This document shows positions 1 to 64,000 of a DNA stretch of 64,000 nucleotides, piece by piece. The notes under the pieces are model-generated. The model ran no database searches. It was not told the origin of the DNA and saw only the letters and a list, made by a program, of their open reading frames with translations. Origin of the DNA: Thermosphaera aggregans DSM 11486 (lineage in GTDB: Archaea; Thermoproteota; Thermoprotei_A; Sulfolobales; Desulfurococcaceae); assembly GCF_000092185.1 (NCBI RefSeq), contig NC_014160.1, positions 930,001 to 994,000 on the forward strand, given 5' to 3'. Within the stretch, counting starts at the first letter, position 1. Each line of letters begins with the position of its first letter. The position numbers and the translations under genes were made by a program.

Positions 1-1368
1 ATATTCATAGACGAGCTCGACGCTATCGCGCCTAAAAGGGACGAGGTCGTAGGCGAGGTTGAGAGAAGGGTTGTGGCCCAGCTCCTAGCCCTGCTGGACG
101 GGTTGGAGAGCAGGGGGAACGTCATAGTAATAGCAGCCACCAATAGGCCTAACGCCGTGGATCCGGCTTTGAGAAGGCCTGGCAGGTTTGACAGGGAGAT
201 TGAAATACCCATGCCGGATAAGAAGGGGAGGCTGGAAATACTTCAAATACATACTAGGAGACTTGTGAAATCGGGTATCCTCGGCGAGGATGTCGACCTG
301 GTCAAGCTCGCGGAGATGACTCACGGCTACACTGGCGCAGACTTAGCAGCCCTGGTCAAGGAAGCCGTCCTACACGCTTTGAGAAGGCATGTTCCTCTTG
401 AAAAGTCTAACCCGCCTACGCCCGAGGAGGTTTTAGAGAAGGTTAAAGTCACTTTCGATGACTTCATGTTTGCCTATAAGAGTATTGTGCCCAGCGGCCT
501 CAGGGAGATATACGTTGAGGTGCCGGAGGTGCGCTGGGGCGATATAGGGGGGCTTCACGAGGTGAAGCAGGCTTTAAAAGAGAGTGTTGAATGGCCTCTG
601 AGAATGCCAGAGGTGTTCGAGAAGTTCGGGATAAAGCCCCCCAAGGGCATACTTCTCTACGGGCCTCCTGGATGCGGGAAAACACTTCTCGCCAAGGCTG
701 TTGCAACCGAGAGTGGCGCCAACTTCATAGCTGTTAGAGGGGCAGAGATCATGAGTAAGTGGGTAGGAGAGTCTGAGCGTGCTGTGAGAGAGATATTCCG
801 GAAAGCCAGGTTGCACGCCCCTACAGTCGTCTTCTTCGACGAGATAGATGCGATAGCCTCGCTAAGAGGAGTCGAGCTGGACTCGGGCGTGTCCGAGAGG
901 GTTGTGACACAGTTGATCACTGAGATGGATGGTATCCAGAAGCTTGAAAACGTTGTGGTGATAGCGGCAACCAACAGACCTGATCTGATAGATCCCGCGT
1001 TACTCAGGCCTGGAAGGCTTGAGAAGCTCATCTACGTTCCACCGCCAGACTATGATGCAAGGCTCGAAATACTCAGGATCCTGACGAGGAGGATACCGTT
1101 GTCAAGGGATGTCGACCTACGGGATATTGCCCGGAGGACAGAAGGGTATAGCGGTGCTGATGTTGAAGCAGTGGTTAGGGAAGCAGTCATGTCTGCTCTG
1201 AGGGAATCCCTGAGCACTAGTGAGATTTCAATGAAGCATTTCAATAGGGCGTTAGAGATTATTAAGCCGAGCATTAATGATAATATGTTGAGATACTATC
1301 TTGAATGGGGGGTTAAGGCCAGGCAACAGCTCCCCAGATCGCACCTGAAGCCTCAAGTCTACGTTTAA
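1..1368 (+). CDS. CDC48/VCP-type AAA+ ATPase, 3' part
   Basis: Double-ring AAA+ unfoldase that extracts and unfolds proteins for the proteasome and other quality-control routes in the cytoplasm. The reading frame is open from base 1, so the gene is cut by the window edge; about 455 C-terminal residues are present and roughly 280-300 N-terminal residues (N-domain and D1 Walker A) are missing. Visible parts are the D1 Walker B (IFIDELDA) at the very start, the D1 arginine-finger region, the D2 Walker A GPPGCGKT near residue 221, D2 Walker [10 protein letters not shown] near 276 and D2 sensor NRPD. A GTG at 73 could be mistaken for a start, but homology continues upstream of it. A winged-helix gene follows after 10 bases. 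Confidence 0.96.
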
Positions 1369-1378
1369 GGTGGTTGTA

Positions 1379-1636
1379 ATGAAGTATAACCCTGGATACT
1401 GGCGTCTAACCCCTCTCTACAGGCTAATCCTCGAGATTGTGATTGACCACCCCGAGGGAGTCTCGGAGTCCGACCTAATAGATATTTTGAAGAAGGAGCA
1501 CGAGGTCGATGTTGGGAAAGCGGAGCTCTACAAGGCTTTGATGAAGCTGGAGCTATCAGGCTATATTCAAGTAGAGCCTGTTGGAAAAGAGTTCGTTATC
1601 AGGCTATCACCGTCTTTTCCCGAACTGTTTAAATAA
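1379..1636 (+). CDS. Small winged-helix protein
   Basis: An 85-residue basic/acidic helical protein whose middle (TPLYRLILEIV ... SESDLIDILKKE ... ELYKALMKLELSGYIQVEP) reads as a winged-helix DNA-binding fold with recognition helix and beta wing. I start it at the ATG at 1379, which has GGTGG five bases upstream, rather than at the GTG at 1370 that touches the cdc48 stop. Spacing suggests co-transcription with cdc48. It ends in an AT-rich gap before fen. A role as a transcription or replication accessory factor is inference; no ligand-binding domain is attached. Confidence 0.75.
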   Translation: MKYNPGYWRLTPLYRLILEIVIDHPEGVSESDLIDILKKEHEVDVGKAELYKALMKLELSGYIQVEPVGKEFVIRLSPSFPELFK

Positions 1637-1684
1637 ATAGTTTTAAATGTTTTAAACAGCTATTTTAATGATCGTGGGAGAGGC

Positions 1685-2746
1685 ATGGGTGTAAATCTTA
1701 AAGACCTCATACCTGACGACGCCAAGATTGTTATCGAGAACATGCGTGTTTTAAAAGGAAAGGTTATAGCTATAGATGCATACAACGCTTTATACCAGTT
1801 TCTAGCAGCGATAAGACAACCCGATGGCACCCCCTTAATGGATTCCCAGGGAAGGATTACTAGCCATTTAAGCGGACTCTTCTACAGGACTATAAACCTC
1901 GTCGAGGAGGGCTTGAAAACAGTGTATGTTTTTGACGGGAAGCCCCCGGAGTTGAAGGCAAGGGAGCTTGAGCGTAGGAGGGCGTTGAAGGAGGAGTCTG
2001 CTAGGAAGTATGAAGCAGCTGTTGAAGCAGGTGATTTGGAAGCGGCAAGGAGATACGCTATGATGGCTTCTAAACTTACTGATGAAATGGTTAAGGAGGC
2101 TAAGAGGCTTCTAGACGCTCTTGGAGTCCCCTGGGTTCAGGCACCGGCCGAGGGTGAAGCCCAAGCAGCCTATCTTGCGAAAAAAGGCGACGCATACGCT
2201 TCTGCCAGCCAGGATTACGATAGCCTCCTCTTCGGCTCCCCTAGGCTGATAAGAAATCTTACTATTAGCGGGAGGAGGAAGCTTCCGAGAAGAGAGGAAT
2301 ACGTAGAGGTTAAGCCTGAAATGATAGAGCTTAACACGCTCCTTTTAAAGTTAAGCCTGACCCTGGAAAACCTTATAGACGTAGGCATTCTGGTAGGTAC
2401 GGACTATAATCCGGAAGGATTTGAGGGAATAGGAGTCAAAAAGGCCTACCAGCTCGTCAAAACCTACGGGTCGATCGAGAAGATTCCTAAAGCCTTACTC
2501 AAGTCCAGCTTCGAGGTAGACGTTCTCGAGATTAAGAAATACTTTCTACAACCCCCCGTCACAGACTCGTATAAGATAGAGTGGAGAGAGCCTGATGAGA
2601 AGTCGGTTTTCGAGATCCTTGTTAACGAGCATGACTTCAGCGAAGATAGGGTTAGGAACGCGCTTGAAAGATTTACTAAAGCGTATAAGGAGAATATTAA
2701 AGGAGTCCAAACAGGGCTTGGCAAGTGGTTTGTCAAACCGTCCTAG
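1685..2746 (+). CDS. fen: Flap endonuclease 1
   Basis: Structure-specific 5' flap endonuclease/exonuclease of Okazaki fragment maturation and long-patch repair. The 353-residue length is normal for archaeal FEN-1. N-terminal metal site D31 ([11 protein letters not shown]) and D84 (YVFDGKPPE), internal acidic residues in [12 protein letters not shown] and [11 protein letters not shown], and the later GTDYNPEG with the helix-hairpin-helix region are all present. The C-terminus carries QTGLGKWF, a canonical PIP box for binding the PCNA clamp. Start is ATG with GGGAGAGG just upstream. It is preceded by a TA-rich stretch (about 1637-1668) suited to a promoter of its own. Confidence 0.97.
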
Positions 2747-2899
2747 ATTAAGCATTGGAAACGTGTTTGGCTTAGCATGGTTGAACCGGGAAAAACTATT
2801 TCATCAATGACACATGACGCCTACTCCTGGCCCATGATCGAATACTCCTAGGAAATATGTTTACAGCCATGCCGCAATATGTTTATATTCGTGAAATCC

Positions 2900-3267
2900 A
2901 TGAGTGGTGAAAACCTACAGCCGCACTCCTATTGATGCTTCTTGCAGGCATTATATCAGTAATTTTCGCACTACTAGCGATAGGGGTTGGGGTCTTGTAG
3001 CGAGCATGGTGATGATAGTGTTTGGGTTAATAGCTTTTTCCATAGGCTTGTTAATGATTATCGTGGCATTGAAGGACAATAGTGGTGAACCAGACAGGGT
3101 TAAAACACGGTCTATAGTAGGGATAATCCTATCTATTATTAGCCTGGTCACCGTTCGCGGAGGTTTTTTCCTAAATTATCCTCGATCTCGCAGGAGGGAT
3201 TTCAGGGTTGACGTGGAAGCCACCTGAGAAACCCGCTGCACAGGAGCAAACCCTACCCTTTATCTAA
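2900..3267 (+). pseudogene. Decayed small membrane protein gene
   Basis: Three reading frames must be joined to read one plausible protein. ATG at 2900 opens MSGENLQPH and stops; the next frame gives the hydrophobic helix LLLMLLAGIISVIFALLAIG (2938-2998); the following frame gives MIVFGLIAFSIGLLMIIVAL and a further segment GIILSIISLVT; the end shifts again to LDLAGGISGLTWKPPEKPAA and stops at 3265. Together this is a four-helix membrane protein of about 120 residues with a proline-rich tail. The in-frame remnant of 107 codons at 2904 mixes real and nonsense sequence. Sequencing error is the alternative to decay. Confidence 0.65.
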
Positions 3268-3275
3268 ATATTTTT

Positions 3276-3950
3276 TCACCACTCACTCTCGCTCCATCCA
3301 TATTTGCCTATTAAGGGGACAAAGACGCATTCTATTCCCCACCGCTTAATTATTCTTCCATTCCTCTTCTCGACAATTAGGAGCCTCTGAAAGTACCGAT
3401 CCCCCACCGGTGCTACAAGGATACCGGGATCCCTTAATTGCTCCAGCAGTGGCGGGGGAATATCCGGGGCGGCAGCGGTCACTATTATTCTATCGTAGGG
3501 AGCTTCTTCCTTATAGCCTAGCGTTCCATCGGCGACTACCACCGTAACATGTTCCGAATACCCTGCTCTCTCAAGGTTTTTCCTTGCAAAAGAGGCTAGC
3601 TCACTAATTCTCTCAATACTGTAAACGTGTCCTCCACCGGAATCCTGCTTGGCAACTATTTCAGCTAGGACAGCGGCCTGGTAACCTGACCCTGTCCCAA
3701 TCTCTAGCACCTTGTTGCCTGGCTCAGGATCCAGCTCTTCCGTCATTATAGCAACCATGTGTATAGCGCTTATCGTTTGACCCCAGCCTATGGGTAGCGG
3801 TGTATCATGGTAGGCATATTTTCTCATAGCCTCCGGGATGAACAGCTCCCTTGGCACGTTCAGGAGAGCTTTAATAACCCTAGGGTTCTTAAGGTAGCCC
3901 GAGTCCACAAGGAGTTCGATAACTCTCCTCTTCTGTTCTTGAAAACTCAA
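3276..3950 (-). CDS. pcm: Protein-L-isoaspartate O-methyltransferase
   Basis: S-adenosylmethionine-dependent enzyme that methylates L-isoaspartyl residues so that heat- and age-damaged proteins can be repaired; cytoplasmic. At 224 residues it has the normal family length. Motif [18 protein letters not shown], the upstream substrate motif [11 protein letters not shown], and post-motif II/III stretches [15 protein letters not shown] and LVAPVGD are clear. ATG start at 3950. It is divergent from the DUF371 gene, with only 42 bases between the two starts. Confidence 0.95.
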
Positions 3951-3992
3951 CGTAATCCCTTTGAAAATATTAGGCTTACGGATTAATTAAAC

Positions 3993-4460
3993 ATGGGGTT
4001 AGCGATGATGGTTGCCAGCGAGATCGTGCGCGCAAAGGGACACCCAAATATCACGGCCAAGCATAAGACAACAATGGAGATAACGAAGGATTATGATTTA
4101 ACGGTGAGGGGAGATTGTATAATAGGGGTTGACGCGGACAAGGCCGCGTTAGACTTGTCCAGTAAGTTTAAGGAGGCCTTAAGGCTTCCGGGAAACTTAT
4201 TATACGTTGTCTTAGAGTCGGGTGGTTTCAGGGAGCACTTAATAGCACATTGCTCAAGAGACATCGGTGCAACAGATCCTCGAAGAATAATTATTAGGAG
4301 GAGCAACTTTATCGAGCCCGCGACGATAGGGGTTTACGCGACTAAGGCAGCTGGGGATCTGGACAGAAGGTTGATTAACAGTTTGAAAAGCAGTGATGCA
4401 GTGTTAACGGTCAGATTATACGTGCTTAGGCTTGACGATGTCGAACCTGTAAATGCCTGA
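3993..4460 (+). CDS. DUF371 family protein
   Basis: Conserved archaeal protein of about 150 residues recognised by the N-terminal AKGHPNITAKHKTTMEITKD block and the following GDCIIGVDADKAALDLS. The family is well conserved but I know of no established function. No membrane segment or cofactor motif is visible. Starts at 3993, 4005 or 4008 are possible. Its 3' end overlaps the convergent trm5 gene by 45 bases, so both coding ends are read from the same DNA. Confidence 0.85.
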   Translation: MGLAMMVASEIVRAKGHPNITAKHKTTMEITKDYDLTVRGDCIIGVDADKAALDLSSKFKEALRLPGNLLYVVLESGGFREHLIAHCSRDIGATDPRRIIIRRSNFIEPATIGVYATKAAGDLDRRLINSLKSSDAVLTVRLYVLRLDDVEPVNA

Positions 4461-5408
4461 GCCTGGAGAGTATTCTAGCACAAGCCTGTGACCGATAATC
4501 CTCCACCCTTGAAGAGCGTTGCTAACATCATCGATGGCGGTGTAGACATCTCTTGTTAAAACGTATAAATGCAAGACACCGCCTGGGGCGAGAACTTGAT
4601 TGTAGACTTCGACAAAGCCTAGGCTTGCTTTAGGAAGGTTTGCAATCACTCTGTCAGCCAACTCCCCTCTCGGCAGGCGTTCAGGAATGTTTCTGGCATC
4701 ATCGTTTAAAGCTATGACTATTCCTTTCAGTTTTTTCATATTTGATTTAACATTCTCCATTAAAAGCTCGTGGGCAGTAGGGTTTAAATCATTAGCCAGG
4801 ACTAGCGCGGTCTTTAACGAAGCAATGTGTAACGGGAACCCACCTATCCCCGAAAACAAGTCCACTACAACCTCCCCATTCCTCACAAGGGACGCCACTC
4901 TCCTGTGTTCCTCGGTAAGCCTTGGATTATAGTACACTTTTCCAAGCCTGACTTTAAAGCTTAAGCCATACTCCTTGACAATCACCTCCTCAACGGGAGT
5001 TCCCCAGAGGAGTTTGAGGACTGGAACTCTATACTCCTCGACGGTCTCTTCCTTAACATATACTGCTTTTAGCCTCGGATGGATTTTTAAAAGGGTTCCC
5101 ACGACTTCCTCCGGGGCTCTCTGCTCTAAAACCCTGCTCCTCACAATAGCAACTTCTCCCAGTGAATCATATGAAGGAGGATTCGCGAACAACTTCTTCT
5201 TATAGCCCGGAGCGCATTCAACAATCCTGAAAAATGTGTCTTCAAGGGATTCAGGCGTTTTTGCAACGGGAATAAGTACCTTGTCACCAACCCTCTCTAT
5301 TAAGTAGTCCTCAAGAATTAGATTGTTTCTTCTCAAAGCCTTTATCGCTTTCTCCGCATAGGTTTTTTCAACCTCCACGCAAAGTACTTTCTCACCCAAC
5401 CCAGCCAC
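4416..5408 (-). CDS. trm5: tRNA (guanine-37-N1)-methyltransferase Trm5
   Basis: Makes m1G37 next to the anticodon, preventing +1 frameshifting; in archaea the product can also feed wyosine synthesis. The N-terminal part (about residues 1-110) contains the D1/D2-like recognition region with SYDSLGEVAIVRS; the class I SAM domain follows with VVDLFSGIGGFPLHIA (motif I) and the characteristic catalytic ANLPKAS. Length 330 fits the Trm5 family, and presence of the N-terminal domain favours the Trm5b-like form. Start is ATG at 5408, divergent from nadK. The last 45 bases overlap DUF371 on the other strand. Confidence 0.93.
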   Translation of the reverse strand: MAGLGEKVLCVEVEKTYAEKAIKALRRNNLILEDYLIERVGDKVLIPVAKTPESLEDTFFRIVECAPGYKKKLFANPPSYDSLGEVAIVRSRVLEQRAPEEVVGTLLKIHPRLKAVYVKEETVEEYRVPVLKLLWGTPVEEVIVKEYGLSFKVRLGKVYYNPRLTEEHRRVASLVRNGEVVVDLFSGIGGFPLHIASLKTALVLANDLNPTAHELLMENVKSNMKKLKGIVIALNDDARNIPERLPRGELADRVIANLPKASLGFVEVYNQVLAPGGVLHLYVLTRDVYTAIDDVSNALQGWRIIGHRLVLEYSPGSGIYRFDIVKPKHV

Positions 5409-5467
5409 CTGGGACGCTATTAAAATCTATATTACTCGTCTCAACATATGTTTGATCGTGGATTGGA

Positions 5468-6286
5468 ATGTTTTCCAAGATAGCATTAATATATAAGCCA
5501 ACACTTAAGTGCATTGAAATAGTTAAAGAGCTTTCAAACGCTTTCTCCGCCAGAGGCTGTGAAACACTATTGTTCACTGTTGACGATTTACTGCCGGCCG
5601 AAGTAGGGAACTCGCAATTAGTCGTCGTGGTGGGAGGCGATGGCACTTTTCTTAAAGCATCCAGTGTTCTTCAGGAAACAAGCGCTTTCATCCTACCAGT
5701 ACACTGCGGTAGGCGGGGCGCTTTCTACGAAACTATTAGCAAACCCCCCTCTGAGATTGTTGAAGAGGTTTTGAAAGGAGAGTTCATAGTTCAGTATTAT
5801 CCGAGGCTGAGAGCTTGCAGGGGGAGTGATTGCAGGGTATTCGTTAACGAGCTCGCGGTGACCTCAATTGATCAGGGGAAAATAACAGGCTTCTCCCTAG
5901 CTATCAATACCCCCGGCATTAGTTCGAGGCTGGAGTTTGAAGGTGATGGAGTATTGATTGCCTCATCCCCTGGTTCAGCGGCTTATAACTTGTCCGCTGG
6001 AGGACCATTAGTGGATGCTTGGAATAGTTTAATGATCATTACTCCGTTAAACCCCATGCAACTCAACCTTCCCTCAATAGTTCTCCCCTCATTCTCGACG
6101 AGGGTCCGGGTCTCTTGCAGAGGGTTTTCATCAATGTTCATAGATGGTGAGAGAACAGCAACATTAACACGCGGGGAAGAAGTCATCGTGTCGGGTTCAA
6201 ACAGTTATCTCAGGGTGATAAGGTTTAAGCCTAGGAGGGATATTGTTAAAAATGTCATCGAGTCGAGAACGATCTTCTCACAATAG
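5468..6286 (+). CDS. nadK: NAD kinase
   Basis: Phosphorylates NAD(H) to NADP(H) using ATP or polyphosphate. The 272-residue protein shows the family signature GGDGT at residues 56-60 (VVVVGGDGTFLKA), the NE motif in VFVNELAVTS, and the glycine-rich DGVLIASSPGSAAYNLSAGGP region that forms the NAD pocket. ATG start. The 3' end overlaps nob1 by about 35 bases, so the two are almost certainly co-transcribed and translationally coupled. Archaeal nadK next to a ribosome-biogenesis gene is an arrangement rather than a functional link as far as I can tell. Confidence 0.94.
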   Translation: MFSKIALIYKPTLKCIEIVKELSNAFSARGCETLLFTVDDLLPAEVGNSQLVVVVGGDGTFLKASSVLQETSAFILPVHCGRRGAFYETISKPPSEIVEEVLKGEFIVQYYPRLRACRGSDCRVFVNELAVTSIDQGKITGFSLAINTPGISSRLEFEGDGVLIASSPGSAAYNLSAGGPLVDAWNSLMIITPLNPMQLNLPSIVLPSFSTRVRVSCRGFSSMFIDGERTATLTRGEEVIVSGSNSYLRVIRFKPRRDIVKNVIESRTIFSQ

Positions 6287-6800
6287 GGTCAAGACAGCCG
6301 TTCTCGATACTTCAGCCCTGCTGGCAAAGATTTACCGTTTCATACCTAGGCACGAGATTAAACTGTATACGACCCCCGGCGCTATCGGAGAGGTCAAGGA
6401 TCAGGAGAACAAGCAGGCGTTGGAGGAGGCTCTCGACCTAGGCTTGCTCGAGGTCAGAACACCTGAGAAAGGATTTGTTGAACAAGCCTTGAAGCACGCT
6501 TCCATGATAGGCGAAGTCTCGAAGCTTTCCAAGACAGATATAGAGGTGGCCGCGCTCGCCATTGAGCTCAAGGAGAGTGGCGGAACCCTAGTTTTCACCG
6601 ACGACTACAGCTTGCAAAACCTCCTACTCCACATGAGAATTGGGTTTAAGCCTTTGAAAACCACTGGAATATCGGAAAGAAGGGCCTATCTTGAGAGATG
6701 TCCTGTGTGCGGGTATGTCCCCGGTGAACCCGGGGAGAGCAAATGCCCTTTATGCGGGAGCGAGATTAAGAGGTTTAAGGCTTCTTCAGCAAGGCAATGA
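6252..6800 (+). CDS. nob1: Endoribonuclease Nob1 (PIN domain plus zinc ribbon)
   Basis: Cleaves the 3' end of pre-16S rRNA in late small-subunit maturation. The N-terminal PIN domain begins with AVLDTSALL and contains acidic residues in SKTDIEVAALA and FTDDYSLQNLL for the two-metal site. The C-terminal zinc ribbon is RCPVCGYVP ... KCPLCGSEI. ATG at 6252 is preferred over the upstream TTG at 6243. It lies inside the nadK tail and overlaps the convergent methyltransferase gene by 26 bases. Confidence 0.93.
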   Translation: MSSSRERSSHNRVKTAVLDTSALLAKIYRFIPRHEIKLYTTPGAIGEVKDQENKQALEEALDLGLLEVRTPEKGFVEQALKHASMIGEVSKLSKTDIEVAALAIELKESGGTLVFTDDYSLQNLLLHMRIGFKPLKTTGISERRAYLERCPVCGYVPGEPGESKCPLCGSEIKRFKASSARQ

Positions 6801-7944
6801 AGTATCCTGGCATGTCACTGTTTAAAGGGTGGAACCTGTAGCCTACAATGTCTTCAAAATAGACTTTATCGAGCCTCGAGAACCTTGAATCGGCTTCAAC
6901 GCTTTCAAAACCAAGCTCTTTCACAGCATACGAGACGACTTCCTCGTTTTCTCTTAACGTAAGAGTACAGGTGGAATACACTGCAATGCCCCCTTTCTTA
7001 AGGATGCTGTAAGCTGTTTTCAAAAACTGCTTCTGGTAGTTAGCATTGTTTAAAATATCCGTGAGAGTCTTGTCGAAGGTTAGTTTAGGTCTAACGCCTA
7101 GGTTGCTACACGGCGGGTCAATTAGAACCTTATTCACTTTCTCATTGAGATTGAAATCTAAGTGAGCGTATCTAGAGTCATAAGGAATGGCTAAAACGTT
7201 AATGTTCAAACCCAGTTTCTCAAGGTTTGTTTTCAAAACCTCAATTTTAGGTGTGTTCCGGTCGAAAGCTATTATCCTACTCTTCCCCTTCGTGTACTGG
7301 ACGACGTGTCCGGTCTTACCTCCCGGCGACGCGTTCAAGTCTGCAACGAGATCTCCTTCTCTAGGGTTGAGGAATAACGTGGTGACCATTGCTGGAAGCC
7401 CCTGCGGGTAGATCAATCCTTTGCGATAAACCGATAGCTCATTAATCTTTGGCGCGCGGTAAACTGATGTGATATTCACCCCAATTAAACCCTTATTAAC
7501 CCTGAATAATTCGCTAGAGGACATGGCTGCTTCTACAACTCCAACGTAGAACCCATGTTTCGAAACCACTTTCACCAATTCCCCTCTCCGGATAGAATCA
7601 GCCTTCAAAACACCTGGCCTATACAGGTTAGAGCCCATCATAACGGAGGCCGCGGTTTTCTCGTCCACAATAAAAGCCTTGTCGATATCTCCCGGTAGTT
7701 TAAACGGTCCTTCCAGCTCAACGTAAACAGCTTCGTCAACTTCTTCATCCTTTCGAGCTCTAACTCCTTCTTTCTCCATCTCCTCCAAAACCTCTTCAAC
7801 AGTTGTTCTCAACGTGTTAACCCTGATGTAAAGCCTCCTAGGCGGAGTTGCCAGGGATTCCACCAATCTCTGGGTTAAGCTACCGTATACTCGTCTGAGC
7901 TCGTTCAACACGTCTTCCAGCATTTTCAAGGACTCCTCTTCCAA
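6775..7944 (-). CDS. NOL1/NOP2/Sun-type RNA m5C methyltransferase with PUA domain
   Basis: SAM-dependent cytosine-5 methyltransferase. At 389 residues it carries, after a short helical N-terminus, a PUA RNA-binding domain around residues 110-175 (KADSIRRGELVKVVSKHGFYVG), then a Rossmann domain with motif I ADLNASPGGKTGHV, motif IV DPPCSNLG and motif VI STCTLTLRENEEVV; the cysteines in IV and VI are the catalytic pair. The PUA-containing archaeal member resembles the NSUN6 type that methylates C72 of certain tRNAs; a tRNA rather than rRNA substrate is my inference. ATG start at 7944. Confidence 0.9.
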   Translation of the reverse strand: MEEESLKMLEDVLNELRRVYGSLTQRLVESLATPPRRLYIRVNTLRTTVEEVLEEMEKEGVRARKDEEVDEAVYVELEGPFKLPGDIDKAFIVDEKTAASVMMGSNLYRPGVLKADSIRRGELVKVVSKHGFYVGVVEAAMSSSELFRVNKGLIGVNITSVYRAPKINELSVYRKGLIYPQGLPAMVTTLFLNPREGDLVADLNASPGGKTGHVVQYTKGKSRIIAFDRNTPKIEVLKTNLEKLGLNINVLAIPYDSRYAHLDFNLNEKVNKVLIDPPCSNLGVRPKLTFDKTLTDILNNANYQKQFLKTAYSILKKGGIAVYSTCTLTLRENEEVVSYAVKELGFESVEADSRFSRLDKVYFEDIVGYRFHPLNSDMPGYFIALLKKP

Positions 7945-8031
7945 TTTTGGGTTTAGAAATCCTTATTAGATTATGAACCAATATAGGATTTACTAGCACA
8001 TGGCTGATTAACTGGAGAGGTGAGTTGAGAA

Positions 8032-8352
8032 ATGTCTTCCTCTACGAGAATAACTGACAAGGAGTTGAACGAGGCGTTAATGGATAAGCAGGAGAAAAAG
8101 CCGGTGGATGAGAAGCAGAAATGGGTTAACAGGATTTTGAAGAGTGCTAAGCAGTATCATAAAATATGCCCCTACTTCGACAAGAGGACTAAGATGTGCT
8201 TCATTACCCTTGGCACCAAGTGTGATAGGGAGGGCAAGTTCGACACGTGCCCGGTTTTCAAAGCGTTCTTGGAGAAGAAATACGATGATTATAAAGCCAA
8301 GAACCAGCCCCTGCCTCTCGACTTTTCAGATGTTGTTGCAACGCCTCTATAG
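8032..8352 (+). CDS. Small cysteine-motif protein, unknown function
   Basis: A 106-residue soluble, lysine-rich protein that I cannot assign to a named family. Its central part CPYFDKRTKMCFITLGTKC followed by DTCPVF has four cysteines spaced to hold zinc or an Fe-S cluster. ATG start with GAGAGGTGAG upstream, giving a strong ribosome-binding site. It is immediately followed by a GTG-started DUF2283-like gene that begins on the next codon after its stop, so the pair forms an operon. Confidence 0.75.
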   Translation: MSSSTRITDKELNEALMDKQEKKPVDEKQKWVNRILKSAKQYHKICPYFDKRTKMCFITLGTKCDREGKFDTCPVFKAFLEKKYDDYKAKNQPLPLDFSDVVATPL

Positions 8353-8580
8353 GTGTTTGTCGTGGAGAAAAAGTATTTTATTGAAAACCTGGGCAACGTG
8401 TGGATAGAGTATGATAGGCAAAACGACATTCTTTATTTACACTTCACCACGGAGATCGGAGACGCTGATGAAGAGGTTTTAAGCGAGGATGGCGACGTGG
8501 TTTTCAGGCTTAAAGAGGGGCGTTTAATCTCTGTAATGGTTTTAAACTTCAGCGAGAAAATAGGCGGCACTATTATTTGA
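8353..8580 (+). CDS. DUF2283-like protein
   Basis: A 75-residue protein whose core IEYDRQNDILYLHF ... DVVFRLKEGRLISVMVLNFS matches the pattern of DUF2283, a small all-beta family also seen beside toxin-antitoxin genes. Here no toxin neighbour is visible; it simply follows the cysteine-motif gene with no spacer. Start GTG at 8353; an in-frame GTG at 8362 is an alternative. Function unknown. Confidence 0.72.
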   Translation: MFVVEKKYFIENLGNVWIEYDRQNDILYLHFTTEIGDADEEVLSEDGDVVFRLKEGRLISVMVLNFSEKIGGTII

Positions 8581-8593
8581 GAAAGTTTTCAAC

Positions 8594-8887
8594 CTAGAGC
8601 CCTCGAATAACACGTCTCACATACGTGTGCTCTGGGGGAAGAATCTTACAGACTTCATTGAAAAACTCCTCGGCCTCTTCCCCCTGTATGTCGATGAGCA
8701 GGGTATCCCCCTTGAATACGAGAGAGATAAGAGTGTTCCCGCACGTGTAGAGCAGTAACTTTTCAACCAATTGCTGAGAGGGAAGGGTCTTACCCGCTAC
8801 TTGAAAACAATTTTTTCCGAGAAGAATCTCGATTATGTCTCCCCTAAGTTTTGAGTTCAAAGTGTCGATTAGAAAATGCGTGATCAT
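8594..8887 (-). CDS. Hypothetical protein
   Basis: A 97-residue soluble protein with a helical N-terminal half and a beta-rich second half (LISLVFKGDTLLIDIQ) ending in a basic RRVIRGL tail. I do not recognise it. It lies 10 bases downstream of another short minus-strand gene (8898-9203) and converges on the DUF2283 gene. Codon use is like its neighbours and the start ATG is clear, so I regard it as a real gene. Confidence 0.6.
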   Translation of the reverse strand: MITHFLIDTLNSKLRGDIIEILLGKNCFQVAGKTLPSQQLVEKLLLYTCGNTLISLVFKGDTLLIDIQGEEAEEFFNEVCKILPPEHTYVRRVIRGL

Positions 8888-8897
8888 GCTTCAACCT

Positions 8898-9203
8898 CTA
8901 AAGGTTTTCAAGAAACTCCTCTAGTTTAACTGGTTTAACAATATGTATTTTCACGCCGCCCTCCTCAATAGCCAGTATGGATTCCTCCGGAATACTTGTC
9001 GAAACCAGGATGCTGGCATCGTACTCGTCAAGCAAGTCCTCCAGAACATCAATGTTGATCCCTGGGGACGGTATTTCAGCAAGTATTTTTCTCGAATCCA
9101 TGTCGTATACTAGAAGCTTCTCAGAGGACGCCAGGCTGGATACCCAGCCTTTTCCCACGGTCACGACAATTATATTGTTACCGACCATTAAGCACTCCTC
9201 CAT
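8898..9203 (-). CDS. Hypothetical protein, possibly NifX/NifB-C-like fold
   Basis: A 101-residue protein with alternating beta strands and helices: IIVVTVGKGWVSSLASSEKLLVYDMDSRKIL, then a helix, then DASILVSTSIPEESILAIEEGGVKIHIV. The order (strand, loop with small residues, YD-type strand, helix, strand with S/T, helix, KIHIV strand) recalls dinitrogenase Fe-Mo cofactor-like domains, but the similarity is weak and inferred by eye. First gene of a two-gene minus-strand operon, divergent from the AGOG gene. Confidence 0.55.
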   Translation of the reverse strand: MEECLMVGNNIIVVTVGKGWVSSLASSEKLLVYDMDSRKILAEIPSPGINIDVLEDLLDEYDASILVSTSIPEESILAIEEGGVKIHIVKPVKLEEFLENL

Positions 9204-9255
9204 AATGGTTAAGTCTCAAAACAACTTATAAACGAGAAGGTGTAATAGCGGTGTA

Positions 9256-10116
9256 ATGAGGACTAAGGTAATGCATGTAGACTCTCGCAGAGCTCGTGAA
9301 TTATCAGGGATTTTCAAACAGCTTGCCCCTTTCGTAGAGGTCGTGGAGCGAAGTGATCCACAGTACAGGGCTGTTGAAAAATTAACCCGGATAAGAGGGT
9401 GTGACCAAGCGGCCGTACTTGTGATCGCTAACGCCCTGGTCAGTTATCAGTTAAACGTTAGGGGGGAGGAGTACTGGCAATACTTTGTCGACCACACAGC
9501 ATTCGTGAAGGACTCTCCGGAGCAGGTTATGATTGACTTCTTATCGCACAACAAGTATAACAAGCGCTTACTCCGACAGAAGATGGCTAGGGTTAAATCC
9601 TTCTTTAAAACTAAGCTATACGGGGAGTTAATCACTGACGGATTAAAATATTGTTCTTCCCTGGAATTGCTCAGGGATTTTCTTCTAGAGGAGTTACCGT
9701 CAAGCCGGTTCTCTAAGACGGTTTTGTTCGCTGTTAAAATGTATAACTACGTCTGCACTTCATGCGGTAGGGAGGTAAAAGGCGATGTTGACCTGCCAAT
9801 AGATTTGAGGAACGCAACCTTGAGTATTTGGAGCTGTATCGTTAAAGGGTGTAGTGGCGATGTCCATGTTTGCGCGGGAAAACTCATGCGTGAACCCCTC
9901 CGCACCCAGTTGATCAATGCTTGGAGAATAGTCTGTAGGGAGTCTGGAATACCCTGCGTGAAGCTTGATGCTCTAACATGGTTGATAACTGGTTTTCTAA
10001 GGGATTCAGGGTTAAACCCTGGGGAGGCAAGAAGGAGAGCGTTGGAAACCCTTGGCATTGAAATACCGGTTGAAGCTTTGAAAGAGCTTGTAAAATGTGC
10101 TGGTGAATCATATTGA
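9256..10116 (+). CDS. Archaeal 8-oxoguanine DNA glycosylase/lyase (AGOG)
   Basis: Base-excision repair enzyme that removes 8-oxoguanine and nicks the abasic site. Recognised by the AGOG signature: the lysine-bearing helix RFSKTVLFAVKMYNY (candidate Schiff-base lysines K154 and K161) and the following LPIDLRNATLS with the catalytic aspartate near D183. Family length is 240-260; the 286 residues here include an insertion with CTSCGREV and later cysteines (SCIVKGCSGDVHVC) that could form a metal site or disulfides. ATG start. The stop overlaps the TTG start of the HD gene. Confidence 0.88.
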   Translation: MRTKVMHVDSRRARELSGIFKQLAPFVEVVERSDPQYRAVEKLTRIRGCDQAAVLVIANALVSYQLNVRGEEYWQYFVDHTAFVKDSPEQVMIDFLSHNKYNKRLLRQKMARVKSFFKTKLYGELITDGLKYCSSLELLRDFLLEELPSSRFSKTVLFAVKMYNYVCTSCGREVKGDVDLPIDLRNATLSIWSCIVKGCSGDVHVCAGKLMREPLRTQLINAWRIVCRESGIPCVKLDALTWLITGFLRDSGLNPGEARRRALETLGIEIPVEALKELVKCAGESY

Positions 10117-10679
10117 GGATTATCGAGGAATTGGTTAAAACTCTTCTAGGATGCGACTTCGATCACGGGTACCCTCATGTTAAAAGAGTTTTGAAATGGG
10201 CTGAGAGAATAGTATTGGAGGAAAACCTTAACGTTGATCAAGAGTTACTGAAGACGGCGATTCTGCTACACGATGTGGGGAGAATCATAGGGGAACCTCA
10301 TGCTTACTACTCTTCTCTGGTTGCCGAAGAATTGTTGAAAGAGTTGAACTTAGAACCCTCTTTTATTGGTAAAGTCATCAATGCAATACAATACCACAGC
10401 TTCTCCTATAGTCGCGAGCATGCGGTTAAACCAGGATCCGTAGAGGCATTGGTGTTGAGCGATGCGGACAAGCTGGACGCCCTCGGGGTGGTCGGCTTTA
10501 TCAGAGTATTCCTTTACAGCTGTAGGCATAAACGAACCTTCGAGGAGACACTTAAACATTTCGATGAGAAAATATTCAGGTTGAACAATGAGATGGCGTT
10601 CCAGTACTCTCGTTTAAAGGCATCTCAACTGGCTGAGGAGACGAGGAGTCTTTTAAACAAATTACTTGAAGAATCATGA
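10113..10679 (+). CDS. HD-domain phosphohydrolase
   Basis: A 188-residue metal-dependent phosphohydrolase of the HD superfamily. Metal ligands are visible: H in DHGYPHVKRVL, the HD pair in AILLHDVGRI, further H in NAIQYHSFSY, and D in LSDADKLDALG. This pattern matches uncharacterised archaeal HD proteins thought to act on nucleotides. TTG start overlaps the AGOG stop by four bases, implying translational coupling; a joint repair or nucleotide-pool role is only inference. Confidence 0.85.
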   Translation: MRIIEELVKTLLGCDFDHGYPHVKRVLKWAERIVLEENLNVDQELLKTAILLHDVGRIIGEPHAYYSSLVAEELLKELNLEPSFIGKVINAIQYHSFSYSREHAVKPGSVEALVLSDADKLDALGVVGFIRVFLYSCRHKRTFEETLKHFDEKIFRLNNEMAFQYSRLKASQLAEETRSLLNKLLEES

Positions 10680-10752
10680 ATAGGTTTCTTCCTTAAGTAT
10701 TAATGTTGTAAGAGTCATAAGGGTTGTTAAAGTATCTTTAATTGGTGGATTA

Positions 10753-11889
10753 ATGGGTTTAGAATGGTTTATTAAACTCGTCCATGCAAGACCGGACGCC
10801 GTGATCGTGTGGGACGATCCCGAGGTTAGGGAGAGGCTTTCATGGTATTACAGTGTGATGAGGAATTCGAAGCCAGCGAAATTCCTTATTGCGAAGAGAA
10901 CCCCTGTTGATGAAAACCCTTATGGAGAAGGCTTAACTATTGAAGAATTGTGGAGGATTCACGATAAGGCGGTTGTAGAGTTTAAGAAGATTTTGAATGA
11001 AGTGAGGAAAGGTAGCATCAGCATCGAGAGTATTGCCAAGCCTGTGTACAGTTTATTGGATGTTAAAATCGCTATAGCTTACAAGCTGTATTCTCCCTGC
11101 AGGCTTTGCGAGAGGAAATGTGGGGCCCTGAGGGCTTCAGGAAAGCCCGGAGTATGTTTCGTAGACAGGGAATGCATAGTTCACACGTATTTCCACCATA
11201 TGGGCGAGGAGGCGCCTTTAGTCCCCAGCGGGACCATATTCTACGGCGGGTGCAACTTCAAATGCGCGTTCTGCCAGAACTATGATATAAGCCAGGTCTC
11301 GCCTAGGAGTGGTGAACGAGTTACTCCTGAAAGGCTTGCAAGAATACAGGAATCGCTCAGGAAAACCGGTGCACGTAATATTAATCATGTAGGTGGTGAG
11401 CCAACCCCCCACTTGCCTTTCATCTTGGAGAGCCTTAAATACCTTGAAACCAACACGCCTCAATTATGGAACAGTAATATGTACATGAGTCTTGAATCAA
11501 TGAAGCTTTTAGTGGACGTGATAGACATATGGTTGCCGGATTTCAAATATGGTTCAAACGAGTGTGCTTGGAGGCTCAGCCGAGTGAGAAATTACTGGGA
11601 GGTCGTTACGAGAAACCATAAACTTGCATATGAGAATGGCGACATGATAATCAGGCATCTAGTTTTGCCAAATCACGTTGAGTGTTGCACTAGGAGGGTT
11701 TTAGAATGGATTGCTGGGAACAGTCCCAAGGCGCTCGTCAACATTATGGAGCAGTATAGGCCGGAGCACTTAGTGTCCAAGTACCCTGAAAAGTATCCTG
11801 ACATAAACAGGAGGCCTAGCAGGGATGAGATGAGACGGGCTTACGAGATGGCTGAAGGTCTAGGGATAGTATTTAAGCCTGTTTCCTAG
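10753..11889 (+). CDS. Radical SAM protein, PFL-activase-like
   Basis: A 378-residue radical SAM enzyme. The cluster motif CNFKCAFCQNYDIS (CX3CX2C) sits near residue 172, with the glycine-rich GGEPTPH of SAM binding about 50 residues later. Before it is a cysteine set CRLCERKCGAL ... GVC, typical of the COG1313-type pyruvate-formate-lyase-activase homologues of archaea and bacteria whose substrate is unknown. No pyruvate formate lyase gene is nearby. ATG start with GGTGGA upstream. Confidence 0.86.
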   Translation: MGLEWFIKLVHARPDAVIVWDDPEVRERLSWYYSVMRNSKPAKFLIAKRTPVDENPYGEGLTIEELWRIHDKAVVEFKKILNEVRKGSISIESIAKPVYSLLDVKIAIAYKLYSPCRLCERKCGALRASGKPGVCFVDRECIVHTYFHHMGEEAPLVPSGTIFYGGCNFKCAFCQNYDISQVSPRSGERVTPERLARIQESLRKTGARNINHVGGEPTPHLPFILESLKYLETNTPQLWNSNMYMSLESMKLLVDVIDIWLPDFKYGSNECAWRLSRVRNYWEVVTRNHKLAYENGDMIIRHLVLPNHVECCTRRVLEWIAGNSPKALVNIMEQYRPEHLVSKYPEKYPDINRRPSRDEMRRAYEMAEGLGIVFKPVS

Positions 11890-11927
11890 TGTATTGTTTA
11901 ATCAGCAGTTTCTACTGGTGGATTGTT

Positions 11928-12329
11928 TTGAGCGGCGCTGGGATAGAAGTGTTAGAATACTATCTTAGTGACTACTATAGAGTGGTTGTTATAAGGGAAG
12001 GGGAAGGCTTCCTCGTCTCCGTTGACGTGTATAGGAAGGGATGGTTTTTCAAGGATTACGAGGAGAAGTGTGTTGGTGATGGAAAGGTTTGCTTGTTGTT
12101 CAAACAATTACTGCCAACATCTCTCTCCAACGAGCTGTCGGGGATTACCGAGAAGATTATAGTGGAAGGGATCAGAGTATCCGGGATTGAGGAAACGATC
12201 AGTGTTAAATGGTTTCTGAGGAGGAGACCAGACTACGAGGATGTCCTAAGAATTTTCAACACATCCTGGGGCTTGATAAGGTGTCACCCACCGGTTAAAG
12301 ACTCCTTCAATATTGAGTGTGAGGAATAA
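11928..12329 (+). CDS. Hypothetical protein
   Basis: A protein of about 133 residues, no family recognised. I prefer the TTG at 11928 because GGTGGA lies just upstream; a GTG at 11889 would overlap the radical SAM stop and add a 13-residue N-terminus. The sequence is beta-rich (YYRVVVIREGEGFLVSVDVY) with scattered cysteines and no membrane helix. It probably shares a transcript with the radical SAM gene. Confidence 0.6.
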   Translation: MSGAGIEVLEYYLSDYYRVVVIREGEGFLVSVDVYRKGWFFKDYEEKCVGDGKVCLLFKQLLPTSLSNELSGITEKIIVEGIRVSGIEETISVKWFLRRRPDYEDVLRIFNTSWGLIRCHPPVKDSFNIECEE

Positions 12330-12478
12330 CTGGTCTACCGATCCAGCCGCTTAGGTATGCTTAATCACTAATTCTTGTAATCGAGTCTTGAGGCTTTGAT
12401 GCGGAAAACTTAAAGGTAATTCTTTATATTCTCTCTACACATGAAAATTATTGCTATTACTGCTTAAAGGGTTTTAGA

Positions 12479-14935
12479 ATGGAAGAGTACGTGCCTAAGT
12501 TGAAGGAGACCCGGTGGAGCGTTGAGCGTGAGAAAGAGGTTTTGGCTAAGTGGGAGGAGGAGCGAATAGGCGTTTTCGAGTTCTCCCCGGAGGATGTAAG
12601 GGAGATTATAGCGATCGACACGCCCCCGCCATACGCTAGCGGTAAGTGGCATGTTGGCGGCGCCGCCCACTATGCTCAAATAGACATGATCGCCAGATAC
12701 TTCAGGATGAAAGGTTACAACGTCCTGGTACCCTTCTACGCGGACAGGAATGGGCTACCGGTTGAGGTTCAAGCCGAGAAGAAGCTCGGAGTCAACCCTC
12801 ACGAGTTAGCAAAGACTCCTGAGGGCAGGGAAAGATTTCTAGAGGCTTGTAAAAGCTTTCTAGACGAAGCGGAAAAGAATATCGTTAATGTCTGGAGAAG
12901 GCTTGGATGTAGCTTCCAATACTGGGTCAACGGGACGGACAGCCCGGAGTATAGGGCTTTAACCCAGGCTACTTTCATAGAGCTCTACAAGAAGGGCTTG
13001 ATTTACGAGGCTGAGAGACCCGTAAACTGGTGCCCCAGGTGTAAGACAACCCTCGCTGACGCAGAGCTCGAGCATGAGGAAGAGGAAGGCGAGCTTTACT
13101 ACATAAAGTTCATGGTGAAGGAGACTGGTGAAGACTTGATTGTAGCCACCACGAGACCTGAGATGCTAAGATCGTGCAAGGCCCTAGTCTACAATCCTAG
13201 CGATGAAAGATATGTAAAATACAAGGGCATGCATGCCGTGAACCCATTGTACGGTCATGAAATGCCCATCCTGGAGTACGACGAAGTCGACCCTGAGTTC
13301 GGTACAGGCTTAGTAATGGTATGTAGCTATGGTGACCAAGTAGATGTCAAAATGTTCAGGGATCTAGACCTTGACCCGGTGATCATTATTGAAAAGGATG
13401 GGAGGATGAACAGTGAGGCGGGGGTTCTTGCCGGTTTAAAAGTGGATGAGGCGAGACGGAAGGCCGTAGAGCTTCTCGAGTCTATGGGGAAGCTTCTCAA
13501 GAAGGAGAGGCACGTTCACAGAGTCCCAGTGTGCTGGAGATGTAAGACACCTGTTCAAATAATACATTCACGCGAGTATTTTCTAAGGCAGCTAGATTTT
13601 AAGAACGAGCTCCTCGAGCTAATTGAGCTAATGGACTTCAAGCCTTTAATGCATAAAAAGAAGCTTATTGACTGGATAAACAGTGTTTCAGCCGACTGGC
13701 CCATAAGCAGGGATAGGTATTACGCTACCGAGGTCCCTGTCTGGAGGTGTAGGAGATGTGGGTCGGTATTGCTACCGGAGCCGGGGAAGTATTACCGCCC
13801 CTGGAAGGATCCTGCTCCATGGGATAAATGCCCTGCTTGCGGTGCGCCGAGAGATGAAATTGAAGGGGAGAGAAAGGTTTTCGATACCTGGTTTGACAGT
13901 AGTATATCAGTTCTCTATGTAACAGGGTATTTGAGAAACCATGAATTGTTTAAGAAGGCTTTCCGAAACACCCTTAGACCCCAGGGCCAGGATATCATAA
14001 GGACGTGGCTCTACTACACCATCCTTAGGACATACCAGTTAACAGGTCAACCAGCCTTTAAATGGGTTAGGATAACGGGCATGGGCCTCGATGAGAAGGG
14101 CGAGGCAATGCATAAGTCGAAGGGAAACGTCATAGACCCCGATCCTTACGTGGAGAAGTATGGCGCCGACGCTTTCAGGTACTGGGCGGCGGCCAGTAGC
14201 AAGCTCGGGTATGATTATAGGTTTAGCGAACAACTGGTTAAGACTGGGTTATTGTTCGCAACCAAGCTTTGGAATATTTCAAGGTTCGTGTCAAGCTTCC
14301 CGGAGCCTGAGGATTACGAGCTCAGACCTATTGACAGAGCAACCCTCGCATTATTCAACAATGTTCTAGTCCGGGTTGACAAGGCTTACAGCGAGCTCGA
14401 TGTTTACGAGCCAGCAACCCTAATATATAGTTTCACGTGGGATTACTTCGCTTCACACTATATTGAGCTAGTTAAATCGAGAGCTTACAACAGGGATGAG
14501 AAGTACAGTAGGCTTGAACAGTACGGTGCATGGTACACTCTTCACTATGTTTTAAGAAGGATCTTGAGGACGCTATCCCCAATAATGCCCTTCGTCACAG
14601 ATGCAATATACCGTGAGCTCTACGGTGAAAGTGTTCACGTTCAGAAGTTCCCAGAGCCTGATGAAGAGTTTGTTGAAGCATCGACGAGGCTGGCCGAATC
14701 AATAGTGGAGGCTAACTCGGCCATCTGGAGTTATAAGAAGAAGAGAAACATGAGGCTTAGCGAGCCCTTGAAGACCAAGGTGTTCTTGCCATCCATCTTG
14801 GAGGAGGCGTTGAAAGAGATTGTTGACTTACACAAGCTTGAGACGGTTGAGTTTTACGATGATGTACCCCCTGAGAACGCGGTCAGTATTGGCGGAGGAG
14901 TCTACGTTTCAGAAGAAGGCTCTGAACGAGAGTAA
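12479..14935 (+). CDS. valS: Valyl-tRNA synthetase, archaeal type
   Basis: Class Ia synthetase charging tRNA-Val. HIGH-like motif in YASGKWHVGGAAHYAQID near residue 50, the CP1 editing domain with ATTRPEML, zinc-knuckle cysteines (NWCPRCKTT, VCWRCKTP, RRCGSV ... CPACGAP), and KMSKS-like AMHKSKGNVIDP near residue 545. At 818 residues it lacks the long C-terminal coiled coil of bacterial ValRS, as usual in archaea. ATG start. A tRNA-Val(TAC) gene is also in this window (48841). The last 34 bases overlap the convergent PHP gene. Confidence 0.95.
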   Translation: MEEYVPKLKETRWSVEREKEVLAKWEEERIGVFEFSPEDVREIIAIDTPPPYASGKWHVGGAAHYAQIDMIARYFRMKGYNVLVPFYADRNGLPVEVQAEKKLGVNPHELAKTPEGRERFLEACKSFLDEAEKNIVNVWRRLGCSFQYWVNGTDSPEYRALTQATFIELYKKGLIYEAERPVNWCPRCKTTLADAELEHEEEEGELYYIKFMVKETGEDLIVATTRPEMLRSCKALVYNPSDERYVKYKGMHAVNPLYGHEMPILEYDEVDPEFGTGLVMVCSYGDQVDVKMFRDLDLDPVIIIEKDGRMNSEAGVLAGLKVDEARRKAVELLESMGKLLKKERHVHRVPVCWRCKTPVQIIHSREYFLRQLDFKNELLELIELMDFKPLMHKKKLIDWINSVSADWPISRDRYYATEVPVWRCRRCGSVLLPEPGKYYRPWKDPAPWDKCPACGAPRDEIEGERKVFDTWFDSSISVLYVTGYLRNHELFKKAFRNTLRPQGQDIIRTWLYYTILRTYQLTGQPAFKWVRITGMGLDEKGEAMHKSKGNVIDPDPYVEKYGADAFRYWAAASSKLGYDYRFSEQLVKTGLLFATKLWNISRFVSSFPEPEDYELRPIDRATLALFNNVLVRVDKAYSELDVYEPATLIYSFTWDYFASHYIELVKSRAYNRDEKYSRLEQYGAWYTLHYVLRRILRTLSPIMPFVTDAIYRELYGESVHVQKFPEPDEEFVEASTRLAESIVEANSAIWSYKKKRNMRLSEPLKTKVFLPSILEEALKEIVDLHKLETVEFYDDVPPENAVSIGGGVYVSEEGSERE

Positions 14936-15591
14936 AGCTTCTTAATTCTGTACTCAACACTCCATTTTATCCTCTTCACCATTGTTCGAAAGGGATATCT
15001 ACCCTGGATAGGCTTCACCCTCCCTTTCAAAACAGCTTCGAAAACCTCTGGAAGCGTTAAACCCTCTGCTTCGATAAGCGTGTAAGCTGTCCCTATATGC
15101 TCAACGATATGTGCATCACTATTAGCAATGCCCGGTACGCCGAGAAGTCTCGCAGCCTCAACAGCCCTCCTATTCGCACCGGTTGTGGCGCCAGCATTCC
15201 ACACTTCGATAGCGCTCCAGCCTTTAAAATCGAAGACCCTGTCGCCTATTCCGAGCCTCATTATGTCAAAAGGATGGGCTGGAACAATCAGGCAGTTGTT
15301 ATCCCGGGCTTTATCCAATAGTGTTTCAAGCCTTCTGGGGAAGTCAAACTCTTCGTAGCAGTAGACAAGGATGTCTCCCTCATCAGTTCGAACCTCAACC
15401 CCGGGTATCACCATAATGTTTTTGAAAGACGATGCTATTTTCATAGCCGCAATGCTTCCTTGAAAAGTATTATGGTCTGTGATCGATATTACTGATAAGC
15501 CATTTGCGACAGCGTAAGCAATAATCTCCCTGGGGCTAGCTCTTCCATCACTATAGTATGAGTGGATGTGCAGGTCTGCTTTAAACATCAT
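14902..15591 (-). CDS. PHP-domain phosphoesterase
   Basis: A 229-residue metal-dependent phosphoesterase. The opening ADLHIHSYYSDGRASP, then ITDHNTFQGS, GVEVRT, VPAHPFD and ANSDAHIVEHIG provide the full set of PHP metal ligands. Such stand-alone archaeal PHP proteins act on small phosphorylated metabolites; the substrate is not visible from sequence. Start at 15591 (ATG ATG pair). Convergent with valS. Confidence 0.88.
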   Translation of the reverse strand: MMFKADLHIHSYYSDGRASPREIIAYAVANGLSVISITDHNTFQGSIAAMKIASSFKNIMVIPGVEVRTDEGDILVYCYEEFDFPRRLETLLDKARDNNCLIVPAHPFDIMRLGIGDRVFDFKGWSAIEVWNAGATTGANRRAVEAARLLGVPGIANSDAHIVEHIGTAYTLIEAEGLTLPEVFEAVLKGRVKPIQGRYPFRTMVKRIKWSVEYRIKKLYSRSEPSSET

Positions 15592-15651
15592 TGCAACCAG
15601 CTTTCAGGGAGTTAATAAGGGCTGTGGGTTATAAACAAGCTAGTTGCGGGT

Positions 15652-15903
15652 TTAAAACTGGTAGTAAGGCTTAAGCTCCGACCTGCAGTAGGGGCACTTG
15701 TAGTGCACTCTCCTAGCGTCAGCACTGCAGAAGTAAGCCTTCAATCCTTGGCTCAGGCATTTCGGGCAGTAATAAGCGTTGCCCCCTTCGTATGCTTCGT
15801 ACAGGTCTATGTTGGTCTTGCAGATAATACACTTCTCAGTAGTCCATCCCTTATGCCCGGGCTTGTTCACTCCTTTTATTAAACCACTAGTCATGTTAAA
15901 CAC
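15652..15903 (-). CDS. Small zinc-ribbon protein
   Basis: An 83-residue protein with four CxxC-like knuckles: EKCIICKT, YYCPKCLS, YFCSADARR and YKCPYCRS, so it can bind two zinc ions. The rest is basic and aromatic. I do not know a characterised member. The ATG at 15894 (MTSGL) is an alternative start. It is divergent from the metallophosphoesterase gene across a 56-base gap. Confidence 0.7.
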   Translation of the reverse strand: MFNMTSGLIKGVNKPGHKGWTTEKCIICKTNIDLYEAYEGGNAYYCPKCLSQGLKAYFCSADARRVHYKCPYCRSELKPYYQF

Positions 15904-15959
15904 CTTCTAGTAGAGAGATATAATATTAGTTTTTTAAAATTAACGATTAGGTGTGGGCT

Positions 15960-16691
15960 TTGATTATAGCCGCGGTTGGCGATATTCACTCGCCAAGATT
16001 TCTCCCCCTGTTTCTCAAAGCATTATCAGAGGTCTCCGTTAAACCCGACTTGTTTATCCTACTGGGAGATATTGTCGAAAAGAACAATATTGAAGCCTTA
16101 ACACCAGTATATAAGGCTGTTAAAGAAAGGTTTGAAGGCGTTCCACTGCTAGGTGTTTTCGGTAATGAAGAGTTCAGGGGTTTCGAGAAAGAATACCTCG
16201 TAAAGTACCCTGGGATTACCTGGCTTAACGATGAGTTAAGAGTGGTGGGTTTAGATGGGCTTGAAGTGTGCGTTGTGGGCACTAGAGGAGCACTGGATAA
16301 GCCCACACCGTGGCAGGAGAGGAATATTCCTGGGATTCGAGACTATTACATGAGCCTTCCCGAGAGGATTAACGGCTTGTTGAAAGAATGCAGAAGAGTT
16401 AAAGCCCATTTAACAATCCTTGCCTCACACTACGGGGTTACATACAGTAATCTAAGAGGTGAGAAACCGAGCGTCTACCCCTACCTGGCCTCGGAGAAAA
16501 TGAGCGAGGTGATTAAGCCCGAGCTTGTAGACTTAGTTCTCCACGCTCACGCTCATAACGCCGTATTGGAGTACACAATGGTGAACAATGTCCCAGTTTA
16601 TAACGCATCCCTCCCGGGGAGGGGTAGGATCCTGGTTATTGATGTTAAGCACAGGAGGAGTGTCTTACACTGGCTTAGTAAGCCTAGGTGA
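15960..16691 (+). CDS. Metallophosphoesterase
   Basis: Calcineurin-like phosphoesterase of about 243 residues. All five motifs are present: VGDIHSPR, LLGDIVE, FGNEE, ASHYG and HAHAHN. I start it at TTG 15960, preceded by GGTGTGG, though GTG 15951 is possible. Substrate unknown; relatives act on nucleotides or phosphoproteins. Its 3' end overlaps the next convergent gene by eight bases. Confidence 0.87.
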   Translation: MIIAAVGDIHSPRFLPLFLKALSEVSVKPDLFILLGDIVEKNNIEALTPVYKAVKERFEGVPLLGVFGNEEFRGFEKEYLVKYPGITWLNDELRVVGLDGLEVCVVGTRGALDKPTPWQERNIPGIRDYYMSLPERINGLLKECRRVKAHLTILASHYGVTYSNLRGEKPSVYPYLASEKMSEVIKPELVDLVLHAHAHNAVLEYTMVNNVPVYNASLPGRGRILVIDVKHRRSVLHWLSKPR

Positions 16692-17562
16692 ATCCTTCGA
16701 AAACTGCTACAGCACCCATGGCTGCTACAATGTCCGCTAGATGGTTCAGGCTGATGCCCTGCTTGCCTAGCTGTAGATCAGCTTCGTAAAGCTTTCTAGC
16801 ACCCTCCTTACTCATCATTAAGCCGAGACTTCTCGCCTCGTCAACAAGCTTTCTGGCCTCGGCTGTCATGAACGGTTCTGAAAGATCCAGGTAGAACGCT
16901 ACGAGAGTGTTGTTCAAATCCCTTGTCTTCTTATAATACTCTTCAAGCTTTTTCAAGTAGTTGAACAACGGGGTATCCCTTGATTCTAGGAGTGTGAAAG
17001 CCGTGTGCTTAGACCCCAGGATTTTGAATACCTCGCTGAACGAGACGCCTGATTTGACAAGTGTTAACTGATCTACACCTGTCGAATACAAGTGTTCGTA
17101 GAGATCGCTTCGGCCAACGGTTTTAAAAGCATCAACTATGGATTTAACCTCTCCCGGTTTGTTTATCGATAGAATGAGCTCTAAGCTTCTCTTGAACCTG
17201 CTTGAATCAGACGTGATGCTTACAATGTTGCTATGACCAATAGCCATGGAAAACACCAAAATAGGGACAGTGTAGGAGGGGTGGCATGTGTTGCAAAATC
17301 TGTAGGACTCTCTTAGTAGTTTGGCAATAATCTTTCCTAGTTCAATGCTTGCAAAGCTTAGCTCCCCTTTCCTAACCTTCTCTCCAAGCGAAATAGCTTC
17401 CTCTAGAATGGGAAGGGATGATATAATGTTGCAGGATATTTCATCGTAGATTTTCAAAGGCTTTAATCTGTGAAGGCTCCCGGGTTTAAAATAGGAGCCT
17501 AAACCTACTAAAGCCCCGTGTATTAGGCTCCTAATCACCTCACTAGTCAATTTAAACACCAC
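16684..17562 (-). CDS. CitG-like (triphosphoribosyl-dephospho-CoA synthase family) protein
   Basis: A 292-residue, largely helical protein. The N-terminal GLGSYFKPGSLHRLKPL resembles the KPG-[NLS]-V-x-R segment of archaeal CitG-like proteins, and the C-terminal GISLNHLADIVAAMGAVAVF is similar to their end. No citrate-lyase or malonate-decarboxylase genes are near, so an enzyme role in prosthetic-group synthesis is doubtful. GTG 17562 is listed as start; TTG 17550 has a better-spaced GGTG. Family assignment is by eye and moderate. Confidence 0.55.
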   Translation of the reverse strand: MVFKLTSEVIRSLIHGALVGLGSYFKPGSLHRLKPLKIYDEISCNIISSLPILEEAISLGEKVRKGELSFASIELGKIIAKLLRESYRFCNTCHPSYTVPILVFSMAIGHSNIVSITSDSSRFKRSLELILSINKPGEVKSIVDAFKTVGRSDLYEHLYSTGVDQLTLVKSGVSFSEVFKILGSKHTAFTLLESRDTPLFNYLKKLEEYYKKTRDLNNTLVAFYLDLSEPFMTAEARKLVDEARSLGLMMSKEGARKLYEADLQLGKQGISLNHLADIVAAMGAVAVFEGFT

Positions 17563-17597
17563 TTAATCCCTTATCGCACAAGGTATTATTAATGTGT

Positions 17598-17655
17598 TGA
17601 TCAGGATGAGAGCTCTTCTTCACTCATCTGACGGTTTACTATTCATCATCTGTGA
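17598..17655 (-). ncRNA. Candidate C/D-box guide sRNA
   Basis: Reading the minus strand from 17649: box C ATGATGA, a 12-nt guide, a one-mismatch box D' CAGA, a 3-nt spacer, box C' GTGAAGA (one mismatch), a second 12-nt guide, and box D CTGA ending at 17601. This is the exact spacing of archaeal 2'-O-methylation guide RNAs. It lies in the 147-base gap upstream of the CitG-like gene's start and downstream of the RimK-like gene's promoter side, where nothing else is coded. Targets not assigned. Confidence 0.6.
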
Positions 17656-17709
17656 TATGACTATGTGAACATTCCTTTAAAACAACTCTTTTCCAACAAG
17701 AGAAAACGG

Positions 17710-18600
17710 CTACTTCTTGATCTTCTCAACCAAGTGTTCAATGATATGGTCGGGCGGGTTTACACCGGTTGAGGCCCTAAGTCCCTCCCAGTAGGGGAAG
17801 GCGTTGACTTCTAGAATGTAGTATTTCCCGGTCGAAACATCCTCTGCTATGTCTACTCCCGCATAATCTAGTCCAAGAATCGTCGAAGCCTTAACAGCCG
17901 TGGCAAATATTTCGGGGGCCTCCTCCTCTTTTACCGGGACACCCTGTGCGCCTTGGGCTATGTTTGTTTTCCAACTATTCCTGCTCACCCTTCTCATGGC
18001 CCCTATTACCCTGCCACCTACTACAAATACTCTGTAATCATAGCCGGGCTTCTCTAAGTACTTCTGGAGGTAGCTTGGGACACCAATGTTCATCAAGCTT
18101 CTGGCGGTTTGGAATGCTAGATCAGGGTCTTCTATTAGAGCACTGCCGAGCCCTAGGCTACCCGTTAGCGGCTTGTAAACAATCTTCCTTTTTGATTGGG
18201 CATACTTCATTGCGGAGAACGGGTTTTCAGTGATCATCGTGTCAGGGACCGGGAGGCCGTGTAGCGCAAGCCTTACAAGGCTTCTCCACTTATCCTTTGC
18301 AATTAAAGCGTTAAACGGATTATTAATAACCGGTATCATGCTCGCAAGTGCTTCGAGAACACCCAGCCTCTTCTCAAAAACATCCAGGCTCATAACCAAC
18401 CCTATTCCACGTAGCACTGCACCATCAATGTTAACGGGCTCATCCCTCTGCTTGATAAATACTTTTCCGTCATCGATCAACGCGTCGATCAATGGCAACT
18501 TAAGGTATACTGCTTCAACCCCTCTCTTCCTCGCTGCCTCGAAAAGATCGTTAACGCTTCTCGGAGGCTCCCGCCTATAATCAATTATACCGATCCTCAA
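17710..18600 (-). CDS. RimK/LysX-type ATP-grasp ligase
   Basis: A 296-residue ATP-grasp enzyme of the RimK family, which joins an amino acid (often glutamate) to a carboxylate on a protein or cofactor. Visible are the lysine of KDKWRSLVRL, the glycine-rich VYKPLTGSLGLGSALI, the adenine-region ending FLQ-like YLQKYLEKPG, and metal residues in DYAGVDIAED and ILEVNAFPYW (E and N). It overlaps the upstream membrane-protein gene by four bases (ATGA-type), giving an operon. Relatives include MptN and LysX; no lysine-biosynthesis genes are nearby, so the substrate is open. Confidence 0.85.
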   Translation of the reverse strand: MRIGIIDYRREPPRSVNDLFEAARKRGVEAVYLKLPLIDALIDDGKVFIKQRDEPVNIDGAVLRGIGLVMSLDVFEKRLGVLEALASMIPVINNPFNALIAKDKWRSLVRLALHGLPVPDTMITENPFSAMKYAQSKRKIVYKPLTGSLGLGSALIEDPDLAFQTARSLMNIGVPSYLQKYLEKPGYDYRVFVVGGRVIGAMRRVSRNSWKTNIAQGAQGVPVKEEEAPEIFATAVKASTILGLDYAGVDIAEDVSTGKYYILEVNAFPYWEGLRASTGVNPPDHIIEHLVEKIKK

Positions 18601-18935
18601 GGACTCCTCCCCCGTGAAACTATTAAGGAGTAGGTAAGTGCTAACAGGCTTAAGCCGGTTACGTAAAGTATGCTCGCGATGCTTGAGAAGCTGTTCAGTA
18701 CAATACCCGTGAGACCTCCTAGAACGATTGCGAAAGATGATAGAAATGTTAGAGTTCTAGCCTCGCTCCTACTGACCCGACCAGTGTACTTAAAAATAAG
18801 TAGTAGGGAAGCTAAAACTATTAGTGAACCGGTCATAACGTAGTTGAGCTCGAGTCTGAAGGATGAAATTGCTGAACCAACATACGCAGTTATTAAAGCC
18901 GAGTCAATTATTCTCTTACTCTGCTTGCTTGACAT
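18597..18935 (-). CDS. Small membrane protein, four helices
   Basis: About 112 residues, nearly all hydrophobic, with four likely membrane helices separated by short basic loops (KYTGRVSRSEARTL). Start taken at ATG 18935 behind GAGAGGG; TTG 18950 is the longer option. It overlaps the RimK-like gene start by four bases, so the two are coupled. No family recognised. Confidence 0.65.
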   Translation of the reverse strand: MSSKQSKRIIDSALITAYVGSAISSFRLELNYVMTGSLIVLASLLLIFKYTGRVSRSEARTLTFLSSFAIVLGGLTGIVLNSFSSIASILYVTGLSLLALTYSLIVSRGRSP

Positions 18936-18972
18936 CGTGAACCCTCTCAAGAGAATCTAGGTTGAGGATGTT

Positions 18973-19890
18973 TTAAAGCATTCTCAATTTGTCAATGTAG
19001 AGCGAGAGTAGCCCTAAATAAATTCCTGCTTCTAAGGGGTCTGTGTTGAAAGATAGGTCAATGGTTTTCAAACCCATTCTAGCGTATTGATACTTCAGTT
19101 CCCTCACATAATACTCTTCTACGCTTGTTGATACTATCACGATTGACCCGGGTCCTGTGACATTCTCAGCGTTTTCAAACCTGGCGTTCACGCCTACTCG
19201 TCTCAACGATTCGCTCAGGTATAGTGTTGGAGCCTCCATCAGCTTGCTTGAAGTAAGCAGTACCTCTTTCTGTGAGATGATTTTCGCTAACTGTTCAGAA
19301 TATCTCTCTACGAGTTCCTCAATTAATGGAACCACTCCTTCCTTGCTGTGCTGGAAAAGTCTCTCCCCTCTTGCTTCAAGCTTGTTCTTATAAAGGCTTG
19401 AAAGAGCATGGTTTACCGCTAAAGTCATTGTTAGCGAGGCCTCAAGCTCGTCTGTTCTCTCAACGTATACGGTGCCGTAGCTGTCAAGGATCTTCTTCAC
19501 TTTTTCATCCATAGGTTTCGAAGTCACTGCGAAAAACTCGTGGTCCAGTATTCTTGATACCTGCATGATGTTGAGCAATCCAGTGTACGGGTTGCTTGCG
19601 AAAACGAGTACTCTCCAACCCTCCCGGTAGGCTAAGGCGTATAAGGAGACAGCTGGAATGTCGCTTATCAACGTGTTTAAATCTGGGTCTACCGTTGCTA
19701 TATGCCAGTATACTGTTGAAGCGGGCAAGTATCCCTGTCTATTATAGGTTATTATCAACGGCTTCCTACTACTGGCTAGAAAGCGTTCAATAACTTCTCC
19801 AAGAGTCGCGGCTTCCCTCTCCAGGTCTCCAGCGAGCTTTGAGAAAAAAGCTATACTAGAGCGGTCTCTAAGCTTCTGCAACAGCTGCAT
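18973..19890 (-). CDS. Conserved protein, SIS-like alpha/beta domains
   Basis: A 305-residue soluble protein. Two alternating alpha/beta halves are visible, with strands such as [39 protein letters not shown] and [14 protein letters not shown]; the layout (strand ending in S/T or N, followed by a helix) recalls sugar-isomerase (SIS) domains, but no certain catalytic signature is seen. Its start region overlaps the 3' end of mtnP by 40 bases, implying co-transcription downstream of it. Confidence 0.55.
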
Positions 19891-20672
19891 AGCTTCTCAT
19901 CCGGCTTCTCGGGAAGCCTTTCTATGATTTTTGGAAGCAGTTTTTTAGCTTTAACAGTATTCTCGCCCATAGTTTTAACCACTTCCTCGGCTGTCACAGG
20001 CTTCTCGGCCCATACATCGTAATCGGTCACCATTGACACGGTAGCGTAGCACATCTCAGCCTCGCATGCAAGATTTACTTCGGGGACAAGAGTCATTCCT
20101 ATGATATCCGCTTTAAACACCTCCTTCCAAACCCTGCTCTCCGCCCTCGTGCTAAACCTCGGCCCCTCTATGCAGACATATGTCCCCTTGGGGTGGATCT
20201 TGATCTCGGGAACTTGTGAAGCGGCTTCAAGGATCACCTGTCTTAGGTGTTCGCAGAACGGGTCCGCGCAGCTCACGTGTCCTACGATACCGCCTTCGAA
20301 GAATGTGAAGCCCCTAACCCCCTTCGTCATATCTATGAACTGATCCGGGAGGACGAAGTCTCCTGGCTTATAATCCTCCCTGAGGCTCCCAACCGCGGAG
20401 AAGGCTATCACCCATTTAACGCCAAGGGCTTTCAACGCCCAGATATTAGCCCTGTAGTTTATTCTGTGAGGGGGTATTTTATGACCTCTGCCATGTCTGG
20501 GGAGGAATGCTATGGTCTTGCCTTTCAATTCCCCTATGATGATGTTGTCGCTTGGGGCTCCATAGGGAGTGTAGATCTTAACCTCCCTCACCTTCTCGAG
20601 GCCCGGGAGATCATATATCCCGCTACCGCCTATCACGCCGATCAAGGCCTTCTCCTTGGTCTCCACGAGCAT
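19851..20672 (-). CDS. mtnP: S-methyl-5'-thioadenosine phosphorylase
   Basis: Phosphorolyses methylthioadenosine to adenine and methylthioribose-1-phosphate. 273 residues, family length. [15 protein letters not shown] (phosphate loop), [19 protein letters not shown], and [18 protein letters not shown] with VTDYDVW of the substrate pocket are clear. The C-terminal CSCC and internal CxxxxC are the disulfide features known from hyperthermophilic crenarchaeal MTAP II. The gene follows a purine phosphoribosyltransferase with a three-base gap, making a purine-salvage pair. Confidence 0.95.
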
Positions 20673-20675
20673 TTC

Positions 20676-21359
20676 CTACACCCTCAGCCTGTAGATGCCT
20701 TTTGAACTATCGTACTCCAGGACCTTCTTTTCAATGAGCACGTTTAAAGCATCCCTATAGTATTCCTCACCCACGTCGATACCATACCATTCTTTGAAAC
20801 CCTCTACTATTTCGTTAAAGCTCCACTCGACCTTCCCGGATTCCTTGAAAGTTTCTGAAACCATCCTCTTAATGAACTGGTAGGTATCCTCTAACCTCGT
20901 CCACGGGTACTGGAACCAAACCCACTCTTTTACTTCAATGTAGTAGTAGTCGGGCTTGAACTTGGCTACCGGGCTTATCCACTGGAGTGCGGCGGTTCTA
21001 ACGCTACGCGGTCTCCATTTCTCAGTAATAAAATCCCTTGCAAGCTTAAGTGTATCTCCGGTATCCACAATATCGTCTACGATGAGAACGTTCAAGTTTT
21101 CAGCATCTATGATCATTGGGAATTTTATAATAGCCTTTTCCTCCGCCTTAGCAGCCTCCGTCCAGTGCTGGCTTTGAATGCTTGCAAGATTGTCAATACC
21201 CATAAAGTCGCACAGAAGCCTTGCCGGGACGAAGCCCCCTCTTGCAACAGCAACTACGAGATCGGGTTTGAAACCGCTCTCCTTAATTATTCTTGAAAGA
21301 TTTCTTGTCCAATCAACAATCTCGCTCCAAGAGACAAGCTGGGTTCTAACCTTAGGCAT
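20676..21359 (-). CDS. Purine-type phosphoribosyltransferase
   Basis: Type I phosphoribosyltransferase with C-terminal extension. The PRPP loop VLIVDDIVDTGDTL is textbook, and VAVARGGFVPARLL is the hood/flexible-loop motif. The last 80 residues (WSFNEIVEGFKEWYGIDVGE ... YRLRV) look like a small winged-helix add-on. Start at ATG 21359 is preferred (GTGATAGG upstream) over an extended start at 21407. Together with mtnP it probably recycles the adenine or hypoxanthine released; exact base specificity is not readable. Confidence 0.88.
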   Translation of the reverse strand: MPKVRTQLVSWSEIVDWTRNLSRIIKESGFKPDLVVAVARGGFVPARLLCDFMGIDNLASIQSQHWTEAAKAEEKAIIKFPMIIDAENLNVLIVDDIVDTGDTLKLARDFITEKWRPRSVRTAALQWISPVAKFKPDYYYIEVKEWVWFQYPWTRLEDTYQFIKRMVSETFKESGKVEWSFNEIVEGFKEWYGIDVGEEYYRDALNVLIEKKVLEYDSSKGIYRLRV

Positions 21360-21413
21360 TCCTATCACATAAAATAATAACGGTTGTTGAAAATTTAAGG
21401 ATTTCACGAAAAA

Positions 21414-21962
21414 CTATTTGGGCACTCGAATCAACCTTCCCGTGACTGTGAAGCTCTTTCCAGCTCCGTGAAGCAGTAGGCTTGTTTTAGATAAGTTCCA
21501 ACCGTATTTCTCGTAAAAGTCCTTGGCGACGTGAATAGCCTTTGACTCGCATATAAACAGTGTGGACTCTCCAACAGGCAGTTTATCCTTTACTACGCAC
21601 TCAATAAATCCTAGAACTCCTTCGAGCCCAGGGGTCAAGATTGTTTTCGAAGGATAGGGCTTCAGCCCGTATTTTTTAAACTTGTCAACATCTCTCCCAG
21701 ACTCCGTTCCCAGCTTGTATGCGAGTTCAGCGTGTTTCTCGCTCAAGATGTTGACAGTCAACTCACCCGTTTCCGATATGTAGTCGTGTGTGAGACTACC
21801 ACTCCATACGGATATGGCTATGAGGAATGGATCATCATACACTGGTGAAACCCATGAAGCAGGCATAACGTTAAGCCTCCCCTCACGGCTCCTGGAAACT
21901 ATTAAGTACACTGGTCTAGGGTGGAGAACGTGATAGTCGTTAGCCGATATCTCAACATACAT
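21414..21962 (-). CDS. Flavin reductase-like FMN-binding protein
   Basis: About 182 residues of the flavin reductase-like split-barrel family: PRPVYLIVSRSREGRLNVMPASWVSPV and the later LTVNILSEKHAELA correspond to the FMN-binding strands. Start at ATG 21962 behind GGTG; a TTG at 21983 would extend it. Archaeal members reduce or merely bind flavin; partner unknown. It sits 6 bases downstream of the point where the phosphoribosyltransferase reading frame can begin, and may head that operon. Confidence 0.85.
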   Translation of the reverse strand: MYVEISANDYHVLHPRPVYLIVSRSREGRLNVMPASWVSPVYDDPFLIAISVWSGSLTHDYISETGELTVNILSEKHAELAYKLGTESGRDVDKFKKYGLKPYPSKTILTPGLEGVLGFIECVVKDKLPVGESTLFICESKAIHVAKDFYEKYGWNLSKTSLLLHGAGKSFTVTGRLIRVPK

Positions 21963-22007
21963 TTTAGAACACCTATTCGTCAATATAGTAGCACCGGGTA
22001 GTTAAAG

Positions 22008-22016
22008 ATTATAAAA
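22008..22016 (+). promoter_or_regulatory. TATA box of tRNA-Leu
   Basis: ATTATAAAA, about 30 bases upstream of the mature tRNA-Leu 5' end, matches archaeal box A in sequence and distance. Confidence 0.6.
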
Positions 22017-22042
22017 GGCGTCCAATTATTAATCATTTTGAA

Positions 22043-22127
22043 GCGGGGATGCCCGAGCTTGGCCAAAGGGGCCGGGTTGAGGACCCGGTGGCGTAGGCCT
22101 GCGTGGGTTCAAATCCCACTCCCCGCA
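22043..22127 (+). tRNA. tRNA-Leu (GAG)
   Basis: Acceptor GCGGGGA pairs with TCCCCGC, anticodon stem CCGGG/CCCGG encloses the loop TTGAGGA with anticodon GAG, and a long variable arm (TGGCGTAGGCCTGC) marks a class II tRNA. T-loop GGGTTCAAATCCC is normal. No CCA is encoded and no intron is present. Reads CTC/CTT codons. Confidence 0.95.
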
Positions 22128-22208
22128 CTATTCTCCAGTTTCCAAGCATGTTTTTCTGGTAGTTTTTATTAAGTGATTGCTGAATAATTTTTGAAGTGGT
22201 GCTCCTGC

Positions 22209-23339
22209 TTGAAGCTCTACGAGTATGAGTCCAAGGATATTGCCAGGAAATACGGGGTTCAAACCCCGCGTGGAGTACTCGCATCCAGTCCTGAGGAGGC
22301 TTTGAGAGCGGCTGAAGAGTTCGGTGCCGTCGTGTTGAAATCCCAGGTATTAGTGGGAGGCAGGGGTCTTGCAGGAGGTATTTTAAAGGCTGAAAGTCCC
22401 GCGGAGGCTTATATGAAAGCTAAGGAGCTTCTCGGCAAGATGATCAAGGGTGAGAGGGTTGAAAAACTCCTAGTGGAGGAAAAGATTTGCGTAGCCCGGG
22501 AGTACTACGTATCGATAACCGTGGACAGGGCTACAAAGCAGATCACTTATCTTGTCTCCTCCATGGGTGGCGTGGAGATTGAGGAGCTTGCGAGGAAACA
22601 TCCCGAGAAAATCAAAAGGATGAGCGTGGACCCCTCTATCGGATACTTGGGATACATGGGGAGGGAGGCCGCGGTCTTCATGGAGCTTCCATGGAGTCTT
22701 AGCAACCAGGTTGACCATGTTTTATCGGCAATGTACAGGATAATGATAGATTATGACGCGGAGCTGGTTGAGTTCAACCCTCTCGCACTCACATGTGATA
22801 ATAAGCTTATCGCTCTCGACGCTAAAATCATAGTGGATGATAACAGCTTGTTTAAACACCCTGAGTTGCAAGCCCTCTATGGGAGGGGTCTCACGCCTTA
22901 CGAGAGAAAAGCCAAGGAACTCGGCTTCAACTATGTTGAGCTGGATGGGGATATAGGGGTGATCAGCAATGGCGCGGGCCTCACAATGGCCACAATGGAC
23001 GCTATTCTCTACTATGGTGGTAGGCCGGCTAACTTCCTCGACATAGGAGGAGGGGCTGGGAGGGAGAGGGTTAAGGAAGCTGTTAAGCTACTACTTACAC
23101 ACCCCAAGGTGAAAGCCCTGCTGGTGAATATTTTCGGAGGCATAACCAGGTGTGACGAGGTTGCTCACGGTGTTTTAGAGGCTTTGGCGGAGGCAGGTGT
23201 TTCAAAACCCGTAGTTGTCAGAATGCTTGGAACCAATGAGGAAGAGGGGAGGAGGATTTTATCCGAGAAAGGCATTACCGTCTACTCTGAAATGGATGAG
23301 GCGGTGAGAAAAATCGTCGAGTACTCGAGAGGTGGTTGA
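22209..23339 (+). CDS. sucC: Succinyl-CoA synthetase beta subunit
   Basis: Beta subunit of the ADP/GDP-forming succinate-CoA ligase. The canonical N-terminus [16 protein letters not shown] fixes a TTG start at 22209 with GGTG ahead; the frame is open further upstream. ATP-grasp residues in [17 protein letters not shown], metal ligands in EFNPLA, and the CoA-ligase half with [10 protein letters not shown] and [13 protein letters not shown] are present. Length 376 is usual. The stop is followed by sucD after one base. Confidence 0.95.
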
Positions 23340-23340
23340 C

Positions 23341-24210
23341 ATGGGAATTCTGCTCTCAAGAAATACCAGAGTGATTGTTCAAGGAGTAACAGGCAAGGAA
23401 GGAAGCTTTCACACAAAGCTTATGCTAGAGTATGGGACGAGAATCGTCGCCGGCACTTCTCCGGGCAAAAAGGGACAAACCGTTCACGGTGTCCCAGTCT
23501 ACAATACCGTGGGTGAGATAGTGAGGGATCATGGCGAGATTGATGCTTCAATAATATTTGTCCCAGCTAAATTCGCTCCCGATGCTGTCTACGAAGCAAT
23601 CGACAACGGTGTCAAGCTCGTAGTGGTTATAACGGAGGGGATACCGCTCCATGATGAGCTAAAGTTCGTCAACTATGCGAGAAGGAAAGGAGTGATAATA
23701 GTGGGCCCCAACACTCCCGGCTTAATGACTCCGGGGGAGGCGAAGCTGGGTATCATGCCTTCTCACGTGTTTGTTCCGGGGGGTGTCGGCATAGTTTCTA
23801 GGAGTGGGACACTCACCTACGAGGTTGCCAGGGAGTTGGCAAAACACGGCTTAGGTGTTTCAACAGTGATCGGCCTCGGAGGAGACCCTGTCACAGGCCT
23901 TGACTTCATAGAGGTCTATGATATGTTCAGTAACGACCCATCGACAAAGGCGGTTGTCCTCATAGGTGAGATAGGGGGTGATGCCGAGGAACGATTCTCA
24001 AAATATTATGCTAGCCTACGAGTGAAGAAGCCTGTGGTAGCGTATATCGCCGGGAGAACAGCTCCTCCTGGTAAGAGAATGGGCCATGCGGGCGCAATAA
24101 TCTCGATGGGTATTGGCGACTACCCCTCTAAGAGGAGGGCTCTTGAGGAAGCCGGCATACCTGTTGCTGAGACTCCTTCTCAAATACCCTTGTTGCTGGG
24201 AATTAGGTAG
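23341..24210 (+). CDS. sucD: Succinyl-CoA synthetase alpha subunit
   Basis: Alpha subunit with the CoA-binding Rossmann fold ([25 protein letters not shown]) and the phosphohistidine loop GHAGAIIS near residue 243, plus the power-helix region [21 protein letters not shown] at 23341 directly follows GGTGGTTGAC; a frame-extended start at 23332 overlaps sucC. 289 residues is standard. Forms the oxidative or partial citric-acid-cycle step, or in fermenters the succinate-yielding ATP step. Confidence 0.95.
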
Positions 24211-24279
24211 GGTTCCGTGGAAAGATTTTTATAATATAACCCTTCATATAATAAACGGGTAGTGTAGAGGAGGGTTTGA

Positions 24280-24690
24280 ATGCATATAATAAAGGAGTAC
24301 GCATCCTTTGCGGAGATTATAAAATCGATTGATGAAACAATAGCCTCCCTGAGGCAGCAGCTAGCCGAGAACTTGAAGAAGCTTGAGGACGCTAGGGCAA
24401 GGGCTGAGCACGCTAAGAAGCTGAAGGAGTTGTTGAAGACGCTTGCAGGAGAGGATATTTCGGGCCCAGGCAAAGTCATAGATTTGAAAGACGCCAAGAT
24501 CCTCATAAACCCAGACCCTATATCTGAGTTGCAGGTTATTGAGGAAGCTATTGAAAGAATCAACAGGACAATCCTCACTCTTCAAAACTTGAAGAAGGCT
24601 CTTGAGCCGTGGAGCGGTGTCGAGGTCCCCAACAAGATAACAGTTGTGATTAAAGAGGGTATTCCATCATCCTTCATCCTAAGGCTTTAG
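24280..24690 (+). CDS. Coiled-coil hypothetical protein
   Basis: A 136-residue protein: an N-terminal coiled coil (about residues 10-55), a middle beta segment KVIDLKDAKILINPDP, a second short coiled coil, and a beta tail ITVVIKEGIPSSFILRL. I know no characterised homologue; the helix-strand-helix layout is superficially prefoldin-like. Preceded by a TATA-like stretch (TTTATAATATAA, 24229-24240) and GGAGG six bases before the ATG, so it is transcribed on its own. Confidence 0.65.
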   Translation: MHIIKEYASFAEIIKSIDETIASLRQQLAENLKKLEDARARAEHAKKLKELLKTLAGEDISGPGKVIDLKDAKILINPDPISELQVIEEAIERINRTILTLQNLKKALEPWSGVEVPNKITVVIKEGIPSSFILRL

Positions 24691-24746
24691 TTCTCTACTG
24701 TTTTTTAAGCTCATCTAACCTATTTTTCTAATGAATGGTGTCCTCT

Positions 24747-25277
24747 ATGAGCATATACGATAAAATCGGTCCAGGATCCAAGGCGCCGGAGGAGGTTAAC
24801 GTTGTGATCGAAATACCCATGAACTCTGGAGTTAAATACGAGTTAGACAAGGAGAGCGGTGTGCTTGTTGTTGACAGGATACTTTACACTTCAATGGTTT
24901 ACCCATTCAACTATGGATTCATACCCGGAACCCTTGAGGAGGACGGAGACCCTGTTGACATACTGGTAGTCTCCTATGACTCGCTTGTACCCGGCTCGGT
25001 CATAAAGGCGAGGCCGGTAGGGGTTTTGGAAACAGAGGATGAGAAGGGAAGGGATGCCAAGATAGTAGCAGTCCCCTCGGACAAGATAGACCCGAGGTTC
25101 CAGGGTATCAGGGATGTTAACGATATCCCAGAGGCCGTTAGGCAGAGGATCGAGCACTTCTTCCAACACTACAAGGAGCTGGAGAAGGGTAAGTGGGTTA
25201 AGATCGTTGGTTGGAAAAGCAGAACCGAAGCGTTGGAGAGGATTAGACAGGCTGTTGAAAGATTTTCTAGAAAGTAG
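24747..25277 (+). CDS. ppa: Inorganic pyrophosphatase, class A
   Basis: Soluble Mg-dependent pyrophosphatase that pulls biosynthetic reactions forward. 176 residues from the ATG at 24747 (GGTG upstream); the frame is open to a GTG at 24738. [25 protein letters not shown], and the signature DGDPVDILV with three metal-binding aspartates are intact. It converges on a small minus-strand gene five bases away. Confidence 0.96.
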
Positions 25278-25282
25278 GTTTT

Positions 25283-25645
25283 TCACTTTATTTTTTCCAG
25301 GAGAAGCTCTACTTCTTTCTTAAACGCTTCAGGATCCTTTATGAAGAGTTCCGCCAAGGAATCCTCTCTTCCATAAGACTTCTCTTCCGCAAGAATGAAG
25401 AGTGGAACAATGTACATTTCTTTTATTAAGAATTTGACGGATTCAACACTGCCTTCATAATACTCTAATAGTAAATCCCTAAGCTTTCCCGGGTTTTTCA
25501 CGAACAGCTCTGTGCAACCGCCGCCTCCGTTTGGTTTACAAACCAGCTCTTCAAGGGCTAGTTTGAGCGCGAGGCCAACACGTTTTGAATGTTCATCAAG
25601 CTTCATCAACTGCTTGGTGAGCAATTTAAGCGGCACGTCAATCAC
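25283..25645 (-). CDS. Hypothetical helical protein
   Basis: A 120-residue, almost entirely helical, acidic protein; not recognised. A glycine stretch with two cysteines (CKPNGGGGC) sits near residue 36, possibly a metal-binding loop. ATG start, 110 bases from the divergent KaiC-like gene. The neighbouring TTTAAATA (25707-25714) would serve KaiC rather than this gene. Confidence 0.6.
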   Translation of the reverse strand: MIDVPLKLLTKQLMKLDEHSKRVGLALKLALEELVCKPNGGGGCTELFVKNPGKLRDLLLEYYEGSVESVKFLIKEMYIVPLFILAEEKSYGREDSLAELFIKDPEAFKKEVELLLEKIK

Positions 25646-25755
25646 ATTATCAGATATTACTCAGCCCGGATAATAAATTTGGAAATATTTTAGATCCCGT
25701 ATTAAGAAGTTTAAATAGTTGTTTTGGTAAATGGAAAACAGTAGGGGAACAAATA

Positions 25756-27144
25756 TTGCATTTTAGCCTCGGGTTAAAGGAGTTAGAGGAAACGTTCAGG
25801 GATTCTCTCCAACCTGGAACATTGGCGATTATTGTTGGCCACCCCGGTTCGGGAAAAACGACTTTAGCGGTTCAATTATGCCACGCCAACGTTATGGATG
25901 GGCACAAGTGTCTGTATGTTAGTTTTCAAGAAGATAAGGAGAAGCTTTACAGGCACATGAAAAAGTTAGGCTTTGACTTAGAGGAACTTGAGAAGAAAGG
26001 TGTTTTCAAGTATGTGAGGCTTCCTATGATGACTCTAGTAGATGACTTGATGAAAGAGCTGTCAACGCTTCTAACCACTGACTCTTACAACGTCATTATT
26101 GTGGACTCGATAAACGCTCTTCTCGACTCTGTGAAAACCAGGGAGGAACAGAGGATGATCCTGCAGAACTACTTCTACGAGGTTTCAAGGATGGTGAAAG
26201 GGCTAGTAGTGTTGCTTGCTGAAATACCTATCGGGGAGGAGAGGGTGAACCTTGGATCAATAGAGTTCGTAGCTGATTTTGTAATTATCTTAAAGCATCA
26301 CGTCGCGCGGGGATTGCTGGCCAGGATTATGGAGATCAGGAAGGCCAGGGGGTCTCCTCTCAAAGCTGTCGAATACCCCTTCGAGATCGAGGAGGGACAA
26401 GGCATTAGGGTTTTCCCGCCTCCCATCCCGGAGAAGATATTTTTGGGAAACGGCACCCCCCTCGAGTCAAGCCTCGCCCTCACAAAACAGGTTGTTCCAA
26501 GATTATTGAAGGGAGAGACGGTTTACATCACTTATGACCCGTTTGCTAGAAGCCTTCTCCCAGTGTTTCTTATTCTCGACTTGCTTATCTCAAATAACAT
26601 GAAAGCCATTTTTACATCCTACATATACTCAGAGGACGAGGCTTTAGACAGTATAGCGCATGCACTCAGGGAGTACGCAGGAGTCTCCGAAGAGGATGCT
26701 TTCAGGTTGCTGAAAAAGTATATGATGTTTGACTCCTTAAACCCTGTCGGTGAAGCGTTAACGTCACTAGCCTCTCGCACAATACTCCAGATCGAAAAAG
26801 CAAAGCCAGACATGATTATTTTCCACGGCGTAGAAATCTTCAGCAAGGTCTCCGACTATAAAGACTACTGGAGCGCTCTCGTTAACGAGCTGACATGGAC
26901 TAAGAACAATGGTGTTACAAACATAAGGTTTGGATCCTGCACTCCGCGGGAATGGTGTGAGATGAACGCGGCGGTCTCCGACATTGTCATTCACGTCCGG
27001 TTCGCCGATAAGAATGGTTCAGCAGTACCCATTATTTACTCCTGGGGGAGGAGTTTCAGACCACGTACCATCGAGATTAACGAAGAGGTTTTAACTAGGC
27101 TGAGAAGCGACTTTCAAGGCCTCGTAAAGAAAGCACTTACTTAG
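25756..27144 (+). CDS. KaiC/RadA-like ATPase
   Basis: A 462-residue RecA-superfamily protein. Residues about 1-225 form a KaiC-type domain with Walker A GHPGSGKTTLAVQL near residue 32 and Walker B YNVIIVDSINALLDS. Residues 230-460 form a second domain of the same fold without a Walker A, so it is a two-domain KaiC-like protein with one active site. Archaeal KaiC-like proteins are linked to signalling, motility or repair; nothing nearby decides which. TTG start is supported by AGGGGAAC upstream. Confidence 0.82.
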   Translation: MHFSLGLKELEETFRDSLQPGTLAIIVGHPGSGKTTLAVQLCHANVMDGHKCLYVSFQEDKEKLYRHMKKLGFDLEELEKKGVFKYVRLPMMTLVDDLMKELSTLLTTDSYNVIIVDSINALLDSVKTREEQRMILQNYFYEVSRMVKGLVVLLAEIPIGEERVNLGSIEFVADFVIILKHHVARGLLARIMEIRKARGSPLKAVEYPFEIEEGQGIRVFPPPIPEKIFLGNGTPLESSLALTKQVVPRLLKGETVYITYDPFARSLLPVFLILDLLISNNMKAIFTSYIYSEDEALDSIAHALREYAGVSEEDAFRLLKKYMMFDSLNPVGEALTSLASRTILQIEKAKPDMIIFHGVEIFSKVSDYKDYWSALVNELTWTKNNGVTNIRFGSCTPREWCEMNAAVSDIVIHVRFADKNGSAVPIIYSWGRSFRPRTIEINEEVLTRLRSDFQGLVKKALT

Positions 27145-27236
27145 TGAGTAGGAACCCTTTTACTAAACTGCAAGGACGCCTTTGGAGGATCCTTCTCTAA
27201 CTAAAACCTGTGGATAGGCTAGGCGCTAGTTCCTGC

Positions 27237-27920
27237 TTAAGTCTCAGCCATCTTCTTCACGGCTTTTTCATGAAACGCCTCATCCTGGACTATCTTCTCT
27301 ATTGAAAGCTTGGCGAGACCAACATGTGCTTCATCCTGCAAAAGCTTCGAAATCAAAGGAAGCAGGAGCTTATGGTATGTTTCCTCGCCAATAAACCCTT
27401 CCAGGAACACTAGGTCTTTCAGAACACTCTTGGCTTCAGCCACCTTCCCCTGCTTAATCTTTGAATAAGCTTCTTCAACCCTTCTCCACGCCTCACCTAT
27501 TACAGCGGGGCAATCGCCTGTTTCCTCGTAGGATCCGAGCACCATGCTTAGTGAACGGAGGACCTCGCTGTGGACACCGCTTTCAAGCCCGATCTGCTTT
27601 AAAAGAATAGAGGCAAACTTATCCCTGCCCTCCACTACCGAGGCAAGCTCCTGGTATAGAGATGCGACCCTGCGTTCAAGCTCAATGGAGCAGTATAGTA
27701 GTTTCCCGTCAATCATAAACTCTTCCCCCATGCTAAGATTAAACGGTTTCCCCGCATATATGTTTTCATGTTCGTAAAAAGGACATAGTTCGCGCAAAAA
27801 CTTCATACAGCTCTCCACGCGGCATGGGGCAAGAGTAAGAAGCATCTTCTCAACGGAGCTCAGGGAGCGGATTTTAGATGCTTGCGCGCGTTCAAGCATT
27901 GTGATTACGGGAATCAGCAT
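27237..27920 (-). CDS. Putative ferritin-like (rubrerythrin-type) helical protein
   Basis: A 227-residue all-helical protein. Helix SIELERRVASLYQELASVV, followed by GLESGVHSEVL, then EETYHKLLLPLISKLLQDEAHVGLA and QDEAFHEKAV, shows the E...ExxH pattern repeated twice, as in ferritin-like di-iron proteins, though spacing is imperfect. An N-terminal cysteine cluster (APCRVESCMKFLRELC) is added. Not a textbook rubrerythrin: the rubredoxin domain is missing. The di-iron assignment is inference. Confidence 0.5.
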   Translation of the reverse strand: MLIPVITMLERAQASKIRSLSSVEKMLLTLAPCRVESCMKFLRELCPFYEHENIYAGKPFNLSMGEEFMIDGKLLYCSIELERRVASLYQELASVVEGRDKFASILLKQIGLESGVHSEVLRSLSMVLGSYEETGDCPAVIGEAWRRVEEAYSKIKQGKVAEAKSVLKDLVFLEGFIGEETYHKLLLPLISKLLQDEAHVGLAKLSIEKIVQDEAFHEKAVKKMAET

Positions 27921-27984
27921 GCTTTAAAACATGATCAGCTAACGAGAACCCTGATTCAAGCCTAGCAATAACGAGTAAGGTAAA

Positions 27985-28059
27985 TGCCGCCGCCGGGATT
28001 TGAACCCGGGTCACGGGCTCGAAAGGCCCGCATACTTGACCGGGCTATACTACGGCGGC
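27985..28059 (-). tRNA. tRNA-Glu (TTC)
   Basis: On the minus strand: acceptor GCCGCCG/CGGCGGC, D-arm, anticodon stem CGGGC/GCCCG around loop CTTTCGA (anticodon TTC), T-arm CCGGGTTCAAATCCCGG, discriminator A. No intron, no encoded CCA. A TATA-like CCTAAATATT (28087-28096, read as its complement) lies at the right upstream distance. Confidence 0.95.
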
Positions 28060-28122
28060 ATCCTTATGAAAATAGGATGAGTGAGTCCTAAATATTTTTT
28101 ACTCTCACAATCAGCATTAATG

Positions 28123-28129
28123 TTTAAAA
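28123..28129 (+). promoter_or_regulatory. TATA box of tRNA-Gly
   Basis: TTTAAAA, 29-35 bases before the tRNA-Gly 5' end; standard archaeal box A placement. It lies between the divergent tRNA-Glu and tRNA-Gly genes. Confidence 0.55.
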
Positions 28130-28157
28130 CCTCCATGTCAGAATCCATATATTTGAA

Positions 28158-28233
28158 GCGGCGGTCGTCTAGCCTGGACTAGGACGCCGGCCTGCCACGC
28201 CGGAAATCCCGGGTTCAAATCCCGGCCGCCGCA
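28158..28233 (+). tRNA. tRNA-Gly (GCC)
   Basis: GCGGCGG/CCGCCGC acceptor, anticodon stem CCGGC/GCCGG with loop CTGCCAC (anticodon GCC), T-arm CCGGGTTCAAATCCCGG, discriminator A. Intronless. Divergent from tRNA-Glu, with 98 bases between the two genes. Confidence 0.95.
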
Positions 28234-28322
28234 CTCCTCCAAGTAAACGGGTGGAACAGGTTAAGTGTTCCACTACATCTGGATTTTGGTTTCAAATCAT
28301 CTTGTTTTAGAGCTCGGTAAAG

Positions 28323-28330
28323 TTTAAATA
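28323..28330 (+). promoter_or_regulatory. TATA box of the MBX-like operon
   Basis: TTTAAATA about 40 bases upstream of the ATG at 28369. It predicts a transcript start near 28350 and a short leader holding GGTGA. It supports the ATG at 28369 over the GTG at 28348 as the first start of the operon. Confidence 0.55.
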
Positions 28331-28368
28331 ACCGGTTAAGGCTAGAAGTGTTAGGTTCGGTGAACCTA

Positions 28369-29922
28369 ATGGGTTATCCGAGCATTTTGCCTGCTCTCAC
28401 GCCATACCTGCTTGTTTTCGGAGCTTTCACGCTAGTGTTTTTCAAACTGCTTAACGCGGGAAAGGTGTTTTCAAGAATTTACGCTTTCGCATACGTTTTA
28501 ACCTCCCTAGTCTTCTCGGTTTCAACCTACTTAATGGTGAGGGATTCAGGCATCCTGTACTACGAGCTCGGGGGTTTCCCGCCACCGATAGGTATCACAT
28601 ATGTTGTCGACGAGTTTTCGGCTTTTCTAGGAGTTATTGTCACCGGGTTGGCTCTTCTCCTTTATCCTTTAATATTTGTCTTGCAACCTCGAAGCGACGA
28701 GTACTACTTAGCCCTATATCTCGGCTTGCTTGCGGGGTTCACCGGCGTGCTTTACACTGGGGACTTGTTCAACATGTTCGTAATGATGGAGGTGATGCTG
28801 GTTTCAACATACGGGCTTGTAGCTCTAGCAGGGTCTAAACAATCATATAAATCCGCCTTCGACTACGCCATGATTGCCGGGGTGGGAGGGCTCTTATTCT
28901 TCGCCGGCGCCGTCTTAATATATTTCGCAACGGGGACCCTAAGCCTTGGACACATGGGTTTAATAGAGCAGGGTTTCAACACGTGTTTCAAGGGTTTATC
29001 GGAGAAACCTGTGGAGGCCTTGCAGATCCTATCTCTTCTACTCTTCTGGGGGCTGGTTGTTGACGAGGCCTTGGTGCCACTGCATTTCTGGCTCCCACCA
29101 GCCTACTCCTCAGCCGGGCCGGTCACGGCATCATTGCTTGCGGGGGCTTCGGAAGGGGTTGCCTACTATGCGTTAGCCAGGATTGTATACACTGTTTTAA
29201 ACGGGTTGAACCCTATTTTGGAATACTCCTTGAGAATCCTGGGTACTGCCAGTATTTTAGTGGGGGGCGTGGGAGCCTTATACTCTAGGAGCCTCTCTCA
29301 GACAATATCGTACACTGTTGTAATGGACTCGGGCTACATGGCAATAGCATTATCCCTTGGACCTGCGGGTTTAAACGTGGCCTTAGCCTACATACTGGCT
29401 CACTCGATAGTCAAACCCCTCCTCTTCCTAATAGCAGGCTGGGTTAAGGGAGCGTATGGCACGGACTTGTTTGACAAGGTTGAAGGATCGCTCAGGTCTT
29501 CCAAAGTACTTCAAGCGGGATTGGTAACAGGGGCTGCCGCAGTTACGGGGTTGCCTCCTACAATATTTTTCATCGCCAAACTCGGTGTTTACGTGAATCT
29601 TTTCAACGCTTTAAACGGGGACTTGACCATTCCACTAGCTCTTTTTACATCACTCGTCGGTTCACTACTCGCCCTGACAGCCTTCCTCAAAGCAGTATCC
29701 GCGCTGGTTCTTTCTCCCCCGGGCGAGGGCTGGAAACCTGTTCCAACAATTCTTAAAGCATACCTGGTGTTGTTCACGGTTCTCACAATACTGTTAGGCA
29801 TTGTTTACGCTTTCACAATTGGACCGGTAGTCTCCTCCGCGTCGAACTCAATAGTTGCTGGAAGGAGTGATTACCTTTCAACGGTCAGCGGAATCTTGTT
29901 CTGCCGAGGTGGCTCAGCATGA
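28369..29922 (+). CDS. Antiporter-like membrane subunit (MrpD/NuoN/MbxH type)
   Basis: About 517 residues and roughly 14 membrane helices; proton/ion-translocating subunit of the complex encoded here. NMFVMMEVMLVSTYGLVAL keeps the conserved TM5 glutamate, and AHSIVKPLLFLIAG and IFFIAKLGVY keep later lysines. In helix 7, however, the usual G-x-K-A-xxx-PLHxWLP reads GLVVDEALVPLHFWLP, with Asp-Glu at the lysine place, and the helix 8 lysine is also absent (LAGASEGVAYYALAR). It overlaps the next gene by four bases. Confidence 0.92.
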   Translation: MGYPSILPALTPYLLVFGAFTLVFFKLLNAGKVFSRIYAFAYVLTSLVFSVSTYLMVRDSGILYYELGGFPPPIGITYVVDEFSAFLGVIVTGLALLLYPLIFVLQPRSDEYYLALYLGLLAGFTGVLYTGDLFNMFVMMEVMLVSTYGLVALAGSKQSYKSAFDYAMIAGVGGLLFFAGAVLIYFATGTLSLGHMGLIEQGFNTCFKGLSEKPVEALQILSLLLFWGLVVDEALVPLHFWLPPAYSSAGPVTASLLAGASEGVAYYALARIVYTVLNGLNPILEYSLRILGTASILVGGVGALYSRSLSQTISYTVVMDSGYMAIALSLGPAGLNVALAYILAHSIVKPLLFLIAGWVKGAYGTDLFDKVEGSLRSSKVLQAGLVTGAAAVTGLPPTIFFIAKLGVYVNLFNALNGDLTIPLALFTSLVGSLLALTAFLKAVSALVLSPPGEGWKPVPTILKAYLVLFTVLTILLGIVYAFTIGPVVSSASNSIVAGRSDYLSTVSGILFCRGGSA

Positions 29923-30938
29923 GCATACTGGATAAGCTTGTTAGATGGGCTCGTAGCAGGAGTATATGGATGATACACTACTGTTCCGCATGCGGGGCCG
30001 TCGAGTTCCCACCTCTCGTAATGTCCCCTCTAGACTGGGAGAGATATGGCTACATGCCTGCTCCAAGCCCAAGGCAGAGTGACCTCTACGTTGGAATGGG
30101 CTATTTAACGAAGAAAACTGTGAAGCTGTTTCTCAACATGTATAGGCAGGTTCCCGAGCCAAGGTTCGTTGCAGCAGGTTGCAACTGCACGGCAACGGGT
30201 GGATTGTACTGGGATAGCTACGCCACCTATAAGAGGCTTGACGAGTTCGTGGAGGTTGAGGGATGGGTTCCGGGATGCATGCCGATGCCTGATGACTACT
30301 TCAGCCTCTTAGAGCATTTGAGGAGGAAGATCGCCAGCACGAGGCTTGAAACACATGTCTCGAAAATAAGGCCCGATGCTTTTGAGAAAATAGCGAGATA
30401 CGAGGAGCTGGAGAAGCAGTGGCTTAAGGAGTACATGGATAAAGCTTCGAAACAGGCTGGTGAACAAGCCAACTATGCTTTTACCCCTTCATACCCGGAG
30501 TGCTACGAGGTCTCCAATAAGCATAAAATCTGTAAAACCAGTGTTGAGAAGGAGAGGTTGAGAACGGTTTTAAAAGAGCTTAAAGACCAAGGCTTCAGCC
30601 TCCTCATCAACATCAACGCGGTCGATTATCCCGAGAAAGGGGTTATTGAGCTATATTACGTTCTCGAAAACCCCGGCACGGGAGAGCAGAAATGGGTTAA
30701 AACCTTCACCCAGAGGTTAAGTCCGATCGTTGACAGCGTGCACGATATCTACCCGCTCGCGCTCTACATAGAGAGAGAGGTCTATGAGATGATGGGGGTT
30801 GAGTTCAGAAACCACCCCTCGCTTAGAAAGTGGATACTGGAGGGTAACTGGGAAGGGCCTCCGCCTCTCAGAAAGGATGTTGACACCGTAGGCTTCGTGG
30901 TTAAGGTAATGTATGGAGGCTACAAGTATGGGAGATAG
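29919..30938 (+). CDS. Fused NuoB-NuoC-like subunit (MbxJ-MbxK)
   Basis: 339 residues joining two peripheral-arm subunits. Residues 1-130 are the small-subunit/NuoB part with the proximal 4Fe-4S ligands in HYCSACGAVEF (CxxC), AAGCNCTATGG and VPGCMPMP. A charged helical linker (130-200) leads to the NuoC/MbhK part with VDSVHDIYPLALYIEREVYEMMGVEF near the end. In Pyrococcus MBH and MBX these are separate genes. Together they carry the electron entry and the interface with subunit L. ATGA overlap upstream and an overlap with the L gene downstream. Confidence 0.92.
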   Translation: MSILDKLVRWARSRSIWMIHYCSACGAVEFPPLVMSPLDWERYGYMPAPSPRQSDLYVGMGYLTKKTVKLFLNMYRQVPEPRFVAAGCNCTATGGLYWDSYATYKRLDEFVEVEGWVPGCMPMPDDYFSLLEHLRRKIASTRLETHVSKIRPDAFEKIARYEELEKQWLKEYMDKASKQAGEQANYAFTPSYPECYEVSNKHKICKTSVEKERLRTVLKELKDQGFSLLININAVDYPEKGVIELYYVLENPGTGEQKWVKTFTQRLSPIVDSVHDIYPLALYIEREVYEMMGVEFRNHPSLRKWILEGNWEGPPPLRKDVDTVGFVVKVMYGGYKYGR

Positions 30939-32031
30939 AGAATACCAGGTTGTCTACTTCGGCCCCCAGCATCCCGGGGCTCCGGGGAATATTGCCTACA
31001 AGCTGTGGCTAGATGGCGACAGGGTGGTTAAGGCCGAGGTCATCCCGGGATTCCTGCACAGGGGCTTCGAGAAGATGATGGAGAACAGGACCTGGGAGAT
31101 GAACGTTGCAATGAGCTACAGGTTCTGTGTTGAAGACCCTGATCACCTTGAAATCGCCTATTCTCTTGCTGTTGAAGACATTTACAGGGTTGAAATACCT
31201 GAAAACGCTAAATGGCTTCGGATGATACAGGCCGAGATGGGAAGGATAGCATCCCACCTCTTCTGGAGCCACTTCATAGGCGGAAGCGTTGGGTTGCGGA
31301 CGCCTGCATACTGGGCGGTAGTAGCGAGGGAGGAGATTTTAAAATGGTTTGCAAGGGTTTCAGGCCACAGGGTTTACCACAACTTCAGTGTACCGGGAGG
31401 TATCAGGTATGCTGTCCCTGAGAACTTTAAGGAGGATACGATGAGAGTTGTGGATTTCGTTGAGGAAAAGGCCTTAGATGTTGAGGAAGCTTTTCTCGGA
31501 AACAATGTTTTCAAAGCTAGGTTGAAGGGTGTTGGAAAGCTTACGGGGGAGGAGGCTTTAAACCTGGGGGTTACAGGACCCGTGTTAAGGGCTTCAGGCG
31601 TTAAGTATGATTTGAGGCTTAAAGCCCCCTATCTGAACTATGATAAGGTAAAATTCGAAGTACCTGTCACGAACTCCGGGGATTCTTACGATAGAGCTGT
31701 CGTGAGGTTTAAGGAAATACATGAATCCCTTTCAATAATAAAGCAGGCCCTAGAAGAGTTTAAACCCGGGGAGCCTCTCAGGGTTAAACTAGGGCTTACG
31801 GCTCCTATAGGGGAAGGAGTTGCCAGGGTTGAGTCAGCTAGAGGTGAATACATGATTCATATTGTGAGCCAGGGTGGTAGGAAGCCCTATAGGGTTAGGT
31901 TGAGGAGCATGTCAATGCCTCTTCTCACCACGGTGGTTGACCACATTATCTCGAAGGAGGAGGTGACGATAGCCGATTTTCCCGTAATCCTCGCATCCCT
32001 GGATCCATGTGCACCAGACCTTGATAGGTGA
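30928..32031 (+). CDS. NuoD/hydrogenase-large-subunit homologue (MbxL-like)
   Basis: About 367 residues. FGPQHPGAPGNIAYKLWLDGD and GFLHRGFEKMMENRTW identify the NuoD/group 4 large subunit. Hydrogenases bind Ni through two CxxC pairs; here the N-terminal site reads RFCVEDPDH (C..D) and the C-terminal site reads DPCAPDLDR (C..D), so one cysteine of each pair is replaced by aspartate. This agrees with MBX/MBS sulfane reductase and rules against H2 activation. The ATG at 30928 has GGAGG eight bases upstream; an in-frame ATG at 30913 is inside the previous gene. Confidence 0.93.
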   Translation: MGDREYQVVYFGPQHPGAPGNIAYKLWLDGDRVVKAEVIPGFLHRGFEKMMENRTWEMNVAMSYRFCVEDPDHLEIAYSLAVEDIYRVEIPENAKWLRMIQAEMGRIASHLFWSHFIGGSVGLRTPAYWAVVAREEILKWFARVSGHRVYHNFSVPGGIRYAVPENFKEDTMRVVDFVEEKALDVEEAFLGNNVFKARLKGVGKLTGEEALNLGVTGPVLRASGVKYDLRLKAPYLNYDKVKFEVPVTNSGDSYDRAVVRFKEIHESLSIIKQALEEFKPGEPLRVKLGLTAPIGEGVARVESARGEYMIHIVSQGGRKPYRVRLRSMSMPLLTTVVDHIISKEEVTIADFPVILASLDPCAPDLDR

Positions 32032-32036
32032 GGCTT

Positions 32037-32519
32037 ATGGTTCTGCCGACCCTTGCTAAGTCACTCAAACACCTCGCCAAGAATCCCTACACTCGCTTGG
32101 TCCCCAGGAAGTCCAGCCCGTTTAAAACAGACAGTATCAGGGGAGCCCACCTCCTAGACATGTCCAAGTGCACCGGTTGTAGCATGTGCCAGCAGGTCTG
32201 CCCAGCAGCATGTATTGACATGGTTGTTGTCGAGGGCGATTACTCTCAGAACCCTAGAAAGAGGTTTCCACGAATAGACCATTCAAAGTGTACTTTCTGC
32301 GGACTCTGTGTTGAGTACTGTCCTGTAGCAGCCCTCTCGATGACCACTGTGACAGGCTATGAGCTGTTCACGACAAACAAGGATAGTACTCTTAAGCAGC
32401 CACATCAGCTCAAAGAGTCTACGGGGAAGGTGACGGTAACCAAGGAATTGTTCACAGTAGCTTACAGGAGTGGCATTGTTTCGAGGGAGAAATCCGTGGG
32501 TATTGGAGGTGAGCGGTGA
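32037..32519 (+). CDS. Two-cluster ferredoxin subunit (NuoI/MbxN-like)
   Basis: About 160 residues with two classical 4Fe-4S motifs, CTGCSMCQQVCP and CTFCGLCVEYCP, framing a short spacer. As NuoI/MbhN it passes electrons from ferredoxin to the NuoB-like cluster. The C-terminal 50 residues are a tail typical of group 4 complexes. ATG 32037 follows GGTGA; GTG 32028 is an alternative. It overlaps the next gene start. Confidence 0.94.
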   Translation: MVLPTLAKSLKHLAKNPYTRLVPRKSSPFKTDSIRGAHLLDMSKCTGCSMCQQVCPAACIDMVVVEGDYSQNPRKRFPRIDHSKCTFCGLCVEYCPVAALSMTTVTGYELFTTNKDSTLKQPHQLKESTGKVTVTKELFTVAYRSGIVSREKSVGIGGER

Positions 32520-32800
32520 TGGTCGCGCTCGAAGCTCTTGAATCCATTCTTCCATTCCTCACGGGATTGTTCACTCTGGCAATGGTTATATATACTCTAA
32601 GAGTTTTCACGTCGAGAAACCTGGGGGACGCCGTCTTGGCGATTGATGCTTTAACGGTAGATCTCATCGTGTTAATGATCCTTGTCGCCCTACACTACAG
32701 GTCTCCGTACCTGCTGATAGGGGTGATACCGCTGGCTGCATGGATACTTATCCTTGACCTTGCTGTCGCACGATACTTGGAGAAGAGGTGGGTTAAGTGA
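32519..32800 (+). CDS. MrpF/MnhF-like membrane subunit
   Basis: 93 residues, three hydrophobic helices, with SRNLGDAVLAIDALTVDLIVL corresponding to the MrpF signature (usually R-G-P-x-x-x-D-R). Part of the sodium/proton-exchange module that the MBH/MBX complexes share with Mrp antiporters. Starts overlap: GTG 32516 or ATG 32519, behind GGAGGTGA. Confidence 0.88.
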   Translation: MVALEALESILPFLTGLFTLAMVIYTLRVFTSRNLGDAVLAIDALTVDLIVLMILVALHYRSPYLLIGVIPLAAWILILDLAVARYLEKRWVK

Positions 32801-33171
32801 TAGATGCCTTACTATTCTACCTCGGAATCGCACTAGTCTTTGTCGGCGGGGTAATGGATATAATCGCATCCATAGGGTTCTTCAAGTTGAAGGATTTCTA
32901 CACTAGGCTCCACGCCGCCACAATCGGGTCCATGGGAGGAGGGTTCTACCCATTAATAGGGATAGCCATAGCTGTCCTAGGGCTCGATGTAGAATTTTGG
33001 TTTAAAGCCATCTTCTCAGGCATCGCCCTCGTCGGGGCAGCCATCATCGCCCTCGGAGTTCCGGCGGGCACTCATGCCCTTGCAAGAGGAGTATACAGGT
33101 CGCGGGAGGCTGAACCAAGCGTGGTAGTGGATAGGTTGAGGGAGGATTTGGAGAGAGGTGGTAGGCGTTGA
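32797..33171 (+). CDS. MrpG/MnhG-like membrane subunit
   Basis: 124 residues with three helices and the MrpG pattern ASIGFFKLKDFYTRLHAATIG. A charged C-terminal tail of about 30 residues follows. GTG start overlaps the preceding gene, and its stop overlaps the next start, as throughout this operon. Confidence 0.9.
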   Translation: MIDALLFYLGIALVFVGGVMDIIASIGFFKLKDFYTRLHAATIGSMGGGFYPLIGIAIAVLGLDVEFWFKAIFSGIALVGAAIIALGVPAGTHALARGVYRSREAEPSVVVDRLREDLERGGRR

Positions 33172-33416
33172 TGATTCTTTTCCTTGCCGCGGTGGCTACA
33201 ACTCTCGCTCTAATATCCACCATAGTGGTTGTTCACGAGAAAGATGTTGCCAAGGCCGTGGTGTTAACGGGAGTGGAATCCGTTTTCTACGCTCTTGCAC
33301 TGTCTATTTTCCTAGCCCCAGACCTGCTCATAGCTTACGTTGCAATAGGGCTGGGGTTGAACACGATTATTCTCTTATACGTGTTATCGAAGGGTGAGAG
33401 ATATGAAGAGGCTTGA
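33171..33416 (+). CDS. DUF4040-type subunit (MbxD/MrpB N-like)
   Basis: About 81 residues, two or three helices. KDVAKAVVLTGVESVFYALA and the end LLIAYVAIGLGLNTIILLYVL match the small DUF4040 subunit that is MbhD/MbxD in group 4 complexes. Overlaps both neighbours by a few bases. Confidence 0.84.
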   Translation: MILFLAAVATTLALISTIVVVHEKDVAKAVVLTGVESVFYALALSIFLAPDLLIAYVAIGLGLNTIILLYVLSKGERYEEA

Positions 33417-34188
33417 GCTTCTACTCCCAGTTGCCATAGGTATCGGGATATTCACACTAGCTTACTCTCTCGGTCTGCTTAACCCTGAAAGAGAGCTTAC
33501 AGGCTTGGCCAAAACACTTCTCACAACCATCCCGGATGAAAGCTCGGTTTTCACATCCAAGAGTTTCGAAGTGGTTACAGCGGTTATATGGGATCAAAGA
33601 GGGTTTGACACTTTTTTCGAGACGAGTGTTTTGTTCTTAGCGATAATAGCATCACTCTCCATAATAGGTAGGGATGGGCTGGTGAACACTGGGAGGCAGA
33701 CCTCCACAGTGATAGTTAGGCTAATCTCCAGGATAATGGCACCGGTGATAGTGGTTGTAAGCATATCAGTAGCAATCCACGGCCACGTAACGCCCGGAGG
33801 CGGGTTCCAAGGGGGTGCAGTATTCGTAGTCGCCCCATTAATTGTAATGCTTGCCTTTTCAAGCCATCGGTTAAGCCTCCATGGATTCAGGAGCGATAGG
33901 CTTCTATTCTTAAGAGCCCTCGGAGTATCATTGATCGGGGTAACAGGCTTACTGCCTGTAATATACTCTCGAGCTGTAGATGTTAACGCATACCTCTTCC
34001 AGAACCTGGGGAAGCCTGGGGCAGACTTTACCTATCCAGCAGTGGTTGATACACAGGTTTTTAAAATCCTACTGTCGGGTTCCCTAATAATCTATAATAT
34101 CGCAGAATACCTGGCGGTTCTAACCGGGTTCACCCTCACTCTTTACTACTTAATGATAGAGTTTGAGAAGGGAGGTGTTGCCGAGTGA
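33403..34188 (+). CDS. MrpB/MnhB-like subunit (MbxE+F type)
   Basis: About 261 residues: an N-terminal helix and soluble loop like MbhE, then a MnhB domain with HGHVTPGGGFQGGAV, the defining MrpB motif, and further helices. Thus MbhE- and MbhF-like parts occur in one chain. ATG 33403 is preceded by GGTGA; GTG 33394 is possible. Confidence 0.88.
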   Translation: MKRLELLLPVAIGIGIFTLAYSLGLLNPERELTGLAKTLLTTIPDESSVFTSKSFEVVTAVIWDQRGFDTFFETSVLFLAIIASLSIIGRDGLVNTGRQTSTVIVRLISRIMAPVIVVVSISVAIHGHVTPGGGFQGGAVFVVAPLIVMLAFSSHRLSLHGFRSDRLLFLRALGVSLIGVTGLLPVIYSRAVDVNAYLFQNLGKPGADFTYPAVVDTQVFKILLSGSLIIYNIAEYLAVLTGFTLTLYYLMIEFEKGGVAE

Positions 34189-34595
34189 TCGAGGAGATTC
34201 TATGGTATTACATAGGCTTAACAGTATCTTTGACAATAGGCTTTTCCATTTACGGCATAGCGTCCAGGCCTCACCTTGTTAAGAAGATAGCATTGTTCAC
34301 AATCCTTGGAGACGCGATTTACATGCTCCTGGTCTATTTAGGTTACACGTTAACCTCCACCAACCCGCCAGTATATCCTGGCGGAAGTCTCGAAAACCCT
34401 GTTTTCCCGACGCAGAGCCAGCTAATATTGTTTGCGTCTAGGAGTGTGGACCCTTTACCCCAGGTTCTTATCGTGACAGCGATCGTTATCGGGTTCGCGG
34501 CTCTACTACTTCTCGCGTCAATCTCCATCAAGATTGCGAAAGAGTATGGCTCTTTGATGGTGACAAGATTGAAGGAGGGTGAGAGCGTTGAGTAA
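34185..34595 (+). CDS. MrpC/NuoK-like subunit
   Basis: 136 residues, three helices, carrying DPLPQVLIVTAIVIGFA, the hallmark of MrpC/MnhC (related to NuoK). Longer than usual between helices 2 and 3, with a proline-rich loop (NPPVYPGGSLENPVF) facing outside. GTG start overlapping MrpB-like stop. Confidence 0.9.
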   Translation: MIEEILWYYIGLTVSLTIGFSIYGIASRPHLVKKIALFTILGDAIYMLLVYLGYTLTSTNPPVYPGGSLENPVFPTQSQLILFASRSVDPLPQVLIVTAIVIGFAALLLLASISIKIAKEYGSLMVTRLKEGESVE

Positions 34596-35088
34596 GGTTT
34601 CGATCGTAGTCTTCACCATACTACTAGCCCTGATATACTTGGTTTACACTGGCTCCTACGGGTTGTTAGAGATTATGATAGCCTTGCTCACCGGGTTAGG
34701 TGTTTCACTGCTTTTTGCACAAGACCTTGTTAGGAATACTTGGAAGCTCTCATTGACAAGGTTTATGAGGGCTGTCGCCTACCTCGCCAAATACTTCACT
34801 GTCATAGAGGCTCGGGCTCACTGGGGGGTTGTAAAACTCATTCTCAAGCCTGGCGCAGAGTATAGGCCTGGCATTGTTAGAGTGCCGTATGGAGTTAATA
34901 GCGAGTACTCAATCGTATCAATAGCGAACTCCATAACTAACACTCCCGGCACTGTTGTGGTTGATATTGACGAGGACAGGAAATTCTTTTACGTCCACTG
35001 GATTGACGTCCAGGCTTTCGACGACCAGGATGCTAGGAGAGCTGTTTCAGAGGTGTTTGAGAAAGAATTATCTAGGATTTTCGAGTAG
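34588..35088 (+). CDS. MrpE/MnhE-like subunit
   Basis: About 166 residues: two N-terminal helices, then a soluble domain with ILKPGAEYRPGIVRVPY and NSITNTPGTVVVDIDEDRKFFYVHWIDV, the MrpE core. TTG 34588 behind GGAGGGTGAG is favoured; GTG 34579 would place the ribosome site inside the gene. Confidence 0.88.
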   Translation: MSKVSIVVFTILLALIYLVYTGSYGLLEIMIALLTGLGVSLLFAQDLVRNTWKLSLTRFMRAVAYLAKYFTVIEARAHWGVVKLILKPGAEYRPGIVRVPYGVNSEYSIVSIANSITNTPGTVVVDIDEDRKFFYVHWIDVQAFDDQDARRAVSEVFEKELSRIFE

Positions 35089-35097
35089 GTGGTTGAG

Positions 35098-35439
35098 ATG
35101 GACGTGTACGAGTTCACCTTGATATACACTGGGCTTGCAGCCCTCACGGGGCTTACAGTATATCTTGTGTTCTATACACTCTTCCAGAGGCTCGTGGCTT
35201 CGAAGACGCCTGAGCAGAGAGATGAGGTTTCCGGTTTAATCGTTATGGGAGGCTTTATTGTTAAGGAACCCCCGAGGCTCTCAGCATTAAGAATTCTCAA
35301 AGATATTTTCAAGAGGAGCCTGGGGAGGAGTACGATTCTAAGGGTTGAAACCATCAGCAGGGAGATTAGCACATGGTATATTCTAGCTCTTATTTTCCTC
35401 GCAAGCCTCGTGATTACAGCTGTAATCCTGAGGTGGTGA
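35098..35439 (+). CDS. Unassigned subunit with helix at each end
   Basis: About 113 residues. One membrane helix near each end (IYTGLAALTGLTVYLVFYTLF and WYILALIFLASLVITAVIL) enclose a basic soluble stretch. Not an Mrp or Nuo subunit I know by sequence; in size and position it corresponds to MbhI-type linker subunits. Between MrpE- and NuoH-like genes with no gaps, so it is very likely part of the complex. Confidence 0.68.
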   Translation: MDVYEFTLIYTGLAALTGLTVYLVFYTLFQRLVASKTPEQRDEVSGLIVMGGFIVKEPPRLSALRILKDIFKRSLGRSTILRVETISREISTWYILALIFLASLVITAVILRW

Positions 35440-35442
35440 TGA

Positions 35443-36417
35443 ATGAGTAGTGTTCTAAACCTTTTGATCCAAGCATTGGTCTACCCGGGACTCGCGTTCA
35501 CTATAATGCTCATAATATTCACTCAGTGGATTGCTAGGAAACTATCCGCTAGAATACAGTTCAGGAGAGGCCCTGTCTACGCGGGCCCTGCCGGGCTCCT
35601 CCAACCTCTTGCTGACCTCTTAAAGCTAGTGGCTAAGAGAGACATGGTTAACAAGTACTCACTAACCCGTAGCCCATTGCTTGCAGTAAGCCTCGGCATA
35701 GGCGTGTTAATTACTGTACAGCTCGCGCTCCCCGTGGCTTACAGCCCGATTTATGCAAGATACGATGCCATAGCGGTGCTCTACTTCCTTCTCATAGCTC
35801 CCTTTGCAATAGCTTACCTCGCAGTCGCACACCCTAATCCTTACACTACAATCGGTGCTGCCAGGTTCCTCGCAGTGCTCGCTGTCTCAGAGCCTGTGTT
35901 CGCAGCATCTCTTCTCGTACCCTTGATAATCGCCTCGAGAAATGGAGGCGAGTTCAGCATTTACCTCACATCTCTTAGGGCGGCAAGTGTTTGGACAGCC
36001 GGGTTCTCGGAGTCTCTTGCAATGATCCTTTCAACCATATCAGCTTTTATAGGGATGCTTGGCGTCCTCATGGCCAAGCCCTTCGACACTGCAGAAGCGG
36101 AGTCTGAAATATACTGGGGAGTCTTCACAGAGCTCGGCGGTCCCCGGCTCGCACTAGGCTTCTTCCTGAAGTTTGCTGAAAGAATAGTGATACCGATGCT
36201 ATTCGCGGTATTATTTCTCGGAGGCGTATGGCCTGCCGATCCTTTCAACTGGGCGGCTTCAGCGCTCGTGGTTTACTTGAAAACTATCATAGTTTTCTCA
36301 ATCATAGTGGTGGTTGACTCGATTCTCCCGAGGTATAAACCGGAGCAGGCTGTGAGTTTCATGTTGAAATATGCTTACCCGGTGGCAATAGCAGCAATTA
36401 TTTTATCGCTAATATAG
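35443..36417 (+). CDS. NuoH-like membrane anchor (MbxM)
   Basis: 324 residues, eight helices. SARIQFRRGPVYAGPAGLLQ and AKPFDTAEAESEI are the quinone-site-like loops typical of NuoH and group 4 hydrogenase M subunits; it couples the peripheral arm to the ion-pumping arm. Last gene of the operon. Its stop is two bases from the stop of the convergent deoxyhypusine synthase. Confidence 0.94.
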   Translation: MSSVLNLLIQALVYPGLAFTIMLIIFTQWIARKLSARIQFRRGPVYAGPAGLLQPLADLLKLVAKRDMVNKYSLTRSPLLAVSLGIGVLITVQLALPVAYSPIYARYDAIAVLYFLLIAPFAIAYLAVAHPNPYTTIGAARFLAVLAVSEPVFAASLLVPLIIASRNGGEFSIYLTSLRAASVWTAGFSESLAMILSTISAFIGMLGVLMAKPFDTAEAESEIYWGVFTELGGPRLALGFFLKFAERIVIPMLFAVLFLGGVWPADPFNWAASALVVYLKTIIVFSIIVVVDSILPRYKPEQAVSFMLKYAYPVAIAAIILSLI

Positions 36418-36419
36418 TC

Positions 36420-37460
36420 TCAACGCTTGAAGAACCATGAAGTGTCGAAAGGCTTGGCCCTCCTAACCCCGCTTTCGAACAAGGCATGAGAGATTAATGG
36501 TAGGGCTATAGTGGCGTCGACGTAAACAGTCTTCTTCTTCGCTACGGGGGACACCTTTCCCCAGCTTACAGCCTCTTCGAGGGTTGCCCCGCTCAAGCCT
36601 CCCCATTGTGGAGCATCGGTTGTGAACTGTACAACGTATTCAAGGGACTTGTAGTAGTCGTGGACTCCTTCCTCATACTCTCCTATTAGTGTTTGCGCCA
36701 CAGTGACCAGGTTGACGTAGTCTTTTGGAACCCCTCCCCCAATATAAATAGATGAGAGCTTCCTGGACTGCCTCCCTATTTCAACAATATCGTTGAAATC
36801 CTTCACCATGTCTATTACAACCCTGTGCCCCTTCCTATAGGCTAGAAGCGTGGCCATTCCATAGGCGCTGTCGACGAGGGCTGGCGAGAACACTGGAACA
36901 CCAGCTCTATATGCGGCGGAGACAATGCAGTCTATGCCTTTCTCGTTGAGCCACTTGCCGAACTCGTGGAGGAATTCGGCGGTTGAGAACGGCTTTTCCG
37001 AGGGAAGTGTTTCAACGAACTCCTCTATCAACCTCTCCATCTTCCTATATTCTAGTTCGTTTGCAACAGTATCGTAGAACCTGTCGTACTTATGCCTCAA
37101 CAGTTTTTCATCATCTACTGTCGGCAGGGTTTTATAGTATTTAAACCCCATGGCTTCGAAAATGTCCTCGCTTATTATCGCTCCTGTTGAGACGACAACA
37201 TCGACATATCTCTCCTCTACAAGCCATTTCACAATCCTCCACATCCCGGCCGTGCTCATGGAACCGGCTAGTCCGAGAAATATCGTGTTATCGGGATCCC
37301 CGAACATTTCTAGCAAAACCTTGTACGCCTCTCCTAGAGCCCTTCCCTGGAAGGCCGTGTCAGCCATTGCCAAAAGTAGTTGATGTATGCTTCTTTTCTC
37401 AACATTTAAGGATTTAACCTCTCCAAGTATAAAGTTAAGCTCGTCAGGTAGGCTCTCCAT
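36420..37460 (-). CDS. dys: Deoxyhypusine synthase
   Basis: NAD-dependent transfer of aminobutyl from spermidine to a lysine of aIF5A. Markers are FLGLAGSMSTAGM, STGAIISEDIFEAMG, IYIGGGVPKDY, TTDAPQWGGLSGA and EAVSWGKVS with the catalytic lysine. About 346 residues, family length. Start ATG 37460 or TTG 37466. A C/D-box sRNA and tRNA-Pro lie upstream on the same strand. Confidence 0.95.
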   Translation of the reverse strand: MESLPDELNFILGEVKSLNVEKRSIHQLLLAMADTAFQGRALGEAYKVLLEMFGDPDNTIFLGLAGSMSTAGMWRIVKWLVEERYVDVVVSTGAIISEDIFEAMGFKYYKTLPTVDDEKLLRHKYDRFYDTVANELEYRKMERLIEEFVETLPSEKPFSTAEFLHEFGKWLNEKGIDCIVSAAYRAGVPVFSPALVDSAYGMATLLAYRKGHRVVIDMVKDFNDIVEIGRQSRKLSSIYIGGGVPKDYVNLVTVAQTLIGEYEEGVHDYYKSLEYVVQFTTDAPQWGGLSGATLEEAVSWGKVSPVAKKKTVYVDATIALPLISHALFESGVRRAKPFDTSWFFKR

Positions 37461-37515
37461 AGCCAATCCAGCTCAACCGAGAAAACCCTATGACATCCGA
37501 TTTTTTAAATATTGC

Positions 37516-37572
37516 CAGGTCAGACCGCTGAAAGATCATCACTCCTCAGTTTCTAGCGATTTCATCAAGGCT
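37516..37572 (-). ncRNA. C/D-box guide sRNA behind tRNA-Pro
   Basis: Minus strand from 37568: box C TTGATGA, 12-nt guide AATCGCTAGAAA, box D' CTGA, 3-nt spacer, box C' GTGATGA, 12-nt guide TCTTTCAGCGGT, box D CTGA (37520-37523). All four boxes and both spacings are canonical. The second guide is complementary to ACCGCTGAAAG, which I remember as a conserved archaeal 23S rRNA segment near the 3' end. The RNA starts about ten bases after the tRNA-Pro 3' end with no room for a separate promoter, so tRNA and sRNA are probably one transcript. Confidence 0.85.
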
Positions 37573-37577
37573 TTGAA

Positions 37578-37652
37578 TGGGGCCGCGGGGATTTGAACCC
37601 CGGGTCACGGGGGCCCAAGCCCCGCATCCTAGCCAGGCTAGACTACGGCCCC
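37578..37652 (-). tRNA. tRNA-Pro (TGG)
   Basis: Minus strand: acceptor GGGGCCG/CGGCCCC, anticodon stem CGGGG/CCCCG with loop CTTGGGC (anticodon TGG), T-arm CGGGGTTCAAATCCCCG, discriminator A. Intronless. A TTAAAAACTTAAAAA stretch (37682-37696) upstream is its likely box A. Confidence 0.95.
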
Positions 37653-37751
37653 TCTAACAATCATGATAATCCATGCCCTTATTAAAAACTTAAAAAGCAT
37701 CATTCCTCAGAGCCGGCTATAAGGGAGTCGGGGGATGGATTGTTGGAAAAA

Positions 37752-38423
37752 TCATATGGGAGGGGGGAGGTTTGGACTGGGTTGAAGGCTTACCGGCGGA
37801 GCTGGTTGCATACTACTGTATCTCCTTAAAGTCTCCCCTACTGCTACATAAAGGAGGATATAGGCAATGAAGTCTAGTAGTGGAATTATTATTCCAATTA
37901 TGAAGAGAATGCCTGCAACCAGGTAGAGGCTGTTGCCCTCGCTCGAGTTCAGGTTGAAGCAAAGGATGATCATTCCAATGTATCCAAGTATCAGTAGTAT
38001 GTAGCCTATTACGACCAGGAATATTCCGATAAGTATTATAGTTAGTATTACACCTACAATAATGAGTATTAACCCCCAGATAAACCCTATTCTAATCAAT
38101 GAAGCAGCCGTCGAGTACTCTGGACGAGCTTTTCTAAGTTGTTCAACACCAGGAATGAATTTCCCGTAGAAACCATAAAGCCATAACAAGGCCCCGATTA
38201 CGATTGCGATCACGCCAATGGCAAATACAGCTATTGCTGGGCCGGCGCCTTCTCCGCCCATCCCGTGACTGACAGAGGAGAACGCGGCGGCAAAGAAGCC
38301 GAAGATAATGATGAAGAGTGACGCTCCAGCCAAGATCGAGCCTATTATACCGTAGAGAAGTCCCTCGCGCATCTTGCTGAAAGAATCTACTAGATCAGTT
38401 GACGGTACAGGTGCGGCAACCAT
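37752..38423 (-). CDS. Multi-pass membrane protein, DUF973/DUF996-like
   Basis: 223 residues with about six membrane helices, glycine- and isoleucine-rich, beginning with DLVDSFSKMREGLLYGIIGSIL as in archaeal DUF973/DUF996 proteins, and ending in a proline-rich tail (PAPPVSLQPSPNLPPPI). Function unknown. Between tRNA-Pro and tRNA-Arg. Start ATG 38423; upstream TAATATTATAATATTA (38434-38451) is a probable promoter. Confidence 0.75.
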   Translation of the reverse strand: MVAAPVPSTDLVDSFSKMREGLLYGIIGSILAGASLFIIIFGFFAAAFSSVSHGMGGEGAGPAIAVFAIGVIAIVIGALLWLYGFYGKFIPGVEQLRKARPEYSTAASLIRIGFIWGLILIIVGVILTIILIGIFLVVIGYILLILGYIGMIILCFNLNSSEGNSLYLVAGILFIIGIIIPLLDFIAYILLYVAVGETLRRYSSMQPAPPVSLQPSPNLPPPI

Positions 38424-38533
38424 AAAGCCACTCCTCTAATATTATAATATTATTTAAGAAGCTTTATTAATGTTGGGAAAACGATTCTCTCGGAACTCGA
38501 GGCTCGGTTGCAGAGCGGTTTTAGATGTAAATA

Positions 38534-38605
38534 GGGGTGCCAGCTCCATAGGCTTTTACTTCGTACTCTGCTAGTGTTAAAGCCCTGCCGGGGGAGGCAG
38601 ACCCC
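38534..38605. other. Non-coding gap 38424-38753 with a possible structured RNA
   Basis: The 330-base gap holds no convincing gene. Within it, GGGGT (38534-38538) can pair with ACCCC (38601-38605), enclosing two hairpins set directly side by side: GGCTTT/AAAGCC (38551-38556 with 38579-38584) and CTGCC/GGCAG (38585-38589 with 38596-38600). This makes a compact three-way junction in a GC-richer island. Strand is undetermined. Confidence 0.3.
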
Positions 38606-38713
38606 ACGCCACAGTGAGCAATTATGAAATAAAGAGAGTGAGCATCTAGGATCAAATGGTATAAAGTAACCGGGAAACCTGCTCAACTCCGTGAATACTG
38701 TCGAGGTAAATAC

Positions 38714-38720
38714 TTATAAA
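38714..38720 (+). promoter_or_regulatory. TATA box of tRNA-Arg (CCT)
   Basis: TTATAAA, 34-40 bases upstream of the tRNA 5' end, in a locally AT-rich run; fits archaeal box A with a short 5' leader. Confidence 0.6.
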
Positions 38721-38753
38721 CAAGACAACATAATCTTCAATACGGAGGAAACA

Positions 38754-38828
38754 GGGCCCGTTGCCTAGCCAGGATAGGGCGCCGGCCTCCTAAGCCGGAG
38801 GCCCGGGGTTCGAATCCCCGCGGGCCCG
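38754..38828 (+). tRNA. tRNA-Arg (CCT)
   Basis: GGGCCCG/CGGGCCC acceptor, anticodon stem CCGGC/GCCGG with loop CTCCTAA (anticodon CCT), T-arm CGGGGTTCGAATCCCCG, discriminator G. Intronless. Reads AGG. It marks the left edge of a stretch with decayed genes; the opposite edge is a tRNA-Arg on the other strand. Confidence 0.95.
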
Positions 38829-38928
38829 CGTCCACCTACCTGGATAATTGAGAAGATCAAGAGTAATTTACGACATTACCGATTCATATCTCCATGTTTG
38901 ACATAAGGGGTTAGCGGAGCGCTAGAAT

Positions 38929-40345
38929 TTGCGTAGATGTAGAAATCCCATGTGCCTAATGAAAGCTTTGAAACTTCTAGAGTTGAGGAGTAACGATTAT
39001 GCATTTCTGGAGAGTTTCCCCGAGAACATGGAAAAGCTTAATGGTTTTGCAATCGAATGCCTCACCCTCGAGGACGGGAGGAAGGTAAGATTTGCGAACT
39101 CCCGGAACCCGATTACGATATCCATGATTCAATATTCTGCCCACCTCTGATTTTACTAGTCCAAAACCGTTCACTACGTGATTAGACCTATTAGAGGTAT
39201 TTATGAAGTAATATATGAGAAGAAGGCTGGTCTACTTAGCGTCAAAGGGGCTGTGGAACCGGTCGAGGCATCAAATACTTGAATACAAAGGGTAGGATAC
39301 ATTGTAAAATATAGAGTAGTCCCTGAAAACACGACTATTCTACTTCCGAGCGATTATTTCAGAAGTCAAAACAACGTGTTATACACGAAGATCCCAGCAT
39401 TGATTATATATAACGAATGCTCGGTCTCGGGGATTATAAGCCCACCGCTCAGTATTTTTCGCTCAGACCCGGGTTTAAGGTTTGACTCTGTCTTCACAGC
39501 GGGCTTTTTAAAGGACTAGATCAGGAATGGAATAATTCCAGCTGTAAATCTCTACAAGAGCGGCTCCACATGGGTTGTGAGTGTACTTCTTCAGCATGAA
39601 TTATTACACTTTACCCGGCTCTGTTAAGTAGGCTTACATCTGGGGTAGACCTGTCTTCGAGATAGGGGGTAAGTATTATTGTTACAGAGGAGTGTTTACT
39701 GCTGGGTGAGGAGGCGAGAGCATACATTTCAGACGTATGCTGAATGGAAGTTACATTCTGAGTGGTTCACAGGATGGTCTCACAGCATTATAATGAACAG
39801 TTTATTCAATGGAACATCACTTCAGAGATGGATACTGTCAGGAGATGCTTTAAGCAATGGCTACTTAGACGTTAATGAAACCCTAGGTTTGTTTGAAGCA
39901 ACAAGTTTTCATGACGTTTGCGGTAGCGATTTTGAGATAGGCTTACCGGTGGAGCCTGCCCCAGCCATGGGTGCTTGCTTTGCAACGTGGCTTGGAGTCG
40001 GCTTTTGCAGGGGCTTTCACCGCGTCGATGAGATACGAAGGAAGCTCCATATTCATTAGTGGTACATTGGCAAATCGTGGACGGATCGGTGATGCGGGCT
40101 CGGATAAGCCAGAAGCAATAATGTTGCTATCAGCCGGTACACATATAAGCAGTCATCTTGCTCTTATAACGTACCCTCAGGATCGTATTTTTAGTGCTCG
40201 TAGTATTTTGAAACCCTATGCATTTTCCACTCCTTCCCATGTTTCAATCAGGATAAGGCTTTACTGTTCGAGGAATGCTTGTCCAGTCCAGCTGGAATCC
40301 AAGTCGATACATGTTTTTAAAGACATTGTAATTAAATATTCGTAG
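38929..40345 (+). pseudogene. Remnant of a large, probably surface-exposed protein gene
   Basis: Frame 1 reads protein-like sequence from 38929 to about 39620, interrupted by stops (39148, 39157, near 39283 and 39517): for example IYEVIYEKKAGLLSVKG, VGYIVKYRVVPENTTILLPS and IPAVNLYKSGSTWVV. Another frame takes over (AYIWGRPVFEIGGKYYCY, RRMLNGSYILSGSQ), then frame 1 again (NGYLDVNETLGLFEATSF), then frame 2 from about 39985 (SAFAGAFTASMRYEGSS) to 40345. The content is beta-strand- and serine-rich, like crenarchaeal secreted proteins. Family not identified. At least seven lesions make it a dead gene. Confidence 0.6.
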
Positions 40346-40355
40346 GCTGATCCAT

Positions 40356-43300
40356 ATGATTAAGTACGGGTTCGACGCTAGGGGCAGGTTTTATATAGAG
40401 AATTATAATACGTCGAGGCCTTTCGCCAGCTTTCTCCCCGGGATAGCGGGGGAGAAGGGAATTCCTCTATGGGTGTTCTACGTCAACAGGGCGCAGTGCA
40501 TTAGCTCTTTTGGATTCCAAGATAAGGATCATCCTATAATGGAGTTCGACTCAGCTGTTAGAGCGTATCAAAGAGTGGGAACTCACGGTTTCAGGACTTT
40601 CATAAAGCTACCTGAGGAAGGAGTATTCTACGAGCCCTTCACTACTACGGGCGGAGGCATCTCCCAAACAATGTATATAGGAAGGGGCGAACTAGAAATA
40701 GAGGAGGTTAACGAACGGCTTAGCCTCCAGATAAATGTTCTCTACTATACTATACCAAGAGAGAGAATACCGGCGCTTGTGCGGAGAGTGGTTATAAAGA
40801 ATCTTTCATCTAATACTCGGCTCATTGAATTACTAGATGGCATGCCCTTCATAGTGCCTTACGGTGTGAACGATTGGGTTTTAAAACACATGCTTACAAC
40901 GATTAAAGCATGGATGGAAGTTTACAATCTCGAGAAAGGGATTCCATTCTTCAAGCTGAGATCTTCCACGGAGGATGTTCCTAGAGTCGAGGAGTTGAGC
41001 CAGGGGAACTTCTACGTCTCGTTAGCCGTAATGGATGGGAGGAGCCAGCTATTGAAACCCCTGGTCGACCCGGACCTGGTCTTCGGCAGTGATACCTTCC
41101 TGTTTAAACCTGAAAACTTCATCAGTAAACCGTTAAGGGATCTGGTTAACGCGAGACAGGTAACTTTTAACAAACTGCCGTCAGCCTTTACCCCTCTCGA
41201 GACAAGGCTTGAACCAGGTGGTTTTGTTAAAATCTACACTATTATAGGCTACGCTCCTAGCATGGCGGTGCTTGAGGAATATGTGGAAAGATTCACTAGT
41301 GAGAGATACCTTGAGGAGAAGAGGGAGGAGGCGAACGCTATATTAGAGGAGATCGTGAAGGATGTTTTCACGAAGACTTCTTCAAGGCTTTTCGACGAGT
41401 ATGTTAAACAGTGTTACCTGGATAACGTCCTCAGGGGAGGATATCCGGTTGTTTTTGACAGGGAGAAACCCCTTGTCTACTATCTCTACCTGAGAAAGCA
41501 TGGAGATCAGGAGAGGGATTACAATTACTTCGTCATGACTCCGGAATACTACTCAACAGGGAATGCCAATTACAGGGACGTCAATCAGAATAGGCGTGAA
41601 TACGTATTCCTACATCCTGAAATACGGGATTACGATGTAAAGTTCTTCGTAAACCTTATTCAAGCGGATGGTTACAACCCGCTCGTAATAAACGGGGTGA
41701 AATACTGGTTTAAAGCGGAAAACGCAGGCTTTCTAAAAGAGATCGTGGATGAACCGGGGCAGCTTGAAGAGTTTCTGAGAAAGCCCTTCACGCCGGGAAA
41801 ACTGCTGATGTTTCTCGAGGAGAAGGGGATTAGGCCTAAGGTGTCCTATGAGGAGTTTCTTAGGGAAGTAATCAAGCATTGCGACGAGGAAGTGGATGCT
41901 GTTCATGGAGAGGGCTTCTGGGTTGATCACTGGACGTATAACCTCGACTTGATCGAGAGCTATCTTGGAGTATACCCTGATAGAAAGAAGGAGCTCCTAT
42001 TCAACGACCATAGTTACACATACTACGACAACCACGTGGTTGTTCTCCCGAGGAGTAAGAGGTATGTAATCGATAATGGGAAGGTGAGACAATATAATTC
42101 TCTCGCAGAAGATCCCGAGAAGAAATTGCTGATAGAGTCTAGGAAGGAGTACAAGCACTTAATGAGGACCGGGAAGGGGAGAGGAGAAATATACAGGACA
42201 AACCTTGCTTCAAAGCTTCTAAACCTGGCCCTAGTTAAGTTCGCCACTCTTGATCCGGGAGGGATTGGGATTGAAATGGAGGCTGGTAAGCCGGGATGGT
42301 ATGATGCTTTAAACGGGCTTCCAGGATTATTCGGTTCCTCGGTAGGGGAGGCCGCTGAGCTGTTAAGGCTTGTCAACTTCTTGATCACAGTATTCGAGGA
42401 GTTTCCGGGAGAGGAGCTTCGCATCCCGGTAGAGGTCTGGGATTTGTACAAGGAGGAGCTACGGCTTCTAGAGGAATATGGCTTTATAGGCGGGGAGGAA
42501 AGGGATCATTGGCTCTGGGACAACCTCTCAAGGCTACGTGAAGATTACAGGGAGAGGGTGAAGCTAGGCTTTGAAGGCAGCGAGGTAAGGGTTAGGGCTG
42601 GAGAGCTTGTCAAGGGATTGGGAATGCTCAGGGATAAGTTGTCGGCTGGGATTGAACGCGCTATGCAGGAGAACGACGGATTACTACCCATGTACTACTA
42701 TTACGAGCCCGTAGAGTACAGGGTAAGGGAGAACGGGGAGGTTGAGATTCTTAGGTTTGAGAAAAAGAAAATGCCTCTCTTCCTCGAAGGCATAGTTAAA
42801 CAATTCAGAATTATTAGGGACAAGGAGTTTCTCAAAGAGGTTTATAGAAAAGTGAAAGAGAGCGATCTATATGATAAAAAGCTGGGAATGTACAAGGTTA
42901 ACGCACCCCTTAAGGATCAGCCGATCGAGATCGGTAGAGCAAGAGCGTTCACCCCCGGGTGGTTGGAGAACGAGTCCATCTGGTTACACATGGAGTATAA
43001 ATACATGTTGGAGCTGATAAGGAGAGGGCTCTACGAAGAGTTCTACCAGGACTTTAAAAACGTGATTGTGGCGTTCCTGGATCCAGGAGTCTACGGGAGA
43101 AGCCCGCTGGAAAGCTCGTCATTCATAGTTAGCAGTGCCTATCCCGATGAATCGCTTCATGGAGCAGGCTTCGTCGCTAGGTTGACTGGAGCCAACGCGG
43201 AGTTTATCAGCATATGGAAGAACATGTTCATAGGGGATAAGCCGTTCACTGTTGAAAATGGAGAACTAGTTTTAACGTTCAAGCCAGCCCTACCGGGTTG

Positions 43301-43541
43301 GCTCTTCGACGGAGAAGGCAAAGTATCCTTCAACTTCCTCGGGAAATGCATTGTAACATATCATAACCCGGGAAGAAAGGATACCTGGAGGCTCAACCTC
43401 GAAAAGACGAGGATGATACTACACATGGTGGACGGGGAAAAGATTGAGATAAGCGGGAACATTGTGAGAGGAAACCTAGCATTAAAGGTGAGAAGCGGTC
43501 AAGTTAAAGCAATAGACGTATACCTGCCACCGTCTTCCTAG
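40356..43541 (+). CDS. GH94-like glycoside phosphorylase
   Basis: A 1061-residue cytoplasmic protein without signal peptide. The N-terminal beta-sandwich (RPFASFLPGIAGEKGIPLWV, then SFGFQDKDHPIMEF) is the pattern of cellobiose-phosphorylase-like enzymes. The (alpha/alpha)6 barrel includes HGEGFWVDHWTYNLD and KPGWYDALNGLPGLFGSS, where acidic residues suit the general acid. The length is above GH94 and closer to the longer phosphorylases of the same clan (GH149/GH161). It would split a beta-glucoside with phosphate to a sugar-1-phosphate. Substrate unknown; no transporter lies next to it. It stands intact between two decayed genes. Confidence 0.75.
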   Translation: MIKYGFDARGRFYIENYNTSRPFASFLPGIAGEKGIPLWVFYVNRAQCISSFGFQDKDHPIMEFDSAVRAYQRVGTHGFRTFIKLPEEGVFYEPFTTTGGGISQTMYIGRGELEIEEVNERLSLQINVLYYTIPRERIPALVRRVVIKNLSSNTRLIELLDGMPFIVPYGVNDWVLKHMLTTIKAWMEVYNLEKGIPFFKLRSSTEDVPRVEELSQGNFYVSLAVMDGRSQLLKPLVDPDLVFGSDTFLFKPENFISKPLRDLVNARQVTFNKLPSAFTPLETRLEPGGFVKIYTIIGYAPSMAVLEEYVERFTSERYLEEKREEANAILEEIVKDVFTKTSSRLFDEYVKQCYLDNVLRGGYPVVFDREKPLVYYLYLRKHGDQERDYNYFVMTPEYYSTGNANYRDVNQNRREYVFLHPEIRDYDVKFFVNLIQADGYNPLVINGVKYWFKAENAGFLKEIVDEPGQLEEFLRKPFTPGKLLMFLEEKGIRPKVSYEEFLREVIKHCDEEVDAVHGEGFWVDHWTYNLDLIESYLGVYPDRKKELLFNDHSYTYYDNHVVVLPRSKRYVIDNGKVRQYNSLAEDPEKKLLIESRKEYKHLMRTGKGRGEIYRTNLASKLLNLALVKFATLDPGGIGIEMEAGKPGWYDALNGLPGLFGSSVGEAAELLRLVNFLITVFEEFPGEELRIPVEVWDLYKEELRLLEEYGFIGGEERDHWLWDNLSRLREDYRERVKLGFEGSEVRVRAGELVKGLGMLRDKLSAGIERAMQENDGLLPMYYYYEPVEYRVRENGEVEILRFEKKKMPLFLEGIVKQFRIIRDKEFLKEVYRKVKESDLYDKKLGMYKVNAPLKDQPIEIGRARAFTPGWLENESIWLHMEYKYMLELIRRGLYEEFYQDFKNVIVAFLDPGVYGRSPLESSSFIVSSAYPDESLHGAGFVARLTGANAEFISIWKNMFIGDKPFTVENGELVLTFKPALPGWLFDGEGKVSFNFLGKCIVTYHNPGRKDTWRLNLEKTRMILHMVDGEKIEISGNIVRGNLALKVRSGQVKAIDVYLPPSS

Positions 43542-43589
43542 TGCTTCTTTCTGTAAAAAGTTTTTAGTTAAGTTTTTAACGAGGGTCTC

Positions 43590-44650
43590 CTAAACATTGC
43601 CTAAGTCTCTCCGATATACTTGTAGGAGTTTCCAACCCCATCCACCCTGGTCTACTAATGTCTCTTCATAGAATCTTAATACTGGTGGTTCGTAAATCCA
43701 TTTAAGACCTTTAATCAGCTCCTTGTTCTCAAATAGCCGAGTTAATCTATCGGCCAGGTAGTCAAGATGGCTTTGGAGATAGGTTTTCCTCGGCACGGCG
43801 AGCCCGATTAAGCCGAGTTTGACGGGTATTTCCCCAAAGTATTGGGGTCCCTATCCATTGATGATTGTCCCCGCTCCATGCTTCTAATACCTGGTGAAAG
43901 GTAGAGGGGGCTTGCTAATGCTCCAGCGGGATATCCTCCCGTTAATTCTCGGGGATTAACGGTACGTGCTCAAGGGATCTTCTCGCATCAACATGTATCC
44001 CCAGTCCTCCAGGAGGTTTGACTACAGGTATTTCCTTCTTATCAAGTTTTCCAGGCTAAGCCTTATCTGCTCGACCTCGTAGAATGGAAGATTGTCGTCG
44101 AAAGCAGTTTTCAACCCATTTATCAAAATCGCTACTTCCTTAAGGCTCATCCCGCCGTAGCTTGAGTATCCTTCGAACACGGCCTGCCATGATCCCACTT
44201 CTTCGAATAGCTTATCATCACTCCTGATAGTTACGAACCCGCCTCCAACATAGAATCCTTTCCGAGGGCTCGCATACGCTATATCAGTGAGCTCCACGAG
44301 TTCCCTAATAATTTCCAAGGCAGTTCTCCATGCAACCAGGGAGGCCTCGAGTCCTCATCAGAGTTATCTGCCTATCAGCCATGCTGATATCCGCCACCAG
44401 CGGAATCCCATACTTACCGCATATTTCTCCTATCTCAAAGTAATCCTTCATGCTAAAGGGTTAGCCGCAAGGTTCGAAGCATTCTCTATTCTCACAGTAG
44501 CAATCCGGTCCGAGTTTTTCACATCTTCCACCAGCCTAACCGTATCCATGTTTCCATTAAACCTGAACGGGTTTCTCAGGCTCGAACGCTTCTTAAAGAG
44601 GTAAATATAGGGGATGGCGTGAAAATTTATTCCAACTTGATGGAAACTAT
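43590..44650 (-). pseudogene. Decayed tryptophanase/tyrosine phenol-lyase gene
   Basis: Minus-strand fragments in changing frames read in order as a PLP beta-elimination lyase: NPFRFNGNMDTVRLV, SMKDYFEIGEICGKYGIPLV, GGFVTIRSDDKLFEEV with FEGYSSYGGMSLKEV, IPVVKPPGGLGIHVDARR, then YPAGALASPLYLSPGIRSME, and the C-terminal PRKTYLQSHLDYLADRL with IYEPPVLRFYEE. Internal stops and frameshifts separate them (near 43800, 43930, 44020, 44330, 44460). The N-terminal third of the enzyme, including the GDYVPGN-type region, is missing. The end of the fragments is close to tRNA-Arg. Confidence 0.85.
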
Positions 44651-44794
44651 GAATCAGGCTAGAAGAAATGCTGACAAGATACGTAGGAGATTCTGATAGA
44701 ATCAGTATGTGAACGTGGTAAGCCACGCAGCTTAATGAAGCCTGAAACATGGAAAACAATTCAATAAAACATACTCGAGTATTTAAAGAAAACA

Positions 44795-44870
44795 CGGGCC
44801 CGCCGGGATTTGAACCCGGGGCCTCCGGCTCCGAAGGCCGGCGCCCTGATCCTGGCTAGGCAACGGGCCC
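44795..44870 (-). tRNA. tRNA-Arg (TCG)
   Basis: Minus strand: acceptor GGGCCCG/CGGGCCC, anticodon stem CCGGC/GCCGG with loop CTTCGGA (anticodon TCG), T-arm CCGGGTTCAAATCCCGG, discriminator G. Intronless. It differs little from the tRNA-Arg(CCT) at 38754 and faces it. Box A probably lies at 44897-44908 inside the endonuclease V tail. Confidence 0.95.
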
Positions 44871-44884
44871 TTTCAAGGTTTTAC

Positions 44885-45472
44885 TTAAGGGTTTTCTTTT
44901 TTATATTTTCTCGAAAGCTTGTCGGCGTAGTGGAGGGGTATGGGTAGGTGAGTTTCCCCTCTCAGCAGTTTTTCTACTATTTCAACAGCTGATTCCAGGC
45001 TTAACCCGTACCCGATGCTAACGTAAAGTCTTCGCTTTCCGTGGTGGAGTACTTTCCCAAGCCTCTGCCCGTGGGCTATTATATAGCCTTCTTCATCGAC
45101 AACCCCGTGAAGAGGCTTCTTGGCAACCCCTATGGAAGGGGTTTTGGTTACGAGCCCGAGGTGCGTTGCTATCCCGAACGCCCGTGGATGTGTTAACCCG
45201 TGGCCGTCGACCAGTAACACATCAGGCTTCACATTGAGATGGGATAAGGTTTTCAAGTAGCCCGGGAGCTCCCTGAACGCTAAAAGGCCGGGGATGTAAG
45301 GTATTAACGCTTCACGGCGGGTAACTTTCTCATCAACCACCGCGTCCGTGGCGACGTCGTAGACCACGGCTACAGCGATTTGAACGTTATTAATGAACGA
45401 GGAGTCGAAGCCTGCGGCGAACCTTACCTTTGAGAGATCCAGCCTAGGGAACTCTGCAACCTGTCTTAGCAC
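44885..45472 (-). CDS. nfi: Endonuclease V
   Basis: Cuts DNA (or RNA) near deaminated adenine (inosine). AGFDSSF carries the first catalytic aspartate, RREALIPYIPGLLAFRELP the glutamate, and VDGHGLTHPRAFGIATHLG the second aspartate. At 195 residues from the GTG at 45472 it lacks the usual N-terminal helix; the same frame continues upstream with LFNYEKVVHAQKILGKK, which fits that helix, but the only possible start there is CTG at 45523. The true start may thus be non-standard. Confidence 0.92.
   Translation of the reverse strand: MLRQVAEFPRLDLSKVRFAAGFDSSFINNVQIAVAVVYDVATDAVVDEKVTRREALIPYIPGLLAFRELPGYLKTLSHLNVKPDVLLVDGHGLTHPRAFGIATHLGLVTKTPSIGVAKKPLHGVVDEEGYIIAHGQRLGKVLHHGKRRLYVSIGYGLSLESAVEIVEKLLRGETHLPIPLHYADKLSRKYKKENP
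44897..44908 (-). promoter_or_regulatory. TATA box of tRNA-Arg (TCG)
   Basis: TTTTTTATATTT on the + strand (AAATATAAAAAA on the minus strand), centred about 32 bases upstream of the tRNA start. It lies in the last codons of the endonuclease V gene. Confidence 0.5.
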
Positions 45473-45606
45473 CTTCTTCCCTAGGATCTTCTGGGCGTGA
45501 ACTACTTTTTCATAGTTGAACAGGTCTCACACCAAGCTTATTTAATAATTGCTAAATCCGATTTATACTTACAGTTGATGTAACAGGCTTATGGAGGGTT
45601 GTCCTA

Positions 45607-46164
45607 ATGGGTTTCAGCGTGGACAGTCTCGCCAATGTGCTCTCCCGGCTGAGAGAGAGCGGTGTCGACTACGTGTTAATCGGAGACACGGTTATCCAGC
45701 TCCATCTCGGCTTGAAAACGCTTGAGGGTGATGTAGACTTGTTCGCGCTAAGCCCTAGCCCGTTGGGGGAGCAGGAGTTCTACTCCTCTCTCGCCGAGAG
45801 TAACGGATGGGAAATGGCTTCAACCGAGCTTGGCACCCCAAAGCTAGTATGTAACGTGAACGGAGAGACGGTGGAGGTTGAACTCTACGAGAACTTCATG
45901 GATCTCGAGATACCTGAGGAATTGCTGAACCAATCCGTTACAATCACGGTGGGCAATGTTAAAGCCAAGGCACTGAGACCCGAGCACTACTTCGTCCTAA
46001 AGGCAAGGCAAGGGGTCGACTTGGACAAGCTTAAACGGTGGCTCAAGCAGGTTGAGAAAGCAGGTTTCAACAAGAAAATCGTGGAGGAGGCGATAAGGCT
46101 CTTTCCGGATTTCGAGGAGAAGACAATTAGGGAGAGGCTAAGGAGCATAGGGTTAACAGTGTAA
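45607..46164 (+). CDS. Nucleotidyltransferase-fold protein
   Basis: 185 residues of the MNT/DUF1814-like group: GVDYVLIGDTVIQLHLG is the GS-type motif (here GD), GDVDLFAL has the D-x-D metal pair, and LRPEHYFVLKARQGVDLDKL resembles the C-terminal helix of antitoxin-type AbiEii relatives. No partner toxin is adjacent, and the next gene is L40e. ATG start behind GGAGGG. Confidence 0.7.
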   Translation: MGFSVDSLANVLSRLRESGVDYVLIGDTVIQLHLGLKTLEGDVDLFALSPSPLGEQEFYSSLAESNGWEMASTELGTPKLVCNVNGETVEVELYENFMDLEIPEELLNQSVTITVGNVKAKALRPEHYFVLKARQGVDLDKLKRWLKQVEKAGFNKKIVEEAIRLFPDFEEKTIRERLRSIGLTV

Positions 46165-46172
46165 CCCAATAT

Positions 46173-46180
46173 TTTTAAAC
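46173..46180 (+). promoter_or_regulatory. TATA box of the L40e gene
   Basis: TTTTTAAAC-type box A at 46172-46180, about 40 bases before the ATG and just after the nucleotidyltransferase stop. It implies separate transcription of the ribosomal protein gene. Confidence 0.5.
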
Positions 46181-46215
46181 ACGTGTTGGAATTCAAAGGT
46201 TAAGGGTGGTTACGG

Positions 46216-46392
46216 ATGCCGGTTAACGACCCCGAGTTGCTGAAGATAGTGCAGGCGAGAATCTTAAACAAGACGGTGTGCAGGAAGTGTGGTGCTTTAA
46301 ACCCGCCGGGCGCAACGAAGTGTAGAAGGTGTAAGTCCAAGGGCACATTGAGACCCAAGAAAGCTGTTAGAACAGCCACTAAAGCAGCCTAA
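46216..46392 (+). CDS. rpl40e: Ribosomal protein L40e
   Basis: 58 residues, [20 protein letters not shown] opening, then the zinc-finger [19 protein letters not shown] with four cysteines and a basic alanine/lysine tail. This is the archaeal large-subunit protein L40e, related to the tail of eukaryotic ubiquitin fusions. ATG with GGTGG upstream. The gene is too short for many gene finders. Confidence 0.95.
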
Positions 46393-46509
46393 TGTGTTTA
46401 GACAGCCATCTATACTAACGCACCTGCGCTTTTCTCGCATTAAAGCTCACAACTTGCGAGTCAACCCTATATTTGCTAAAGCAGATTCCTCGAGCGTGGG
46501 GTCTTGAAT

Positions 46510-47014
46510 GGGGATTGGAGACTTATCAGTGGGGGATGGGGGGAGCGTGAGGCTCAAGGAACCCGTGGAGCTCGGGAATCTTTAAATAGCCGGGAGCTTG
46601 ATCATCGAGGGGGTCTAGAAACCGGTGTTCTCGAGTTAAGCGGTTCCGGGAGGATAACAGGCAAGCTGGAATCGAGCAGAATAACTGTATCAGGCTCCTT
46701 ACATGTCGAAAAAAGCATTGAAGGAGGTCGGGTGGAGGCCTCTGGATCTTTGAGTGTTGCTGAAACAATTGAGGTTGAAAACCCAAGTGTTTCAAGTTTG
46801 CTCACTACGGTTCAAAAAATATGGGGAAGCAAGAGGGGGAAGCTTCAAAGATATAGGAGTAGTGGTTGCGAAGAATGCTTCAGTAGAGAAGATGGTTGGG
46901 AAGCAGGTGAAAGTTGGTGAGGGGGCTAAGGTAGGCTATTTGGAGGCCGAGGAGGTTGTTGTAGAGGATTCGGCAACAGTGGATTCGTTAGCGTATGTTG
47001 TGAAGCAGGGCTGA
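46510..47014 (+). pseudogene. Decayed bactofilin-like beta-helix gene
   Basis: Three frames join to one repetitive protein. From ATG 46510: GDGGSVRLKEPVELGNL, a stop, then AGSLIIEGV; next frame ETGVLELSGSGRITGKLESS and GSLHVEKSIEGGRVEASGSL; final frame GVVVAKNASVEKMVGKQVKV to the stop at 47012. Short repeats alternating G, S and V with strand-turn periodicity are typical of bactofilin-like polymer-forming proteins of archaea. At least three lesions. Confidence 0.7.
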
Positions 47015-47101
47015 GTAGCAGGGCCAGGATCGGGGAGACGAGAAAAATTGACTTGCCGAGTCTCCCCCTAGACTGTAGCTTTTAACACCCACTGAAGAGT
47101 G

Positions 47102-47435
47102 ATGCTTTCGACAATTCCGAGGAAAAAACAGGTGCTTTCACAACATTGTGTATGAGTTTTTAAGCGTCTTGAGCAGGAATGGGGAGAGGGGAAAACAGCC
47201 CTGGCACAAGCGCTAATATGCCGTTGGACAGGTGTACAGGGTCTTAAACCTTTTAGAAACACATGGTCTCGTATGTGAAGTTCACGGTGTACGAGTCAGG
47301 CGTTACCGTATTTGTGAGAGAGGATATGGTTACCTTGGATTACATGTGAAACGCTTCCCTACTGGAAACCAGGAAGGCTGGGAGACAGGTTTTCACCGGA
47401 TTAGTAAAAAAAGCTTTGAAAAGGTAATTGGCTAA
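47102..47435 (+). pseudogene. Decayed winged-helix regulator gene
   Basis: From ATG 47102, fragments IVYEFLSVLSRNGE, KTALAQAL, then MPLDR and VYRVLNLLETHGLVCEVHGV with RYRICERGYGYLGLHV can be joined over about three frameshifts into a PadR/MarR-size winged-helix protein (helix-turn-helix plus wing). It follows the bactofilin-like remnant, as an associated regulator would. The 67-codon open frame at 47232 is just its end. Confidence 0.6.
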
Positions 47436-47440
47436 TCCCC

Positions 47441-47653
47441 CTACTTGGATTTAAAGACTCTACCTTTCAATAATTCATCAATCAGTACCAGTACTCCATT
47501 TATGATTAAGTAAATCGCTATTAGTAAGGCTACGAGGTCTGGGTATATCCATATTATTAAGCCGAATAGTAGCATCAATATGCCTATGATTATTCTGGGG
47601 GCACTTATCTTGAAATATTTTTTCAATATTTCGTCCACCGTCTTCTCAGCCAT
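47441..47653 (-). CDS. Small membrane protein, two helices
   Basis: 70 residues from ATG 47653 (MAEKTVDEILKKYF), two long hydrophobic helices IIIGILMLLFGLIIWIYP and VALLIAIYLIINGVLVLI, and a basic tail. Last gene of the small-membrane-protein row that runs from 48748 to here. Resembles half of a DUF308-like protein; function unknown. Confidence 0.65.
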   Translation of the reverse strand: MAEKTVDEILKKYFKISAPRIIIGILMLLFGLIIWIYPDLVALLIAIYLIINGVLVLIDELLKGRVFKSK

Positions 47654-47692
47654 CGACACCACCATTAACATTATATAATATAACTTACTTCT

Positions 47693-48112
47693 CTATTTAA
47701 ATTTTTCAACCGTTCCATAAACCTCGTCAAGCGAGGATATTGCCGAGTAAGTTGCAAGAAATGACGCTATAGTATATGTAATGATTGAAAAGTCGAGGCT
47801 CGCTGTAGCATCGCCCATCGAGACTTCGACAACCCCATAGTTCGTGGCTATGAGAAAAGCGTAAATTATCACTAAACTCCTAAGTACTTTGAATCCGATT
47901 GAAACGGGGCTTGAAGCCACTATAGCATTTAAGATTGAGAGAGCAATTACAACGGCTAAATACGCTGTGAACCAAGAGGACTCTAGCCCAGCCTCTATGC
48001 CAGCCTCTCTCATTAACAACGGGATCACCACCACGAACACTGAGTATTGAAGAATCCCGTAGATTAGCTCTTTCAAAACCTTTAGCGCTGTGTTTTTCAA
48101 GGAATCATTCAC
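47693..48112 (-). CDS. Membrane protein, four helices
   Basis: 139 residues with four predicted helices and short charged ends. No known family. Its start overlaps the stop of the next upstream gene by four bases (48109-48112), so the two are translationally coupled. Confidence 0.68.
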   Translation of the reverse strand: MNDSLKNTALKVLKELIYGILQYSVFVVVIPLLMREAGIEAGLESSWFTAYLAVVIALSILNAIVASSPVSIGFKVLRSLVIIYAFLIATNYGVVEVSMGDATASLDFSIITYTIASFLATYSAISSLDEVYGTVEKFK

Positions 48113-48438
48113 GGCTGACCCCTCGCAGGGTTTAGTTTTATCTCAAACGGGTATAGGCCCGCTATTGTGAACGAGAATCTGTCCGGCTCATCAATCTCGT
48201 CACAGCTTAGGATCACGGTTTTCACAGAGCCCTTTTCCAGGTCTCCGATCACTATTTCCGATTGATTAACGCGCAGCGTGAACCCGTTCAGCCTAACGCT
48301 TCCTTGGTATGAAATCTCTATGCCGCAGTAATCACCGTCTCTAATAGGCTCCACACCGATGATCCCCCCGTTTGATGAGAAGATTTCAGTAATGAAAATT
48401 GCTAACGGCAGTAACAAAACTATCAATGTGAAAAACAA
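48109..48438 (-). CDS. Membrane-anchored extracytoplasmic protein
   Basis: 109 residues: one N-terminal hydrophobic segment (FFTLIVLLLPLAIFITEIF) that acts as anchor or signal, followed by a beta-rich domain with two cysteines (GDYCGIEI and VILSCDEI) that could form a disulfide. Start TTG at 48438. In the middle of the small-membrane-protein row. Confidence 0.62.
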   Translation of the reverse strand: MFFTLIVLLLPLAIFITEIFSSNGGIIGVEPIRDGDYCGIEISYQGSVRLNGFTLRVNQSEIVIGDLEKGSVKTVILSCDEIDEPDRFSFTIAGLYPFEIKLNPARGQP

Positions 48439-48446
48439 TAGCGTTA

Positions 48447-48605
48447 TTAACCCTGCTTTGAAGACTCCGTACGTTGTGAAACACCCTTCTCAATCCTGCG
48501 GAGTTCCAGGAGCATGTGAACCCCGTTTCTCAGCGATACTGCGCCCCCATAGATGATTAGGCCTATGAAGCCAAGCTTGGCAACCAGGCTTAACAGCTCA
48601 AACAA
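48447..48605 (-). CDS. Small membrane protein (52 residues)
   Basis: TTG start at 48605. One hydrophobic helix LVAKLGFIGLIIYGGAVSL followed by a charged tail ELRRIEKGVSQRTESSKQG. Eight bases separate its stop from the next start. Supported by position within a same-strand row and by its amphipathic layout; not recognised. Confidence 0.5.
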   Translation of the reverse strand: MFELLSLVAKLGFIGLIIYGGAVSLRNGVHMLLELRRIEKGVSQRTESSKQG

Positions 48606-48613
48606 GATTCCCG

Positions 48614-48748
48614 TTATGCTTCTTCAGGACCTCCCGAAACAATTCTCGGCGAGTAAGTGTAGAGTTGAATAAGGGCTAGTGAAACCCCGAGGCCAATTAG
48701 GATGATGCCGAGAATGAATAAGACCATACTCAAGGATTCCGGCTTCAA
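48614..48748 (-). CDS. Small membrane protein (44 residues)
   Basis: TTG start at 48748 preceded by GAGTGATA. One helix MVLFILGIILIGLGVSLALI and a short outside-type tail with IVSGGPEEA. First member of the row; its stop lies eight bases before the next start. Short, so the call rests on context. Confidence 0.45.
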   Translation of the reverse strand: MKPESLSMVLFILGIILIGLGVSLALIQLYTYSPRIVSGGPEEA

Positions 48749-48840
48749 AATATCACTCTCTGTCTGCGAATATGAAGAAAGTAGTTTTTAAATATGGTGG
48801 AAAATTTTTAATTTTTAGTAAAAAGTAATACTAGCTTAAA

Positions 48841-48929
48841 GGGCCCGTCGTCTAGCCTGGTTAGGACGCCGCCCTTACAAGCCAAGCTGGGAGAGGCGGA
48901 GGCCCGGGGTTCAAGTCCCCGCGGGCCCA
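48841..48929 (+). tRNA. tRNA-Val (TAC) with 14-nt intron
   Basis: Acceptor GGGCCCG/CGGGCCC, anticodon stem CCGCC/GGCGG, spliced loop CTTACAA (anticodon TAC), T-arm CGGGGTTCAAGTCCCCG, discriminator A. The anticodon loop is interrupted after position 37 by a 14-base intron at 48880-48893. The flanks form a bulge-helix-bulge: CTTA pairs with TGGG, with 3-nt bulges CAA and AGA. Confidence 0.92.
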
Positions 48930-49011
48930 TTAAAACCTTCCTTAATTGGCGGAATTGGTTAAGCGGTAAAAGTGGCACTGTTTGATAAAATAACACTCCA
49001 TGTGGAATGGA

Positions 49012-49096
49012 TCCCGCGGGGGGGAATTGAACCCCCGGCCACCCGGTGACTGTGGCCCCACTACAGCCGGGCGCTCTGCCGCTGAGCTACCGCGGG
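49012..49096 (-). tRNA. tRNA-Tyr (GTA) with 13-nt intron
   Basis: Minus strand: acceptor CCCGCGG/CCGCGGG with the C1-G72 pair typical of archaeal tyrosine tRNA, anticodon stem CCCGG/CCGGG, spliced loop CTGTAGA (anticodon GTA), T-arm GGGGGTTCAATTCCCCC, discriminator A. Intron at 49048-49060. Central helix CTGT/ACAG and bulges AGT and TCA give a canonical splice site at position 37/38. Confidence 0.94.
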
Positions 49097-49125
49097 ATCC
49101 ATTTTAAATTCTAGATTAAGGGCTT

Positions 49126-49133
49126 CTTATAAG
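49126..49133 (-). promoter_or_regulatory. TATA box of tRNA-Tyr
   Basis: CTTATAAG (palindromic, so it could serve either direction) about 33 bases upstream of the tRNA-Tyr start and about 35 bases upstream of the translin start at 49166. Confidence 0.5.
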
Positions 49134-49165
49134 TTTTACCAGGCATATTTTAAAGCGGTGTCGTT

Positions 49166-49792
49166 ATGGGTTTAGAGCAACAAGTATTGAGTGTTTTAAG
49201 AAGGGATATTGAGACCGTTTCAAAAATACTTGACGAGAAGGATAGGGTTAGGGAGGAGGCGATCAGGTTTGTGAGAGAGATTGTCAGGATGTCGGGCGAT
49301 CTCGTATCCTCGCTTCACGGTAAAAATGTAGAAGATGCTGGAAAAATAATGGCTAGCCTTAGAGTTAGGAAGACAGAGTTTCTCTCTCTTCTTTCGAAAC
49401 ATCCTGACCTACTGTACTCAGGCCTCTCTTATAATGCTCTAAGCGAGTACGCGGAGTCGATCATTGTGTATCATTTAGTTGTAGAGGGTAGAATGCCTCT
49501 TCTTGAAGAGATCGATGTGCCAGTACCAGCATACCTGCAGGGGCTGGGAGACGCTGTCGGAGAGCTGAGACGACACATTGTCGAGCTTCTTGACAGCGGA
49601 CGGGTCGAGGAGGCAACATACTATTTTAGAATAATGGAGGCAATCTATGAGAGCCTCAAACGCCTCGACTACCCTGATGCGATAACACCTGGGCTAAGGC
49701 ACAAGGTAGATGTGGCTGCAAGACTTGTGGAGGATACGAGGGTTTTGATTTTAACCACTAAGAACTCTCTGAGAATGCTTAAAAACTATTGA
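49166..49792 (+). CDS. Translin family protein
   Basis: 208 residues, all helical. EYAESIIVYHLVVEGRMP, PAYLQGLGDAVGELRRHIV, and YPDAITPGLRHKVDVAARLVEDTR match the translin pattern. Archaeal translins form octameric barrels that bind short nucleic acids; the TRAX-type catalytic acids are not obvious here, so binding rather than cleavage is likely. ATG start. Stands alone between tRNA-Tyr and a gap of 236 bases. Confidence 0.88.
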   Translation: MGLEQQVLSVLRRDIETVSKILDEKDRVREEAIRFVREIVRMSGDLVSSLHGKNVEDAGKIMASLRVRKTEFLSLLSKHPDLLYSGLSYNALSEYAESIIVYHLVVEGRMPLLEEIDVPVPAYLQGLGDAVGELRRHIVELLDSGRVEEATYYFRIMEAIYESLKRLDYPDAITPGLRHKVDVAARLVEDTRVLILTTKNSLRMLKNY

Positions 49793-50028
49793 CACGCGGT
49801 TAAGTCCCGAAGAGTGTTACATGGTAGGGACCGAGCAAGGGTTGAAGAAAACTCTTCTTTACTTCTAAATGTTAAAGCCCGTGAACATTGGTTATCGATC
49901 GCTGGCTATGGAATTTTCAAAGTAGTGTGGATTCCTTTATATCCATCTAAACTCAAGGTTGCCTTAAAATCCTGTTCATAACGGCTCTTCCTCATCATCT
50001 ACGTGTCAGATCCGCAATTTCCAATCAT

Positions 50029-51144
50029 CTAATAAATGTATTTTCTTAAGGCCTGATATAATTTAAAGTGAAAAGAATCCCTGTCGAAAAAGAAGGATCT
50101 GGTTCTCACGTTTCTGCTTAATCTTTCCCACTCCTCTTTGCTGCGCACTAGTTTGCTTATTATTTTAACGGCTTCTTCCAATCTTCCATAAGGCTTTACA
50201 ATATCAGGGTTGTAGTTTCCAATATCGCTCCATCCTCCGCTATCCACCGGGGCAATAACAGGTGTTCCAGCGGCCATTGCCTCGACTATAGAGATTCCGA
50301 AATGCTCCCTCGGGGTTATATGAACGTAGAGGAGGGATTCCCTATATAATTGGAGAAGCCTGCTTCTTGGAGCGTTCGGAATAATCTCAATATAATCCTC
50401 AAGGCCCTCCCTGGCTACAGCATTTCTCAAATCATCATACAAATCGTTGTTGTATTCTGAGAGGGAGCCTGCTAAAATGACTTTTACGTTAATCCCTCTA
50501 GTCTTAAGCAAGTATGCAAGCTCGACAGCCCTCTCAGGCATTTTCTCCGGGCTTATTCTAGAAACCACTAATACATAGGGTTTTCTCTCATGGAAACCCA
50601 AAGGCTCCTGGCTGAGAAGTAATTTAAGGTTGGCTGGGGGATGAACGATTACTGGGTCTATCCCGTAATACTTCCTGAGGAATCTTGCGGTAAATGATGA
50701 GTTGGCAACGAATGCCTTAGCTTTTCTAAACACGAAGGGAAAGGCTACAGCGTTGATTAATGAGTACACTTTTCCGACAATTCTCCCCACTCCTTTTACC
50801 CCAGGATAGTAAGTGTCATGCGGCATTAAGCTTGGATAGTGGAAATAGATTACATCACCCACCCCTGAAATAGCATCGCCGCTCGTGTTTACCGTTAGAG
50901 CCGGCCTCCCAGGAGGTTCGCCAAGCCCTATGTCGTAGTTTTCAAACTCCTCAAGTTCAATGCCAAAGAATCTAACGATACTCGACAAGTCCTCGGGCTT
51001 TCTAAGACCCCACGAGTCGATATATACCTCGAAACCCTTCTTTGCGAAAGCGATTGCTGTTTCTATGGTTACGTACTCGCTTCCGCCAGGCCCCATCACC
51101 ATTGTATTAATCATGTGGTGTTTCACTACAATATACTTCCTCAT
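50029..51144 (-). CDS. GT4-family glycosyltransferase
   Basis: 371 residues with GT-B fold. Acceptor-side glycine loop MGPGGSEYVTIETA, donor domain VLVVSRISPEKMPE, and EHFGISIVEAMAAGTPVIAP with the E-x7-E nucleotide-sugar motif. The N-terminal region recalls eukaryotic Alg11-type mannosyltransferases. It would add a sugar to a lipid-linked oligosaccharide or glycolipid on the cytoplasmic membrane face. The start overlaps the upstream nuclease stop by four bases. Confidence 0.88.
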   Translation of the reverse strand: MRKYIVVKHHMINTMVMGPGGSEYVTIETAIAFAKKGFEVYIDSWGLRKPEDLSSIVRFFGIELEEFENYDIGLGEPPGRPALTVNTSGDAISGVGDVIYFHYPSLMPHDTYYPGVKGVGRIVGKVYSLINAVAFPFVFRKAKAFVANSSFTARFLRKYYGIDPVIVHPPANLKLLLSQEPLGFHERKPYVLVVSRISPEKMPERAVELAYLLKTRGINVKVILAGSLSEYNNDLYDDLRNAVAREGLEDYIEIIPNAPRSRLLQLYRESLLYVHITPREHFGISIVEAMAAGTPVIAPVDSGGWSDIGNYNPDIVKPYGRLEEAVKIISKLVRSKEEWERLSRNVRTRSFFFDRDSFHFKLYQALRKYIY

Positions 51145-52199
51145 GAGCAGTACTCCTCAATCTGTGATTCAGGATCCCCGGGAAGTGTGATGGTGCAGTA
51201 ACCCTTCTCCCTAAGAGATGAGGCAAGCCCTTCCGGGTCTCCATTTCTAGACGCGTCTACTACAACAAGGCCTGGTTTAGCTCTTTCTACGTACTGGACT
51301 AGATCATCGAAATCGCTGTGATCACTCAGCGCTACTAGATAAGTATGATCATCTATCTTCCTGAATGGTTCGCGGAACTCCCATCCGCTTAAGACTATGT
51401 GGAGGGCTGAGCCGTCGAGCCTCCTCCTCGACGCAGACGTCATGTGTTTAAACACTATGTTTTTCTCAAACCTTCTCCCGAGGCCTTCCTTGAAGACGTT
51501 GTCTATTTTGAAACCATATTTCTCAAGAGCCTTGGTGATCTCGTAAATCTTCTCGGTTAGTACGAAGGGCTCGCTCACTCCTCTCTCCCTGAGGATTCTC
51601 ATGGCTTCCTGTACTTTACCGTGATACCCATAGATGAATACTTGTCCATAGTATGCTAAGCCGTAATTGACCAGCTCGTAAAGGATCTCGGGGATTGAGT
51701 CTTTGAAAGGTCTGCGATGTGTAGGATTACCATAGGTTGCCTCTATGACAAGGACATCCAGATTTTTCATTATAACAGTGTTCTTGGTTAGCTTGAAGTC
51801 GCCGGTGTATCCTAATCTATAACCTTTGTAGTCAACCATGACCTGTGCGGAGCCTATTATGTGATCAGCTGGCAGGAGGATTAGTTTCTCAACCCCTGTT
51901 GAGAAAACCTGGTTGTACTCCAAAGGCCTAGCCTTCAACCTGAACAGTGCTTTAAGAGACTTGCTCACATAGCCCAATAGTTCTATCATTTCAATAGTGA
52001 CCGGTGTTGCTAGAATGGTTTCCGACTCCTTTACGCTGTCAGACAACTGGTTGACATGGTCGGAGTGGGCGTGGGTTACTACTCTAATCCTTCTCCCCCC
52101 GTGTCCATCAACGGATATATTCTCTCCTATAAGGATGGCGCCGTTGTCGAGAATATTCACATGTTTCATCAGCTCGCGGTAGTAGTACTGATTCAGCAA
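51141..52199 (-). CDS. Metallo-beta-lactamase-fold nuclease
   Basis: 352 residues. THAHSDHVNQL is the HxHxDH metal motif, PADHIIGSAQVMV and GYTGDFKL hold further ligands, and VVALSDHSDFDDLVQYV near the end is the motif of the Snm1/Artemis-CPSF group (here without a long beta-CASP insert). Likely DNA or RNA processing exonuclease. In an apparent operon with the glycosyltransferase downstream and the RHH-like gene upstream. Confidence 0.85.
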   Translation of the reverse strand: MLNQYYYRELMKHVNILDNGAILIGENISVDGHGGRRIRVVTHAHSDHVNQLSDSVKESETILATPVTIEMIELLGYVSKSLKALFRLKARPLEYNQVFSTGVEKLILLPADHIIGSAQVMVDYKGYRLGYTGDFKLTKNTVIMKNLDVLVIEATYGNPTHRRPFKDSIPEILYELVNYGLAYYGQVFIYGYHGKVQEAMRILRERGVSEPFVLTEKIYEITKALEKYGFKIDNVFKEGLGRRFEKNIVFKHMTSASRRRLDGSALHIVLSGWEFREPFRKIDDHTYLVALSDHSDFDDLVQYVERAKPGLVVVDASRNGDPEGLASSLREKGYCTITLPGDPESQIEEYCS

Positions 52200-52208
52200 C
52201 CCTGTCCC

Positions 52209-52916
52209 CTACTCAGGGTTTTTGAATAAAGGTTTCCAGCTCCTGGTTTTCGGGTCGTAGATTACGAGGTTGTCATCGTATAGGGCTCTCCAGAGCGCGT
52301 AGCCCTTTTCTCCAAGGGCCTGCTTGATCTCATCCTCCTTGTTCGATGTAACCGTCTTGAAGAGCTTTTCTTTAAACTCCTCCCAGAAGCCTCTATCCAC
52401 CGCTATTCTCTCCCTACTCAGCTTTAACACCACAGCTCCTTCCCTCTCAAGGTAGGAGAAGAACGCATCTCGCTGAATCCGAGGCGGGAGGGTGCTCTCG
52501 AACAGGATTTTATCCTCTCTAAGCCTCTCAATACCTGTTTTATAGGTTTTACCGCGTTGAGCGGGGAGAGGTTGCTTCGCTTCAGGTTTTTTCTCTGACA
52601 ATTCCTTAACAATGCTCTCTATATGGTCAACCCTCTCGTAAAGCTCGGTTAACTGCCTCCTTAGAGAATCGATAACTGATAGAGACTTGTTCAGCTCGTC
52701 CTGTATCCTTCGTTCAAGCCTCTGCCTCAGCCTTTCCAGCTCAGCCTCTCTCGCGGACTCGGGTCCTAATACTTGTTGCTTAACAGTCTCCTCTATAAGG
52801 GTTGAGACGTCTGGGAAACCTTTCCTCTCAGCCAACGCTTTCAGCTTCTCGTAAACATCGCGTGAAATGCGTATTTTCAGCTCAAACATTTCATCAGCAT
52901 CCATAATAGCATCCAA
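52209..52916 (-). CDS. Ribbon-helix-helix-like protein with coiled coil
   Basis: 235 residues. The N-terminus (FELKIRISRDVYEKLKALAERKG...DVSTLIEETVKQQ) looks like a ribbon-helix-helix DNA-binding segment. A long coiled coil covers residues about 55-110, and a conserved C-terminal domain (TLPPRIQRDAFFSYLEREGA...) follows. Crenarchaeal family without known role. Starts at 52916 or 52898 (MDADEMF) are possible. Nine bases from the nuclease gene. Confidence 0.65.
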   Translation of the reverse strand: MDAIMDADEMFELKIRISRDVYEKLKALAERKGFPDVSTLIEETVKQQVLGPESAREAELERLRQRLERRIQDELNKSLSVIDSLRRQLTELYERVDHIESIVKELSEKKPEAKQPLPAQRGKTYKTGIERLREDKILFESTLPPRIQRDAFFSYLEREGAVVLKLSRERIAVDRGFWEEFKEKLFKTVTSNKEDEIKQALGEKGYALWRALYDDNLVIYDPKTRSWKPLFKNPE

Positions 52917-52966
52917 ACCTATATTATCTGTTTAAACTCTCATTTAAACAAGGAGGGTTTTAAGAA

Positions 52967-53824
52967 TTGCTATACGCTGATTCCCACCTCCACACCAACC
53001 CTCTTCACGGTTACGGAGCAGGAAGGGTTGCAAGGAAGTTTAAGAAAGAGGGAGGTTGGTTTATAGCGCTTGTCTCCCTTCCCCCGTATCATTATGGTTT
53101 CTCCGAGGTATCGGTTGACTCGTATAGGAAGACCTTGGACCTGCTTGTCAGGGAGGCAGAGTCAGCTAGGAGTGAGGGATTAACAGTCATAGCTCTAGCA
53201 GGCTTCCATCCGAGTGAAGTGGATGAGTACTTGAAGAGAGGTCTCAGTAAGAAGGAGGTTTACGAGCTGTCTGCTAAGGTTTTCAACCTAATAAACGACT
53301 ACATGAAAAAGGGTTTAATCCACGGTATCGGGGAGGTTGGGAGGCAACACTATGGTACTAGCCCGGAGAGGCTTGTTTTGTCGGAAACAATAATGATAGA
53401 GGCGCTGGAACTAGCCTGTGAACACCATGCTCTAGTACACCTCCACTTGGAACAGGGGGGCTGGGTTACAGCATTCAACATAGCGAAAATACTTGATAAA
53501 ATCTCTTGCAAGAGTAGCAGAGTAGTGCTCCACCATGTTAACTATGAGACGGGCTTGTGGAGCAGTATGCTCGGTCTCCCAGCAACCCTTCCCGTCAAGA
53601 CCAGCTTGGAGAAAATCCTGTCGACACCCGGGATCAGGCTGGACGGATTCCTAGTAGAGTCTGACTTCATTGATGATCCTAAACGGCCCGGCGTATCAGC
53701 ATATCCATGGGAGATTCCTAAGTTTTTCAATGAGAAGCTTGAGAGGAAGGAGGTTTCGGAGGAAACCGTGTTTAAGCTAAACGTTGAGAATGTTTCGAAA
53801 ATATACGAGGTAGCCCCTCCATGA
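52967..53824 (+). CDS. TatD-related metal-dependent hydrolase
   Basis: 285 residues, amidohydrolase fold. ADSHLHTNPLHGYGAG (HxH), GIGEVGRQHYG (E), HLHLEQGG (HxH) and LHHVNYETG plus ESDFIDDP (final D) give the TatD ligand set in order, in the divergent archaeal version. Probably a nuclease or small amidohydrolase. TTG start with GGAGGG. Overlaps the zinc-finger gene by four bases. Confidence 0.85.
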   Translation: MLYADSHLHTNPLHGYGAGRVARKFKKEGGWFIALVSLPPYHYGFSEVSVDSYRKTLDLLVREAESARSEGLTVIALAGFHPSEVDEYLKRGLSKKEVYELSAKVFNLINDYMKKGLIHGIGEVGRQHYGTSPERLVLSETIMIEALELACEHHALVHLHLEQGGWVTAFNIAKILDKISCKSSRVVLHHVNYETGLWSSMLGLPATLPVKTSLEKILSTPGIRLDGFLVESDFIDDPKRPGVSAYPWEIPKFFNEKLERKEVSEETVFKLNVENVSKIYEVAPP

Positions 53825-54129
53825 TTAGTGGTTTGCCACGGAAGTGCGAGATCTGCATGGTTAACGATGCGGTGCACACGTGTAGGCTCTGTGGTAGAAA
53901 AGTGTGTGGGGAAGACTTTGAAGGCGATCGGGGGATCTGCAAGGCATGCTCTCTCACGCTTTGCGAGTTTTGCGGAAAGCAATTATCCGTAGGGTACTGT
54001 ATAGTATGCGGTCGGCTGGGATGTGAGGACTGCATGATTCAAATATCAAACGTTGCCTATATGTGTAAAGAATGCTTTTCCAAGAACAAGGGTGTCAAAA
54101 CTGCTTATGAATTCACCCTTAACACTTAA
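53821..54129 (+). CDS. Cysteine-rich zinc-finger protein
   Basis: 102 residues with about 15 cysteines in treble-clef-like knuckles: KCEICMVNDAVHTCRLCGRKVC, CKACSLTLCEFC, YCIVCGRLGCEDC and MCKECFS. It can bind three or four zinc ions, like HIT or B-box fingers, and may mediate protein or RNA contacts. ATG start overlaps the TatD-like stop; the HypE-like gene follows 14 bases later, forming a three-gene operon. Confidence 0.75.
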   Translation: MISGLPRKCEICMVNDAVHTCRLCGRKVCGEDFEGDRGICKACSLTLCEFCGKQLSVGYCIVCGRLGCEDCMIQISNVAYMCKECFSKNKGVKTAYEFTLNT

Positions 54130-54143
54130 GTGCGGGTGGTTGG

Positions 54144-55145
54144 ATGGTTTTGAGAACCGGTAAACTAGAATGGGATACGATGACCCGGCTCATCGGGAAA
54201 CTACCAGTGAAAGACCCAGATCTGGTTCTCGGGCCTTCTCAAGGAGAGGACGCAGGTGTCGTGAGACTAGGAGACGGCTTCATGGTGACTCATTCAGACC
54301 CGATAACGACAGGTGTTCAACACGCGGGGTACCTAGCCGTACACGTTGCAGCTAACGACTTAGCTGTGAGAGGTGTTCAGCCTAGGTGGTTCCTACCCAC
54401 AATACTCGTCTCACCAGAGTCTACCATGGGAGAGCTCGAGAAAATCTTCATGGAAATGAGCAGGGCTCTTGAGGAAATCAATGGCGTGGTCGTGGGCGGG
54501 CACACAGAGGTCACCCCGGGTCTCCACCGGACCATAATAGTGATGACGGCCATCGGTTACACTAAAGGTAGGGTCATAATGACAAGGGATGCTCGTCCAG
54601 GCGATGTAGTTGTTGCAATTGGGAGGATAGGCGGGGAGGGTGCAGGAGTGTTAGCCTGGGACTGGGAAGGGAAATTATTGGAGAAGAATGTACCAGTCGA
54701 GTACATTAGGAATGCGAAAAACTATATATATGATATTAGCGTTGTGAAAGTTGCCCTTGGGCTTAGGGATTTCGTAAACGCCATGCACGATGTAACAGAG
54801 GGCGGTTTGATCCAGGCAGTGAGGGAGTTAGCTGTTGCAAGCCGAAAGAGAGTCGTGATAGATGCGTCCCAGATAAGTCTAGACCCAGTGGTAGACATGA
54901 TAGTCTCCTCAATCGGGCTCGATCCTTTGAAAATATTGAGTAGTGGATGCATCATTGCAACTCTTCCAAGAACCAAGCTGGAAATGGCGAAAAGGGTTGC
55001 CGTGGATAGTAATAAGGAGTTTAACATTATAGGTTGGGTTGAGGATTCGGGAAAACCCGAGGTATTATTGAGGAAAGGACGTGAAACAATTTCAATAAAC
55101 TCTGATGTTGTTGATGAGATTTATAAGGTGTGGGAATTATTTTAA
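54144..55145 (+). CDS. HypE/AIR-synthase-related protein without C-terminal cysteine
   Basis: 333 residues of the PurM/HypE fold. GEDAGVVRLGDGFMVTHSDPIT is the ATP/metal loop, HVAANDLAVRGVQPRWF and HDVTEGGLIQAVRELA are typical HypE blocks. HypE proper ends in a PRIC-type cysteine that is carbamoylated to make the CN ligand of NiFe hydrogenase; this chain ends KVWELF, so that chemistry is impossible. No other hyp genes are present. It is a related ATP-using enzyme of unknown substrate. Confidence 0.82.
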   Translation: MVLRTGKLEWDTMTRLIGKLPVKDPDLVLGPSQGEDAGVVRLGDGFMVTHSDPITTGVQHAGYLAVHVAANDLAVRGVQPRWFLPTILVSPESTMGELEKIFMEMSRALEEINGVVVGGHTEVTPGLHRTIIVMTAIGYTKGRVIMTRDARPGDVVVAIGRIGGEGAGVLAWDWEGKLLEKNVPVEYIRNAKNYIYDISVVKVALGLRDFVNAMHDVTEGGLIQAVRELAVASRKRVVIDASQISLDPVVDMIVSSIGLDPLKILSSGCIIATLPRTKLEMAKRVAVDSNKEFNIIGWVEDSGKPEVLLRKGRETISINSDVVDEIYKVWELF

Positions 55146-55162
55146 AACCATTGGTGTTTACT

Positions 55163-55696
55163 ATGGTGAGTGTTTCAAACAAGATCTTCAACGCTTCAGA
55201 AACCCTGTTAAACATTGCCGAGAAAATAGCCAACAGTGTGTTGAAGGAGTCTGGAAAAATGAACCCAAAAGCTGTAAGCCTCGTATCAAGGGTCAAGGAG
55301 GATGTTGAAAGGCTTGGGAAGCTGGTTAAAGCATTGGGCGAGAGAGTCCAGTCAATGCAGGAAGGGGAAGGCGTTAAATTGGCTCCCTATTTCTACGCTT
55401 ATGCTTTAAAGAACCAAGTAGTGATCGCTAAAGCAAGCCCTAGGAGGTTCATGATCTCCTTCAACACAGAAGACAACGAGGTCTCGGTTTCAACAAGCAG
55501 GTTTAAAGCGTCAATTTCTCCGGGAAGGATTAAAATAGTTTCCAGAGGTTTCTCGGTCGAGTTTAACCCTTACAGCAGAGATGATTACGTTGAAAAATAC
55601 AATGAGATCAAATTCTTAGTGAATGAGTTGGAAGGCGTGTTTAATCAAAAACTTATTCAGAGTTTAAACGTTAAGCTTGGAAAAATCAGTGTTTAG
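55163..55696 (+). CDS. Hypothetical protein
   Basis: 177 residues from ATG 55163; the open frame begins at 55130 inside the previous gene. Helical N-terminal half with coiled-coil character (KLVKALGERVQSMQEGEG), then beta-rich RFMISFNTEDNEVSVSTSRF ... SPGRIKIVSRGFSVEF. No family known to me. Converges on cdvB with a five-base gap; the pairing with a cell-division gene is only positional. Confidence 0.6.
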   Translation: MVSVSNKIFNASETLLNIAEKIANSVLKESGKMNPKAVSLVSRVKEDVERLGKLVKALGERVQSMQEGEGVKLAPYFYAYALKNQVVIAKASPRRFMISFNTEDNEVSVSTSRFKASISPGRIKIVSRGFSVEFNPYSRDDYVEKYNEIKFLVNELEGVFNQKLIQSLNVKLGKISV

Positions 55697-55701
55697 GGAT
55701 T

Positions 55702-56346
55702 TTAAGGGGCAGCAGTTGTTTTCGAGGCTTCTCCTTCCCCAACACCAATCGTTCTGGGAAGCTCCGCAAACCGCTCCTTGATCTTCTGCTCAGCCACTAC
55801 TTTAGCCTCCTCCAGCACCTTCTTAGCCTCACCATCTAACCCGGTGCCGACCTCTATTGTTAAGTCAACCATTCCAGCCCCCATCGCGGTCTCGAGCTCT
55901 CTCACGGCGTACTGTAGGTCAATCCAAATGTCAGGTGCCACACCCTTCAATATACCAAGCGCCTCTTTCATAACACCAAGTACAGGTGCTACTTCGTTGA
56001 CGGCTCCTCCATATATGACGAAGGTCTCAAGCTTCAACGCGGCGTGCTCTAAGGCGTATTGCACAGTTAGCAGTTGCTTGGTAATCTTCCTTATCTCGGC
56101 TACTTCGCGAGCATACATTTTAGCTCTTACTTCATCCCTCCTTGATAGCGCGTCGACGATGGTTTCAAATAATTCGCGATCCCTCTCAGAAAGTTTCTCA
56201 ATGTAACCATTTATCCTGCCAATAGCTGTCTTAACCCTGTATTGAGCAACAATTGCTTTCTTCTCGATCGGTTCTCTGTCGTTGTTGAAGAGTCTTTTCA
56301 GCTTATCACCAATGGTTTCCTCGCGTCTAATTCCAGCCCAGCTCAT
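55702..56346 (-). CDS. ESCRT-III/CdvB-family protein
   Basis: 214 residues from ATG 56346 (MSWAGIRREE). Snf7-like helices: basic first helix REPIEKKAIVAQYRVKTAIG, then long charged helices with MYAREVAEIRKITKQLLTVQ and DLQYAVRELETAM. It lacks the C-terminal winged helix used by CdvB proper to meet CdvA, so it is a CdvB1/B2-like paralogue that polymerises at the division neck or in vesicle budding. No cdvA or cdvC nearby. The TATA-like element at 56393-56402 fits this start and rules against TTG 56370. Confidence 0.88.
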   Translation of the reverse strand: MSWAGIRREETIGDKLKRLFNNDREPIEKKAIVAQYRVKTAIGRINGYIEKLSERDRELFETIVDALSRRDEVRAKMYAREVAEIRKITKQLLTVQYALEHAALKLETFVIYGGAVNEVAPVLGVMKEALGILKGVAPDIWIDLQYAVRELETAMGAGMVDLTIEVGTGLDGEAKKVLEEAKVVAEQKIKERFAELPRTIGVGEGEASKTTAAP

Positions 56347-56392
56347 ATTTTCCACCAGTTTAAGGCTCACTCATCTTATCGAAATTGAAATG

Positions 56393-56402
56393 TTTTTAAA
56401 GA
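56393..56402 (-). promoter_or_regulatory. TATA box of the CdvB-like gene
   Basis: GTTTTTAAAG on the + strand (CTTTAAAAAC on the minus strand), 47-56 bases from the ATG at 56346; leaves a short leader with GGTGG. Confidence 0.5.
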
Positions 56403-56513
56403 ATCGGGCTCTATCCAATCATTTGTTTTCTCCCTTAACCCTGTCTCAGCTCGGAGAATATTAATAATATATCACGGAGATAGCTTTATTACAACAGTGG
56501 GGTTGAGGCCTGT

Positions 56514-56825
56514 ATGGAGTCTTCGAGCCAGCTTGACGCTTACATAACGTGTGAGAGGGACTGTTCACTGCGGTATATTGAGGCCTTAGCAATGATTGGT
56601 TTGCTAGAGAAGGCTGAAGTAGTCGAATGCGGGGAGAAGAGGTTTAGAAAGATAAAAGGGTTGACGATCACTGGAAGAGTTGTCGAAACCAAGTGCTTCC
56701 TGGATGAAGAAGTTAATCAATCACTTAGGATAATTAATATTTACTTGGGTTTCGCCAGGTCTAACAATGCTAGGGAAAAACTAAGGATTGTTGAGCCTAG
56801 CGCCAGGGGTAACGAAGCATTATAA
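56514..56825 (+). CDS. Hypothetical protein
   Basis: 103 residues. N-terminal CERDCSLRYIEALAMIGLLEKAEVVECG could hold a metal by its three cysteines and is helical; the rest KKIKGLTITGRVVET is beta-rich. Not recognised. Preceded by TATA-like AATATTAATAATATATC (56457-56473), followed by a gap with a guide-RNA candidate. Confidence 0.55.
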   Translation: MESSSQLDAYITCERDCSLRYIEALAMIGLLEKAEVVECGEKRFRKIKGLTITGRVVETKCFLDEEVNQSLRIINIYLGFARSNNAREKLRIVEPSARGNEAL

Positions 56826-56845
56826 TCCGGGAATACTGAATGTAT

Positions 56846-56908
56846 AGTGAGTGATGAATGGTATTACCGGGGAGCGGTAGCGATGAACGGGCCCCAGAGC
56901 TGACGTCG
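56846..56908 (+). ncRNA. Candidate C/D-box guide sRNA
   Basis: Plus strand: box C GTGATGA (56851-56857), 22 bases, box C' GCGATGA (56880-56886, one mismatch), 13-nt guide ACGGGCCCCAGAG, box D CTGA (56900-56903). Box D' is not canonical. Total length and spacing suit an archaeal C/D sRNA. Lies in the 97-base gap before cutA. Confidence 0.45.
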
Positions 56909-56937
56909 ATAATCGCCTAGGATTGGAGGGGTTGGTT

Positions 56938-57258
56938 TTGGAGGGTGGTTGGGCGGTTGTTTTAGTAACGGCTAGTTCGTATGAAGAGGCTTTGAAAATC
57001 GGGAGAAGGCTTGTCGAGGCTAAGTTGGCGGCATGCCTTAACATTGTAAGGGAAGTTACAAGCATATACTGGTGGGAAGGCAGGGTTGAAGAGGGTAGTG
57101 AGGCTCTTTTAATTGTTAAAACTACTTTTGAAAAACTTGAATCCCTTATTAAGGAGGTTAAGAAAATCCATTCGTACAGTGTCCCAGAAATTATAGCATT
57201 ACCAGTGGTCGCTGGTAGCACTGATTATTTGCGATGGGTGCGGGAATCAACGAGTTGA
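56938..57258 (+). CDS. cutA: CutA1-like divalent cation tolerance protein
   Basis: 106 residues from TTG 56938, with GGAGGGG five bases upstream. AVVLVTASSYEEALKIGRRLVEAKLAACLNIV, YWWEGRVEEGSEALLIVKTT, and HSYSVPEIIALPVVAGS are the CutA1 signature; it forms very heat-stable trimers. Role in copper or general metal tolerance is family knowledge. Six bases ahead of a small membrane-protein gene. Confidence 0.95.
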   Translation: MEGGWAVVLVTASSYEEALKIGRRLVEAKLAACLNIVREVTSIYWWEGRVEEGSEALLIVKTTFEKLESLIKEVKKIHSYSVPEIIALPVVAGSTDYLRWVRESTS

Positions 57259-57263
57259 GCTGA

Positions 57264-57461
57264 ATGGAAGAAACCCTGACAAGGGTATCTCAGCCTATAA
57301 ACAGCACGATGCTTCAGGAATGGGTTCAGGGACTCGACTTGTTCTCCTATATTGCCCTGCTCATAGTTTTCACTGTTTTCATCACATTAACCATTCTCGA
57401 GTTTAAATCGGGTAGGGCGAGCAGTATATCGCTAAGCAACCGCGACTCCCAGGTCGAGTGA
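57264..57461 (+). CDS. Small single-helix membrane protein
   Basis: 65 residues: a polar N-terminus, one helix YIALLIVFTVFITLTILEF, and a basic/serine-rich cytoplasmic tail. Probably co-transcribed with cutA. Its 3' end overlaps the convergent gene by 30 bases. Unknown function. Confidence 0.55.
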   Translation: MEETLTRVSQPINSTMLQEWVQGLDLFSYIALLIVFTVFITLTILEFKSGRASSISLSNRDSQVE

Positions 57462-58157
57462 TCTTTGAGCATTCACATAGGCCTGAAGAGGCGTCGGCCC
57501 TTTACCCACGCCCAGCTTGAAATCTAGCCCTATGTTTAAAATTTCATTTATGTTTGAAGGATCTAGTAAGCAGACGGCCTGCGAATCTCTGCACTCCAGT
57601 AGTAACCCACCGTTTCTGAATATTAGCTTGGAGATTTCAGCACAGTAGTATTTGCTTATGTAAACGCTCAGGGCTAGGTCGCTTGGAAAGAGTTCCTCAC
57701 CGTAATCGAACAACGCGATCACCGTTTCACTCGTGCCCCCTTCTAAGAACGTGAAACCTGGTTTAGCAGACAGGTATTTCGAAGCAAGCAGTAGGGTAGT
57801 GTATGGTTTACTATGGCTTACAGACACGAATGAAACCCCGTGGTCAACCATCTGGTTCAACCTTCGATAAATCAGCTCCTCGTCAAGCCTCCCCGCATTC
57901 CCCGGGAGAACCGTGAATAAATCGTTCATAGTGTGAAATACGAGCCCCTCATGCTTCAGATAGTGTTGAAGCAGGGTCTCGCGAACTCTTCTCGTGAAAT
58001 CGTCAAACTTTTCATAGCCGAGAAATCCTTTGGAGAGCCTAATCCTATCAGCCTCTAGTATTCTCACATAGGTTACGCGGGGCAATCCACATCTTGCTCC
58101 TCTAAGTGTTTTTGAAAACGAACATATTGTTTCACTATAAATATGGTTTATTCTCAT
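57432..58157 (-). CDS. GTP cyclohydrolase III-like protein with lost active-site motif
   Basis: 241 residues. The order of blocks follows archaeal GTP cyclohydrolase III (two cyclase-like halves): HEGLVFHTMNDLFTVLPGN, then GVSFVSVSHSKPYTTLLLAS, later ALSVYISKYYCAEISKLIF, and FKLGVGKGPTPLQAYVNAQ near the end. The metal-binding GGDN of GCH III is replaced by LECRDSQA, and the first-half aspartate of the IQIDNYG motif is missing (YVRILEADR). So catalysis is doubtful; it may bind nucleotides only. Divergent from glmS, with the glmS TATA inside its first codons. Confidence 0.55.
   Translation of the reverse strand: MRINHIYSETICSFSKTLRGARCGLPRVTYVRILEADRIRLSKGFLGYEKFDDFTRRVRETLLQHYLKHEGLVFHTMNDLFTVLPGNAGRLDEELIYRRLNQMVDHGVSFVSVSHSKPYTTLLLASKYLSAKPGFTFLEGGTSETVIALFDYGEELFPSDLALSVYISKYYCAEISKLIFRNGGLLLECRDSQAVCLLDPSNINEILNIGLDFKLGVGKGPTPLQAYVNAQRSLDLGVAVA
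58134..58144 (+). promoter_or_regulatory. TATA box of glmS
   Basis: ACTATAAATAT, about 35-45 bases before the glmS ATG at 58178. It overlaps the first codons of the divergent gene. Confidence 0.55.
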
Positions 58158-58177
58158 ATATATGTTGAGGGTCAGTC

Positions 58178-59992
58178 ATGGGCGGTATTTTCGCAGCAGT
58201 CTGTAAGGAGAAAATCCCTGAAGGCGTCTTATACAATGGTTTGAGGAGGCTTGTATACAGGGGTTACGACGGAGCCGGGGTTGCCTTCTTACGGGGAGAT
58301 AAAATCGTTGTTTGGAAGTCCCCGGGGCATTTAGAAAAAATTGCTCCACAGTTGAATTATTTGAACACGGATTCAGATGTGGCAGTTGCGCACACAAGAT
58401 ATGCTAGCAGGGGCTGGCCGGTCCTAGAGAACACTCATCCCTTGCTGGATTGCACTGGCAGAATCGCCGTAGTGGGGGACGGAATAATCGAAAACTATGA
58501 GGATTATCGAAAAGTCCTCGAGGACAGGCATCACCAGTTAAAGGGGAGAACCGATACGGAGGTAGCGGCCCACCTGCTTGAGGAAGCGTTGGCGAAAGGG
58601 GTTAACGTGTTAGAGGTGCTTCAAACACTGAGCAAGCAGTTGAAAGGCATATATTCCCTAGTATTCCTTATCGAGCCGTATAGAAAGCTATTCTTCATAG
58701 CTAATGGCCAACCATTAGTTATCGGCATAGGCGAGAAATGTTATTTCGTCTCAAGCGACATTCCCTCTTTATACGGCTTCGCTGAAACAGCCTACATGAT
58801 TGAGGATGGAACTATAGGCTGGGTTGATGCCCAAGGCTTTACAGCCATTAGGACTGCTGATGGAAGCGTTCTCACTCCCGAGAGGCTTCAGGGTAAAAGG
58901 GTGAAGTACTTTGCCGAGGCTGGAGAGAAAGGCGGGTTTCCCCATTTCATGCTGAAGGAGATATATGAATCTCCTGAAGCCTTGAACAGGGTCTTACTTG
59001 CGGTAATGGAGAAGTACTTACACCTAGCCTCCATGATAGTGTACGGCGCTAAGAACGCTTTCATACTTGCCAATGGGACAAGCCTTCACGCAGGCATGAT
59101 CGGGTCTTACTACTTCAACGACTTAGCCGGCGTGAGCGTTGACCCTGTTTCAGCAGCTGAGTTCCCATACTACGCCTTGGAGACTGTTGAGACCGGTACC
59201 GTGGTTATTGCTATAAGCCAAAGCGGTGAAACCTCCGACGTAATATCGAGCATTAAGCTTGCCAAGCAGAGGGGAGCGGTGGTGATCGGGATTACGAACA
59301 ACGTTGGATCAAGACTTGCCCTGGAGTCAAACGTTTACCTTCCAATAGGTGCTGGACCAGAGATAGCCGTGCCCGCGACGAAGTCCTTTACCGCGACACT
59401 AGCCACATTGCTCCTCTTCGCATCCTACACGGGTATGTTCACAGGTAAAACATCACGGGATGATTATCGAAGAATTGTTGAGGAGATCAAAAACGCTTCT
59501 GCATTATTGAAAGAAAAGATTCCAGAGTTTGACAAGAATGCGATGAATATTGTTCAGCTAAACTATAACTGGGGAGGCGCGTATGTAGCGAGTAGTGGGA
59601 TAAACTATCCCTTGGCCCTTGAAGGTGCGTTGAAGCTCAAGGAGGCAGCTATTATTCATGCTGAGGGATTCCAGCTCGGCGAGATGAGGCATGGCCCAAT
59701 GGTGTTGGTCTCAAGAGACTTCCCCATGGTGTTAATAGAGCCTGCGGAGGAACAGGCTAAACCGCTTTATGTTAAGGTTTTGGAGGAAGCCCGTAATAAG
59801 GGCGCTAAACCCATCGTGATTGGTCCAGGCAGGTTAGGCGATAGTGTTACTATTCAAACACCGAGTGTGCCAAGATATCTCTCCCCAATAGTCTCTAGCA
59901 TTCCGATTCAACTACTAGCCTACAGGCTCGGAGTAGCTTTCAATAGACCTATAGACACTCCACCAGGTCTTGCGAAAGCTATAACCACCTAG
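58178..59992 (+). CDS. glmS: GlmS-like glucosamine-6-phosphate synthase with inactive-looking glutaminase
   Basis: 604 residues with the GlmS layout: N-terminal glutaminase (1-215), two SIS domains (about 285-430 and 455-600). The isomerase half is intact (SQSGETSDV, LKLKEAAIIHAEGF, MRHGP, terminal AK). In the glutaminase half the N-terminal MCGI is MGGI, so the catalytic cysteine is glycine; HTRWATHG reads HTRYASRG and HNG reads GDG, changing further glutamine-site residues. It must use free ammonia, act as a deaminase/isomerase, or have a regulatory role. ATG start is certain from homology. Confidence 0.9.
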   Translation: MGGIFAAVCKEKIPEGVLYNGLRRLVYRGYDGAGVAFLRGDKIVVWKSPGHLEKIAPQLNYLNTDSDVAVAHTRYASRGWPVLENTHPLLDCTGRIAVVGDGIIENYEDYRKVLEDRHHQLKGRTDTEVAAHLLEEALAKGVNVLEVLQTLSKQLKGIYSLVFLIEPYRKLFFIANGQPLVIGIGEKCYFVSSDIPSLYGFAETAYMIEDGTIGWVDAQGFTAIRTADGSVLTPERLQGKRVKYFAEAGEKGGFPHFMLKEIYESPEALNRVLLAVMEKYLHLASMIVYGAKNAFILANGTSLHAGMIGSYYFNDLAGVSVDPVSAAEFPYYALETVETGTVVIAISQSGETSDVISSIKLAKQRGAVVIGITNNVGSRLALESNVYLPIGAGPEIAVPATKSFTATLATLLLFASYTGMFTGKTSRDDYRRIVEEIKNASALLKEKIPEFDKNAMNIVQLNYNWGGAYVASSGINYPLALEGALKLKEAAIIHAEGFQLGEMRHGPMVLVSRDFPMVLIEPAEEQAKPLYVKVLEEARNKGAKPIVIGPGRLGDSVTIQTPSVPRYLSPIVSSIPIQLLAYRLGVAFNRPIDTPPGLAKAITT

Positions 59993-60024
59993 TATTTAAC
60001 CCTTCTAAAACTTTTCTAGATCGA

Positions 60025-60088
60025 TGAAGGCGATGAAGGATCCTAGTCCAGGATGAAGAGTGATGAGGAATCTCCGGGACTGAGCCGG
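60025..60088 (+). ncRNA. Candidate C/D-box guide sRNA
   Basis: Plus strand: box C GCGATGA (60030-60036, one mismatch), 23 bases, perfect box C' GTGATGA (60060-60066), 13-nt guide GGAATCTCCGGGA, box D CTGA (60080-60083). GGC before and GCC after can close a terminal stem. Box D' is weak. Sits in the 166-base gap between glmS and trpS, before the trpS ribosome site at 60144. Confidence 0.5.
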
Positions 60089-60158
60089 ATGGTTCCGGAT
60101 TTCCTGTTAAGATTATAATGGTTTGTATAGGATTGATTTATGCTAAGGAGGATTGCAG

Positions 60159-61265
60159 ATGAGCACTAGATTAGACCCTTGGGGCCACTTTGCAATAGAG
60201 GATTATGAAAAACTGCTCGTAGAGTTTGGGATACGACCTATCAACGAGGTCTATGGGCTGATAAGCAGGCTACACCCGTATTTTACTCGGAAAGTAGTAT
60301 TCGGGCACAGGGATTTTGACAAGTGGTTGGAGGATCTTAGAGCAGGCCACAAGGTGGCGGTTCTAACAGGCTTTATGCCCAGTGGCAGACCCCACCTCGG
60401 TACAGCAATGGTTTACGAGGAGTTGAAGTTCTTTCAGGAACTAGGGGCGCATGTTAAAATAGCGATCGCTGATGCAGAGGCATATGTGGTGAGGAGGGAG
60501 GATAGGAGGACAACCATATTAAATGGTGTTGACTTCATAGCCCACGCCATCGCCTGGGGTCTAGACCCGGAGAAAACAGAGTTTTACTTCCAAACCGCTA
60601 TGAAGGAGGAGTACTATCGCTTGATACAAATGTTTTCCAAGAAGATAACGATGGCGGAGATGGAGGCAATATATGGGGAGCTGTCTCCGGGGAAGATCAT
60701 TGCTTCTTTAACACAGGCAGCAGACATACTGCACTTACAGCTAGACTCCTATGGGGGATTCAAGAACATCCTTGTCCCGGTGGGTGCTGATCAAGATCCT
60801 CATCTACGGTTGACAAGGGATATAGCTGACAGGTTTGAAGGAGAGCTAGGCTTAAAGCGCCCGGCATCCATATATCACAAGCTTATCCGCGGGTTAGATG
60901 GTAATAAGATGAGCAAGAGTAGGCCAGAGTTCGCGATTCATCTGGATGAAGACGAGGAAACGGTGAGAAAGAAGTTTGTGAACGCCTTAACGGGGGGACG
61001 GGCAACGGCTGAGGAGCAGAGAAGGCTTGGGGGTGAGCCCTGGAAGTGCACAGTTTACGAAGTATACCTGTATCATTTAATCCGTGAAGACGAAAAGCTG
61101 AAAGAAGTATATGACGATTGTGTTAGTGGTAGGGTTCTATGTGGGGAATGTAAGAGGAAAGCTTTAAACCTCCTGCTTGAGAGGCTGAAGAATCATCGTG
61201 AAAAGTATCGGGAAGTAAAAGAGAGCAATATTGTTGAAAAAATCGTCAACATTCCCTCTTTCTAG
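60159..61265 (+). CDS. trpS: Tryptophanyl-tRNA synthetase
   Basis: 368 residues from ATG 60159 with AAGGAGG upstream. HIGH-like FMPSGRPHLGTAM near residue 73, VGADQDPHLRLTRD (tryptophanyl pocket) and KMSKS in DGNKMSKSRPEF are plain; archaeal/eukaryotic type by length and the N-terminal FAIEDYEKLL. Convergent with the hexulose-phosphate synthase gene, overlapping it by four bases. Confidence 0.96.
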   Translation: MSTRLDPWGHFAIEDYEKLLVEFGIRPINEVYGLISRLHPYFTRKVVFGHRDFDKWLEDLRAGHKVAVLTGFMPSGRPHLGTAMVYEELKFFQELGAHVKIAIADAEAYVVRREDRRTTILNGVDFIAHAIAWGLDPEKTEFYFQTAMKEEYYRLIQMFSKKITMAEMEAIYGELSPGKIIASLTQAADILHLQLDSYGGFKNILVPVGADQDPHLRLTRDIADRFEGELGLKRPASIYHKLIRGLDGNKMSKSRPEFAIHLDEDEETVRKKFVNALTGGRATAEEQRRLGGEPWKCTVYEVYLYHLIREDEKLKEVYDDCVSGRVLCGECKRKALNLLLERLKNHREKYREVKESNIVEKIVNIPSF

Positions 61266-61918
61266 TCGTAACCCATTTCTCTAAGTATTTGTTTAACGAC
61301 CTTTTCCGGCTCAGGATTCTTGGTTATTGCTCCGCCAACCACGACGATGTCGACTCCTGAGTCGATCAAGGGTTTTATGTCGCCTGGCTTCAGCCCTCCA
61401 GCCACGGCTATCTTGGAGGAAACCAGTCTCCTCAACTCTCTCACCTCGTTGATCAAGTCTTTCGCTGAAACCCCGCGAGCTTTCTGGACACTAATACCTA
61501 TGTGGAACAGTAACGCGTCCACATCGTAGCTGGCCAGCTCAACGCCTCTTTTCAACGGGTCTGGGTGGTTTATCAGGTCTGCTATTACAGTCTTGCCTCT
61601 TTCATGTGCAAACCTGACGCCTTCTTTCACGACTTCATCATCAGCAACTGCCAATATCGTGTAGGCATCGGCTCCAGCCCCGAAGACGGCTGCGCCTTCG
61701 ACCTCGGGAACATCCATGGTTTTCGTATCAGCCACTGTAAAACAGTCTGTTATGTTTTTCAAAGCTTTCACAGCTATCTTTCCCCAGGTTTTTAGAAGAG
61801 GTGTGCCCACCTCAATCCATATATTCGCGCAGGTTACAGCGGAGACTATCCTAGTAGATATTTCAACAGCCTTTGTAAGCTCTAGGAGATCTAGGGCGAC
61901 TTGTAGCTTTCCCGGCAT
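61262..61918 (-). CDS. hps: 3-hexulose-6-phosphate synthase
   Basis: 218 residues, OMP-decarboxylase-like TIM barrel. LQVALDLLELTKAVEIS, ADTKTMDVPEVEGAAVFGAGAD and IAVAGGLKPGDIKPLIDSGVDIVVVGGAI match HPS. In archaea without the oxidative pentose phosphate route, HPS (with PHI) makes ribulose-5-phosphate from fructose-6-phosphate, releasing formaldehyde. No phi gene is adjacent. ATG start 61918. Confidence 0.9.
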   Translation of the reverse strand: MPGKLQVALDLLELTKAVEISTRIVSAVTCANIWIEVGTPLLKTWGKIAVKALKNITDCFTVADTKTMDVPEVEGAAVFGAGADAYTILAVADDEVVKEGVRFAHERGKTVIADLINHPDPLKRGVELASYDVDALLFHIGISVQKARGVSAKDLINEVRELRRLVSSKIAVAGGLKPGDIKPLIDSGVDIVVVGGAITKNPEPEKVVKQILREMGYD

Positions 61919-61982
61919 CTAGACCACAAAAACCTATAATTACCATAACATGATTAAATATGTGAAAGCATGGTTGAGAGAG

Positions 61983-62708
61983 ATGAGTTTAACCATAAAG
62001 GCGCAGAAGCAGTTTCTTCGGGAGAAGATCTGGAGGCTACTGGAGGAGAAAAAGGTTGCATCGTTTCCTAGGCCTGTTTACGGTAGAATACCTAACTTCA
62101 CAGGGGCTGAAACGGCTGCCCAGCGCCTGCTGGGTTTGAAAGTATGGGAGAACGCGGAAGTCGTGAAATCCAACCCGGATTCGCCTCAAGCCCATGTAAG
62201 GGAGCATGCGTTGCGGGAGGGAAAAACTATTATTATGGCAACTCCTAGATTGTTAAATGGTTTTCTAATCGTGAAGCCTAGCAACATAGAATCCTCGCGT
62301 TTGCGGCAAGCCGCAACTATTAAAGGGGCCTTTAAATATGGTAGAAAAGTTTCGCTTAGAGAAATCCCTCCCATAGACCTGGTGATAACCGGCTGTGTCG
62401 CAGTTGACCTGAGAGGGAAGAGGCTTGGAAAGGGGGGTGGCTACTCAGAGCTCGAGTATGCTATTTTAAGAGAGCTTCATGTTCTCAATGAGAATACTCC
62501 CATTTTAACAACCATTCATGACCTGCAGATTGTTGAGGAGGTTCCATTCGAACCTCATGATTACACGGTAGACTATATAGCAACCCCAACTAGGCTGATA
62601 AGGATCGACGCGGAAAGGGTGAGACCCAGAGGGATTTACTGGGAATTACTTGGCAATAAGGAGAACCTTGATGTAATAAAGGAGCTTAAGTCGATAATCA
62701 ACAAGTAG
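61983..62708 (+). CDS. 5-formyltetrahydrofolate cyclo-ligase-like protein
   Basis: About 241 residues from ATG 61983; the frame is open to 61950. AQKQFLREKIWRLLEEKKVASFP, NPDSPQAHVREHALREGKTI, DLVITGCVAVDLRGKRLGKGGGYSELEYA correspond to the MTHFS family including the phosphate loop GKGGGYSE. Archaeal members may work on related pterins. Its neighbour is a prenyl transferase after a 44-base gap. Confidence 0.82.
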   Translation: MSLTIKAQKQFLREKIWRLLEEKKVASFPRPVYGRIPNFTGAETAAQRLLGLKVWENAEVVKSNPDSPQAHVREHALREGKTIIMATPRLLNGFLIVKPSNIESSRLRQAATIKGAFKYGRKVSLREIPPIDLVITGCVAVDLRGKRLGKGGGYSELEYAILRELHVLNENTPILTTIHDLQIVEEVPFEPHDYTVDYIATPTRLIRIDAERVRPRGIYWELLGNKENLDVIKELKSIINK

Positions 62709-62752
62709 GTTAATAACTTAATGTAGTAATCAATACTTACCGGTGTGATTAA

Positions 62753-63850
62753 ATGGAAGAGTTTTCCGATTTGTTGAACTATAGTGTGAAAATCGTTGAG
62801 TCAAGACTTCGGGAGGTTTTCGACGCGTTGGAAAAGGAGGCAAGCGAGGTCTCCCCTCATTTGAGCAGCATACCCTATATTGCTAGGGACTATACCCTGC
62901 GCGGGGGGAAAAGGATTCGCGCTTTCTTAGCTTTGGTCGGTTACTGGAGTAAGGCTTGGGGAACTGGGGATGTTGATAGAGTTTCAAAGCTGATGGCAAC
63001 CCTAGAACTGTTACAGAGCTATCTCCTCGTTCACGACGACATCATGGATATGGATGAGTTGAGAAGAGGAGGTCCGACCGTGCATGTATGGTTTAAAGAG
63101 GAATGTTTGAAAACTCGTGTATCATCAAACTGCGCCCATTACGGTGTTTCACAAGCCATTACCGTCGGAGACTATCTTGAAGCAACAGCGGTGGAGAACT
63201 TGGCCATGCTCAAGCTTCCTGGCGAGGCTTTCGAAAAGCTTATCACGACCTACTCCAGAGGGTTGAGGAAAGTTGCTTACGGACAGTACTTAGACGTTCT
63301 CTACTCTAGTCTTCCATTGGCGAGAGTTGGAGAAAACGACATCCTGGTTGTTCACAAATTGAAAACAGCCTCCTACACGGTGGAACTACCTTTACACTTA
63401 GGTGCCATAGCTTCATTAAAGTACACGGACAGGCTCTTAAACGAACTCTCCTCTTACGCAATACCCGCTGGGATAGCTTTCCAGCTGAGAGATGATATAA
63501 TAGGTTTATTCGGCGACCCGCGCACTACGGGAAAGCCCAGCGGGAGCGATGTAAGAGGGAAGAAGAAAACTCTTCTCATCATAAAAGCATACCAGCTCGC
63601 ATCAAGCAGTGATAGGGAGTTTCTCGAAAAAGTGTATGATGAACTCCCAGGTGACAGTATAACGGACAGGGATATTCAACGAGTAAGAGAGATAGTTGAA
63701 TCAACCGGTAGTTTAGACTACAATTTGAAACTAATAGATGAGCTCGTCTCACAGGCGATGCGGGAGATTGAAAGCGCTGTTGAAATAAACCGTGAGACGA
63801 AGGAGGTTTTGACATGGCTTCTCAATAAGCTAGCTTACAGGGATAAATAA
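62753..63850 (+). CDS. Polyprenyl (geranylgeranyl/farnesylgeranyl) diphosphate synthase
   Basis: 365 residues; chain-length enzyme for archaeal membrane lipids. GGKRIRAFLAL, first aspartate-rich motif HDDIMDMDELRRGGPT, second DDIIGLFGDPRTTGKPSGSD, and KKKTLLIIKA are canonical. Residues before the first motif (LELLQSYLLVHDD) lack the bulky aromatic at -5 position seen in FPP synthases (Y/L arrangement), consistent with C20 or longer products; product length cannot be fixed by eye. ATG start with GGTG upstream. Confidence 0.93.
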   Translation: MEEFSDLLNYSVKIVESRLREVFDALEKEASEVSPHLSSIPYIARDYTLRGGKRIRAFLALVGYWSKAWGTGDVDRVSKLMATLELLQSYLLVHDDIMDMDELRRGGPTVHVWFKEECLKTRVSSNCAHYGVSQAITVGDYLEATAVENLAMLKLPGEAFEKLITTYSRGLRKVAYGQYLDVLYSSLPLARVGENDILVVHKLKTASYTVELPLHLGAIASLKYTDRLLNELSSYAIPAGIAFQLRDDIIGLFGDPRTTGKPSGSDVRGKKKTLLIIKAYQLASSSDREFLEKVYDELPGDSITDRDIQRVREIVESTGSLDYNLKLIDELVSQAMREIESAVEINRETKEVLTWLLNKLAYRDK

Positions 63851-64000
63851 CGGGCTTCCATGGCTTCTCATCGCCATCCTTCCATATTTCGCACTCTTAA
63901 TTCTCTCCTTAACCTCTTTAGGGGTTATCGCAGGGGTTTTGAAAAACCCGTAGCCTATCAGGAAAAGAGAGGCCGCAAGTATGAATACGAGAAAATATAT
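63830..64000 (-). CDS. C-terminal piece of a membrane protein, cut by window edge
   Basis: Open minus-strand frame from base 64000 to a TAG at 63830: a hydrophobic helix IYFLVFILAASLFLIGYGFF and a basic tail TPKEVKERIKSAKYGRMAMR. It overlaps the 3' end of the prenyl synthase by 21 bases. Only about 56 residues are inside the window; the remainder lies to the right. Supported by its helix and stop context, not by family match. Confidence 0.45.
   Translation of the reverse strand: MYFLVFILAASLFLIGYGFFKTPAITPKEVKERIKSAKYGRMAMRSHGSPLFIPVS

Follow-up and report, generated by a model that had tools for sequence, protein, structure and literature searches.

Layout of the sRNA locus

The window, which is the whole 64,000-nucleotide (nt) stretch of the Thermosphaera aggregans DSM 11486 chromosome analysed here, contains on its minus strand a C/D box sRNA in which UUGAUGA, a 12-nt guide, CUGA, GGA, GUGAUGA, a second 12-nt guide and CUGA follow one another. 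The 3′ limit of this element is set by the last base of box D, at position 37520 of the minus strand. It is preceded by a tRNA-Pro gene and followed by a deoxyhypusine synthase gene, both on the same strand; in their 5′ to 3′ order the features of the locus are as follows.

37679–37688, minus strand: TATA-like element TTTTTAATAA, 26–36 nt upstream of the tRNA 5′ end; G027 also has AAGTTTTTAATAAGG
37578–37652, minus strand: tRNA-Pro(UGG), 75 nt, no intron (ARAGORN; Rfam RF00005, 60.9 bits); sequence identical in G027
37569–37577, minus strand: spacer of 9 nt from the tRNA discriminator base to box C; 5 of 9 positions in common with G027
37562–37568, minus strand: box C, TTGATGA; first base not R; identical in G027 and G028
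37550–37561, minus strand: D′ guide, AATCGCTAGAAA; 8 pairs (6 Watson–Crick, 2 GU) with 23S rRNA 2017–2024
37546–37549, minus strand: box D′, CTGA, read from the sequence
37536–37542, minus strand: box C′, GTGATGA, read from the sequence
37524–37535, minus strand: D guide, TCTTTCAGCGGT; 11 Watson–Crick pairs with 23S rRNA 2898–2908, predicted N+5 target C2902
37520–37523, minus strand: box D, CTGA, read from the sequence and kept in homologues
37501–37512, minus strand: TATA-like element ATATTTAAAAAA, starting 7 nt after box D; ACATTTAAAAAA in G027
36420–37466, minus strand: deoxyhypusine synthase gene (NCBIfam NF002006, 520.7 bits, cut-off 434), which follows the sRNA throughout the genus

Boxes C, D′, C′ and D stand in this order, GGA separates box D′ from box C′, and the guides fall within 10–12 nt. 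A preliminary description of the locus had presented this layout as free of a single deviation and as starting about ten bases past the tRNA-Pro 3′ end on the same strand. The order and spacing are exact and the distance measures 9 nt, but box C begins with T and not with the purine of the RTGATGA consensus; this T is common to both other members of the genus, G027 and G028. The description was also right that no promoter fits between the two genes, as the 9-nt spacer is too short for one. The same arrangement is kept in a second species, G027, where the sRNA again lies just 3′ of the tRNA, on the same strand and with no room for a promoter.

The C–D′–C′ core pattern matches once in the window and in none of 100 dinucleotide shuffles. 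Across the T. aggregans genome, searched as a single contig of 1,316,595 bases, it matches three times, versus zero matches for a reversed control pattern. The two further strict core matches lie at 89510–89544 on the plus strand (L015) and at 1093924–1093959 on the minus strand (L017) of the genome; their guides match rRNA imperfectly at best, the top match being 9 of 10 scored pairs for L017 at 23S position 415. When folded computationally by itself, the sRNA does not exceed shuffled sequences in stability (z 0.82), as expected for a K-turn RNA. Its best Rfam matches are archaeal C/D sRNA models, all below threshold: sR3, sR5, sR44 and snoPyro_CD resemble it in length and box layout and score 19.8–22.7 bits over nearly the entire sRNA, all under their gathering scores, which places it in none of these families.

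Changing neighbours upstream of deoxyhypusine synthase

The sRNA adjoins the deoxyhypusine synthase gene in T. aggregans (G000), G027 and G028, and in G001 from another genus; these are the four with an upstream sRNA among the 23 deoxyhypusine synthase orthologues read (L165–L187). What stands before the sRNA differs among them. tRNA-Pro occupies this place in two of the three genus members, T. aggregans and G027. In G028, where tRNA-Pro is missing from the locus, the sRNA lies directly upstream of the synthase gene, and TATATAA, a TATA-like sequence, precedes box C by about 40 nt; in G001 the order is tRNA-Met(CAU), sRNA, deoxyhypusine synthase, with 25 nt between the tRNA and box C. Upstream of the remaining orthologues we found a same-strand tRNA-Met with no sRNA (9), a divergent tRNA-Pro (3) or neither (7).

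Across the family, the slot upstream of deoxyhypusine synthase gathers tRNA genes, namely same-strand tRNA-Met in G001–G003 and seven genomes of genus g14, and tRNA-Pro in divergent orientation in G023, G025 and G026, three genomes of g13. ARAGORN named the tRNA before the G001, G002 and G034 genes tRNA-Ser(CGA); we rejected this call in favour of tRNA-Met(CAU), because the loop sequence is CTCATA and similar tRNAs at this place receive the call Met(cat). Seen from the tRNA side, tRNA-Pro loci were read in 30 of the 40 family genomes, two of them being the CGG isoacceptor, and the sRNA stands behind those of T. aggregans and G027, the tRNA-Pro of same-genus G028 having none. One loose C/D match behind a tRNA-Pro(CGG) (L103) was rejected for its poor boxes.

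The synthase itself is 91% identical to that of T. aggregans in G027, 83% in G028 and 80% in G001. These values suggest that G028 probably branched off before T. aggregans and G027 separated, and hence that the tRNA-Pro junction, together with the drift of the D′ guide described below, probably arose on the stem shared by these two.

Proposed expression from the tRNA transcript

The junction is best read as one transcript covering the tRNA and the sRNA, from which tRNA 3′ processing would release the sRNA. This reading is also the simplest: a TATA-like element stands before the tRNA and another before the downstream gene, and there is no promoter within the 9-nt spacer. The element at 37679–37688 is the probable promoter of the tRNA–sRNA dicistron, and ATATTTAAAAAA is the probable TATA box of the deoxyhypusine synthase gene. 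RNA polymerase would start at the tRNA promoter and transcribe tRNA-Pro and sRNA together, and RNase Z would cut after A37578, leaving an RNA with 9 nt ahead of box C; these 9 nt could be trimmed or tolerated, the protein-bound sRNA being trimmed to size. The genome has an RNase Z-like open reading frame, whose match to the family is split in two and below the family cut-off.

From box D to the next gene we found no clear T-rich terminator, so the transcript may run into that gene. The lack of a terminator-like T run there would also suit an alternative in which the sRNA is real but does not come from the tRNA transcript, having its own start in or behind the tRNA or being processed out of an RNA made chiefly for deoxyhypusine synthase. 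The TATA-like element before the sRNA of G028 points the same way, as does a passage of a review according to which C/D sRNA maturation in S. acidocaldarius survives changed flanks (PMC7994747). In T. aggregans, however, the spacer leaves no room for such a start and the 75 nt upstream of it are a G+C-rich tRNA, the TATA-like element of the downstream gene is kept in G027, and a long transcript from the tRNA start would still be a tRNA–sRNA transcript. We consider an origin outside the tRNA transcript unlikely.

Somewhat less likely again is a neighbourhood due to chance, with both kinds of gene gathering in the slot and the tRNA having no role in expression. tRNA genes do recur in the slot without the sRNA (tRNA-Met in G002, G003 and the seven g14 genomes, divergent tRNA-Pro in the three g13 genomes), and of the 43 distinct tRNA genes read in T. 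aggregans, tRNA-Pro(UGG) alone is followed by a C/D sRNA within 110 nt. Against this, the sRNA here lacks room for a promoter of its own, and G028, with no tRNA before its sRNA, has a TATA-like element instead. Expression from the tRNA-Pro promoter remains the reading we prefer.

Two observations concern other tRNA genes of T. aggregans. A loose C/D match in the 5′ flank of its tRNA-Leu(UAA) was left aside. Within the window, two closely spaced tRNA genes at 48841–48929 (plus strand) and 49008–49097 (minus strand) probably bear introns; in default mode ARAGORN detects only one of them and leaves it unnamed, and with introns allowed it reads them as Val and Tyr.

The D guide and its predicted 23S rRNA target

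Against the 23S rRNA of T. aggregans itself (ACCGCUGAAAG), the D guide TCTTTCAGCGGT forms 11 of 11 contiguous Watson–Crick pairs from the base adjoining box D onwards, and the N+5 rule, which selects the fifth paired base, falls on C2902 (approximately E. coli C2745 in a MAFFT pair alignment). The D guide very probably directs a predicted 2′-O-methylation to this base: it would pair with 2898–2908, and fibrillarin, whose gene is present in the genome, would methylate C2902. The 23S segment that the preliminary description had assigned to the second guide is the correct one, and the C that it had named is the base chosen by the N+5 rule. It had further looked to the guides for an rRNA or tRNA match of at least 9 bp; the D guide provides 11 bp beside its box, and the D′ guide has no 9-bp match to any rRNA or tRNA of this genome.

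The match stands out from its background. Among the 436 12-mers that precede CTGA in the window, the D guide alone has 11 contiguous Watson–Crick pairs with rRNA, and shuffled versions of it reached at least 11 pairs in 366 of 200,000 trials. Its runner-up site is 23S 2055–2065 (GCCGCUGAAGG, N+5 on C2059), with 9 Watson–Crick and 2 GU pairs, and the guide could also act there. That it works chiefly at this second site, so that both guides would serve one rRNA region, is improbable. The site does offer 11 pairs and lies 38 nt from the D′ site, and the guides of genus g4 end in a C that pairs with a G there, but all 11 pairs at 2898 are Watson–Crick and the U bases retained in the guide core CTTTCAGCGG give perfect pairing at 2898 only.

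The preferred target, around C2902, is itself conserved, its segment being identical in 14 of the 15 genomes read. In the exception, G017, the rRNA differs at the target site, and among the 40 family genomes the D guide pattern was not found in G017 or in its genus-mate G018.

Drift of the D′ guide

In relatives, the D′ guide is approximately ACCGCCAGTG and pairs over up to 10 bp with CACUGGCGGU, placing N+5 on 23S U2018, a site that is identical in all 15 genomes read. We scored the 18 homologues with a full-length D′ guide on T. aggregans rRNA; for 15 of them U2018 is the best-scoring site in all of 16S and 23S rRNA (with some ties), and it ranks third in G027, fifth in T. aggregans and 87th in a distant homologue, L013. 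Because it forms 8 bp where the guides of relatives form up to 10, the T. aggregans D′ guide is, on this comparison, a drifted remnant of the U2018 guide, and it probably works weakly or not at all. Its best contiguous tRNA targets, the D-arms of tRNA-Gln(CUG) and tRNA-Gln(UUG), offer 7 Watson–Crick pairs and 1 GU pair here and 8 Watson–Crick pairs with the G027 guide, which is indistinguishable from the 8 bp at U2018; we rejected them in favour of U2018, to which the guides of relatives point.

The two guides (37524–37561) are also nearly complementary to each other, forming 10 bp with one bulge in the computed fold of the sRNA, and L013 has 8 contiguous guide–guide pairs. Random drift equals the observed pairing energy in 1,111 of 20,000 trials for T. 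aggregans and in 293 of 20,000 for G027. Because drift reaches it this often, we did not accept the pairing as a selected feature and treat it as a curiosity that is suggestive only.

A joint reading would have the sRNA fixed upstream of deoxyhypusine synthase while its source of transcription switched between a TATA-like element (G028), tRNA-Met (G001) and tRNA-Pro (T. aggregans and G027), the tRNAs acting as plug-in promoters, and would have the drifted D′ arm of the tRNA-Pro lineage, no longer a guide and now similar to the rRNA target of the D guide, pair with the D guide as a latch or decoy. As a whole we regard this as unlikely. Its first half, the change of upstream partners, is well supported as gene order; the latch or decoy half is weak, as are its statistics.

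Conservation of the sRNA

Allowing up to 3 mismatches, we found the D guide and its C′ and D boxes in 26 of the 40 family genomes and the reversed control pattern in 2 of 40, which marks the sRNA as a conserved gene. A stricter pattern, run on 398 genomes from across the phylum, hit 8, all of them from the same family. A scan of named genomes with the guide pattern returned 12 loci, of which we kept five, all from Desulfurococcaceae or Thermoprotei (two of these, L007 and L009, have the same sequence around the match); the other seven, five in bacteria and two in Methanobrevibacter, were discarded as chance, having no second box pair.

In other genera the sRNA is located elsewhere; in g14 it lies near a tRNA-Ser gene, mostly divergently, and with the order of guides changed. 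There (L148, L151–L154) the D guide takes the first position, between C and D′, and its partner is replaced by a AAAGGCCGCGG form, an arrangement that we read as guide shuffling between sRNAs. In genera g4, g12 and g16 (L133–L138, L143, L144, L065 and L155), a C/D-like element in convergent orientation lies behind the homologous sRNA, and the guide of this element, approximately GGATCAACCGG, is complementary to the 16S rRNA 5′ end.

That the boxes are a chance match within an intergenic stretch is highly improbable: box C is off by one base, but the shuffles, the guide–rRNA match and the conservation across the family all speak against it. We put at roughly 80% the probability that a working C/D box guide sRNA gene lies here, 9 nt past tRNA-Pro(UGG), and that its RNA is transcribed from the tRNA promoter, released by RNase Z and directed by its D guide to C2902.

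Comparison with known systems

A literature search for T. aggregans and sRNA returned a single match, which concerned split tRNAs. The locus gives this heat-loving archaeon a conserved guide RNA and a predicted site of ribosome methylation, neither of which was described for it in the literature searched. The part most worth attention is the swap of upstream partners among related species, a small natural experiment in which the same sRNA and the same downstream gene stand behind tRNA-Pro, tRNA-Met or a TATA-like element. A comparison of such species could reveal how a guide RNA outlasts the loss or exchange of its promoter, a question that the review cited above (PMC7994747) raises for the C/D sRNAs of archaea.

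Dicistrons of a tRNA and a C/D sRNA have been described before in archaea, and in Thermoproteus tenax the tRNA of such a pair is tRNA-Pro. Excerpts of Randau 2012 (PMC3491384) describe tRNA-Val–sRNA8 and other tRNA–sRNA neighbours in N. equitans, with RNA-Seq, and a passage of Breuer 2021 (PMC7994747, citing Tripp 2017) lists tRNA-Ser in I. hospitalis, tRNA-Pro in T. tenax and tRNA-Val in N. equitans. Predicted methylation sites are tabulated for seven archaea in a section of Dennis 2015 (PMC4644070). The exact guide pattern had no match in any record named Thermoproteus in our named-genome scan.

The N. equitans, T. tenax and I. hospitalis dicistrons share with T. aggregans a C/D sRNA directly 3′ of the tRNA on the same strand. 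For the published cases, tRNA 3′ maturation is proposed to form the sRNA 5′ end, as we propose here; those cases rest on RNA-Seq or a review report, whereas the T. aggregans unit is known from sequence alone. Plants reportedly have dicistronic tRNA–snoRNA genes as well (work by Kruszka, 2003), with the tRNA first, then a C/D snoRNA, and release by RNase Z; they are transcribed by RNA polymerase III. The plant genes are eukaryotic and their likeness implies no common descent, but they have the same order as the T. aggregans unit and the same proposed mode of release.

Follow-up and report, generated by a model that had tools for sequence, protein, structure and literature searches.

The gene at positions 58178-59992 (plus strand) of the window, by which we mean the entire stretch of 64,000 nucleotides of the Thermosphaera aggregans genome that was analysed, encodes a member of an ancient, single-origin family of GlmS paralogues that exists alongside normal GlmS and in which glycine occupies the place of the catalytic cysteine. 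We refer to this protein and its orthologues as GlmS2. Alignment strongly supports the loss of glutaminase chemistry in GlmS2 with its isomerase chemistry intact, and we favour, with moderate confidence, its interpretation as a deaminase of GlcN6P (an amino-sugar-6-phosphate deaminase) that retains a non-catalytic glutaminase domain. No description of a Gly1 GlmS was found in the non-subscription literature searched. The features of the gene are as follows.

58166..58168, plus strand: in-frame TGA 5' of the GlmS2 ATG (from the reading frame)
58178..59992, plus strand: Gly1-type GlmS paralogue 'GlmS2', 604 aa, predicted amino-sugar-6-phosphate deaminase
58178..58897, plus strand: inactivated class-II (Ntn) glutaminase-like domain, residues 1-240 (Pfam GATase_6 / GATase_7; C1G, N98D and W74Y by alignment)
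58181..58183, plus strand: codon 2, GGC (Gly), where the Cys1 codon stands in GlmS
58400..58402, plus strand: Tyr75 at the Trp74 position, the ammonia-channel gate of E. coli GlmS (alignment)
58409..58411, plus strand: Arg78 at the His77 position (alignment)
58478..58480, plus strand: Asp101 at the Asn98 position, the catalytic Asn of GlmS (alignment)
58925..59989, plus strand: two-SIS isomerase domain, residues 250-604, with the full catalytic set (Pfam SIS x2, alignment, Foldseek)
59633..59644, plus strand: Lys486 and Glu489, E. coli Lys485 and Glu488 (alignment)
59690..59692, plus strand: His505, E. coli His504, ring opening (alignment)
59975..59977, plus strand: Lys600, E. coli Lys603, the Schiff-base lysine (alignment)

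The protein begins MGGIFAAV, its first codons being ATG GGC GGT ATT, which bears out the central observation of the sequence-only reading. Since GGC is one base from TGC, a sequencing error or a misread start might be suspected of masking a normal GlmS; this explanation is refuted, and we give it practically no credence. The in-frame TGA at 58166-58168 is separated from the ATG by GGG TCA GTC and nothing else, so that no upstream start could give MCGI, and glycine replaces Cys1 in 90 of 90 family members from independent genomes.

These 90 aligned members are the basis of all residue counts given here for the family, in E. coli GlmS numbering; orthologues that are 50-60% identical to GlmS2, and more distant relatives that are 36-49% identical, are spread over the order and the wider phylum (Thermoproteota). 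Besides Cys1, the nucleophile that defines GlmS, the family has lost Asn98 (Asp in 89, Glu in one) and the channel gate Trp74 (Tyr in 76, Phe in nine, Ser in five, never Trp), and Ala400 has become proline throughout (90/90). In a companion alignment of canonical archaeal GlmS, Cys1, Trp74, His77 and Asn98 are kept in 23 of 23 sequences. The replacements of histidine and asparagine that had been noticed in the window gene are confirmed as Arg78 and Asp101, as is Tyr75 at the position of Trp74; the His77 position is divided between arginine (53) and histidine (37), which marks H77R as a later change within one GlmS2 subclade. The substitution of DGAG for DSAG is also real, but its supposed significance is not upheld, because the Ser position varies within the clade (39 Gly, 12 Ser, one Cys).

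The isomerase half does keep its motifs, as had been claimed: Lys485, Glu488 and His504 are invariant (90/90), Lys603 is present in all members except one that is truncated at a contig end (89/90), and the phosphate-site residues Ser303, Ser347, Gln348 and Ser349 do not vary (n = 90). Published roles for the human counterparts, which comprise an isomerase set (Lys558/Glu561/His577/Lys676) and a glutaminase set (Cys2/Asn123/Gly124) (PMC7000685), lead us to read the changes in GlmS2 as loss of the glutaminase with retention of isomerase chemistry. Arg73, Gly99 and Asp123 in the glutamine pocket are each conserved in 90 of 90 members although the nucleophile is gone, as might be expected if GlmS2 were a non-catalytic regulatory or sensor pseudoenzyme, for instance in a hetero-oligomer with the canonical protein (GlmS1). 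We consider this improbable, given that the whole isomerase catalytic set is invariant, that the isomerase half diverges more slowly than the N-terminal domain and that the family is linked to NagA (below).

An AF2 model of GlmS2, built from 58 family sequences, has a mean pLDDT of 92.2 and a pTM of 0.92, and its best PDB matches in Foldseek are full-length E. coli GlmS and the C1A mutant of that enzyme. The full-length TM score to these matches is only ~0.55, compared with 0.87-0.90 for the isomerase domain alone against GlmS isomerase domains, probably because the two domains are set at another angle in the GlmS2 model. The C1A mutant (PDB 3ooj) is likewise a GlmS without its nucleophile; unlike this engineered single mutant, the natural GlmS2 is also altered at Asn98 and Trp74, and the two are ~31% identical. 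No NagB fold was seen in GlmS2 by Pfam or Foldseek, the fold being SIS instead.

A second glmS is indeed present in the T. aggregans genome (1,316,595 bases, one contig), at G000:C1:20922-22721 on the minus strand, beyond the window. This canonical GlmS of 613 aa starts M-C-G-I-I from a TTG codon, is 35% identical to GlmS2 and scores 677.9 bits against TIGR01135, the NCBIfam glmS equivalog; most other carriers of GlmS2 likewise possess a canonical GlmS. When a maximum-likelihood tree is built from the isomerase domain alone, so that the glutaminase domain and hence the trait itself play no part, all 67 Gly1 proteins form one clade (SH-aLRT 99), outside which fall 45 Cys1 GlmS from archaea and bacteria; isomerase-only SIS proteins sit on long branches of this tree. 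Hence, the earlier framing of the window gene as a single GlmS that had lost its cysteine was mistaken: the family is ancient, of one origin, and stands beside the normal enzyme.

In a comparison of the window gene with its nearest relative, the dead domain has a dN/dS of 0.087 and the isomerase one of 0.033, the corresponding values for a canonical GlmS pair being 0.138 (glutaminase domain) and 0.081. Across the GlmS2 family the dead domain diverges ~1.3-1.5x faster than the isomerase, against a ratio of 1.04 in canonical GlmS. Constraint on the dead domain is thus relaxed yet far from decay, and it remains under purifying selection. Recent decay of a lone glmS is ruled out by the canonical glmS, the dN/dS of 0.087 and the ancient single origin, and glycine is fixed at the nucleophile site, where Ala, Ser or Val might have arisen by drift, which points to probable selection there.

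A scan of genome contigs with the single GlmS2 protein brought up distant relatives, 33-38% identical and belonging to other phyla, but nothing closer. In Sulfolobus tokodaii, ST2245 is the GlcN6P 4-epimerase and ST2186 the GFAT; that GlmS2 is this epimerase was considered and is unlikely, given that the glmS-like genes of the genome that we take to be S. tokodaii (G094) lie ~370 kb apart and the two locus numbers are close.

Pfam recognises a class-II glutaminase-like domain in GlmS2 together with a pair of SIS domains, and the protein scores 484.1 bits against TIGR01135, above the cut-off of 418.05. It shares with GlmS/GFAT the full-length two-domain architecture, the isomerase catalytic residues and the fold, and differs from it in the absence of Cys1, Asn98 and Trp74, in the invariant proline at Ala400 and in forming a separate monophyletic paralogue that coexists with real GlmS. 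With NagB-II and GlmD it shares the predicted use of GlmS-like isomerase chemistry without ammonia channelling, the genomic link to nagA and isomerase-only relatives that apparently take its place in genomes without GlmS2. Those enzymes, unlike GlmS2, are SIS-only proteins of ~330 aa; GlmS2 has 604 aa and keeps a dead glutaminase domain of 240 aa, and it falls far below both curated cut-offs (118 bits against 430 for the NagB-II model NF046059, 80.6 bits against 580 for the GlmD model NF041128). As GlmS2 lacks defining features of GlmS as well as the architecture and scores of NagB-II/GlmD, we file it in neither class, although it probably works like the latter.

When all neighbouring ORFs at ~60 GlmS2 loci were clustered, one partner stood out, namely NagA, the GlcNAc-6-P deacetylase, identified by TIGR00221 (310 bits, cut-off 226). 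The nagA gene is the immediate neighbour of the GlmS2 gene in 27 of 82 loci, representing 13 genera and 7 families. Divergent, convergent and same-strand arrangements all occur, and in family f35 the pair lies on the same strand in 6 of 6 loci with gaps of 12-55 bp; that adjacency is kept while orientation changes argues for a functional link. Of the 197 genomes from the order, 55 encode both proteins, 22 GlmS2 only, 12 NagA only and 108 neither (Fisher p 4e-19), and the genus-level counts are 22, 3, 4 and 45 respectively (p 7e-12), both p values being uncorrected for shared ancestry; assignments of GlmS2 were mostly checked by sequence, a few (such as the fragment in G193) being made by similarity score alone. 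Classical NagB (TIGR00502) was found in 0 of the 197 genomes, with a working positive control. Furthermore, an isomerase-only SIS protein is present in 7 of the 12 genomes that have NagA and no GlmS2. In one of these (G070) its stop overlaps the start of nagA by 4 bases (ATGA; L283:7672-9725), and this isomerase-only relative of GlmS is likely to be a replacement for the putative deaminase. On this view, the GlcN6P that NagA produces would go either to GlmS2 or to an isomerase-only protein, which is what one would expect of two deaminases.

Several other genes recur in these neighbourhoods. A second SIS_2 'sugar isomerase' of the PRK02947 family is found by nagA and GlmS2 at loci L141, L150, L180, L182, L266, L269, L270 and L284. 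A MupG_N protein (PF19200, 6-phospho-N-acetylmuramidase-like) lies mostly within ~5 kb of GlmS2 in the Sulfolobaceae-like family f11 (L160, L161, L163, L166, L168, L169, L173), with a Dpp-type ABC transporter alongside; its carriers are organisms in which murein is not expected, and it may hydrolyse phospho-disaccharides in an amino-sugar pathway. Directly upstream of GlmS2 in the window, a divergent ORF of 241 aa (57432-58157, minus strand) has a weak, below-cut-off match to GTP cyclohydrolase III (PF05165, E 8e-4), and divergent ORFs occupy a similar place in related genera. The surrounding synteny, comprising genes of the tRNA synthetase class I W/Y family and the OMPdecase/HUMPS family, CutA and this divergent ORF, is conserved among close relatives only and was set aside as uninformative on function.

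It is the gene neighbourhood, the co-occurrence, the absence of NagB and the apparent replacement by isomerase-only proteins that lead us to favour a GlcN6P deaminase among the three functions first offered (ammonia-dependent enzyme, deaminase or sensor). Some observations count against it. The association with nagA, itself a feature of NagB-II/GlmD, is seen in other members of the family and is absent from the window's genome: no NagA was detected in the window's genus (G000-G002) at E 1e-20, nor any PIG-L/Dac deacetylase, so that a Thermococcus-type chitin route via Dac was rejected for this genome. Together with the 22 carriers that lack NagA, this implies a role beyond following NagA or another source of GlcN6P. 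The low NagB-II/GlmD scores also weigh against deamination, as does the presence of GlmS2 together with a GlmD-like SIS protein in some genomes (G014, G022, G129, G017), sometimes in one cluster. Two clusters (L182:4840-9891 and L185:2180-7434) contain a GlmD-like SIS protein, nagA, a PRK02947-family SIS protein and GlmS2. Where a GlmD-like protein and GlmS2 share a cluster, the putative deaminases may act on different substrates.

In one alternative, GlmS2 would be a deaminase or isomerase acting on another amino-sugar phosphate (e.g. GalN6P), or a hexose-phosphate isomerase. The NagA and AgaA families overlap, several clusters hold a second SIS_2 sugar-phosphate protein, and GlmS isomerase domains can convert F6P to G6P (hGFAT2, PMC7948480). 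We nevertheless regard it as unlikely, as all catalytic positions that contact GlcN6P are conserved and the partner matches a GlcNAc-6-P deacetylase equivalog (TIGR00221), a specificity that in archaea is predicted.

Deprived of glutamine-derived ammonia, the isomerase site of GlmS2 could only use free ammonium or run in reverse. The former would make it an ammonia-dependent GlcN6P synthase, providing a second, glutamine-independent route from F6P. The intact isomerase residues and the lack of NagA in the window's genus fit this idea, and there is a parallel in PurF' of Crenarchaeota, the same archaeal group, where a second amidotransferase paralogue without an N-terminal Cys occurs beside a normal one and has been proposed to be ammonia-dependent; PurF' belongs to the PurF family, is linked to purine genes and often has Ala or Val for Cys, unlike the invariant Gly of GlmS2 (PMC3261824). 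Ammonia-dependent synthesis is doubtful here because a canonical GlmS is present in this genome and in most carriers, and pairing a synthase with a catabolic deacetylase would be pointless. NagA linkage and coexistence with GlmS instead favour the reverse, catabolic direction.

For the predicted GlcN6P deaminase, we infer the reaction, its direction and its substrate as follows. GlcN6P or a related amino-sugar 6-phosphate would be supplied by NagA in most carriers; His505 would open the GlcN6P ring, Glu489 (by proton transfer) and Lys600 would lead to the ketimine/enolamine, and hydrolysis of the imine by water would release fructose-6-phosphate and ammonia. The dead domain probably serves as a structural lid or a ligand-binding regulatory domain. 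A more tentative suggestion, kept alive by the invariance of Arg73, Gly99 and Asp123, is that it has been repurposed as an amino-acid sensor. Such a sensor might bind an amino acid, glutamine or some other, leave it unhydrolysed and so switch the deaminase on or off. Were this true, a futile cycle with the cell's own GlmS would be prevented, and a synthase would have become a nitrogen-gated reverse enzyme.

These results expose a systematic problem of annotation, in that the glmS equivalog TIGR01135 admits this protein, even though the catalytic cysteine that defines GlmS is absent throughout its clade; since GlmS2 exceeds its cut-off, automated annotation will probably name the whole clade glmS. 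A deaminating GlmS2 would explain how the many Thermoproteota that possess NagA and lack NagB could finish the breakdown of N-acetylglucosamine. In this family an amidotransferase has apparently become a candidate enzyme for the reverse, deaminating reaction, its ammonia-generating half being disabled and not deleted.
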